Source: Curvivirga aplysinae
GTDB taxonomy: Bacteria > Pseudomonadota > Alphaproteobacteria > UBA8366 > Aestuariispiraceae
Length of the DNA: 36,422 bases
Assembly: GCF_009711445.1 (NCBI RefSeq)
Contig: NZ_SMMC01000212.1
Span: forward strand, 1 to 36,422
Direction of reading: 5' to 3'
The stretch's first letter is position 1; every line of letters begins with the position of its first letter. The translations under genes and the position numbers were made by a program. A model generated the notes under the pieces. It had not been told where the DNA came from. It did not search any database and saw only the letters and a list, made by a program, of their open reading frames with translations. This document shows, one piece after another, positions 1-36,422 of the stretch.

Positions 1-372
1 CTCAAAACCATATAAGTATATGAAAATGTTTGCGGGAATAAGAAAAATTGGTGCAGATACATCCTTATATCTGACAAGGACATCGGGTAATATGTTTGAG
101 CCAGAAACTAGAATTAAGGAACACGAAAGGCTCGACAAACCAATAAATAGAAATGTAAGAGCAGTATACTTATGCCTATAAATAAGTTCCTTTCTCGCTG
201 AAGCTAGTTGCTTGGTCAATCTTCTGTTCGTCTTAGCAATACCATCCTTTGATTCAGAGTATTTGCGACGAGCGAGATCATCTAAGAAGTTAAACACTTC
301 AGTTTCTAGATGTAATTCTTCTTTTTCTGCTTTTATCTTTTTCGAAGGAAACTTTATTAAATTATCAGTCAT
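1..372 (-). CDS. Putative small membrane protein of the integrative element, cut by window edge
   Basis: The reading frame on the minus strand opens with ATG at 372 and runs without a stop to base 1, giving the first 124 residues of a longer protein. The N-terminal half is charged and lysine/arginine-rich (starts MTDNLIKFPSKKIKAEK), followed by two hydrophobic stretches at about residues 74-95 and 106-122, so a cytoplasmic head plus at least two membrane helices is likely. Its ATG lies one base after the TGA of the upstream repressor gene, which suggests a two-gene transcript with translational coupling. It is very AT-rich. I do not recognise a family. Its position behind a Cro/CI-type regulator fits an accessory or immunity gene of a mobile element, but that is inference. 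Confidence 0.6.
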   Translation of the reverse strand, partial: MTDNLIKFPSKKIKAEKEELHLETEVFNFLDDLARRKYSESKDGIAKTNRRLTKQLASARKELIYRHKYTALTFLFIGLSSLSCSLILVSGSNILPDVLVRYKDVSAPIFLIPANIFIYLYGFE

Positions 373-373
373 C

Positions 374-766
374 TCACATAGCTAACCTCACCATATCATT
401 CATCTCATTCAAAGATACATCACTGTCGTGAGTGAATTTTCTATATAAAACCACAATTAAATCAGCCATTTTCTCGGCGGGTAACTCTAAATCATGTTTT
501 TCAAGGAATAATAAAACTCCCTGTACCACAGCTCTTAGGCTCTCAACATTTTTTTCCCTTTCCAACCATTTTTCACCAGTTAAAAGCCAGTGAATATCCG
601 TTCCATAGACATCCACCAGAGCTATCAAAACCGGGACAGGTATCTTACGAGTATCTTTCTCATAATTTTTGTAGGCAGTTAATTTAAGACCTAATTTTTC
701 CGCAAACATTGTTTGATTAAGCCCTGTTTTCTTCCGCTCAATTGTAAGCCTTTCACCAATTTCCAT
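374..766 (-). CDS. XRE (Cro/CI) family transcriptional regulator
   Basis: This is a 130-residue protein with an N-terminal helix-turn-helix of the Cro/CI type: residues 5-55 read GERLTIERKKTGLNQ, then FAEKLGLKLTAYKNYEKDTRKIP. The following segment, ALVDVYGTDIHWLLTGE, is typical of phage-like repressors. There is no LexA-type peptidase domain, so it is probably not cleaved in the SOS response. The frame is open upstream to 886, but ATG 766 has a GAGAG ribosome binding site 7 bases ahead, and the extra 40 residues would run across the palindromic operator, so 766 is chosen. It is divergent from the excisionase-like gene at 916 and followed one base later by a membrane-protein gene. Likely role: repressor controlling excision functions and its own transcription. 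Confidence 0.85.
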   Translation of the reverse strand: MEIGERLTIERKKTGLNQTMFAEKLGLKLTAYKNYEKDTRKIPVPVLIALVDVYGTDIHWLLTGEKWLEREKNVESLRAVVQGVLLFLEKHDLELPAEKMADLIVVLYRKFTHDSDVSLNEMNDMVRLAM

Positions 767-793
767 TTTTTCTCTCAAAAACCGTTTTACTTT

Positions 794-820
794 TGGACAT
801 AATTGTCCATAATGGACAAT
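794..820. promoter_or_regulatory. Probable repressor operator between divergent genes
   Basis: Bases 802-820 form a perfect 19-base palindrome, ATTGTCCAT-A-ATGGACAAT. A further TGGACA half-site at 794-799 pairs with the TGTCCA at 804-809, so three alternating TGTCC half-sites sit in 27 bases. It lies 28 bases upstream of the repressor ATG (766) and about 95 bases upstream of the excisionase-like gene (916), where a Cro/CI-type protein would bind its own control region. Binding by this regulator is inferred. Confidence 0.65.
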
Positions 821-915
821 ATCGATTGATATATTTACCAATTTGGATAAATACACCCAAAAAGGAAAAAATACCACGTTTTTCATCTACGCAAATTAAA
901 TAAAGGAAAAGCACA

Positions 916-1107
916 ATGAAAAATTTGCTGACACCACAAGAGTTAGCAGCTCAAACAGGACAACCAGTCTCACGAATTCGCCGCCTCCTTAAGGAAGGGC
1001 GTCTCGATTATGTACCAGTCGGAGAAAGCAGATTATTGGAACCGAACGCCTTGGAAAGAATGATCGAACGAGATCGGGTTCAAGCTCCCGAAATTTTCTC
1101 AAATTAA
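916..1107 (+). CDS. Small excisionase-like DNA-binding protein (MerR/HTH_17 type)
   Basis: A 63-residue protein whose first 50 residues look like a winged helix-turn-helix of the MerR/excisionase class: LLTPQELAAQTG, then VSRIRRLLKEGRLDYVPVGESRLL, then ALERMIERD. AAAGGA sits 8 bases before the ATG. It is the first plus-strand gene after the operator at 794-820 and is followed within 21 bases by a second small DNA-binding gene and then the integrase, so all three are probably one transcript. Proteins of this size beside a tyrosine integrase usually act as recombination directionality factors (excisionases) or transcription activators. Which of the two small proteins is the excisionase cannot be told from sequence. 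Confidence 0.75.
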   Translation: MKNLLTPQELAAQTGQPVSRIRRLLKEGRLDYVPVGESRLLEPNALERMIERDRVQAPEIFSN

Positions 1108-1127
1108 TCAGGATAAGGATTAACCAT

Positions 1128-1343
1128 ATGAGTCGTACATTTAATGCATGGCCCAAAATTATGCGTACATCCACGGCAGCTGCCTATTGTGATATGGGGC
1201 TAAGGACTTTCAAGGCCAGAGTTTCACAAGGCAGGTTCCCTCAACCACTCTTTAAGACTGGCAATCAAAACTATTTTCATAGGGATGAGATCGATAAATA
1301 TTTTTCCAGATATTTCGATGACGATATGCCTGAGGTATTCTAA
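1128..1343 (+). CDS. Small AlpA/excisionase-like DNA-binding protein
   Basis: A 71-residue protein with a predicted short helix-turn-helix: MRTSTAAAYCDMGLRTFKAR, then VSQGRFPQPL, then NQNYFHRDEIDKYF. The pattern of an 'A-A-x-Y' helix, a turn and a final D-E-hydrophobic helix is that of AlpA-type regulators and excisionases. AAGGA lies 8 bases before its ATG. The stop codon TAA (1341-1343) shares its last base with the integrase ATG (1343), so the two genes are translationally coupled. A role in integrase regulation or excision is inferred from this overlap. Confidence 0.7.
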   Translation: MSRTFNAWPKIMRTSTAAAYCDMGLRTFKARVSQGRFPQPLFKTGNQNYFHRDEIDKYFSRYFDDDMPEVF

Positions 1344-2368
1344 TGAAAATTCACCTACCATATGTGAAAGCCTACAAATCCAGAAACAAGTACTACACCT
1401 ATTATCGACGTTCTGGCCTTGAACAAAGAATACGCTCTTCATTTGGAACACCTGAATGGCAGGAAGAATATAATCGCATCCATCTGTCTTTTGAAACAGG
1501 CGCGATCGATACAGGTTTCTATAAAGGGTCAGTTGGATGGCTGATAGGTGACTATATTGCTAGCCACGATTTCAAAAGATTAGCTGAAGAAACCAAAAAA
1601 GACTATCTGCGAACATTGGATGTTTTCAAGGAGAAAATTGGTAAACAGGATTGGTCTAAAATCACCCCTGAGTATTGCGTAAAACTAAGAGATAAAAACT
1701 CTGATGTACCAAGTCGGGCAAATAAGTATCTTTCAATGATCTCTGTTTTAGGCGCCAGAGCCGTTCTATTTGGCCTTGCTGAAAAAGTACCCTCAGAACA
1801 TGTAAAGAAACTCCGACTAGGTGTGGGAAAACGTGCATGGAAGCCTGAAGAACTTTTGAGATTCGAAGCAGAATGTGACAACGAACCAATCTTAACAGCT
1901 TACTATCTTGCTCTATACACGGGACAAAGACGCTCTGACGTTCTATCCATGCAATGGGGCATGATTGAGCAGGATGTCATGATGGTTAAGCAGAATAAAA
2001 CTGGCGAGCAGTTATGGATACCTCTCCACCCTATCCTAAAAGAATATCTAACAACCTTAGAGAAAACCAGCACATTCATTGTCCCTACACGTACAGGAAC
2101 CGCTTATACAGGCGATGGTTTTGAGACATCGTGGAGAAGACAAATCCAAAAGATTGGTATTGCAGGTACAAAAGATAACCCACAATGCACTTTTCATGGC
2201 TTGCGCCGGAATGCCGCTGTAGCCCTTCAAGAAGCTGGCTGTACCGATAGTGAAATCATGGCAATTACTGGACATCGAACAAGCGCAATGGTGCGCCTAT
2301 ATACCCGTGATGCTCGCCAGAAAAAGCTTGCTGAAAATGCAGTAAAGAAATTGAAGAAAAAGAAATAG
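1343..2368 (+). CDS. Tyrosine recombinase / phage-type integrase
   Basis: A 341-residue site-specific recombinase, full length for the family. The catalytic set is visible: Arg196 in TGQRRSDVL, Lys219 in QNKTGEQLWIPL, His285 and Arg288 in HGLRR, His311 in TGHRTSAMVRLY, and the nucleophile Tyr320. The N-terminal half (about residues 5-160) carries an AP2-like arm-binding segment and a SAM-like core-binding domain (KKDYLRTLDVFKEKIG). It catalyses integration and excision of the element by strand exchange through a 3'-phosphotyrosine intermediate. It points at the 3' end of the tRNA-His gene 88 bases downstream, the usual geometry for tRNA-targeting integrases. It appears intact, so the element may still be mobile. 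Confidence 0.93.
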   Translation: MKIHLPYVKAYKSRNKYYTYYRRSGLEQRIRSSFGTPEWQEEYNRIHLSFETGAIDTGFYKGSVGWLIGDYIASHDFKRLAEETKKDYLRTLDVFKEKIGKQDWSKITPEYCVKLRDKNSDVPSRANKYLSMISVLGARAVLFGLAEKVPSEHVKKLRLGVGKRAWKPEELLRFEAECDNEPILTAYYLALYTGQRRSDVLSMQWGMIEQDVMMVKQNKTGEQLWIPLHPILKEYLTTLEKTSTFIVPTRTGTAYTGDGFETSWRRQIQKIGIAGTKDNPQCTFHGLRRNAAVALQEAGCTDSEIMAITGHRTSAMVRLYTRDARQKKLAENAVKKLKKKK

Positions 2369-2456
2369 GAATAAAAAACTGTCTAACAAAAGCGTCTAGC
2401 ACTTTTAGCAACCAGAAAGGAAAAATTCAAAATGTATGGAAAATCAATAAGTAAAG

Positions 2457-2534
2457 TGGGGTGGCTAATGGGACTTGAACCCACGGCCTCCGGAATCACA
2501 ATCCGGCGCTCTAACCAGCTGAGCTATAGCCACC
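2457..2534 (-). tRNA. tRNA-His (anticodon GTG), probable attachment site
   Basis: The minus strand folds into a complete tRNA: acceptor GTGGCTA/TAGCCAC, D arm with AGCTCAGCTGGTTAGAGC, anticodon stem CCGGA/TCCGG around loop TTGTGAT (anticodon GTG), T arm with GGTTCAAGTCC, and an encoded CCA at 2457-2459. An extra G precedes the acceptor stem (base 2534), the G-1 that marks tRNA-His. The 3' end faces the integrase gene, so the left border of host DNA and one att site are expected within its 3' half. The other att copy must lie outside the window. Confidence 0.96.
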
Positions 2535-2576
2535 ACTGTATATTTGATCGGAGCATCTATCGCTCGCGTGAGAGGG

Positions 2577-2605
2577 CTTTTACTTGCTGCGCCCCCTAAC
2601 GTCAA
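2577..2605 (-). promoter_or_regulatory. Probable promoter of tRNA-His
   Basis: On the minus strand TTGACG (2600-2605) is followed after 17 bases by TAAAAG (2577-2582). The spacer is GC-rich, as is common for stable RNA promoters. Transcription would begin near 2570, leaving a leader of about 36 bases before the tRNA 5' end. Confidence 0.5.
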
Positions 2606-2739
2606 GAGACGAATTTACATTTTTATGTATTCTATAACGGAAAAATTATTTTTCCCCACTTTTTCTTCCATTCTCCGTTCAAAAGCAGATAATTTACCCT
2701 TAACATTATAACAACATATTCAAAAGACAGGGGTAAATT

Positions 2740-3909
2740 ATGCAACTTGCCGAGAATCTTTCCCGCCTTGGGACCGAATCCGCGTTCACCGTAATGGCTC
2801 AAGCCGCTAAGATCGAAGCAGCAGGACATCATGTGATCAACCTTGGTATTGGTCAGCCGGACTTTCCTACCCCTGATCATATTGTAGAAGCAAGTATTCA
2901 AGCCCTAAGAAATGGTGCCCATGGATATACTGCAGCTAATGGTATCCCTGAGCTCCGTCAATCTGTGGCACATTATTTACACCGCCAATATAAAACAGAA
3001 ATTAACCCGGACAATGTGCTGATCGTCCCAGGCGGTAAAGTTACCATGTGGCTCACCATTTTAATATTCGGGGGAAAGGGCGGTGAAATTTTATATCCAG
3101 ATCCGGGTTTTCCCATTTACGCCTCCGCAATAAATTATACAGGTGCAACGGCCTGCCCCTACCCTTTATTGGAAGAAAATCAGTTTGCCTTTTCTGCGGA
3201 TGATTTACTGTCACGGATTACAGACAAAACCCGCCTTATCATCATCAATAGTCCTGCCAACCCAACAGGCGGCGTTACACCGATAGAAGAATTGGATAAA
3301 CTGGCTGAAGGATTAAAGGCTTTTCCGAATGTGGCGATTATGTCGGATGAAATTTATAGCCGCATGCTTTATGAGGGACAGAAACATAAATCCATTTTAG
3401 AATATGAGCATCTAAGAGGCCGTGCCATCCTACTTGATGGCTGGTCCAAGACATATGCCATGACCGGATGGCGAATGGGTTTCTCCGTTTGGCCCGATAA
3501 GTTAATTGACCATGCAACACGCCTTTGCATCAACAGCCATTCCTGCGTCAATGCTGCTGCACAATATGCGGGACTAGAAGCCTTAAATGGTCCGCAAGAT
3601 GCCGTTGACGATATGCTTCACGCTTTTGATGAAAGACGGGTTTATATCGCCAAAGCGATTAATCAAATTCCAAAACTCAGCTGTATCACACCTGCAGGCG
3701 CTTTTTATGCATTCATAAATATTAAGAAAACCGGGTTAAGCGCGCTTGAAATGCAAAACCGTCTTCTTAACGAAGCCCATGTTGTCTCCATCGCCGGCAC
3801 AAGTTTTGGCAATTATGGCGAAGGTTATATCCGCCTGTCATACGCCAATAGCTTGGAGAATATCCGGGAGGCTATAACGCGAATTGATGGTTTTATTCGC
3901 AACCTATGA
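2740..3909 (+). CDS. PLP-dependent aminotransferase, class I/II (aspartate-aminotransferase-like)
   Basis: A 389-residue fold-type I aminotransferase. The internal-aldimine lysine is Lys237 in DGWSKTYAMTGWRMG. Asn174 in SPANPTGG, Asp203-x-x-Tyr206 in MSDEIYSRM, and the C-terminal arginine in GYIRLSY complete the usual cofactor and carboxylate contacts. Residues 35-45 (LGIGQPDFPTP) are the family N-terminal signature. It transfers an amino group between an amino acid and a 2-oxo acid in the cytoplasm. Aspartate, alanine or an aromatic substrate is possible, and sequence alone does not decide. CAGGGG lies 6 bases before the ATG. It stands alone between tRNA-His and glnB; an AT-only inverted repeat follows it. 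Confidence 0.9.
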   Translation: MQLAENLSRLGTESAFTVMAQAAKIEAAGHHVINLGIGQPDFPTPDHIVEASIQALRNGAHGYTAANGIPELRQSVAHYLHRQYKTEINPDNVLIVPGGKVTMWLTILIFGGKGGEILYPDPGFPIYASAINYTGATACPYPLLEENQFAFSADDLLSRITDKTRLIIINSPANPTGGVTPIEELDKLAEGLKAFPNVAIMSDEIYSRMLYEGQKHKSILEYEHLRGRAILLDGWSKTYAMTGWRMGFSVWPDKLIDHATRLCINSHSCVNAAAQYAGLEALNGPQDAVDDMLHAFDERRVYIAKAINQIPKLSCITPAGAFYAFINIKKTGLSALEMQNRLLNEAHVVSIAGTSFGNYGEGYIRLSYANSLENIREAITRIDGFIRNL

Positions 3910-3940
3910 GTCAAATCATCCGCAAAAATGGATTCTGAGT

Positions 3941-3966
3941 AAAAATTAAACAAGTGATTAATTTTT
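3941..3966 (+). terminator. Possible weak terminator after the aminotransferase gene
   Basis: AAAAATTAA (3941-3949) and TTAATTTTT (3958-3966) are perfect inverted copies around an 8-base loop, ending in five T. The stem is entirely A/T, so it would be weak; it may equally be a feature of the glnB upstream region. Confidence 0.3.
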
Positions 3967-4044
3967 AGGCATAATACACTGCACATATTTTAACCATTAA
4001 AAATAATAATAATTAAAAATCAATGCCTTAGCATATATAAAAAA

Positions 4045-4062
4045 CTGGCACAGGACTTGCCA
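4045..4062 (+). promoter_or_regulatory. Sigma-54 (-24/-12) promoter of glnB-glnA
   Basis: CTGGCACAGGACTTGCCA contains the RpoN signature TGGCAC-N5-TTGC, with GG (4047-4048) and GC (4059-4060) separated by exactly 10 bases. Transcription would start near 4072, about 74 bases before glnB. Nitrogen control through NtrC is known for glnBA operons in this class. I did not find a convincing NtrC dyad just upstream. Confidence 0.85.
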
Positions 4063-4145
4063 TATAGTGAGAAAATTTGAAAGATTTCCTTTCAAGATTA
4101 TATGACGAACAGAAGAACTGGCCCGGCTAGCTGGAGACTATGTAA

Positions 4146-4484
<339 letters not shown>

Positions 4485-4504
4485 TTATAGAGATACGAAC
4501 AGTG

Positions 4505-4582
4505 ACTTATCCTTGTGGGATCTAAGGATAAGTTAAGGTAAAACCAGACCCAGACGAACAGGGTCAAATGTGGGCAACCACA
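4505..4582 (+). promoter_or_regulatory. Structured glnB-glnA spacer with three hairpins
   Basis: Three consecutive inverted repeats fill most of the spacer: ACTTATCCTT / AAGGATAAGT (4505-4514 with 4524-4533, 10 perfect pairs), GACCC / GGGTC (4547-4551 with 4561-4565), and TGTGG-GCAA-CCACA (4569-4582, closed by a GNRA-type tetraloop). None is followed by a T run, so a simple terminator is unlikely. They could set the glnB:glnA ratio by RNA processing, pausing or ligand-dependent folding. The folding is seen; the function is not known. Confidence 0.5.
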
Positions 4583-4605
4583 CTTAACATTAAGAGGATA
4601 ATAAT

Positions 4606-6018
4606 ATGTCTGACGCGGTTCAAAAAGTACTAGACATGATCAAAGAACATAACGTGGAATATGTGGACTTCCGTTTCACAGACCCACGTGGCAAATGGCA
4701 GCATACAGCACAGCATGTTTGCACCATTGACGAAGACATCTTCAAAGATGGTATCATGTTTGACGGTTCTTCCATCGCTGGTTGGAAAGCAATCAATGAA
4801 TCTGACATGATTTTGATGCCAGATCCAGAAACAGCTGTTATGGACCCATTCACAGCACAACCACAATTGATCTTGTTCTGTGACATTTTGGAACCATCTA
4901 CAGGTCTTCCATATGATCGTGACCCACGTTCCATCGCGAAAAAAGCATTGGCATACACAGAATCCTTAGGTATCGGCGATACAGTATACTTCGGCCCAGA
5001 AGCTGAATTCTTCGTATTCGATGATGCACGTTGGTCTACAGAACAACAACAAATGTCTTACTCTTTGGATTCCGAAGAAGGTCCATATAACTCCAATTCC
5101 GAATATGAAGGTGGCAACATGGGTCACCGTCCAGGTCACAAAGGTGGTTACTTCCCAGTTGCACCTGTTGACTCCGGCACAGACATCCGTGCGGAAATGG
5201 TTTCCGTTATGATCGAAATGGGCTTGGAAATGGAAAAGCACCACCACGAAGTGGCGCCATCCCAACATGAATTGGGTATGAAATTCTCCACATTGATCGA
5301 CATTGCCGATAAGATGCAAATCTTCAAATATGTAACTCACATGGTTGCACATTCTTACGGTAAAACAGCGACATTCATGCCTAAACCAATCGTAAACGAC
5401 AATGGTTCCGGTATGCATTGTCACCAATCCATCTGGAAAAATGGCGAAAACATGTTTGCCGGCTCTGGCTATGCTGACTTGTCCGAAACATGCTTGTACT
5501 ATATCGGTGGTATCATTAAGCATGCTAAAGCATTGAACGCATTCACAAACCCATCCACAAACTCTTATAAGCGTTTGGTTCCAGGTTTCGAAGCTCCAGT
5601 ATTGTTGGCATATTCCGCACGTAACCGTTCTGCTTCTTGCCGTATCCCATACGTAGCAAATCCAAAAGGCAAACGTGTAGAAGTTCGCTTCCCGGATCCA
5701 ACAGCGAACCCATATTTGGCGTTCACAGCTATGTTGATGGCCGGCCTTGACGGTATCCAAAACAAAATTCACCCAGGTGAAGCAATGGATAAAGACTTGT
5801 ACGATCTACCACCAGAAGAATTGAAGGACATCCCAACAGTTGCTGGCTCCCTACGTGAAGCTCTAGAAGCACTTGAAGCGGATCATGAATTCTTGCTGAA
5901 AGGTGACGTAATGGACAAAGAAATGTTGGATGCCTACATGAACTTGAAGTGGGAAGAAGTACAACGCTTCGAAATGACACCTCATCCAGTAGAATTCGAC
6001 ATGTATTACAGCTGCTAA
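4606..6018 (+). CDS. glnA: Glutamine synthetase, type I (GlnA)
   Basis: A 470-residue type I enzyme of full length that makes glutamine from glutamate, ammonia and ATP. Visible landmarks are the beta-grasp segment [17 protein letters not shown], the metal-binding EAEFFVFDD, the signature [16 protein letters not shown], the ATP-binding [17 protein letters not shown], and Arg-rich [10 protein letters not shown]. Tyr399 in [11 protein letters not shown] corresponds to the tyrosine adenylylated by GlnE in enteric GS, so post-translational control is expected. AGAGGA precedes the ATG. Codon choice is strongly biased (ACA for Thr, CCA for Pro, TTG for Leu), as in a very highly expressed gene; that bias also creates a long spurious antisense frame. 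It is co-transcribed with glnB and ends at a clear terminator. Confidence 0.98.
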
Positions 6019-6050
6019 TACCAGCTTGCGTCCTTCGTAAATACAAAGGA

Positions 6051-6080
6051 AACCCGGTCAGATTGGCCGGGTTTTTCTTA
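6051..6080 (+). terminator. Rho-independent terminator of glnB-glnA
   Basis: AACCCGGTC (6051-6059) pairs with GGCCGGGTT (6065-6073) around the loop AGATT, with one G-T wobble, and is followed by TTTCTT. It lies 33 bases after the glnA stop. Confidence 0.88.
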
Positions 6081-6365
6081 TAAGAAAAGTAATCTCATAA
6101 ACGATTTATTAACCATTCCTCCCTTATATACGCTGTCACTTATAAAATGTCAGGCTGCACAAAATATAGTCATTACCCTTAGATCGGGACTTTCCATTTT
6201 GGATTACCACTTGTAAGATAGGCTGTATTTTAAGACATATTATAATTAACTTTTACTAATATTTGTGACTACTATAGTAATATTGAATTGAAATTTCATT
6301 TTAAATGTTAGATAACGTAATTATCTGACATGGCAAACATTCTAAATAATAATTTAAGGCAGAGA
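6081..6365. other. AT-rich intergenic region with dyads, upstream of the EAL gene
   Basis: No gene is seen here. A TATAAT sits at 6241-6246 without a well-spaced -35 box. TACTATAGTA (6270-6279) is a 10-base palindrome. TGTTAGATAA (6306-6315) pairs with TTATCTGACA (6321-6330, one wobble) around CGTAA, giving a hairpin or operator that ends on the A of the ATG at 6330. This supports using the later ATG at 6366 as the translation start. Confidence 0.4.
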
Positions 6366-8192
6366 ATGAGCGCATCAAAAAAAACATCTATGGCAAAAAG
6401 CACGCAAAATTTGATTTCTACAATCAAACAAAATCGTGACCGCTATATTGCCTTCGCTTTTGCTTCTGCACATTTATTTTTAGAGGTCGATCGCACAGGA
6501 AGAATTACCTATGCTGCCGGTGCATCCAGCGCTCTTAGAAAAGGCCCCTCCTATACCTTGTTAGGTGAAAAATTCGTTCAGTTTATTGTGGCGACAGATC
6601 GTGATTATTTTAAAGAGATTTTAAAGCATCTCTTTATCCACCACCGCATTGATCCTCGCCCCCTTAAATTAAACACAGCTAGTGGCCACGAAATCACCTT
6701 AATGGTGGGCGGTTTTATTATGCCTGATAGCCCTTCTACCATTAATTTAGCTTTTACCATCCCACCAAAATCTGTCGGTGCAAGCAGCCATCATAAAAAA
6801 GATGAAGAAACAGGCCTTTTGGATAAAAAGGTTTTTGCCGATGCTGCCAAAGATCAATTGGAAACATCCAATCGCATGGGCCAAGAAAGCAAACTGACCA
6901 TGTTTGTAATAGATGGTTTGGAAGAGATCAGTAAATCAGGTGATCCTTTCGCCCTATCGCGGGCGCTTGATAAAATCGCAGCCTATATGCGTGCGATTTC
7001 ACTTGATGGTGGCACGGCGACACAATTTGATACCGAAAAATTTGGCTTGCTTCATGGTGCAAATGTCACAGAAGAAGAAGTACGTAAGCGCATTAATGAG
7101 ATAGTTGAAGAAGAATTAGATGGCGCTACAGAAGCAAAATCCTTTGCCATTGATTTCGATCCGGGTGAGTTAGACGAAGAAGATGCTGCAAAAGCACTTT
7201 CCTATTCCATCAAGAAATTTGTTGAAGAAGACCCGGCTAATTTCTCGATCTCGTCGTTACAAAGCAGTGCAAAAGAGATGATGACTGATACGTTATCTCG
7301 TATCAGCAACGTGCGAGAGATCATTGAAAAGAAAAACTTCGATGTGGTATATCAGCCAATTGTGGACTTATATATGGAAGAACCACATCATTTGGAAGCG
7401 CTTACACGCGTAACTGGCCTTTCTTCTCCGCAATCATTTATTACCTTTACTGAGGAAGTCGGATTAATCGAAGATTTTGACTTAGCCTTGGCTCAAAAGG
7501 TATTGGACGATTTAGATAATCATGCCAAATCAGGCTGGCGCCCCAAGGTCGCGATTAATATCTCTGCACGCTCCATGTCCAGTAAGATATTCCTTGATGG
7601 ATTCAAAGAAGTTCTGAAGCCATTCGATAACGTCAAAAAGCAATTAATGCTGGAACTGACCGAGACTGTGGCAGTAAGCAACTTTGAAAAGCTTAATAAG
7701 ACCTTACAAGATTTCCGCGCGCAAGGAATTGAAGTTTGCTTGGACGACGTAGGTGCTGGCTCCACATCTTTCCAATCCTTGTATGACCTGCAAGTGGATT
7801 ATCTAAAGATTGATGGTAAATTTGTGCGAGAAGCCGCAGAAAATCCACGCGATATGGCTATGCTGAAATCCATTATCAAAAACGGTAAGCAGTTGGGTTG
7901 CAAATTGATCGCTGAGCAAATCGAAGACCCAGATCAAGCCCGTTTGATGGAATCCTTGGAAATCGATTTCGGTCAGGGTTATTTATATGGGCGCCCAACC
8001 ATGGATCATTCCATGTTACGATCTCATAAACAAAGCAAGACTTATAAATCCAGACCAGCTTCGCCACAGCCAAAAGTTTTATTAACCGACATGAAACCAG
8101 ATGACGAGCCTGAAGGACCTGATGATGGTGGCAATAGTGGTACAAAAGCACCAAAACATCGGATCAGCATGAATTTACGCCGAACACGTTAG
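6366..8192 (+). CDS. PAS / degenerate GGDEF / EAL protein, probable cyclic-di-GMP phosphodiesterase
   Basis: A 608-residue cytoplasmic protein. An N-terminal PAS-like domain (about residues 20-135: FLEVDRTGRITYAAGASSAL) is followed by a GGDEF-like domain (about 145-290) whose signature is replaced by FDTEKF, so it should not make c-di-GMP. An EAL domain (about 325-555) keeps the catalytic set: QPIVDL, Glu of EAL in HHLEALTR, Asn in INISARS, ELTE, the Asp pair in DDVGAG, Lys in LKIDGKF, AEQIE and GQGYLYGRP. It therefore probably degrades c-di-GMP, with PAS and the dead GGDEF as sensory parts. ATG 6366 has AAGG 6 bases ahead and is preferred over ATG 6330, which has none. The last 60 residues are Pro/Lys/Gly-rich and probably disordered. 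No membrane segment. Confidence 0.88.
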   Translation: MSASKKTSMAKSTQNLISTIKQNRDRYIAFAFASAHLFLEVDRTGRITYAAGASSALRKGPSYTLLGEKFVQFIVATDRDYFKEILKHLFIHHRIDPRPLKLNTASGHEITLMVGGFIMPDSPSTINLAFTIPPKSVGASSHHKKDEETGLLDKKVFADAAKDQLETSNRMGQESKLTMFVIDGLEEISKSGDPFALSRALDKIAAYMRAISLDGGTATQFDTEKFGLLHGANVTEEEVRKRINEIVEEELDGATEAKSFAIDFDPGELDEEDAAKALSYSIKKFVEEDPANFSISSLQSSAKEMMTDTLSRISNVREIIEKKNFDVVYQPIVDLYMEEPHHLEALTRVTGLSSPQSFITFTEEVGLIEDFDLALAQKVLDDLDNHAKSGWRPKVAINISARSMSSKIFLDGFKEVLKPFDNVKKQLMLELTETVAVSNFEKLNKTLQDFRAQGIEVCLDDVGAGSTSFQSLYDLQVDYLKIDGKFVREAAENPRDMAMLKSIIKNGKQLGCKLIAEQIEDPDQARLMESLEIDFGQGYLYGRPTMDHSMLRSHKQSKTYKSRPASPQPKVLLTDMKPDDEPEGPDDGGNSGTKAPKHRISMNLRRTR

Positions 8193-8292
8193 GTATATCT
8201 CTTTCATATTTTCAATTCTGACTATTGAAAACAGATAAGCGAATCACCTAGATTGGATGCATCATATTTCAGCATGTTAGGGATCTACCTTT

Positions 8293-8682
8293 ATGGGCGA
8301 AGATACCAAAAATTACAGGGACCATCTAAAAGAGCGTCTTGCCTCCGAAATTCGTAAACAAGCACGTTACGCGGATGTCATGGTTTATTCTGTTTATGAC
8401 CTAAATATGCCCGAAGAAGGCCCTGTCGTTTTCGATCAATATGAAAGAAAGCAACTTATTAATCCAGATAACATTTCAATTGATATGGATTTTGACGGCA
8501 TTGGCGTTTGGTATATATGTTTCCGACAAGGTGATACATTTAGCGTTAGACATATCTTGCTAAAACGTACAAATGGCCGCTTCACTCATCAACAAACAGG
8601 CATTTTTGAAGGTTTCTGGGAAGATTGGCCGCGCTATGTTGCGGAAGACAAATGGGTAAAAAGCGCGATGCTGCATAACTAG
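8293..8682 (+). CDS. Conserved-looking hypothetical protein, 129 aa
   Basis: A soluble, mixed-charge protein of 129 residues with no signal peptide or membrane segment and no motif I recognise. The N-terminal third is basic and helical (YRDHLKERLASEIRKQARYAD). The rest is rich in Phe, Tyr, Trp and Asp (DMDFDGIGVWYICFRQGD, then FEGFWEDWPRYVAEDKW), suggesting a small alpha/beta fold. Codon use matches its neighbours, and the frame is open with no competing frame, so it is probably a real gene. It is 100 bases downstream of the EAL gene and may be on the same transcript. No function can be assigned. Confidence 0.65.
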   Translation: MGEDTKNYRDHLKERLASEIRKQARYADVMVYSVYDLNMPEEGPVVFDQYERKQLINPDNISIDMDFDGIGVWYICFRQGDTFSVRHILLKRTNGRFTHQQTGIFEGFWEDWPRYVAEDKWVKSAMLHN

Positions 8683-8691
8683 TTTATGCAG
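8671..8691. terminator. Hairpin over the stop codon between convergent genes
   Basis: CTGCATAA (8671-8678) and TTATGCAG (8684-8691) are perfect inverted copies around CTAGT. The stop codon TAG of the 8293 gene lies in the loop. There is no T tract, so it would be at best a weak bidirectional terminator or an mRNA-end stabiliser. Confidence 0.3.
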
Positions 8692-8722
8692 TAGCTATCT
8701 ATCACGCTCTTAATATAACTAA

Positions 8723-9118
8723 CTATTTCTCAATCACTCGTTTTTTGCGATCCTCGCCTAAGGCAACAAAGGTAAATTTACCTTCTGTTACAAGTTCGCG
8801 TTCTTCAACACCATTGCTACCGCGGCTACGCAATACCCATGCCTGAATGCTGAATGTTATGGATGTTGTTCCGATTCGCTCTTCATACGCGTAACAACAC
8901 ATTACATCCCCCACTGAAACAGGTTTATGAAACACCATTGCATCCACTGCTACAGTTGCTACACGGCCTTTCGTTGCTTGCCTTGCAGCAATACCACCCG
9001 CAATATCCATCTGAGACAAAAGCCAACCACCAAAAATATCACCATCTGGATTCGTATCCGCTGGCATAGCTAAAGTTCTTAAAACGAGTTCACCTTTCGG
9101 TTCTGTTACATTATCCAT
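8723..9118 (-). CDS. yciA: Acyl-CoA thioesterase, YciA family hotdog
   Basis: A 131-residue single-domain hotdog protein. Residues 20-45 (ADTNPDGDIFGGWLLSQMD) contain the conserved N-x-x-G-D-x-F-G-G-W-L helix entry of the YciA/BACH group, with the catalytic Asp in this loop, and VDAMVFHKPVSVGDVM forms the central strand. Such enzymes hydrolyse acyl-CoA to free CoA and fatty acid in the cytoplasm, usually as hexamers. Length is normal. It is divergent from parE, with 172 bases between the starts. Its own ribosome binding site is weak (AAAG). Substrate range cannot be read from sequence. Confidence 0.88.
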   Translation of the reverse strand: MDNVTEPKGELVLRTLAMPADTNPDGDIFGGWLLSQMDIAGGIAARQATKGRVATVAVDAMVFHKPVSVGDVMCCYAYEERIGTTSITFSIQAWVLRSRGSNGVEERELVTEGKFTFVALGEDRKKRVIEK

Positions 9119-9206
9119 CGTGATTTTCTTTCATTCTTTGAAGAATCCCCATAGCCTTCCAATTCATGGAGAATACTATCGGGGGAATAAGTCGCTCACA
9201 AGAGGG

Positions 9207-9215
9207 TTATCCACA
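9207..9215 (+). promoter_or_regulatory. Consensus DnaA box in the yciA-parE intergenic region
   Basis: TTATCCACA at 9207-9215 is a perfect match to the E. coli high-affinity DnaA box. It is single, about 50 bases upstream of the parE -35 region, with no AT-rich unwinding tract or cluster of boxes, so it is not an origin. DnaA control of parE is possible. Confidence 0.45.
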
Positions 9216-9255
9216 AGATAGTGTATAGTTTAACAATTTTTACACATTATGATGC

Positions 9256-9283
9256 TTGTCTACCTGTAGAGCGTCTCTATAAT
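9256..9283 (+). promoter_or_regulatory. parE promoter, probably giving a leaderless mRNA
   Basis: TTGTCT (9256-9261), 16 bases, then a perfect TATAAT (9278-9283). Only seven bases (ACATTAC) separate the -10 box from the parE ATG at 9291, so transcription should begin on or within a base or two of the start codon. Confidence 0.6.
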
Positions 9284-9290
9284 ACATTAC

Positions 9291-11282
9291 ATGTCTGATT
9301 TATTTAATACCGCTACTGCTGAAACCCAAGAGGGATATTCAGCAAAAGATATCGAGGTTCTAGAAGGTCTGGAACCAGTTCGCCACCGCCCGGGTATGTA
9401 TATTGGGGGAACCGATGAACGCGCGCTACACCATTTAGTCGCTGAAGTTCTCGATAATTCCATGGACGAAGCCGTAGCTGGACATGCAACACGCATAGAA
9501 GTGATGATCAATGCTGATGGATCAGTAACTATCCGCGATAATGGTCGCGGTATTCCGATTGATCCACATCCAAAATATAAAGATAAATCAGCACTTGAAG
9601 TCATTTTAACGACCTTGCATTCAGGCGGTAAATTTACAGGTAAAGCTTATGCAACCTCAGGCGGCTTGCATGGTGTTGGTATTTCTGTCGTAAACGCCCT
9701 TTCTGAATATCTGGTCATTGAAGTTGCGCGTGATAAAACACTGTATCGCCAAAAATATAGCCGTGGTCATTCTACGACAGCCTTGGAAAATATGGGCGCG
9801 ATTGCAAATCGTCGAGGTACAAGTGTTACTTTCTTGCCAGATCATGAGATTTTTGGGGCAACCGCACATTTCAAACCAGCAACTTTGCATCGTATGGTTC
9901 GATCAAAAGCCTATTTATTTAAAGGCGTTGAAATTCGATGGACCTGCGCAGCTGAATTGATCAAAGATGGTGATGATACACCTGAAAAAGACAGTCTACA
10001 TTTCCCCGGTGGTTTGGTTGATTATTTGCAAGAATCCATTGGTCAACGTGCCACTGTCGTACCACGTCCATTCGCAGGTGAAATGCGCGAAGAAGACGAT
10101 GTAGGACGTGTTGAATGGGCGATTAGCTGGACACATGATGGGGATGGTTTTAATAGCTCCTACTGTAACACTGTCCCAACCCCACAAGGTGGTAGCCATG
10201 AAGCCGGCTTGCGCTCCTCCATTGGTAAAGGTTTACGTGCCTATGGTGAGATGATTGGCAATAAAAAAGCTTCTCAAATCACGGGTGAGGATGTGATGGG
10301 TGAAGCCAGCAGTTTGCTTTCAGTATTTATCCGCGATCCACAATTCCAAGGCCAAACAAAAGACAAACTGGCCTCACCTGCCGCAACAAAATTGGTAGAA
10401 ACTGCGATTAAAGACCGTTTCGACATCTGGCTTACCGAAGACCCTGCCAGTGCCAATGACCTATTAGAATATGTGCTTGAACGTGTTGCTGAGCGCCAAA
10501 ACCGTCGTATTAAAAAAGAACAACGCCGTAAGACACCGACACGTCGTTTGCGCCTCCCTGGCAAGCTGGCTGATTGCTCAAGTAAATCATCTGAAGATAC
10601 CGAAATATTCTTGGTAGAGGGAGACTCTGCGGGTGGCTCTGCCAAACAAGCACGTAATCGTGCCAACCAAGCGATCCTTCCTCTACGTGGCAAGATCTTG
10701 AACGTTGCAAGTGCAAGTGCTGACAAGCTTCAAGCCAACCAAGAATTGAAAGATTTGGGCCAAGCATTGGGTTGCGGTACTAAAGGTGATTTCAAACTTG
10801 AAAACCTGCGTTATGAACGTGTCATCATCATGACTGATGCGGATGTGGATGGGGCACATATCGCCTCTCTACTTATGACATATTTTTATAGAGAGATGGC
10901 AGGACTTGTAGAAGCAGGCCGTCTATTCTTGGCATTGCCACCGCTCTATCGTATTTCTCAAGGCGGTAAGACTATGTATGCCCGCGATGACGATCATAAA
11001 GACGAGCTAATCGCCACTGAATTCAAAGGTCGTGGGAAAATCGACATTAGTCGATTCAAAGGTTTGGGTGAGATGCCGCCAGGGCAACTTAAAGAAACAA
11101 CGATGGACCCAAGTAAACGTACATTGATCAAAGTTCAGGTACCTAATCGTAGAAATGAAGATGAGCTAGAAGAATCAAGAAGAACCGCGAATATGGTTGA
11201 TAGCCTTATGGGAAAAAAACCAGAAAAGCGTTATGATTTCATTCAAGAGAATGCAGCCTTTGTTGAAGATTTAGACTTGTGA
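9291..11282 (+). CDS. parE: DNA topoisomerase IV subunit B (ParE)
   Basis: A 663-residue type IIA topoisomerase ATPase subunit. The N-terminal GHKL ATPase shows VLEGLEPVRHRPGMYIGG, the Mg-binding Asn in EVLDNSMDEA, DNGRGIPID and GGLHGVGISVVNALS. The TOPRIM domain shows LVEGDSAGGSAKQ and the metal-binding DADVDGAHI, and the end has FKGLGEMPPGQLKETTMDP. It is shorter than GyrB (about 800 residues) and lacks the GyrB insert, so ParE is the better call. With ParC it decatenates daughter chromosomes. The start MSDLFN...YSAKDIEVLEGL is the usual ParE N-terminus. There is no Shine-Dalgarno sequence, consistent with leaderless translation. A DnaA box lies upstream. parC is not in the window. Confidence 0.96.
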   Translation: MSDLFNTATAETQEGYSAKDIEVLEGLEPVRHRPGMYIGGTDERALHHLVAEVLDNSMDEAVAGHATRIEVMINADGSVTIRDNGRGIPIDPHPKYKDKSALEVILTTLHSGGKFTGKAYATSGGLHGVGISVVNALSEYLVIEVARDKTLYRQKYSRGHSTTALENMGAIANRRGTSVTFLPDHEIFGATAHFKPATLHRMVRSKAYLFKGVEIRWTCAAELIKDGDDTPEKDSLHFPGGLVDYLQESIGQRATVVPRPFAGEMREEDDVGRVEWAISWTHDGDGFNSSYCNTVPTPQGGSHEAGLRSSIGKGLRAYGEMIGNKKASQITGEDVMGEASSLLSVFIRDPQFQGQTKDKLASPAATKLVETAIKDRFDIWLTEDPASANDLLEYVLERVAERQNRRIKKEQRRKTPTRRLRLPGKLADCSSKSSEDTEIFLVEGDSAGGSAKQARNRANQAILPLRGKILNVASASADKLQANQELKDLGQALGCGTKGDFKLENLRYERVIIMTDADVDGAHIASLLMTYFYREMAGLVEAGRLFLALPPLYRISQGGKTMYARDDDHKDELIATEFKGRGKIDISRFKGLGEMPPGQLKETTMDPSKRTLIKVQVPNRRNEDELEESRRTANMVDSLMGKKPEKRYDFIQENAAFVEDLDL

Positions 11283-11336
11283 TCTAGTAATAAGTTACCC
11301 ATATCTTACTAATTTAGACAATTGAAGGAATATGCT

Positions 11337-11915
11337 ATGCGTTCTTTTGTAACTAAATTGGGGATACTTTTCGTATCCGCTATATTTTTGTCCAGTTGTC
11401 TTTCAACAACGACTTCATATAATCAAAATATCACCAGTCGTTTTAACAACTCTGACTTCGCTTTTCTAAAGAAAAAATACCCTATGGTGTTGAATGCGAA
11501 AGGAGTTCCCAATAATGATATGCGTACAGATTTAATCGAAGTTATGGTTGAAAAATATTCAGGTATGCATCGCTTTAGACATGCAACTTTCGCATCAGCA
11601 ATTGATTTCAAGGGCCAGCAAGAAATTACCTTTGTCATTAATATAAACCCGACAGAAAATACATCTGCATGGGATATTTGTTCAGAAGATATTCCTTCAT
11701 TACAAAGTATATCTGATGCAAATTCAATTAAGTCAGCTCAATTTGCATTTTGTCGTAAGGATAAAGCATGGAGCTATATTACAATGAAATTTAGCCAACC
11801 TGTGAAGGCTACATCTAGTGAGTTTAAAGATGCTATTGGCCTTGCTGCACATAGTATCTTGTATAAAAGCAACAATCCATTCAATGGTTGTGGTATACCT
11901 GCAACAAGATGCTAG
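11337..11915 (+). CDS. Putative lipoprotein of unknown function
   Basis: A 192-residue protein with a lipoprotein signal peptide: basic MRSFVTK, a hydrophobic core, and lipobox LSSC with the acylated cysteine at residue 21. ATG 11337 is chosen because GAAGGA lies 7 bases upstream; an upstream TTG at 11322 in the same frame has no ribosome binding site. The mature part (about 170 residues) has several Cys residues (CSEDIP, FCRKDKAW, CGIPATRC) that could form disulfides in the periplasm. No family is recognised. It follows parE by 54 bases with no visible terminator and may be read through from it, but a functional link is not implied. Confidence 0.7.
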   Translation: MRSFVTKLGILFVSAIFLSSCLSTTTSYNQNITSRFNNSDFAFLKKKYPMVLNAKGVPNNDMRTDLIEVMVEKYSGMHRFRHATFASAIDFKGQQEITFVININPTENTSAWDICSEDIPSLQSISDANSIKSAQFAFCRKDKAWSYITMKFSQPVKATSSEFKDAIGLAAHSILYKSNNPFNGCGIPATRC

Positions 11916-11925
11916 AATCTTTGGC

Positions 11926-12630
11926 TTACTGATAGTTTTCTAACCAGTCTCTCATTAACGCCGTAGTCGCAAATGGGCGTTCCAAAGTAGCCAAATGTCC
12001 GCATTCCTCGATTATGCAAAGACGAGAATTCGCTAACAAACTCGATGACTCCTCAGATAATGCCAAAGGCGTAACTTCATCTTGACGTCCACAAATAACT
12101 AATGATGGCATGTTGTAACCGGATAAATCATTACGACTATCTGGGCGGTTTAAAATTGCTGTTTGCTGACGCACAAAAGCTTCTTGCCCCACATGTGCGG
12201 CCATATCCATAACCGTTGTTGTTAACGCCTCATCCTCCATACGGTCCGGATGAATTAACATCGGTAACAAACGTGGTGTAACTCCCTTAAATTTTCCTTT
12301 AGAAGTCAGCGAAATTAAGCCACGACGGCGACGCTTTTGCTCCTCACTATCCTGTCTGGAAGAGGTATCAATTAATGCCAACTTCAGAACACGTTCAGGT
12401 GCTTGGCGTAAAATTTCCAAAGATACATACCCGCCCATAGACAAGCCAGCCAATGCGAATTTATCCGGCGCATTATCCAAGATACGCTTGGCCATATCTT
12501 CAACACTATCATCCTGTAAAGTATCACCCACATACATGTCTGCAATATCAGATAAGTATTTAAGTTGATGCCCCCAAAGACGTTCATCACATAATAAACC
12601 CGGCACCATTACCAAAGGCGTTTTAGACAT
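11926..12630 (-). CDS. Alpha/beta hydrolase
   Basis: A 234-residue alpha/beta-hydrolase fold enzyme. The oxyanion-hole strand VMVPGLLCDERLW is followed by the nucleophile elbow GLSMGG with Ser64. The acid is probably the Asp in VICGRQDEVTP and the histidine is in EECGHLATLERP near the C-terminus. Similar short hydrolases act on esters, lactones or acyl-ACP, and the substrate is unknown. No signal peptide, so cytoplasmic. It lies 20 bases downstream of the isochorismatase-like gene on the same strand, and the two probably form an operon. Confidence 0.85.
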   Translation of the reverse strand: MSKTPLVMVPGLLCDERLWGHQLKYLSDIADMYVGDTLQDDSVEDMAKRILDNAPDKFALAGLSMGGYVSLEILRQAPERVLKLALIDTSSRQDSEEQKRRRRGLISLTSKGKFKGVTPRLLPMLIHPDRMEDEALTTTVMDMAAHVGQEAFVRQQTAILNRPDSRNDLSGYNMPSLVICGRQDEVTPLALSEESSSLLANSRLCIIEECGHLATLERPFATTALMRDWLENYQ

Positions 12631-12650
12631 TTCTTTTCTTTCTGTTTCTT

Positions 12651-13202
12651 TTATTTAATAAGTGCTGCTATAGATTTGAAACTATCCGTTCCCGCCTTCC
12701 CCATCCATTCAAAGGCAACCATTTCCGTTGACACCAAGGTCACTCCTGCTTGTTGCATTCTTTCACAAGCAACTTTTTTATTTTCATTCATTCGGGAGGA
12801 AATCGCATCGGTGACTAAAAATACATCATATTCAGCTTGCTGGAATTCAATCGCAGTTTGTAACACGCATACATGTGCTTCCATCCCGCAAATAACAAGT
12901 TGTTTTCTTTGGGATTGTTGACCAATAACTTCACGAATCTGATTTTCTCGATAACAAGAAAAATTAATTTTTTCAAAAACTTGTGCTTGAGCTTCATTAA
13001 GAAAACTATCCAGTGACTGCGCTGTATGCCCTAATCCCTTCGGATATTGCTCAGAGACAAATACAGGCACACCCAACTGGCAAGCTGTTTGAAGTAAAAT
13101 CTGTGTATTATCGATCACCTGCCGAGGTTCCGAAACTGCGGGAAGCAAGCCTTCTTGAACATCAACAACGAGCAAAGATGACGAATTCACATTTAATAAC
13201 AT
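12651..13202 (-). CDS. Isochorismatase-family cysteine hydrolase
   Basis: A 183-residue member of the isochorismatase-like (YcaC/nicotinamidase) fold. The catalytic triad is visible: Asp14 in LLVVDVQEGLLP, Lys78 in VFEKINFSCY, and Cys112 in ICGMEAHVCVLQTA, with the cis-peptide before Ala in GMEAH. Length fits the small hydrolases of this group, which cleave amide or enol-ether bonds of small molecules. It lacks the extra loops of PncA, so nicotinamidase is not claimed. GGAG lies 9 bases before the ATG. First gene of a likely two-gene operon with the alpha/beta hydrolase, divergent from the DEAD-box helicase gene. Confidence 0.87.
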   Translation of the reverse strand: MLLNVNSSSLLVVDVQEGLLPAVSEPRQVIDNTQILLQTACQLGVPVFVSEQYPKGLGHTAQSLDSFLNEAQAQVFEKINFSCYRENQIREVIGQQSQRKQLVICGMEAHVCVLQTAIEFQQAEYDVFLVTDAISSRMNENKKVACERMQQAGVTLVSTEMVAFEWMGKAGTDSFKSIAALIK

Positions 13203-13339
13203 TTCATACGTCTCCTTAAAGAAAAAAACACTTCAATTATACCTTACGATAACCTATTGGGCACGTTGCGAAAAAGCAACGCTTTGACATTATTAATACA
13301 AGAAAATCACCAATATCACTGTTTTTTCTAATGGAAAGA

Positions 13340-13367
13340 TTGACAGATAGCCACCAGACCCTAGTAT
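13340..13367 (+). promoter_or_regulatory. Candidate promoter of the DEAD-box helicase gene
   Basis: TTGACA (13340-13345), 16 bases, then TAGTAT (13362-13367). This gives a 5' untranslated region of about 100 bases, long for this window, as is common for cold-regulated helicase mRNAs. Further upstream CGTTGC-GAAAAA-GCAACG (13264-13281) forms a short hairpin of unknown use. Confidence 0.45.
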
Positions 13368-13477
13368 CCCCTACGGTTTCAGTGTAAACTGTAAGTAAGT
13401 ATTTCAGAAATATTTAAGATATATGTCCGCTTTCCTTTAACGATGTCGGATATTTAATCATTTAGAAGCGAGACTTT

Positions 13478-14803
13478 ATGGCGACAAGCTTTGAAGATTT
13501 AGGACTTGGTCCTGAAGTTCTGCGTGCGGTAAGCGATGCAGGTTATACAACCCCGACCCCGATCCAAGAAAAAGCGATCCCTTTCATAATGATGAACAGG
13601 GATGTATTGGGGTGCGCACAAACTGGTACAGGGAAAACAGCATCCTTCACCTTGCCAATGATAGACATTTTAGCACATGGTCGCGCACGTGCACGTATGC
13701 CACGATCCATTATCCTCGCACCAACACGTGAGCTTGCAGCTCAGGTCGCAGATAACTTCGAAACATACGGCAAATATCATAAGTTATCCATGGCATTGCT
13801 TATTGGTGGTATATCTTTCAATGAACAAGAGAAAGCTCTAGATCGCGGTGCAGATGTTCTCATCGCAACCCCAGGCCGCCTTATGGATCATATTGATCGT
13901 GGTAAAGTATTATTGTCAGACACAAAAATCGTCGTAATTGATGAAGCAGATCGTATGCTTGATATGGGTTTCATCCCGGATGTGGAAAAAATTATTGGTA
14001 TGGTTTCTTCCATGCGTCAGACAGTGATGTTCTCTGCGACGATGCCAAAAGAAATTCGTAATCTCGCTGAGAAATTTCTGTCCAATCCAAAAGAATTAAC
14101 AGTTGATCCACCTTCCTCTACAGCACAAACAATTACGCAAGGTATTGCCCATGTAGGGCCTCGCCAGAAACGTAGCGTTTTGGAAAAATGGTTAAAGGAA
14201 GATAATATCCAAAATGGTGTTATTTTCTGTAATCGCAAACGTGACGTCTCAAATCTCCACAAAAGTTTAGAGAAAAAGGGCTTCTCGGTTGGTGCATTAC
14301 ATGGCGATATGGATCAGCATAAACGCATGGAGTGGTTGGAGAAATTCAAGTCGGGTGAGGTAAAGTTCCTCGTCTGCTCTGATGTTGCTGCACGCGGCTT
14401 GGATATTGCTGCTGTTAGCCATGTATTTAACTACGATGTTCCTTTAAACGCTGAAGATTATGTGCATCGCATTGGTCGTACAGGTCGCGCCGGACGTGAA
14501 GGAACCGCTTATATGCTGGTAACTCATCATGACGAGAAACTGTTAACAGCGATTGAAAAAATCGTTGGATCTTCACTTCCCGTTCTGGAAGGCATGGAAC
14601 CACGCAGCAAAGAAGATAAAAGCTCAAACGCTAGTCACGAGAATAAGCAAGCTTCAAACAAGAACTACCAAGAGCGTGGAAACCGCAAGAGAGGTAGAAA
14701 ATATCGTGATCAGGATTTCGAAATCGGAATAGAACCTGAATTTGATATGCCATTTGGACAGACCCCAAATGTGCCAGCCTTCCTATTAAGAAGTTTCAAA
14801 TAA
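13478..14803 (+). CDS. DEAD-box ATP-dependent RNA helicase, RhlE-like
   Basis: A 441-residue superfamily 2 helicase with all motifs: Q motif GYTTPTPIQ (22-30), Walker A AQTGTGKT (47-54), PTRELAAQ (82-89), TPGRLMD, DEAD (155-158), SAT in MFSATMP, VLHGDMD-like GALHGDMDQ, ARGLDIA and HRIGRTGRAG. The C-terminal 70 residues are low-complexity and rich in Lys, Arg, Asn and Glu, with an RKRGRK patch typical of RNA-binding tails. It unwinds or remodels RNA in ribosome assembly, decay or cold adaptation. The RhlE/CsdA subgroup is inferred from the short tail. Long 5' leader. Confidence 0.94.
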   Translation: MATSFEDLGLGPEVLRAVSDAGYTTPTPIQEKAIPFIMMNRDVLGCAQTGTGKTASFTLPMIDILAHGRARARMPRSIILAPTRELAAQVADNFETYGKYHKLSMALLIGGISFNEQEKALDRGADVLIATPGRLMDHIDRGKVLLSDTKIVVIDEADRMLDMGFIPDVEKIIGMVSSMRQTVMFSATMPKEIRNLAEKFLSNPKELTVDPPSSTAQTITQGIAHVGPRQKRSVLEKWLKEDNIQNGVIFCNRKRDVSNLHKSLEKKGFSVGALHGDMDQHKRMEWLEKFKSGEVKFLVCSDVAARGLDIAAVSHVFNYDVPLNAEDYVHRIGRTGRAGREGTAYMLVTHHDEKLLTAIEKIVGSSLPVLEGMEPRSKEDKSSNASHENKQASNKNYQERGNRKRGRKYRDQDFEIGIEPEFDMPFGQTPNVPAFLLRSFK

Positions 14804-14839
14804 ACTCAATACTATTTTCTGATCATACGAGGATAACTT

Positions 14840-15079
14840 ATGCAAACAATTTTCATCCAAGTGAAAGCTGAGTTAGGACGTGCTTACGAAGTTGCAGATG
14901 CAGCCAGTGAAGTGGAACAAGTGTCAGAAGTATATTCCACATCTGGGCATTATGATTTGATGATGAAATGCTATTTGCCAAAAGATGAAGATATTGGTCA
15001 TTTTGTGAATGAGGCAATTCAAACACTTCCAGGCGTAAAAGACACATTCACAATTATCACATTCAAAGCCTTCTCTTAG
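14840..15079 (+). CDS. Stand-alone Lrp/AsnC ligand-binding (RAM) domain protein
   Basis: Only 79 residues, equal to the C-terminal effector-binding domain of Lrp/AsnC regulators without the DNA-binding domain. It has the alternating beta-alpha-beta pattern and the signature YSTSGHYDLMMKCYL, then LPGVKDTFTIITFKAF. GAGG precedes the ATG by 8 bases, and no helix-turn-helix frame lies upstream, so this is a native short form rather than a truncation. Such proteins form dimers that bind amino acids and may modulate full-length AsnC proteins. It lies 36 bases after the helicase gene. Confidence 0.88.
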   Translation: MQTIFIQVKAELGRAYEVADAASEVEQVSEVYSTSGHYDLMMKCYLPKDEDIGHFVNEAIQTLPGVKDTFTIITFKAFS

Positions 15080-15080
15080 T

Positions 15081-15109
15081 TTGACAAGTCTGATTTGGGA
15101 AGTGATAGT
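15081..15109 (+). promoter_or_regulatory. Candidate promoter of cheZ
   Basis: A perfect TTGACA (15081-15086) is followed after 17 bases by GATAGT (15104-15109). Transcription would start about 40 bases before the cheZ ATG. Confidence 0.4.
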
Positions 15110-15154
15110 AAGTAATCGATTCAATAAAATTTGTAGATTTGACAGAGAGTTAAA

Positions 15155-15709
15155 ATGGTAGCCAAGGTAGATATCAACGAAAACGACGACAAGCTCAAAG
15201 CGGAAATTGTAAGTCTTGTTCAATATATCCGTCGCTTTCGTGAAGAAATCGCCCATATGGTCCAACGTGAAAACGACCAAACTCGTTTTGAAAGCATGTC
15301 AGATCAACTAGATGAAATTGTTGGTGCGACAGAAAGCGCAACTAATTCAATCCTTGAGTCAGTTGAGAATATTGAAAGTGTTATTGATGGCTTGCGCGAA
15401 GCATCTGATGATGCAAAACGCAATGAGTTATGTGATAAAATTTCTGAAAACACCATGCATGCTATGGAAGCATGTACATTCCAAGATATCACTGGTCAGC
15501 GCGTAACAAAGATTGTTCGTTCCATGAAATTTGTTGTACAGCGTGTTGATGCGCTGACAGAATTATGGGGTCGAGATGAAATTGAAGATATGGCTGTTGG
15601 TTTTGCAAAGGACGATGAACGATCGGGCGATGAAGCTTTGTTGAACGGTCCTGCCCTTCCTGAGGAAACTTCTATTTCCCAAGATGATATCGATAAATTA
15701 TTCGATTAA
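15155..15709 (+). CDS. cheZ: CheZ-like chemotaxis protein phosphatase
   Basis: A 184-residue, almost entirely helical acidic protein. The catalytic segment is ACTFQDITGQRVTKI (107-120), matching the CheZ motif in which Asp111 and Gln115 would correspond to the residues that position water for CheY-P dephosphorylation. The long heptad-rich helices on either side (about 45-105 and 112-140) form the CheZ hairpin. The extreme C-terminus, ISQDDIDKLFD (174-184), is an amphipathic peptide after a linker, as expected for the CheY-binding tail. It is shorter than enteric CheZ (214). No cheY or other chemotaxis gene is adjacent, so it is an orphan in this window. GAGAG precedes the ATG. Confidence 0.82.
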   Translation: MVAKVDINENDDKLKAEIVSLVQYIRRFREEIAHMVQRENDQTRFESMSDQLDEIVGATESATNSILESVENIESVIDGLREASDDAKRNELCDKISENTMHAMEACTFQDITGQRVTKIVRSMKFVVQRVDALTELWGRDEIEDMAVGFAKDDERSGDEALLNGPALPEETSISQDDIDKLFD

Positions 15710-15736
15710 TTTTTAATTCGTTTTTATAGGGCGACT

Positions 15737-15937
15737 ATGTCTGCAGGTTATAGAGCTGTAACAGCGTTTTTATTGGTCTCTTGGATCATCTTTTATATTC
15801 TTCTTGCTTGGTATATCGGTGGCTTCATTCCGTTAGATTCGGATTTTATTGAACTGGCATATTATCCTGTAGCTGGTTTAGCATGGATCCCTATTGCTGC
15901 ATGGATATTAAAGAAACGCCATCGCGAAGAAAGTTAA
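15737..15937 (+). CDS. Small two-helix membrane protein (DUF2842-like)
   Basis: A 66-residue protein with two hydrophobic segments (about 8-28 and 41-58) and a basic C-terminus (KKRHREES), so both ends should be cytoplasmic. The second segment, YYPVAGLAWIPIAAWILKK, resembles the end of the DUF2842 family of small alphaproteobacterial membrane proteins; this is recognition by eye only. AGGG lies 5 bases before the ATG. It follows cheZ by 27 bases and is probably co-transcribed. Function unknown. Confidence 0.7.
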   Translation: MSAGYRAVTAFLLVSWIIFYILLAWYIGGFIPLDSDFIELAYYPVAGLAWIPIAAWILKKRHREES

Positions 15938-16033
15938 CTTGAGCTGAAGATTATCTTTTATCTTTTATTAATAGACATTTTTTGTCAAAGACTTATATTA
16001 ATAAAAGCTAATTCTAACCCAGTGATTGAGTAG

Positions 16034-16822
16034 ATGACTGACAAATCATCAAAGACACTTCTGAAGAAAGCAGAGACAGCATTAGAAGCTGCGATTGAGG
16101 AAAATAAACGCGTTCGTTTATCCAATGCCCAACGCATGGGCGAGATAGCCCATGAAATTAAAAACGCTCTTAATTCGATGATGGGTTTTTCGGAAATACT
16201 CAAAAATGAGCAATTTGGTGCACATTCTGATCCACGTTATAAAGAATACGCAGATTTTATTCATGAATCGACGCAACATCTTCTTCAGATATGTGAACGG
16301 GAACTGACCCAAAGTAAAAATCAAAACCTATTAAATGCCCAACCTTTGCCGACACAAAAAATAGATGTCAATGTTAATGATGTTATCGATACCACAATTA
16401 CTGGTTTGTCTTCGCTTGCACATGAATTAGAAGTTGATATCAAAATTCAAGTTGACGAAGATTTTCCAATTCTTAAAACTGACCCAGCACGATTACGCCA
16501 AGTCCTACATAATCTTGTTTCCAATGCCATTAAGTTTACCCCAAAAGGCGGCCATGTATGTGTGAAAGCAATCGTAGACCGCGAAGAAGGTGCTTTGATC
16601 CTAGTTGTAAAAGATAACGGCTTTGGTGTCTCAGCTGAGGATATTTTGAAAATCATGGAACCATTTGAGCAAATTGAAGATATGGAAAAACGTGGTGATC
16701 AAGGAAGTGGCCTAGGCTTACCTATCGTAAAACGATTAGTGGATGAAATGGGTGCTGAACTTGAATTTAGAAGCCGAAAAAATGTTGGCACCATGGTTAC
16801 TCTCAAATTTTCAGACTATTAA
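16034..16822 (+). CDS. Soluble sensor histidine kinase
   Basis: A 262-residue kinase with no membrane segment and no recognisable sensory domain. A short N-terminal coiled coil (about 5-35) leads into the HisKA domain with phospho-accepting His40 in GEIAHEIKNALNSMMGFSEIL. The HATPase domain has the N box NLVSNAIKFTPKGG, G1 DNGFGV and G2 GSGLGLPIV. It can therefore probably autophosphorylate, but signal input must come from another protein. No response regulator lies next to it. The DHp resembles PleC/DivJ-like kinases (NxMMGFSEIL), which is suggestive only. It follows the small membrane protein by 96 bases; there is no strong ribosome binding site. Confidence 0.9.
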   Translation: MTDKSSKTLLKKAETALEAAIEENKRVRLSNAQRMGEIAHEIKNALNSMMGFSEILKNEQFGAHSDPRYKEYADFIHESTQHLLQICERELTQSKNQNLLNAQPLPTQKIDVNVNDVIDTTITGLSSLAHELEVDIKIQVDEDFPILKTDPARLRQVLHNLVSNAIKFTPKGGHVCVKAIVDREEGALILVVKDNGFGVSAEDILKIMEPFEQIEDMEKRGDQGSGLGLPIVKRLVDEMGAELEFRSRKNVGTMVTLKFSDY

Positions 16823-16905
16823 ATAAAACGCCCTCACCTATTGATTATCCCCAAAGAGATTGTGATACTTATTCTTCTATATACTTTCATGAAGGATATA
16901 TATTC

Positions 16906-17775
16906 ATGACAATTCAATTGGATACGAGATTAAATGCATGGCGTCCCGATCTTGCCGACATTGCATTGAAGGGCAAGGTGGATGCATCTCGCTTTATCCA
17001 AGCAGAAATTGCTTCACCCCATACATCTATTACCAGTTTAAGACGTGGCCCTGGTTTTGAGCATCCAGTAGATAAAGAATTACTTCGAGGCGAAGAAGTT
17101 CACATATTTGAAGAAAAAGATGGTTGGTGCTGGGTCCAAAGCAAACGTGATAAATATGTAGGATATTGCGAAACAAAATGCTTAACTAAAGGAAAGTTAA
17201 ACCTGACCCATCGCATCAATGTGTTACGCAGTTCGGTATTTAAAGAAGCAAGTTTAAAAACTTTGATCATAGACCAGCTGTCACTCAATAGTGAAGTTGA
17301 GGTCGTTAATTCAGAGGGAAAGTTCAGCCAATTATCCTGTGGCGGATGGGTATATTCAAAACATTTAGTTTCCTTACATGAATACATATTGCCATTTCAA
17401 GTAGCCGCAAAATTTTATTTGAACAGCCCCTACATTTGGGGTGGAAATGGGCATCTAGGCGTTGATTGTTCAGGCTTAATTCAAATGGCTGCCTATGCAG
17501 CAGGCTACACCATTCCTCGTGACACTGATATGCAAGAAGATTTTTTTACCGAAGAAGTAGATGGTTTGGACAATATTCAAGTTGGAGACCTCCTATTCTG
17601 GCCCGGCCATGTGGCTATTTATGATGGAGAAGGTATTGCTATACATGCAAATGCCACAGAAATGATGACTTGTGCGCATTATCTTGAATTCTTATTACCA
17701 CATATTGAGCAACAAGAAGGGACTCCGCTCAGATCAATCAAACGCCCTAACTTCGACTTAAAGACAGACCCTTAG
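16906..17775 (+). CDS. NlpC/P60 cysteine peptidase with SH3-like domains
   Basis: A 289-residue protein. Two bacterial SH3-like segments (about 35-95 and 100-155) precede an NlpC/P60 domain (about 160-285). The catalytic Cys188 is in LGVDCSGLIQM, His235 in WPGHVAIYDG, and the third polar residue is probably His247 in AIHANA. The overall layout is that of YkfC-like gamma-D-glutamyl-diamino acid endopeptidases that trim peptidoglycan peptides. There is no signal peptide, so it should act on recycled peptides in the cytoplasm. AAGGA lies 9 bases before the ATG. The HD-domain gene starts 2 bases after its stop. Confidence 0.88.
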   Translation: MTIQLDTRLNAWRPDLADIALKGKVDASRFIQAEIASPHTSITSLRRGPGFEHPVDKELLRGEEVHIFEEKDGWCWVQSKRDKYVGYCETKCLTKGKLNLTHRINVLRSSVFKEASLKTLIIDQLSLNSEVEVVNSEGKFSQLSCGGWVYSKHLVSLHEYILPFQVAAKFYLNSPYIWGGNGHLGVDCSGLIQMAAYAAGYTIPRDTDMQEDFFTEEVDGLDNIQVGDLLFWPGHVAIYDGEGIAIHANATEMMTCAHYLEFLLPHIEQQEGTPLRSIKRPNFDLKTDP

Positions 17776-17776
17776 T

Positions 17777-18373
17777 ATGGGAAAAACAGAATTAGAACCA
17801 CGTGCATGGCAACGCATGTTAAGTGGCCGCAGGTTAGACCTTTTAGACCCAAGTCCCGTTGATATCGAAATCGAAGATATTGCACATGGCCTTGCCCGAG
17901 TTGCACGGTGGAATGGTCAAACAGAGGGACCTTACGCACTTTCGGTCGCACAGCATAGCATTGTCGTAGAAGAATTTGTCGGCAGATTAAAACCTGATCT
18001 ACCGGTAAAATGGAGATTGGCAAGCTTACTTCATGATGCCCCAGAATATGTGGTTGGCGATATGATTTCACCTTTTAAATCTGCTATTGGAATTAATTAT
18101 AGAGATTTAGAACATCGCCTTCAAAAAACAATACATATCCGTTTTGGCCTTCCCCCAGAAATTCCAGATAGCATTGAAAAATTAATCAAACGGGCAGATC
18201 GAGCTTCTGCGTATTTTGAAGCCATACAGTTAGCTGGTTTCACAACTTCAGAAGCAAATAAATTATGGCGAAAGCCAAAAGCAATTGGGGAATATAAAAT
18301 TTCCCTACAATCTCCCGAACAAGCAAAAGAAGCATTTATCATACGCTTTGAACAGTTACTCGATCAGTTGTAA
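17777..18373 (+). CDS. HD-domain phosphohydrolase, YfbR-like
   Basis: A 198-residue HD-superfamily protein. Metal ligands are His60 in SVAQHSIVV, His86-Asp87 in SLLHDAPEYV, and a distal Asp probably in IKRADRASAY. Glu90 follows the HD pair as in the 5'-deoxynucleotidase YfbR. It likely removes phosphate from nucleotides. The start is 2 bases after the NlpC/P60 stop with no independent ribosome binding site, so it is translationally coupled. The coupling looks like economy of layout; a shared pathway is not evident. Confidence 0.85.
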   Translation: MGKTELEPRAWQRMLSGRRLDLLDPSPVDIEIEDIAHGLARVARWNGQTEGPYALSVAQHSIVVEEFVGRLKPDLPVKWRLASLLHDAPEYVVGDMISPFKSAIGINYRDLEHRLQKTIHIRFGLPPEIPDSIEKLIKRADRASAYFEAIQLAGFTTSEANKLWRKPKAIGEYKISLQSPEQAKEAFIIRFEQLLDQL

Positions 18374-18452
18374 ATTTCTCTTGATATTCACCCTTTTTCC
18401 GCCACACTTATGATATAGATATAAATCAATGTGATTTTATAGGGGTAAGTTG

Positions 18453-20366
18453 ATGAAATTCAAAAAACGAGGTCTCTTTGCAGCAACTGCACTTACGCTC
18501 CTTATTGGCGGAGGCAGTCTGCTTGGCGGGGCATTGTTAAGTGAGAGCTTTGAAAAACTCAATCAAACCTTAACCCAAAACCATGCGGTTAATCCATTGG
18601 ATAAAACTGGTGGAAAGGAAACGATTGCACCTGAACTCTATACAGGTCAATCAGCTAAACCTGTTATCACTTCAAACGATTTCATGATTGTAACAGCCCA
18701 TCCAGCTGCCTCTTATGCAGGGGCAGAAATCTTGAAGAAAGGTGGCCGTGCTATAGATGCATTATTGGCAGCACAGCTTGTACTTAACTTGGTTGAACCA
18801 CAATCTTCGGGAATTGGCGGCGGCGGCTTTTTACTTCATTGGGATAAAAACACAAAGAAAATACAGGCATTTGATGGTCGTGAAGCAGCCCCAATTGGTG
18901 TTGATCCTAAATTCTTCTTCTATCCTAATGGTGACGCGAAAACATTTATGGAGGCTGTGGTGGGTGGCGCCTCTGTTGGAGTTCCAGGCCTATTACGTAT
19001 GTTTGAACTTGCGCGTCAGGAGCAACAAAACTCAGGCTACGAAATCCTGCCATTATCCGAAATCATGGCACCTGCTATTAAGTTGGCTGAAGATGGCTTT
19101 CCTGTCAGTCCGCGCTTACATCGGCTTTTATCCAATGATAAATATTTCACATCAGGCATGACAGCCCATACCTACTTTTATGGTGCGAATAACCAACCCG
19201 CAGCTATTGGAGAAATTTTAAGAAATCAAGATTATGCGGATACCTTACGTCATCTGGTAGAACATGGCTTAGCCGCATTTTACCAAGGGGAAATTGCCAA
19301 AGAAATTGTCCGAGCAGTACAACAAGCCCCAGGAAACCCAGGCAGCATGAATCTATCCGATATGGCTCGTTATCAGGCTAAAATACGTAAAACAACCTGT
19401 CTTGAATATAGAGATCTATATGATATTTGCGGTATGCCGCCGCCCTCTTCTGGTGGTATCGCGGTTGCCCAAATCATGGGAATTTTGGACGCCACCAATA
19501 TAAATCAACAAAAACCAGCCAGCGCGGATTCAATCCAGTTATTTGCAGAAGCCATGAAGTTAGCTTTTGCAGATCGCAATCATTATATCGGTGACACAGA
19601 TTTTGTCGATGTGCCTGTGGAAGAGTTGATTAATAAGGCATATCTGCATACTCGAGCGCTTGAAATGGACTTGTCCCGTCATCCCAAAGTGAAAGCAGAA
19701 GCTGGGCAGCCCGTTCTGGATCATGCCTATAATCGTGCTGCTGATAATGCGATTGAGCTCCCTTCTACCACACATTTAGTTGTTGTCGATAAATACGGTA
19801 ATGCTGCAAGCATGACGACAAGTATTGAGACAGCTTTTGGTTCCCATCAAATGGTAGGTGGTTTCTTGCTGAATAATCAACTGACTGATTTTGCCATCAC
19901 AGGTTTTAAAAATGGTCAACCGATTGCCAATCGTATTGAACCAGGAAAACGCCCACGTAGTTCAATGGCGCCGACAATCGTATTAGACAAAGAAGGTAAC
20001 CTAAAGATACTTACAGGGTCCCCTGGAGGCAGCCGCATCATTGGCTATACTGCCCAAAGTCTTGTTGCTATGCTTGATTGGCAACAAACTGCACAGGAAG
20101 CAGCCAATATGCCACGCTTTTTACATCGGAACACAAAACTGGAGCTAGAAGAAGATGGTTTTGTCCCAGAGTTAGTAGAAGATATGCAGGACCGTGGTTA
20201 TATGGTTTCCACCCGTAAGATGGTAAGCGGGGTCCATATCATTGAACAATTAAAGAATGGTGCCTATCGTTCCGGTACAGACCCACGACGTGAAGGTTAC
20301 GCATTTGGGGATGACAATATCCCAGATAGCCTTTATGACAGTTTTTCATTGATCCTACCTGAATAA
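18453..20366 (+). CDS. ggt: Gamma-glutamyltransferase (GGT) precursor
   Basis: A 638-residue proenzyme exported by an N-terminal signal or anchor (basic KFKKRG then about 20 hydrophobic residues). The nucleophile exposed by autoprocessing is Thr439 in LPSTTHLVVVD, dividing the chain into large and small subunits. Substrate-binding motifs are QSSGIGGGGF (large subunit), RPRSSMAPTIV and GSPGGSRI (small subunit). It hydrolyses or transfers the gamma-glutamyl group of glutathione and similar compounds in the periplasm. ATG 18453 has AGGGG 7 bases upstream and is preferred over the TTG at 18450. The LysE-type exporter gene follows by 18 bases, so the two are likely an operon. Confidence 0.95.
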   Translation: MKFKKRGLFAATALTLLIGGGSLLGGALLSESFEKLNQTLTQNHAVNPLDKTGGKETIAPELYTGQSAKPVITSNDFMIVTAHPAASYAGAEILKKGGRAIDALLAAQLVLNLVEPQSSGIGGGGFLLHWDKNTKKIQAFDGREAAPIGVDPKFFFYPNGDAKTFMEAVVGGASVGVPGLLRMFELARQEQQNSGYEILPLSEIMAPAIKLAEDGFPVSPRLHRLLSNDKYFTSGMTAHTYFYGANNQPAAIGEILRNQDYADTLRHLVEHGLAAFYQGEIAKEIVRAVQQAPGNPGSMNLSDMARYQAKIRKTTCLEYRDLYDICGMPPPSSGGIAVAQIMGILDATNINQQKPASADSIQLFAEAMKLAFADRNHYIGDTDFVDVPVEELINKAYLHTRALEMDLSRHPKVKAEAGQPVLDHAYNRAADNAIELPSTTHLVVVDKYGNAASMTTSIETAFGSHQMVGGFLLNNQLTDFAITGFKNGQPIANRIEPGKRPRSSMAPTIVLDKEGNLKILTGSPGGSRIIGYTAQSLVAMLDWQQTAQEAANMPRFLHRNTKLELEEDGFVPELVEDMQDRGYMVSTRKMVSGVHIIEQLKNGAYRSGTDPRREGYAFGDDNIPDSLYDSFSLILPE

Positions 20367-20384
20367 TTTTCAAGGAATTTAAAT

Positions 20385-21005
20385 ATGTCTCCGCTTTATA
20401 CAGCAGCCCTTCAGGGCTTCTTGCTCGGTGCTGGCCTGATCATCGCGATCGGTGCCCAAAATGCCTTCATCCTCAAGCAAGGCTTGAAGCGGGAATATGT
20501 CTTTGCCCTTAGTACATTTTGTTTTTTATCAGATGCGCTTCTAATTATTGCAGGCATCGCTGGCATGGGAACTCTTGTTTCAAGTAATCCAACTTTCACA
20601 AAAATTGCAGCAATTGGCGGTGCCCTATTCCTCATCTGGTTTGGCTTTAACAGTTTTCGATCTGCATTTAAGGGAGAAAGTCTTTCTGCCTCAAAAGAAA
20701 GTAGCCCAAAATCCTTATGGAAAGCAGTCGCACTTGTTGCCGCCCTGACTTGGCTTAATCCACATGTATATTTGGATACCGTAGTGATGTTAGGAAGCAT
20801 TGCAGGCCAATATCCAGCAGATGAACGTATCTATTTTGCTGGTGGGGCCGTATTTGCGTCAATGGCATGGTTTTATACATTGGGCTATGGTGCTGCATGG
20901 TTGGCGCCAATCTTTGCAAAACCTATGTCCTGGAAAATTCTTGATTTTAGCATCGGTATTGTCATGTGGTTGATCGCCTATAGTTTAATTGCCACACTTA
21001 TCTAG
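20385..21005 (+). CDS. LysE/ArgO-family amino acid exporter
   Basis: A 206-residue inner membrane protein with about six hydrophobic helices. The N-terminal signature GLIIAIGAQNAFILKQGL and the following FCFLSDALLIIAGIAG are those of LysE/ArgO exporters of basic amino acids. WLNPHVYLDTVV marks helix four. It would use the proton gradient to expel lysine, arginine or related compounds. Placement behind ggt suggests it handles amino acids linked to peptide or glutathione turnover, which is inference. AAGGA precedes the ATG. Confidence 0.93.
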   Translation: MSPLYTAALQGFLLGAGLIIAIGAQNAFILKQGLKREYVFALSTFCFLSDALLIIAGIAGMGTLVSSNPTFTKIAAIGGALFLIWFGFNSFRSAFKGESLSASKESSPKSLWKAVALVAALTWLNPHVYLDTVVMLGSIAGQYPADERIYFAGGAVFASMAWFYTLGYGAAWLAPIFAKPMSWKILDFSIGIVMWLIAYSLIATLI

Positions 21006-21052
21006 AGAATTAGAATAAGCTACTGAGAAATAATAATAGACTCCAACGGTCC

Positions 21053-21083
21053 TCCTGACGTAGAATCATTCTACTTCAGGAAG
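21053..21083 (+). promoter_or_regulatory. Hairpin that hides the ribosome binding site of the GAF gene
   Basis: TCCTGACGTAGAA (21053-21065) pairs with TTCTACTTCAGGA (21069-21081) around a 3-base loop, with a single mismatch. The ribosome binding site AGGAAG (21078-21083), 6 bases before the ATG at 21090, has its core AGGA inside the 3' arm. No T tract follows. Translation would be blocked unless the hairpin opens. Confidence 0.65.
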
Positions 21084-21089
21084 CACTAG

Positions 21090-21572
21090 ATGGAAAAACT
21101 ATTAAACTTACTTGACCAAATTAGAGAAGAGGATGATTTCTCTGTCGATGAGCTGCTTGAAACTCTATGTCACACTTTGGCTAATAAACTAGAAGCAGAT
21201 CAAATTAGCATCTGGTTTTTTAATAAAGCAAAGGACGAAATGCATGCCCGCAAAATTTTTGTCGTGGCTGATAATCTCTTTAAAGACGGTAGTATTTTAC
21301 TTAAAGAAGACTGCCCATCCTATTTCCGTGAAGTAATTGAAAATGTCTTTATCGTCGCACCGGATTTTTTCAATCATCATGCATTTATAGATTTCAAAGA
21401 TCGTCCTGATGATCGTTTCAAGTTTAAATCTATGCTTGATTTTATTTTATATAAAAATAATCAAGCTGTGGGTGTTGTCTGTGTTGGCACAAAAAAAGAT
21501 TACAAAAATTGGTCTGATGAAGATATTTCCTTTTTGCGCAATGCAGCAACCTTAACAGCGCGCTATCTTTAA
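21090..21572 (+). CDS. GAF-domain protein
   Basis: A 160-residue protein that is essentially a single GAF domain. A helix (LLNLLDQIREEDDFSVDELLETLCHTLAN) leads into ADQISIWFFNKAKDEMHARKIFV, and the end has LYKNNQAVGVVCVGTKKDYKNWSDEDISFLRNAATLTARYL, the usual last strand and helix of GAF. No output domain is attached, so it is a lone small-molecule or redox sensor, or a dimerisation partner for another regulator. The ligand is unknown. Its ribosome binding site is buried in a hairpin (21053-21083). Confidence 0.8.
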   Translation: MEKLLNLLDQIREEDDFSVDELLETLCHTLANKLEADQISIWFFNKAKDEMHARKIFVVADNLFKDGSILLKEDCPSYFREVIENVFIVAPDFFNHHAFIDFKDRPDDRFKFKSMLDFILYKNNQAVGVVCVGTKKDYKNWSDEDISFLRNAATLTARYL

Positions 21573-21587
21573 CATTTATACGTAAAC

Positions 21588-21616
21588 AAAAAGGCGAGGA
21601 TTTCTCCCCGCCCTTT
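21588..21616. terminator. Bidirectional terminator between GAF gene and argG
   Basis: GGCGAGGA (21593-21600) pairs with TCCCCGCC (21605-21612), one mismatch, around TTTC. An A run precedes it and CTTTC follows, so it can serve both strands; the better T tract (CCTTTTTGTTT) is on the minus strand, after argG. Confidence 0.75.
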
Positions 21617-21643
21617 CAATCTGTCAATGACTAGATCGAGATA

Positions 21644-22858
21644 TTAGTCGCCGCCATGCATATTACGAAGACGTAAACGCAAAGCGTTTAATTTGATGAA
21701 GCCTTCTGCGTCACGTTGATCGTAAACATCATCTTCTTCAAATGTAACCATACCTTCACTATATAAGCTATATGGTGACTTACGGCCTGTGATCATCACA
21801 TTGCCTTTATACAATTTCATACGAACTGTACCTGTCACTTTTTCATTACATTTATCGATTGCCGCCTGAAGCATTTCACGTTCTGGGGAGAACCAGAAAC
21901 CGTTATATAATAACTCAGCATATTTCGGCATCAATTCATCTTTGGTATGCATTGCACCACGGTCCAAAGTCAGGCTTTCCATCGCACGACGTGCGTGGAA
22001 CAAGACTGTACCACCTGGTGTTTCATATACACCGCGGGATTTCATACCAATAAAACGGTTTTCTACGATGTCGATACAGCCAACACCATTACGACCACCA
22101 AGAACGTTTAGTTTCTCAAGCAAGGTTGCTGGTGACATTTTTTCACCATTGATCGCAACGGGATCACCTGCCTCAAAATCAATTGTGATTTCTTCTGGTT
22201 TATCTGGTGCCGCATATGGTGAAACCATACGGGACAGGATATGATCCAATTCTGCTTCAATCCATGGATCCTCAAGCACTTTACCTTCAGAAGAAATATG
22301 CAGAAGGTTCGCATCTTGAGAGAATGGCGCTTCGCCACGCTTGTCTTTTGGTACAGGGATTTGGTGCTTTTCAGCATAATCGATCAGCTTTGTACGGCTG
22401 GTCAAATCCCATTCACGCCAAGGCGCGATAATTTTGATATCCGGTTTAAGCGCGTAATAGCCAAGTTCGAAACGAACCTGATCGTTCCCTTTACCTGTCG
22501 CCCCGTGGGAGACTGCATCCGCACCTGTTTCCAAGGCAATTTCAATTTGACGTTTGGAGATCAATGGACGTGCCACGGATGTGCCGAGCAAATATGTGCC
22601 TTCATATAACGCATTCGCACGGAACATTGGGAAGACATAGTCACGTGTGAATTCTTCGCGCAAATCTTCGATATAGATATCTTTGATACCCATCATCTCA
22701 GCTTTTTGGCGTGCTGGTTCCAACTCTTCACCCTGACCAAGGTCAGCCGTAAAAGTTACAACTTCACAACCATAATGGTCTTGCAACCAACGAAGAATAA
22801 TAGATGTGTCCAGACCACCGGAATAGGCAAGGACAACTTTTTTCACATCTTTAGACAT
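21644..22858 (-). CDS. argG: Argininosuccinate synthase (ArgG)
   Basis: A 404-residue enzyme joining citrulline and aspartate with ATP in arginine synthesis. The N-type ATP pyrophosphatase loop [18 protein letters not shown] is at residues 7-24. [19 protein letters not shown], and further on GRKSPYSLY, are family signatures. Length is normal. The frame extends to a TTG at 22876, but ATG 22858 gives the usual [17 protein letters not shown] start, with GAGGGG about 9 bases ahead. A promoter (22926-22953) lies upstream and a strong terminator downstream. Confidence 0.97.
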
Positions 22859-22925
22859 ATGCTTAAAGCCCCTCAAAAAGAGATTTCCAAACAGCCCGAA
22901 AGCTGCCTCTTAAAACTGGAAGGCG

Positions 22926-22953
22926 AGTATAGGGAAAACGCGGCTTTGAACAA
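22926..22953 (-). promoter_or_regulatory. Probable argG promoter
   Basis: On the minus strand TTGTTC (22948-22953), 16 bases, then TATACT (22926-22931). The predicted start near 22919 leaves a leader of about 60 bases containing a small CAGC/GCTG hairpin. Confidence 0.5.
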
Positions 22954-23113
22954 GCCCTGAATTGCAGTTCAACAATTAATATCAGATAAGAACTATCCAC
23001 ATGTTCTGCCACAGTATTATTCCAAAGCATAAGTACATAATACCAATTGTATTATCTAGAAAAATAAAATATCTAAAATAGTGTACGAACTGAAAATCAA
23101 TCTGAGATAGCAA

Positions 23114-23848
23114 ATGTTAAAGAAATTTGAAAAATCAGGCTTATACTATGCACTCATACTAGTTAGCATATTGTATATTATGCTAGGTATGTATGCGTTT
23201 TGGGGATTAGAAAACAATCAAGAGACAGTCAATAGCTTTACTAGTTGGTCAAATCTAACACTAAATGAAAAAGGGGATACATTCGCAGGCTTTGTTACGC
23301 CTTTAGTTTTATTTTGGGCGATAGGGTCTGTCTTAATTCAAAGACAAGAGCTCAAAGAAAACAGAACAATATTCGAAGCACAATACTTAGAAACTAAGAA
23401 AAATGCGGTCTCAGACTTATTGAATAATATACGCCCTAGTTTAGATAAAAAAGCAGAATACCTTATCTTAAAGGCATCTAAGAAAAATACGCCAACCAAT
23501 ACAGAACTATTAAATTCTCTTAATGGCTGTGAAAAAGCCACATATCTATTAGGTAAACAGAATTGGGATGAACTTTCTATAGGAGAACAATCATATATGC
23601 GTTCTCTAATAGATGCTTGCTGCGAATACTCTCTACCTTTTTGGGATATTCAAGAACAGCATGAAAACAACGAACAATTAATAGAATATATAGATTGGTA
23701 TCTAAAACACACTGAAATAGGTCGCCTTTACAATAAATGTAATTATATTCTAAAGAAAACAGACGATTACCTTAAAAAAGATGGAGGCTATAGTTGGTTA
23801 CGCAAAAGAGATTGTAAAGACAGCACTTATATATGGGAGCGTCGCTAA
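23114..23848 (+). CDS. Two-helix membrane protein resembling putative phage abortive-infection proteins
   Basis: A 244-residue protein with two membrane helices (about 10-31 and 57-75) and a cytoplasmic C-terminal domain of about 165 residues. The stretch from GDTFAGFVTPLVLFWAIG into VLIQRQELKENRTIFEAQ (54-90) matches the pattern of the putAbiC-type family, where G-D-x-F-G is followed by a helix and then Q-R-x-E-L, as I remember it. Codon use is foreign (many ATA, AGA and TTA codons). 23161-23220 has 19 G/C in 60, against 30 in 60 at 24001-24060 in rlmN. It is on the opposite strand to argG and rlmN, inserted between them with no integrase or repeats. Weak ribosome binding site (GAGA). Family assignment is by pattern recognition; function is unproven. 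Confidence 0.6.
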   Translation: MLKKFEKSGLYYALILVSILYIMLGMYAFWGLENNQETVNSFTSWSNLTLNEKGDTFAGFVTPLVLFWAIGSVLIQRQELKENRTIFEAQYLETKKNAVSDLLNNIRPSLDKKAEYLILKASKKNTPTNTELLNSLNGCEKATYLLGKQNWDELSIGEQSYMRSLIDACCEYSLPFWDIQEQHENNEQLIEYIDWYLKHTEIGRLYNKCNYILKKTDDYLKKDGGYSWLRKRDCKDSTYIWERR

Positions 23849-23858
23849 TCTCCACTCA

Positions 23859-25082
23859 CTACATAGAAGGTAATCCAGCTTCCAATTCTTTGGCGCGGCG
23901 TTGCGCTTCAAACTGTTTTTGCAGACGTAGAGGTACACGTTGGCTTTCGGATTTTAGCTGGCCACAAGCTGCCAAGATATCTTCACCCCGTGTTTTACGC
24001 ACCGGACAGCTATAGCCTGCATTCCAGATCACATCAGCGAATTTTTTGATCTGCTCCGGCGTGGATTGTTCATATTCAGAACCGGGCCACGGGTTGAATG
24101 GGATCAAGTTTACTTTGGATGGAATGCCTTTGAGAAGTTTAAGCAACTGACGTGCGTCATCTTCGCTATCATTCACATCTTTCAACATCACATATTCCCA
24201 TGTGACACGGGAAGAGTTGCTAAGCCCCGGATAATTGCGCACGGCTTCCAAAAGCTTTTCGATATTCCATTTACGGTTAATCGGCACAATTTTGTTACGC
24301 AATTCATCATTTGTGGCATGTAGGGAAATCGCCAAAAGTGCGCCTGTTTCATCACCGATACGGGCAATATCGGGCACCACACCAGAGGTGGAAACAGTAA
24401 TACGACGTTTGGACAGCGCAATCCCTTCCCCATCCATACAAATCTTTAACGCTTTGATCACGTTATCAGTATTATAGAGAGGCTCGCCCATGCCCATAAA
24501 TACGATATTGGTCAAACGACGATCAATGCTAGATGCTGGCCATTCTTCCAAAGCATCACGGGCCAACATCACCTGCCCCACAATGTCACCCGGTGTCAGG
24601 TTACGAACCAGTTTCTGAGTACCTGTATGACAGAAAGTACAAGTTAATGTACAACCAACTTGAGAGGACACACAAAGGGTACCGCGATCATCTTCAGGAA
24701 TATAAACGGTTTCTGCTTCATTGCCGTCATCATATTTCAACAACCATTTCTGGGTGCCGTCTTTTGATTTTTGATGCACAGAAATCGTTGGGCGTTCAAT
24801 TTTAAAATGCTCTGCCATTTTAGCGCGCAAAGGCTTCGCCATATTGGTCATCTCATTAAAATCGGTCACCCCACGGTTATAAACCCATTGGAAAAGTTGC
24901 TTGGCGCGGAATTTGGCCTCACCCATTTCAAGGACAGCCTCCAGCATATCCTCTTTATCCATACCAATCAGGTTTTTACGCTTGTCTACTTCTGCCTGTT
25001 GCCCTTCTTTATGAGCAGGCGCAACCTTTGGACAGGAAGTTTTAGGCGCTTCTTCAACGTTTAAAATTTCAGCTTCAGACAT
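23859..25082 (-). CDS. rlmN: 23S rRNA (adenine2503-C2)-methyltransferase (RlmN)
   Basis: A 407-residue radical-SAM enzyme that methylates A2503 of 23S rRNA and A37 of some tRNAs. The [4Fe-4S] ligands are Cys144, Cys148 and Cys151 in [17 protein letters not shown] binds SAM, and the C-terminal cysteine in [10 protein letters not shown] is the one that resolves the protein-RNA adduct. It has an N-terminal extension of about 35 residues before [11 protein letters not shown], as is usual in alphaproteobacteria. ATG 25082 is used; a TTG two codons upstream opens the frame slightly further. Neighbours argG and ialB match the order seen in other alphaproteobacteria, apart from the inserted gene at 23114. 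Confidence 0.96.
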
Positions 25083-25375
25083 TTTCAATAATTCCAGTTC
25101 GGTGCTGTTCGTCCAGCCCGAAACATTTAAGTCGATCCATCATATATCAATTTTTGAGAACCAAGAGGCGGCGCATCTGATTCGCGCATTACAATAAGGC
25201 ATTTACCAACATCTTCTCAGTTGGCGCGTATGTAACATTATTAGCATAAAAAAGAAAGCGTTATTACTTAAAGTTTAGAGTATTGATAATGAAAGTTTCT
25301 GAAAAACTGTTCTAAATCATTTCCCAAAACTTTCTAGGGTTGGTATTATATCTATATAAACAAGGAGATACCTTC

Positions 25376-25576
25376 ATGACCGAAGAAACAGTTGATTATA
25401 CCGCAGAAGCCAACCTTCTGATCGAAGAAATGAATAAGCAACCAGATGACGTGCATGAAATTCAAATCCGCTTGCGTCAAAAGATTTCAATGATGCGCGC
25501 AGAAGGATTACCAATCCCGGAAAACTTCATCAAACTTGAAGCTGAACTGGACAAAGCTTTAACGGTTGAAGATTAA
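25376..25576 (+). CDS. Small acidic hypothetical protein, 66 aa
   Basis: The start ATG 25376 has AAGGAG 8 bases upstream; the frame is open 36 bases further, but without a ribosome binding site. The 66-residue product is acidic and predicted all-helical, with heptad-like leucines (LLIEEMNKQP, then VHEIQIRLRQKISMMRAEG, then NFIKLEAELDKAL). No family is recognised. A good terminator follows directly, so this is a compact single-gene unit, divergent from rlmN. Confidence 0.75.
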   Translation: MTEETVDYTAEANLLIEEMNKQPDDVHEIQIRLRQKISMMRAEGLPIPENFIKLEAELDKALTVED

Positions 25577-25592
25577 ATTTTGAAAATAGAAT

Positions 25593-25619
25593 GAAGCCTT
25601 AAGAAATTAAGGCTTCTTT
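25593..25619 (+). terminator. Terminator of the 66-aa gene, shared with ialB 3' end
   Basis: GAAGCCTTAA (25593-25602) and TTAAGGCTTC (25607-25616) are perfect inverted copies around GAAA, followed by TTT. The ialB stop codon (25607-25609) lies inside the right arm, so the hairpin overlaps the end of the convergent gene. Confidence 0.65.
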
Positions 25620-26131
25620 ACGTTACACGCATTGTTAACGGCGTTATTCGCTTTACTAAACCCACTTAAAGAATAGGTATCTTTGGTCTTTGTACCGCGT
25701 TGCGACACACCAGAAACAACCATTGTATTCCCACCGCGCATGGCTTTAACAATCGCCTTATCATCTTTCTTAAACGCATAAGCTACGGACCCATGGGTGA
25801 AGAATTCGAAATTCTTACCGCCAATTTTTACCTTCACACGGGAATCTTTTTTCAAAGGATACCCCATACCGAGGCTTACTTCATGATAACGACTGTCATT
25901 TGGACGATGGGTAATAAAGGCAAAAATTTCACCTCGGGCACGGCCGCCTTCTTCATGTTTGGTTGGACGAGACCACATATTACATACTTTGCCACCACCT
26001 TCGGTATAAGAATGTGCTTGCCATTTTTTAAATACACCAAGGTCTTTATCTCCCGCAGCCAAAGACGGCGAAGCTACTAAAAGACCTGTTCCAAGAAGCA
26101 ATGTAGTTGCTTTTAATACGCGTGACATCAT
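25607..26131 (-). CDS. Invasion-associated locus B (IalB) family protein
   Basis: A 174-residue secreted protein: signal peptide MMSRVLKATTLLLGTGLLVASPSLA, probably cut after Ala25, then about 150 residues with the family pattern GVFKKWQAHSYTEGGGKVCNMWSRPTK, VSLGMGYPLKKDSRVKVKIGG and VVSGVSQRGTKTKDTYSLSGF. Two cysteines (CNMW and NACNV) may form a disulfide. IalB proteins are common in alphaproteobacteria and periplasmic or surface-associated; despite the name they are widespread in free-living species. The start at 26131 is chosen for GGAGA 9-10 bases upstream and for the signal peptide; the frame is open to 26182. Confidence 0.87.
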   Translation of the reverse strand: MMSRVLKATTLLLGTGLLVASPSLAAGDKDLGVFKKWQAHSYTEGGGKVCNMWSRPTKHEEGGRARGEIFAFITHRPNDSRYHEVSLGMGYPLKKDSRVKVKIGGKNFEFFTHGSVAYAFKKDDKAIVKAMRGGNTMVVSGVSQRGTKTKDTYSLSGFSKANNAVNNACNVKKP

Positions 26132-26260
26132 GCGTTGAAGTCTCCATCCAAATATTTCATAGATAAACGCCCCCAAATTCAATTCGAATCAAACGGAGGC
26201 GATTAAATTAAAATCTACAAGCAAACTATGGCGATTCTATGGTCGAAGGAAAGTAGAAAC

Positions 26261-26815
26261 CTATTCGCCTTTATCATCATATGTATATTCGCGGGAACGA
26301 ATGATCTGACCGCCATGCACATGCTCAGGCAAAGCCTCTGTCGGACCCCCCGGACGAATAGGACGATCAGCCCAACGACCAAGACTAATTTGACGATCAT
26401 AAAGCATAATCGCCCCTGCAATCCCTACATTCACACAGAATTTAGTTGGAATTTTAACCAAGTGATCGCATTTTTCCTGAATTTCTGGGGACAGAGAACC
26501 ACGTTCTGGGCCAAGGATATAAGCCGCTTGCAATGGATGGCGGAAACTTGGCATCCAAACGGCCTCATCACATAATTCTACGCCAACCAATTTGCAGCCT
26601 TTTGGCAGTTGAATATCATCGGCATTTCCATATTCATAAAGCGGCATATGCTTTGCGGCTTCGGATGTGTCAGATTGATAAACCTCACGCACATTCACCG
26701 CCGGCGCGACCGCAAACACAAAGCTACCGCCAAAGGCATGGGCAGAACGATAAAGACTGCCAACATTTCTTGGTTTGGAAATACCTTCAACACCTAAACC
26801 GAAATAACCACGCAT
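26261..26815 (-). CDS. SpoU/TrmH-family RNA 2'-O-methyltransferase
   Basis: A 184-residue SPOUT methyltransferase. Motif 1 is RNVGSLYRSAHAFGG (about 16-30), motif 2 is YILGPERGSLSPEI, and motif 3 is KIPTKFCVNVGIAGAIMLYDR, forming the knotted SAM site. The size without extra N-terminal domain is like TrmL or short TrmH forms. The target, a tRNA or rRNA ribose, is not determined by sequence. A strong AAGGAGG lies about 9 bases upstream of the ATG. It is followed by ialB on the same strand after 129 bases. Confidence 0.88.
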   Translation of the reverse strand: MRGYFGLGVEGISKPRNVGSLYRSAHAFGGSFVFAVAPAVNVREVYQSDTSEAAKHMPLYEYGNADDIQLPKGCKLVGVELCDEAVWMPSFRHPLQAAYILGPERGSLSPEIQEKCDHLVKIPTKFCVNVGIAGAIMLYDRQISLGRWADRPIRPGGPTEALPEHVHGGQIIRSREYTYDDKGE

Positions 26816-26993
26816 GAGGATAAGGCCTCCTTCAGACCTGAATTCTATATCAATATAAAAGGAAATGATTTCTTGCAGAGGGTTCTTGCATATTTTGCCC
26901 TAAAAAGGCAAGTTCTAGCCAATGAATAAAAAGCTTTCAAAGCAGTAAAATAACAAAAACCACTAAATTCTCGCGGTGATGGAGCCTAAAGAC

Positions 26994-28061
26994 ATGAGCA
27001 ATGATAACTTGCCTGATGAAAAACGTGCCAATTTGAAACTGGATTTTTCCGGCTGCAATCCGGTTTTGGTCGAAGTCACACGTGGTGGTATTGTTGAAAG
27101 TCGTCATCGCGGCAGCATCGCTGTTGTTGATGTTCAAGGCAATGTTCAAGCCGCATGGGGGGATATTACCCAACCCGTTTATGGACGTTCTTCTGTCAAA
27201 GCGTTCCAAGCATTACCGATGTTGGAAACAGGCGCGGCTGACGAATTTGGCTTTAGTGATGATGAAATTTCCTTATCTGTGGCTTCTCATGGCGGGGAAG
27301 AAGTTCATACCAAAACTGCAGCAAGTATGCTTACGAAAATGGGGTTAGGCGAAGATGACTTGGAATGTGGTGCGCATTGGCCCATGCTTGATGAAGCTGC
27401 ACGCGAACTTGCCGCAAAAGGGTTAGTGCCAAATCAACTGCATAACAACTGTTCCGGTAAACATGCCGGTATGCTGGCTTTGGCAAAAAAAATTGGCGTT
27501 GATACTAAGGGGTATGTGGAACAGACGCATGCTGTGCAACAACGCATCAAAGGCACAATGGAATTTATGTGCGGCATTTCTTTAAACGGCGCAGCGGTGG
27601 ATCGAGATGGCTGTTCTGCACCTACTTGGGCGGTTCCCCTTGAAAATACAGCTTATGGATTTGCCCGTTTTGCGGTTCCTGACGATTTACCACCTGCCAA
27701 AGCGGAAGCGTGTAAACGCATCGCCTCTTCTGTGTTCAAACATCCATTTAATGTGGCAGGCACAGGCCGTTACTGTACCGGCATGATGGAGATACTAAAG
27801 GATAAAGTATTTCTAAAAACAGGTGCAGAAGGTTTCTTTAGTGCAGCCCTTCCAGAATACGGTCTTGGCATCGCCTTAAAATGCGATGATGGTTCCACCC
27901 GTGGCGCCGAAGCCATGCTCACTGCAACATTACGTCAAATTGGCGTTCTAGACGGGGATGCACTTGAAAAAGCAGCGCAATATATATCTGTTCCTTTGAC
28001 AAACCGTCGCGAATTCCAGATCGGCGAAATTCGCCCGGCTGGTGAAAACTTCACCTTCTAA
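26994..28061 (+). CDS. L-asparaginase of the thermolabile (ReAV-like) family
   Basis: A 355-residue asparaginase of the PF06089 type, unrelated to the classical bacterial type I/II enzymes. The catalytic serine-lysine pair is in YGRSSVKAFQALP. The Cys-x-x-Lys of NNCSGKHAGM and the Cys of DRDGCSAPTW, 54 residues apart, match the spacing of the zinc ligands reported for Rhizobium etli ReAV (Cys135, Lys138, Cys189). It converts asparagine to aspartate and ammonia in the cytoplasm. ATG 26994 has GGAG 9 bases upstream; the GTG 26976 and ATG 26979 in frame have none. First gene of an operon with the oxidoreductase and methyltransferase genes. Confidence 0.92.
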   Translation: MSNDNLPDEKRANLKLDFSGCNPVLVEVTRGGIVESRHRGSIAVVDVQGNVQAAWGDITQPVYGRSSVKAFQALPMLETGAADEFGFSDDEISLSVASHGGEEVHTKTAASMLTKMGLGEDDLECGAHWPMLDEAARELAAKGLVPNQLHNNCSGKHAGMLALAKKIGVDTKGYVEQTHAVQQRIKGTMEFMCGISLNGAAVDRDGCSAPTWAVPLENTAYGFARFAVPDDLPPAKAEACKRIASSVFKHPFNVAGTGRYCTGMMEILKDKVFLKTGAEGFFSAALPEYGLGIALKCDDGSTRGAEAMLTATLRQIGVLDGDALEKAAQYISVPLTNRREFQIGEIRPAGENFTF

Positions 28062-28076
28062 GGATTTTTATCTTTT

Positions 28077-29048
28077 ATGCGCGCATTACAAATCACAGAA
28101 CATGGTGGCATTGATCAGTTAAGGATGGTTGATCTGCCCTCCCGTCCACTGGCGTCTGGTGAAGTGCGCATCAAGGTGAAAGCTGCTGCCCTGAATTTTG
28201 CTGATTTATTAGTACTAAAGGGCACCTATCAATCAATTCCTCCCTTACCTTTTATTCCGGGTATGGAAGCTGCGGGTAAAGTGATAGAAGTATCAGACGA
28301 TGCAGATGGCGTTTACGTTGGCGATGATGTGGCCGCCTTTATCAATGCTGGCGGATATGCCGAAGAACTGGTCACGCATTGCTCAAATATCTGGCAATCC
28401 CCAAAAGGTGCAAGCGCATCTGAGGCTGCCGCTTACCCAGTCGCCTATGGGACCTCAGAACTTGCACTTTTTGATCGAGCTAAATTGCAAGAAGGTGAAA
28501 CCTTGATGGTTCACGGTGCTGCAGGTGGCGTTGGACTAGCAGCTGTACAACTTGGTAAAGCAATGGGAGCAACTGTTATTGCCACGGCGGGCGGTTCGGA
28601 AAAATGCGCCTTAGCTAAAGAAAATGGCGCAGATCATGTGATTGATTATAAAAATGAAAGTATTAAGAAACGCGTGCAAAAATTAGTGGGTAAAGTCGAC
28701 GTCGTTTATGATCCCGTTGGCGGCGATACCTTTAATCAGTCTCTCAGAGTGATAAATTCATTAGGTCGAATTCTACTTGTTGGATTTGCGTCAGGAGATG
28801 TACCACGTATTCCTGCCAATCACCTATTGGTCAAAAACATTGACATTCAGGGATATTATTGGGGAGATTACATTAAATATGCGCCCAAGAAAGTTACAAA
28901 ATCCTTTGAACGCCTAAACAAATTATATCAAGCGAACAAAATCAAACCTCATGTTTCTAAGACTTTCCCCCTTGAAAAAACGGCTGAAGCACTAGAGTTT
29001 CTAAAAAGCCGTCAGGCAACCGGCAAAGTCATCATCACAATGGATTAA
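28077..29048 (+). CDS. NADPH:quinone oxidoreductase, zinc-independent MDR family
   Basis: A 323-residue medium-chain reductase. The GroES-like N-terminal domain has ALNFADLLVLKGTY and PFIPGMEAAGKVIEV. The Rossmann domain has VHGAAGGVGLAAVQLGKAMGA (145-165). The catalytic and structural zinc cysteines are missing, which places it with the quinone oxidoreductase (QOR/crotonyl-CoA-like) branch. It uses NADPH to reduce quinones or activated double bonds. It starts 15 bases after the asparaginase stop and ends 7 bases before the methyltransferase start, so it is the middle gene of an operon. Confidence 0.92.
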   Translation: MRALQITEHGGIDQLRMVDLPSRPLASGEVRIKVKAAALNFADLLVLKGTYQSIPPLPFIPGMEAAGKVIEVSDDADGVYVGDDVAAFINAGGYAEELVTHCSNIWQSPKGASASEAAAYPVAYGTSELALFDRAKLQEGETLMVHGAAGGVGLAAVQLGKAMGATVIATAGGSEKCALAKENGADHVIDYKNESIKKRVQKLVGKVDVVYDPVGGDTFNQSLRVINSLGRILLVGFASGDVPRIPANHLLVKNIDIQGYYWGDYIKYAPKKVTKSFERLNKLYQANKIKPHVSKTFPLEKTAEALEFLKSRQATGKVIITMD

Positions 29049-29055
29049 ACTTCCC

Positions 29056-30324
29056 ATGGCGAAGAAAAAACAAACGCTATCCGGTAAAGGCACAAAAAGA
29101 GCGACCAAAGCGATCAAAACTCAATATGAAGACTTGCCTTATCCTGAGCGCCGCCCAGAAGATGAGCGCAAACGACTGATCACCGGATCTCCCGGACATC
29201 TCGTTGAGTTACGCCATACATTATTTAACGGTAAACTGCCCCAAGACGAAAATGGTAATTTCCGTGTCCTGATTGCAGGTGGTGGCACTGGTGATGCGCT
29301 TGTAATGCTTGCCCAACAATTAACTGATGAGAATATTGAAGCTGATATTCATTATATTGATCTTTCTAAAGCATCACGTGCCATCGCTGAAAAACGGGTT
29401 AAAGCGCGAAAACTTAAAAACATCACCTTCCATACAGGCTCTCTTCTAGATGCCGCTGACCTTGGTGATTTTCATTACATTGATTGTTGTGGCGTATTAC
29501 ATCACCTGCCCCACCCCCAAGACGGATTTAAAGCATTAGCAAAAGCGTTAAAGCCAAATGGCGGCTTTGGCTTGATGGTCTATGGTACTCATGGGCGGAC
29601 AGGTGTGTATCAAATGCAAGAAGCATTAAGAATGGTTGCATCGGATGGATCTTCACACGATCGCGTGGAACATACCAAAGAGATATTGGGAAAACTACCT
29701 GTCACCAACTGGCTTAATCAAAATGAGGGTATCAATGATCATGAAGTTTCAGATACTGGTATTTTTGACTTGTTGCTTCATTCACAAGATCGTTCCTATA
29801 CGGTGCCAGAACTTAACCAAGAACTAACAAATGCAGGATTAAAACTAGTTACCTATATTGACCCTGCGCCATACAATCCAGACTTCTATCCTTTGCCTGA
29901 TCAAACAAGAGATGTTTTAAAAGATAAATCATTAGAAGAGCGTGCGCAATTTTGTGAACTTCTATCCGGCAATATGCACAAACACACTTTATATTGCGTT
30001 CCGAACTTACGAGAAAATACAATCACGGCAAAACCTAGTAATATGAACTTGGTGCCTGTATTTCGTGATATTCAAACAGAACAGCAATTTCGATCCATGC
30101 CACAAGGCGCCCAACTGGATTTCACACTAAACAGACTAAAATTCCAACCTACCCTACCACCACATGCCGCCCTTATTTTACGGGCAATTGATGGGAAAAG
30201 CAGTTTGGAAGACATCCGACGACGCTTACCTGGGCAACCTGACGTCTTTGCCTTCCAAAATATCTTTAGCTATGTGTTTAACGTAATGAATAGTTTCGGA
30301 AAACTGTTCCTGAAGCAACGATGA
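29056..30324 (+). CDS. SAM-dependent methyltransferase with extra C-terminal domain
   Basis: A 422-residue protein. The class I methyltransferase core spans about residues 68-190: motif I VLIAGGGTGDALVML, acidic IDLSKAS, FHTGSLLD and CGVLHHLPHP. The N-terminus is very basic (MAKKKQTLSGKGTKRATK) and leads into QYEDLPYPERR. After the core comes a long region without known motifs and a C-terminal segment (about 340-422, LPPHAALILRAIDGKSSLEDIRRRL) that looks like a small winged-helix or PqqD-like module. The substrate may be a protein or small molecule and is unknown. The stop codon directly abuts the stop of the convergent transporter gene. Confidence 0.82.
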   Translation: MAKKKQTLSGKGTKRATKAIKTQYEDLPYPERRPEDERKRLITGSPGHLVELRHTLFNGKLPQDENGNFRVLIAGGGTGDALVMLAQQLTDENIEADIHYIDLSKASRAIAEKRVKARKLKNITFHTGSLLDAADLGDFHYIDCCGVLHHLPHPQDGFKALAKALKPNGGFGLMVYGTHGRTGVYQMQEALRMVASDGSSHDRVEHTKEILGKLPVTNWLNQNEGINDHEVSDTGIFDLLLHSQDRSYTVPELNQELTNAGLKLVTYIDPAPYNPDFYPLPDQTRDVLKDKSLEERAQFCELLSGNMHKHTLYCVPNLRENTITAKPSNMNLVPVFRDIQTEQQFRSMPQGAQLDFTLNRLKFQPTLPPHAALILRAIDGKSSLEDIRRRLPGQPDVFAFQNIFSYVFNVMNSFGKLFLKQR

Positions 30325-31239
30325 TCAAGATGCCTTGAGGCGCAACCATTTTTTAATTTGGCCAGGCTTGCTAATCACCAACATATTACCAACTAAGATA
30401 AAGACGACCCCTGCGAGAGCTTCCAATGTCCAGACATAGCCTTCGTAAAAGGTAGAGATACCCAAAGCTACGATAGGGAATAATACCGCCACATAAGCAG
30501 CCCGATCGGCGCCAATATTTTTCACCAAAGTCAAATAACATCCGAATGCGATAACAGATGCAACTGCTGCTAAGTAGAAAAGCGACCATAAATAATCAAA
30601 ACTAGTATCAATTTTAAATTCGATCCCTGCCAATAGAACAATGACAAATGATCCGATCGCACCGTAGGTCATCCCCCATTTGTTATAAGTATTCACGGAA
30701 ATTCCCGCATTATTGTTGCGCATCGCCAACATATTGCCAAAGGATGCAAATAAGGTCGCTAATAGACATAGAGCAAGACCAAACATGGAATCATCTTCGA
30801 AAGATAAGACTTGTACTTCCGGTAAGAATACCAAACCAATACCAAACAGCCCCAAAATACTGGCAATCAAAACACGACCATCTACTTTTTTCTTAAAGAA
30901 GATCGCTTGATTGACGATATTCAAGATCGAAATTGTGCAGAAAACAACAGCAACCAATCCACTAGGCAAATATCCGGTCGCCACATAGAAAGTTGAATAG
31001 TTAAAACTAAACAACATCAAACCTTGGGCAGCCATAAACAAATGGTCTTTAACGCTAAGGTGTTTTTCTTCTTTCTTACGTGAAAACAAATGTACAAAAG
31101 CAAAAAGAATTACACCGGCCAATGCAAAACGATAAGCCACAGAAACAACTGGATGCACCTCCCCCAATTGGAAGGTAATTACAAACCAACTTGATCCCCA
31201 GATTAAAATTGTCAGTAAATAAAATGCTGCATTTTGCAT
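30325..31239 (-). CDS. EamA/DMT-family transporter
   Basis: A 304-residue inner membrane protein with about ten hydrophobic helices in two EamA repeats; the first opens with FYLLTILIWGSSWFVI, the typical DMT entry helix. It should export or exchange small metabolites, and the substrate is unknown. ATG 31239 is chosen for GGGA 6 bases upstream; a TTG two codons earlier opens the frame. It abuts the methyltransferase gene tail to tail with no spacer. Confidence 0.9.
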   Translation of the reverse strand: MQNAAFYLLTILIWGSSWFVITFQLGEVHPVVSVAYRFALAGVILFAFVHLFSRKKEEKHLSVKDHLFMAAQGLMLFSFNYSTFYVATGYLPSGLVAVVFCTISILNIVNQAIFFKKKVDGRVLIASILGLFGIGLVFLPEVQVLSFEDDSMFGLALCLLATLFASFGNMLAMRNNNAGISVNTYNKWGMTYGAIGSFVIVLLAGIEFKIDTSFDYLWSLFYLAAVASVIAFGCYLTLVKNIGADRAAYVAVLFPIVALGISTFYEGYVWTLEALAGVVFILVGNMLVISKPGQIKKWLRLKAS

Positions 31240-31365
31240 TGCCAATCCCGTTCGTATTTATATTTAATTAGAAATCTGTGAAATATTATTACTGTTATAT
31301 ATCACCCCCAACTTTCTGTCCGCCCGTTTCTTGGCATAACATTGTTGATTTAGATGAAACAGTTG

Positions 31366-31412
31366 AAACAAAAAGAAAAAGCGCGGTGCCGACAAGTCGA
31401 TCCACCGCGCTT
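31366..31412 (-). terminator. Strong terminator of the DUF1127 transcript
   Basis: On the minus strand AAGCGCGGTG (from 31412) pairs perfectly with CACCGCGCTT (ending 31379) around a 14-base loop, followed by TTTCTTTTTGTTTC. It lies about 130 bases beyond the DUF1127 stop, giving that mRNA a long 3' untranslated region. Confidence 0.9.
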
Positions 31413-31542
31413 GAATTTTCCGAACCTGCCGAGAATTTAATGCTACCAACCGCATAAAATTCAAGTGGGAGATGGCAGGTTCCAGAGTAGGTTCATTCAG
31501 GGGAAAATGAACCTCAGGGGTCACTTATGAAAAGTGTAAACC
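31366..31542 (-). ncRNA. Candidate 3'-UTR-derived small RNA(s) of the DUF1127 mRNA
   Basis: Between the DUF1127 stop (31543) and the terminator the minus strand folds into discrete hairpins. One is AGGTTCATT-TTCCCCTG-AATGAACCT (31489-31514), 9 perfect pairs with a C-rich loop. A second, two-part hairpin pairs GAACCTGCC with GGCAGGTTC (31474-31482 and 31422-31430) and contains an inner stem (31433-31443 with 31452-31462, 10 of 11 pairs) and a side bulge with TCTCCC. The third is the terminator. A further ACCCCTGAG lies just upstream (31515-31523). C-rich unpaired stretches complementary to ribosome binding sites, downstream of a DUF1127 gene, are the layout known for CcaF1-CcsR of Rhodobacter sphaeroides. 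Transcription and processing are inferred. Confidence 0.55.
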
Positions 31543-31791
31543 TTAGGACATCCAGAAAGGTTTGTTACCTTCACGTAATGCATCTGCGCGTGTCATGCCC
31601 ATGTCATCCAACAAACGTGCATCCAAGGAAGCAAGATGCTTACGCTCTTCAACGCGTGCTTGCCATGTGCGTGCTGCAGTAACTACAGATGCAACCGCAG
31701 AACCAAAACCAGACATGATGTCAGCCATTGTATCTACCAATAGACCAGATGTGCCGCCCAATGTATCAACGAATTGTGTGTTTGTAGCCAT
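31543..31791 (-). CDS. DUF1127 small protein
   Basis: An 82-residue protein whose last 50 residues are a DUF1127 domain: ARTWQARVEERKHLASLDARLLDDMGMTRADALREGNKPFW, with the typical W...R, L..LD..LL.DMG..R and final FW. The N-terminal 35 residues are hydrophobic/small and less conserved. ATG 31791 has GGAGAAG 6 bases upstream; the frame is open to 31833 through a leader hairpin. DUF1127 proteins in alphaproteobacteria are stress-induced, and at least one (CcaF1) binds RNA and affects maturation of small RNAs from its own mRNA. The structured 3' region here suggests a similar role. Confidence 0.85.
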   Translation of the reverse strand: MATNTQFVDTLGGTSGLLVDTMADIMSGFGSAVASVVTAARTWQARVEERKHLASLDARLLDDMGMTRADALREGNKPFWMS

Positions 31792-31810
31792 TTTAACTTC
31801 TCCATCAAAA

Positions 31811-31843
31811 CCCAAATCCGATTTCATCGGCAAATAATTTGGG
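31811..31843 (-). promoter_or_regulatory. Leader hairpin upstream of the DUF1127 gene
   Basis: CCCAAAT (31811-31817) pairs with ATTTGGG (31837-31843), and the inner CCGAT (31818-31822) with ATCGG (31826-31830), leaving a 6-base bulge on one side. It sits about 10 bases upstream of the ribosome binding site (near 31798-31804) in the probable 5' untranslated region and could affect mRNA stability or translation. No confident promoter was found. Confidence 0.4.
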
Positions 31844-32023
31844 TTATATAATTACATTTTTAAAAGTTCGACCGACTTGGATATTCTCGACAAGCCCGTC
31901 TGTTGTCTCTGATGAGCTGTATTTAGGCCTTTTCAATTTTTTCCACAAGAGATAATTTTTTTTGTATCGCATTAGTTTTTTTTATGCGACAGTAACAAAG
32001 TAGTTACACAAATCAGGTGCCCC

Positions 32024-32923
32024 ATGCCAAAACGTCTTCCTCCGTTAAATACCTTAAAAGCTTTCGAAGCATCCGCACGACATCTTTCCTTTACCAAGGC
32101 AGCAGAGGAACTTTTTGTAACACAAGCAGCGGTTTCACACCAAATCAAAACGTTGGAGCAATCCCTTGGTGTACCTTTATTTAAACGTATGAACCGCGCC
32201 TTAATGCTAACCGAAGAAGGTCAGATTTTCTTACCTGCCGTTCGAGAAGCTTTAAAGACTATTCGTGACGCAGTGGAAAAGCTCCATGAACAAGATAGCA
32301 CGGGTACATTAACAGTTTCTTGTATGCCATCCTTTGCCGCCACATGGATGGTGCCACGTCTCGGAAGATTTCATGCGAAACATCCTGATATTGATTTGCG
32401 TATTTCCGCCAATTTTGAACTCACCGACTTCGAACGCGAAGATGTTGATGTTGCTGTTCGTTGGGGGAATGGTCGTGAATATCCGGGTCTGACTTCTGTA
32501 CATTTTATGACTGAAGATATTTTCCCAGTTTGCAGCCCCAAGCTTTTGGAAGAAGGTGAACATCCCCTTCGTCAACCAAGCGATCTCTATTTCCATACAT
32601 TACTGCATGATGAGATGCAGACTGACTGGCGTATGTGGTTAAAAGCAGCAGGTGTCGCAGATTATGTGGATGCCAGTCATGGGATGAGTTTCAACTATTC
32701 CGATTTGGTATTACAAGCTGCCATTGATGGTCAAGGCGTTGCTCTGGGTCGAAGCTTCCTTGCAAAAGACGCCCTGAAACGTGGCCTTCTTGTAAAACCA
32801 TTTGAACTTACCTTACCCGGTGACTTTGCTTATTACTTTGTATGCCCTGAAAACAACTTCCAACGGGCAAAGGTACAAGCATTCCATGATTGGTTAATGG
32901 AAGAAGCTTCTGACGATAGTTAA
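32024..32923 (+). CDS. LysR-family transcriptional regulator, GcvA-like
   Basis: A 299-residue LysR regulator. The winged helix-turn-helix is at 6-65: LPPLNTLKAFEASARHLSFTKAA, then LFVTQAAVSHQIKTLEQSLGVPLF. The effector domain (about 95-295) begins TLTVSCMPSFAATWMVPRLGRFH, which is the GcvA-subgroup pattern. It probably binds DNA as a tetramer and responds to a small ligand. It is divergent from the DUF1127 gene (232 bases between starts), but divergent control of that gene is only a guess. It ends 20 bases from the convergent HAD gene. Confidence 0.92.
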   Translation: MPKRLPPLNTLKAFEASARHLSFTKAAEELFVTQAAVSHQIKTLEQSLGVPLFKRMNRALMLTEEGQIFLPAVREALKTIRDAVEKLHEQDSTGTLTVSCMPSFAATWMVPRLGRFHAKHPDIDLRISANFELTDFEREDVDVAVRWGNGREYPGLTSVHFMTEDIFPVCSPKLLEEGEHPLRQPSDLYFHTLLHDEMQTDWRMWLKAAGVADYVDASHGMSFNYSDLVLQAAIDGQGVALGRSFLAKDALKRGLLVKPFELTLPGDFAYYFVCPENNFQRAKVQAFHDWLMEEASDDS

Positions 32924-32943
32924 TGAAAACCTGGACGAAAAAT

Positions 32944-33600
32944 CTATGCAGTCAGATAACCGCGCAATTCATCCATATGGGTAAATACTTTATGAGCACC
33001 AGCATCGCGTAATAAATCCGCTTGGCGTTCGCTAACATGCCCTGCTCCTGTAAAACCAAATACATCCATACCAGCAGCTTTTGCCGCCTGAATACCTGTG
33101 ACGCTATCTTCTATGACCAGCGACTTTTCTGGTGCATAACCCATTTTGGACGCAGCAAGTAAATGAAGATCAGGTGCAGGCTTCGGATTCTCAACAAAAC
33201 TAGAACTAAAAATATGTTCGACTTCAAACAATTCAAGAATACCTGTGATATCCAACGAAGATAGAAGTCTTTTATAGCCACTATTGGAACAGACACATTT
33301 AGGGAAAGGAAGGGTTTTCAATAATGACTTCACACCATCGATCGGCTCAAGCTCTGTTTCCATTCGTGCTTTCGCAATTGATGAAACTTGCATTTGCGCA
33401 TCTTCTGGCAAAGTCACATTAAAACGAACCTGAATATCCTGCATCAAGTTGAAATCAGTTTTGCCTGCATATTGCTCGCCAAGTTCATGGGCTGTAATAT
33501 CAATCCGATGGGATTTAAAGAAATCACTATAGATACCAGCGACCAGCGCCTCACTATCAACCAAGACACCATCACAATCAAAAATCACTAAATCATACAT
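32944..33600 (-). CDS. HAD-superfamily hydrolase (beta-phosphoglucomutase / phosphatase type)
   Basis: A 218-residue HAD hydrolase. Motif I is FDCDGVLVDSE (Asp8 nucleophile, Asp10 acid/base), motif II is CVCSNSGYKR, motif III Lys is in NPKPAPD, and motif IV is VIEDSVTGIQAAKAAGM. A helical cap sits between residues 15 and 85, as in the YieH/YniC sugar-phosphatase group. It probably dephosphorylates a sugar phosphate; the substrate is unknown. Its ATG shares the A of the transporter's TGA (TGATG), so translation is coupled; a GTG one codon earlier opens the frame. Confidence 0.9.
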   Translation of the reverse strand: MYDLVIFDCDGVLVDSEALVAGIYSDFFKSHRIDITAHELGEQYAGKTDFNLMQDIQVRFNVTLPEDAQMQVSSIAKARMETELEPIDGVKSLLKTLPFPKCVCSNSGYKRLLSSLDITGILELFEVEHIFSSSFVENPKPAPDLHLLAASKMGYAPEKSLVIEDSVTGIQAAKAAGMDVFGFTGAGHVSERQADLLRDAGAHKVFTHMDELRGYLTA

Positions 33601-34487
33601 CACGCTGATTTACCTTTACCAAAAATCATTTCTTTTGCCGCAAGAACAGCACCGCCGACAATTCCTAAACATGCAATCGCAATCGCCCAGCTTGCCTCAG
33701 ATCGTCCCGCAAGGATCAATAAGACGGCGCTAATCAAAGGCGTTGCATAACTAGACGCCCCCAGAAGTTTGATATTTCCTTTTTTTACCCCAATATCCCA
33801 AGTGAAAAACGCGATACCAACGGGCCCTAATCCCAAACCTGTAATCGCCAACCATTGTATCGTATCTGTCGGTAAATTCGTCTCTTCAAACAATCCATGA
33901 AAAACGAAACCAAGAATAGCCGTAACCAAACAAAACCAACCAACCGTATCTGTCGCCACATGGGAAAACTTCCGACTAATCACCGAATAGCTTGACCAAG
34001 TTAATGCGCAGGCAATAGCCGCCATATACCCAACTGTATATTCAGCCTTAAAGCTGACCTGCCCGCCATCACTGATCAAAATCCAACAGCCAGCCAACCC
34101 ACAAAGCGCCCCTGCAACATGGAACCATCGCAATCTTTCTTCGCCTGGCACCAAGGCGGAAAACACAACGATCAACAATGGCCAAAGATAAGCAATTAAA
34201 CTTGCATCCATTGCTGGGGCATTACGTAACGCGACAAAATACAACGCGTGATAACCAAACAATCCGGCGACACCTAAAAGCCATACAGCCTTTTGTTTCG
34301 GCAAATATTTAACTGGATTTTCACGAAATACTAACCATTTGGCACACATCAATCCAAAGGCCAGTGTGAAGGTCATCCCAACGAGCAAAAAAGGCGGGAC
34401 CGCGCCAGTCCACACAGTAAATAATGCCAACGCCCCCCACAGCAGAATTGCCGTCCCACCAATCAATGTTGCTTGAAACTCAGACAT
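33600..34487 (-). CDS. DMT-family transporter, YddG-like
   Basis: A 295-residue inner membrane protein with about ten helices in two EamA repeats. The start, EFQATLIGGTAILLWGALALFTVWTG, and the segment YHALYFVALRNAPAMDASLIAYLWPLLIV match the YddG branch of the family, which exports aromatic amino acids and related compounds in enterics. Substrate here is inferred only by likeness. GGGG lies 6 bases before the ATG. It overlaps the HAD gene by one base and forms an operon with it. Confidence 0.9.
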   Translation of the reverse strand: MSEFQATLIGGTAILLWGALALFTVWTGAVPPFLLVGMTFTLAFGLMCAKWLVFRENPVKYLPKQKAVWLLGVAGLFGYHALYFVALRNAPAMDASLIAYLWPLLIVVFSALVPGEERLRWFHVAGALCGLAGCWILISDGGQVSFKAEYTVGYMAAIACALTWSSYSVISRKFSHVATDTVGWFCLVTAILGFVFHGLFEETNLPTDTIQWLAITGLGLGPVGIAFFTWDIGVKKGNIKLLGASSYATPLISAVLLILAGRSEASWAIAIACLGIVGGAVLAAKEMIFGKGKSA

Positions 34488-34553
34488 AAAATACCCCTTT
34501 TAAAATACCACTTCTTACTTAAGGAGCTTTCTTATATCTAACAAGGAGAAAAG

Positions 34554-34976
34554 TTATTGAGACGATTTTTCAATGGCCATACGTATAACACGGGCTGTTT
34601 CAGCCCATATTTGATAATCAGATAGATCATCAAGTGGCACCCAGCGCGCATCCTTGGCGTCTGAACCCGCCTTCAATTCACCAGAAAATTCAGTTACATA
34701 AAAATCAATTAAACTATAGTGAAAATGAGGAAGCTGTATCATATCAGCTACATCAAGAAGCTTTAGTTTTTCTTCCTGAATGATAAGCCCTGTTTCTTCT
34801 TTAACTTCACGGGTCGCAGCTTGTTTCATTGTTTCCCCAAATTCCTGCTTACCGCCGGGGATAGACCATGTACCTTGCTTGGGTGGGGTGTCGCGTTGGA
34901 TCAATAGAACATTATTTTCCCAAAGCAGCACCACCCCAATACCAATAGATGGTTTAGATATTTTTTCTATTTTCAC
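34554..34976 (-). CDS. Nudix hydrolase
   Basis: A 140-residue Nudix protein. The box is GKQEFGETMKQAATREVKEETGL, which fits G-x5-E-x7-REUxEExGU exactly, with the metal-binding glutamates in REVKEE. It cleaves a nucleoside diphosphate linked to another group; MutT-like, ADP-ribose or other specificity cannot be told. There is no ATG: the frame begins with TTG 34979 or GTG 34976, and GTG is preferred because GAGAG lies 7 bases ahead of it. It begins about 20 bases after the phaB stop and is probably co-transcribed with phaB. Confidence 0.88.
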   Translation of the reverse strand: MKIEKISKPSIGIGVVLLWENNVLLIQRDTPPKQGTWSIPGGKQEFGETMKQAATREVKEETGLIIQEEKLKLLDVADMIQLPHFHYSLIDFYVTEFSGELKAGSDAKDARWVPLDDLSDYQIWAETARVIRMAIEKSSQ

Positions 34977-34995
34977 CAACTAGCTCTCAAGGGCC

Positions 34996-35718
34996 CTAAT
35001 ACATATGTTGACCGCCATTGATGGATAATGTGGACCCCGTTACAAAACCAGCGTCATCAGCCACCAAGAACCGAACACCACGGGCAATCTCATGTGCGCT
35101 ACCTAAACGACCAACCGGAATTTTAGCAACAATCTTTTCCAATACAACAGGTGGAACTGACCGCACCATATCTGTATCAATATACCCCGGTGCAATTGCA
35201 TTTACTGTCACGCCTTTTGCAGCACCTTCCTGCGCCAAAGCTTTGGTAAATCCATGAATACCTGATTTCGCTGCCGCATAGTTAACCTGACCATATTGAC
35301 CAGCTTGACCATTGATTGATCCGATATTCACGATGCGGCCAAAACCACGTTCGCGCATACCATCGATTACATTACGACACATATTGAAACAGGACCCCAG
35401 ATTGGTATCCAATACTTGTTGCCAGTTATCTGGCGTCATTTTATGAATTGTACCATCACGGGTTATTCCCGCGTTATTAACTAAAATTTCTACTGGCCCT
35501 AAATCAGCCTCGATTGCCGCAATCCCTTCTTTACAGGCTTCAAAGTCGGATACATCAAATTTATATGCAGAGATACCTGTTCTATCTGTAAATTCGGCGG
35601 CCGCTTGGGCATTTCCGCCATAATTTGCAGCCACAGTATAACCTGCTTCTTTTAATCCGACACAAATGGCTTCACCGATTCCTCGTGTACCACCTGTAAC
35701 AACGGCAACTCGTCCCAT
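34996..35718 (-). CDS. phaB: Acetoacetyl-CoA reductase (PhaB)
   Basis: A 240-residue short-chain dehydrogenase. Cofactor loop VVTGGTRGIGEA (7-17), NNAG (81-84), and catalytic Ser134, Tyr147 and Lys151 in NIGSINGQAGQYGQVNYAAAKSG. That last segment is the mark of PhaB rather than FabG. It reduces acetoacetyl-CoA to (R)-3-hydroxybutyryl-CoA with NADPH for polyhydroxybutyrate synthesis. AAGGAG precedes the ATG and overlaps a 12-base palindrome (35729-35740). phaA and phaC are not in the window. Confidence 0.93.
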   Translation of the reverse strand: MGRVAVVTGGTRGIGEAICVGLKEAGYTVAANYGGNAQAAAEFTDRTGISAYKFDVSDFEACKEGIAAIEADLGPVEILVNNAGITRDGTIHKMTPDNWQQVLDTNLGSCFNMCRNVIDGMRERGFGRIVNIGSINGQAGQYGQVNYAAAKSGIHGFTKALAQEGAAKGVTVNAIAPGYIDTDMVRSVPPVVLEKIVAKIPVGRLGSAHEIARGVRFLVADDAGFVTGSTLSINGGQHMY

Positions 35719-35728
35719 ATCTTAAACT

Positions 35729-35740
35729 CCTTACGTAAGG
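35729..35740. promoter_or_regulatory. 12-base palindrome over the phaB ribosome binding site
   Basis: CCTTACGTAAGG is a perfect palindrome directly ahead of phaB; its AAGG forms the start of the AAGGAG ribosome binding site. It could be an operator site or chance. Confidence 0.3.
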
Positions 35741-35915
35741 TTAGATCTTTTGACTTATAATTTTCTTGTTCACAGAGCCATATCACCTCTGCGGGACAAC
35801 AATATTATTTTTTCATGTCAAAATGATTTCAACACGTTGGAGGAAAAACTCAAAATAAAAAATGCAACTATTTGTAATAATTGAGATAGCGCAGCATTTT
35901 CTTATATAGAACTAA

Positions 35916-36314
35916 TTACAAATTTTGGGATAACGCTTTGAGTTCGCTTACAAGTGATGTCAAATCATCACGTTCAAAAGAGAAATCTTCAACTTCTTCT
36001 GTGTCATCAGTATGCTTTAATTTCTCAATCAAATCATCGACAACATTTTTAAGCTGGGTGGCAACAATGCCGCATTCGACTGCGGTCAGTTCTGTTACAA
36101 CTTCTTGATCCATCATAAGTTCGGCAAAAGCTTCCGGGTCATTACGTCCCAAATCAACAAGCTTCGCATCCAGATCAACCCAAACATCTTCCCAGCTGTT
36201 ATAGAGATCTTTTACTTCACCTGCGGCACCCGCCTCAACGGTCTCTTCCAGTCGCACCATCAAACGCACAAACTGCCATACAACAAAACGAATTTCGGTA
36301 GTTTTTTCAGACAT
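35916..36314 (-). CDS. Acidic helical hypothetical protein, 132 aa
   Basis: ATG 36314 has a strong GGAGG 5 bases upstream; the frame is open 33 bases further without one. The 132-residue product is strongly acidic and predicted almost entirely helical (EIRFVVWQFVRLMVRLEETVEAG, then LYNSWEDVWVDLDAKLVDLG, then FAELMMDQEVVTELTAVECGIVATQLKNVVDDLIEKLKH). No signal peptide or membrane segment. I do not recognise the family. It is 197 bases upstream of phaB on the same strand, and no regulator motif was seen. Codon use matches the chromosome, so the gene is probably native. Confidence 0.7.
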   Translation of the reverse strand: MSEKTTEIRFVVWQFVRLMVRLEETVEAGAAGEVKDLYNSWEDVWVDLDAKLVDLGRNDPEAFAELMMDQEVVTELTAVECGIVATQLKNVVDDLIEKLKHTDDTEEVEDFSFERDDLTSLVSELKALSQNL

Positions 36315-36422
36315 GAGTGCCTCCAATAGATTGGGATCAGTTATCAAGTGCTGCTTGTTATACTTATTTTTGATTGCAAGTAAATGACCTTACTTATTTG
36401 TTTTTCTTTTAAAGATCGATTT

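Follow-up and report, generated by a model that had tools for sequence, protein, structure and literature searches.

A C-rich element centred on CCCCT is kept at the family level in the 3' regions of DUF1127 genes, judging from sequence comparison, and concentrates behind genes whose proteins end in KPFW or a near variant. We studied it at a locus in a 36,422-nt stretch of Curvivirga aplysinae DNA (hereafter the window); the draft genome, of which it is contig C25, measures 3.56 Mb and has a sampled G+C content of 42%. Proteins of the DUF1127 family occur widely and there is no agreement on what they do, with RNA binding in Rhodobacter set against protein contacts in Salmonella and Agrobacterium; RNA binding itself has been called into question (PMC12501420). 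In alphaproteobacteria, short DUF1127 genes frequently occur together with CcsR-like RNAs, an arrangement named CIN1 (PMC10253847). The pairing that underlay the proposal of the sequence-only reading, a CcsR-like unit with a different motif outside Rhodobacterales, had thus been described already; new here is the conservation of the C-rich feature behind KPFW-ending DUF1127 genes. The feature is most likely an element acting at the RNA level, and we put at about 0.5 the probability that the DUF1127 mRNA and a functional 3' region represent the CcaF1/CcsR (CIN1) arrangement in a form specific to this lineage. This suggests that the CcsR idea reaches a further DUF1127 subfamily, in which the pairing motif has changed. 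The conserved C-rich RNA element of that one subfamily, together with one type of divergent regulator, offers a testable handle on DUF1127 gene function, and the unit now has a predicted regulator and promoter.

The gene occupies positions 31543–31791 of the minus strand and encodes an 82-aa protein with the C-terminus KPFWMS. Its assignment to DUF1127 in the sequence-only reading was borne out by the open reading frame and by Pfam (PF06568, 32.7 bits against a curated cut-off of 23.3, E = 6e-8). An EamA-family transporter (30325–31245, Pfam EamA 8e-25) follows on the same strand. Directly before the ribosome-binding site of the DUF1127 gene lies a 5' leader hairpin (31809–31845, minus strand, inverted repeat I7) with a perfect 9-bp stem, an inner 5-bp stem and a T-rich stretch after it. 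It could be an attenuator of the DUF1127 leader; no such hairpin was found in an alignment of 13 relatives. Elsewhere in the window, a phage-type integrase gene (1343–2368, plus strand) adjoins a tRNA-His gene (2457–2533, minus strand), tRNA genes being common sites at which integrative elements attach.

The 177 nt after the DUF1127 stop codon are predicted to fold at −63.0 kcal/mol (z = −5.18), a value matched by none of 200 shuffles. Read along the minus strand, this region starts with a short hairpin (hairpin 0, 31519–31542, −4.3 kcal/mol), which overlaps the partly unpaired C-rich motif ACCCCUGAG (31513–31521, CCCCT unpaired probability 0.61); three relatives carry CCCCTGAG at the equivalent position. 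Hairpin 1 (31489–31514, −11.3 kcal/mol) has a 9-bp stem, whose pairs exceed a probability of 0.9, and the loop UUCCCCUG, in which CCCCT is unpaired with a probability of 1.0. It is followed by the larger, imperfect hairpin 2 (31422–31483, −22.4 kcal/mol), with an unpaired AUCUCCCACUU on its 5' side, and by an intrinsic terminator (31375–31412) recognized from sequence, inverted repeat and fold, in which the perfect 10-bp stem AAGCGCGGTG/CACCGCGCTT precedes a T-rich tract. Direct reading, inverted-repeat analysis and folding thus agree with the sequence-only reading on the hairpin AGGTTCATT-TTCCCCTG-AATGAACCT, the upstream ACCCCTGAG and the terminator stem. The branched hairpin with an unpaired TCTCCC that it described retained its unpaired segment and lost its branching, the predicted structure being one imperfect hairpin. 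The GAACCT/AGGTTC arms do occur in both hairpins, but the exchange of partners proposed for them is unsupported, because forced folds reached only −44.8 and −46.0 kcal/mol (17–18 kcal/mol worse than −63.0) and hairpin 1 pairs with a probability above 0.9. An alternative 10-bp pairing, CTTGAATTTT/AAAATTCAAG, was also rejected (forced fold −44.6 kcal/mol, 18 kcal/mol worse).

To assess conservation, 72 DUF1127 genes were gathered from 14 genomes of the same family, comprising 35 KPFW genes and 37 others, and the 140 nt after each stop codon were scored. CCCCT occurred behind 22/35 KPFW genes and 4/37 other DUF1127 genes (p about 4e-6 to 5e-6), the smallest p-value among all 1024 5-mers, although the KPFW split was spotted in the same data and the contrast is thus partly post hoc. 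The reverse complement AGGGG was evenly distributed (7/35 and 7/37). The KPFW split is not at issue in the comparisons against other genes and shuffles: CCCCT was found 3' of 12/99 non-DUF1127 genes of the family genomes, and it was the commonest hairpin-loop 5-mer in the KPFW 3' regions (11/35; mean 1.6 and maximum 5 in 100 shuffles). In a stricter set of orthologues, one per genome with the same LysR neighbour and at least 59% identity, CCCCT was present within 130 nt in 11 of 14 and absent from three; the shuffle mean was 5.6, and 11 was reached by 2 of 500 shuffles, with related genomes counted as independent in these conservation tests. The C residues of CCCCT were less paired than other C residues in the orthologues (0.54 vs 0.36 unpaired, p = 3e-4), even though CCCCT is predicted to be paired in G002, G004, G010 and one G005 copy. 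Within the C. aplysinae genome, CCCCT lies behind all three DUF1127 genes, compared with 9/127 other sampled 3' intergenic regions, and a non-KPFW DUF1127 gene on contig C63 is followed by the clean hairpin CTTTAGG-UCCCCUG-CCTAAAG. The sequence-only reading had staked its proposal in part on the hairpins and C-rich loops being conserved beside orthologous DUF1127 genes, and the counts for orthologues and KPFW genes show that the C-rich feature is kept in the family.

A DNA similarity search with the 3' region across 39 other genomes of the family and order returned no match, and a scan of genome contigs with a narrow alignment recovered 16 loci. In G005, G012 and G013 (loci L012, L015 and L016), CCCCTGA(G) is followed by the stem GRGGCGGC/GCCGCCUC with the loop CUUCCYCCCUGUUC. 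By direct reading, five of the eight pairs of this stem differ on both sides from GGUUCAUU/AAUGAACC of the window, but these loci are near kin and amount to about one independent comparison of a kept loop on a changed stem, and their minimum-energy folds do not always use that hairpin. Other relatives multiply the motif: G001 has three hairpins in a row with the loops UUCCCUCG, CCCCUA and CCCCC, and G003 has GACCCCTG in three copies.

Divergent from the DUF1127 gene is a LysR-type regulator of the GcvA subfamily (32024–32923, plus strand; Pfam LysR_substrate and HTH_1), which scored 392.8 bits with the NCBIfam GcvA model NF008352 (cut-off 288). Divergent LysR homologues were detected within 1.2 kb of 26/35 KPFW genes of the family, 2/37 of its remaining DUF1127 genes and 46/85 of the KPFW genes sampled class-wide, so the pairing of DUF1127 with a GcvA-type LysR gene recurs across the class. 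A search of an article collection for DUF1127 together with GcvA found no paper. Between the two genes, an operator-like dyad TCGCAT..ATGCGA (31957–31999, inverted repeat I1) aligns with TTCGGATAA..TTATCCGAA, conserved in family genomes; the sequence-only reading had brought up neither this dyad nor the LysR gene. The alignment also delineates a promoter-like element of the DUF1127 gene, CTTGTG-N16-CCTAAAT (31921–31949, minus strand), corresponding to ATGAAAATATATCC-TTGT-N16-CCTATTT in orthologues. A search of this promoter region for the sigma-70 consensus gave no match, and the element only loosely resembles the rhizobial RpoH motif cTTGaa-N16-CgATaT (PMC4167512). Some KPFW genes lacking the LysR neighbour (L028, L032, L036 and L048) have instead a divergent MocR-type gene, recognized by reading from its GntR-like start and aminotransferase-like body; the DUF1127 gene on contig C14 of this genome is among those with such a neighbour. 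The E. coli yjiR-yjiS pair is a similar arrangement.

Beyond the exact motif, we counted C-rich loops, defined more loosely as hairpin loops with at least four C in five pyrimidines. They were found in 14/35 (40%) KPFW 3' regions of the family and 3/99 ordinary 3' regions (p = 3e-7). The frequency was 19% for other DUF1127 genes of the family, 21% for KPFW genes from the rest of the class and 2–3% for ordinary 3' regions, these percentages being uncorrected for genome relatedness. G-rich loops stayed flat at 4–6% in all groups (2/35 in family KPFW genes). This excess of C-rich loops far above background, with no G-rich excess, accords with the proposed CcsR-like unit carrying a loop motif of its own. 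Outside the family, class-wide enrichment of CCCCT itself was only marginal (23/85 vs 22/139, p = 0.03), and its loop count there did not exceed shuffles. DUF1127 genes of Thioclava (L289), a Rhodobacteraceae MAG (L297), Pelagicola (L288) and Mesorhizobium (L287), read in the same way as positive controls, are followed by CCUCCUCCC hairpins, with the true CcsR motif in Thioclava and Mesorhizobium. Some of these CCUCCUCCC-type loops end in CCCUG; UUCCUCCCUG of the relatives and UUCCCCUG of the window could be shortened forms of CcsR-type loops. Non-CcsR-type DUF1127 genes of Rhodobacterales, in Sinirhodobacter (L126) and Thioclava (L128), have UCCCCUG soon after the stop codon, in the latter between the arms CGATCCG and CGGATCG. 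At seven loci (L036, L042, L048, L143, L161, L162 and L173), a KPFW DUF1127 gene is followed at once by what appears by eye to be a PhzF-like reading frame (PIYQ.DAFTD..F.GNPAAV).

The aminotransferase and ggt genes of the window had been suggested as targets. Both genes are backed by Pfam and the sites are present (CAGGGGT and AGGGGT, respectively), but no target is supported, since CAGGGG stands at the ribosome-binding site of only 3/448 sampled genes, which is rare and near chance, and before the aminotransferase start in none of 10 orthologues (G003 has CAGGG). AGGGG as a common ribosome-binding site in this genome was likewise rejected, with 20/448 sampled genes against 19/448 for the reversed pattern. 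A search of the assembly for the exact pattern of the 16S 3' end gave no hit.

We hypothesize that the intergenic dyad is bound by the GcvA-type LysR regulator encoded divergently, which thereby controls DUF1127 transcription, as the conservation of both would suggest, and that transcription ends at the terminator at 31375–31412. The 3' region would then stay on the mRNA or, by analogy with the CcsR RNAs, be cut free by RNase E. Its unpaired CCCCU(G/A) may pair with other mRNAs at ribosome-binding sites of the AGGGG type and reduce the translation of those mRNAs; such an anti-Shine-Dalgarno-like regulatory RNA mechanism is plausible, and we give it even chances. The DUF1127 protein might help with processing of the RNA or serve as its chaperone, in line with reports on CcaF1, or act independently.

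The transporter gene downstream allows another, unlikely, interpretation, in which the 3' hairpins are an mRNA 3' end and a terminator or attenuator inside an operon, fixing the DUF1127:EamA ratio without acting on other mRNAs. The terminator is strong, and EamA homologues are also present at the DUF1127 locus in G004 and in some genomes from the order and class; in L039, L040 and L046 the EamA start lies close behind the DUF1127 stop, which makes an ancestral DUF1127-EamA operon plausible. However, a terminator would not require a separate upstream hairpin bearing CCCCU, the C-rich motif is retained with no EamA gene behind it in most family orthologues, and C-rich loops are enriched while G-rich loops are not.

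The DUF1127 protein or another RNA-binding protein may also bind the loops or use them for processing, in autoregulation of the mRNA rather than through a trans-acting RNA. CcaF1 of Rhodobacter sphaeroides takes part in processing its own cotranscript (PMC10253847), and within the family the motif goes with KPFW-ending proteins rather than with DUF1127 generally, as expected of a protein and its site. We nevertheless consider this improbable, since the non-KPFW gene on contig C63 also has a UCCCCUG loop and the loop composition suits RNA pairing equally. It is more improbable still that this is an ordinary structured 3' end with the C-rich motif as a by-product and that the protein acts through protein-protein contacts, as reported for the short DUF1127 proteins of Agrobacterium and for YjiS of Salmonella; DUF1127 proteins have been described as contacting PhoR, and for YjiS there is no evidence of RNA binding (PMC12501420). 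The motif enrichment and its strand asymmetry argue against such a by-product.

A wider proposal, which we regard as doubtful at present, is that KPFW-ending DUF1127 genes across Alphaproteobacteria make up a separate class of protein-RNA units coupled to a regulator. The regulator, encoded divergently and of the GcvA-type LysR or the MocR type, would switch on a small protein with a C-rich-loop regulatory 3' RNA, as a counterpart of gcvA-gcvB, and the loop would drift by lineage (CCUCC in some, CCCCU here).

Among known systems, no Rfam family reached its cut-off at the locus. BSnc150, a Brucella sRNA, gave 20.3 bits (E = 0.45) on the opposite strand (31449–31513, plus strand) against a gathering cut-off of 73; the shared piece TCAGGGGAAnATGAA is the complement of the C-rich loop. 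In enterobacteria, GcvA activates the divergent sRNA gene gcvB, and in the window, too, a LysR gene of the GcvA subfamily stands divergent to a unit that may include a regulatory RNA; unlike gcvB, this unit encodes a DUF1127 protein, its candidate pairing regions are C-rich and its regulation is predicted. The SmelA075/SmelA099 ('cuckoo') sRNA family of Rhizobiales is similar in its adjacent hairpins with a conserved C-rich loop motif on divergent stems, but those RNAs carry CCUCCUCCC loops (PMC3927594), whereas the window has one clean C-rich hairpin loop and two C-rich stretches outside loops. The closest likeness is to the CcaF1-CcsR1-4 unit of R. sphaeroides and to CIN1, in which a DUF1127 gene and same-strand hairpins with C-rich, anti-Shine-Dalgarno-like loops directly 3' of it precede one terminator. 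CcsR and cuckoo RNAs are characterized by sets of two to four neighbouring hairpins with a CCUCCUCCC loop in each; here the C-rich stretches are UUCCCCUG and AUCUCCCACUU (UCUCCC), with no CCTCC in the 3' region. The layout of the locus would suit processing of an RNA out of the 3' part of a DUF1127 mRNA, as in that RNA family. The protein belongs to the KPFW-ending subfamily and its gene faces a GcvA-type LysR gene; its promoter-like element is a loose candidate for the RpoHI/RpoHII type known from ccaF1, and the RNA is predicted from sequence. Because the arrangement matches and the defining loop motif is absent, we regard the locus as a variant of the CcsR/CIN1 theme rather than a strict member.
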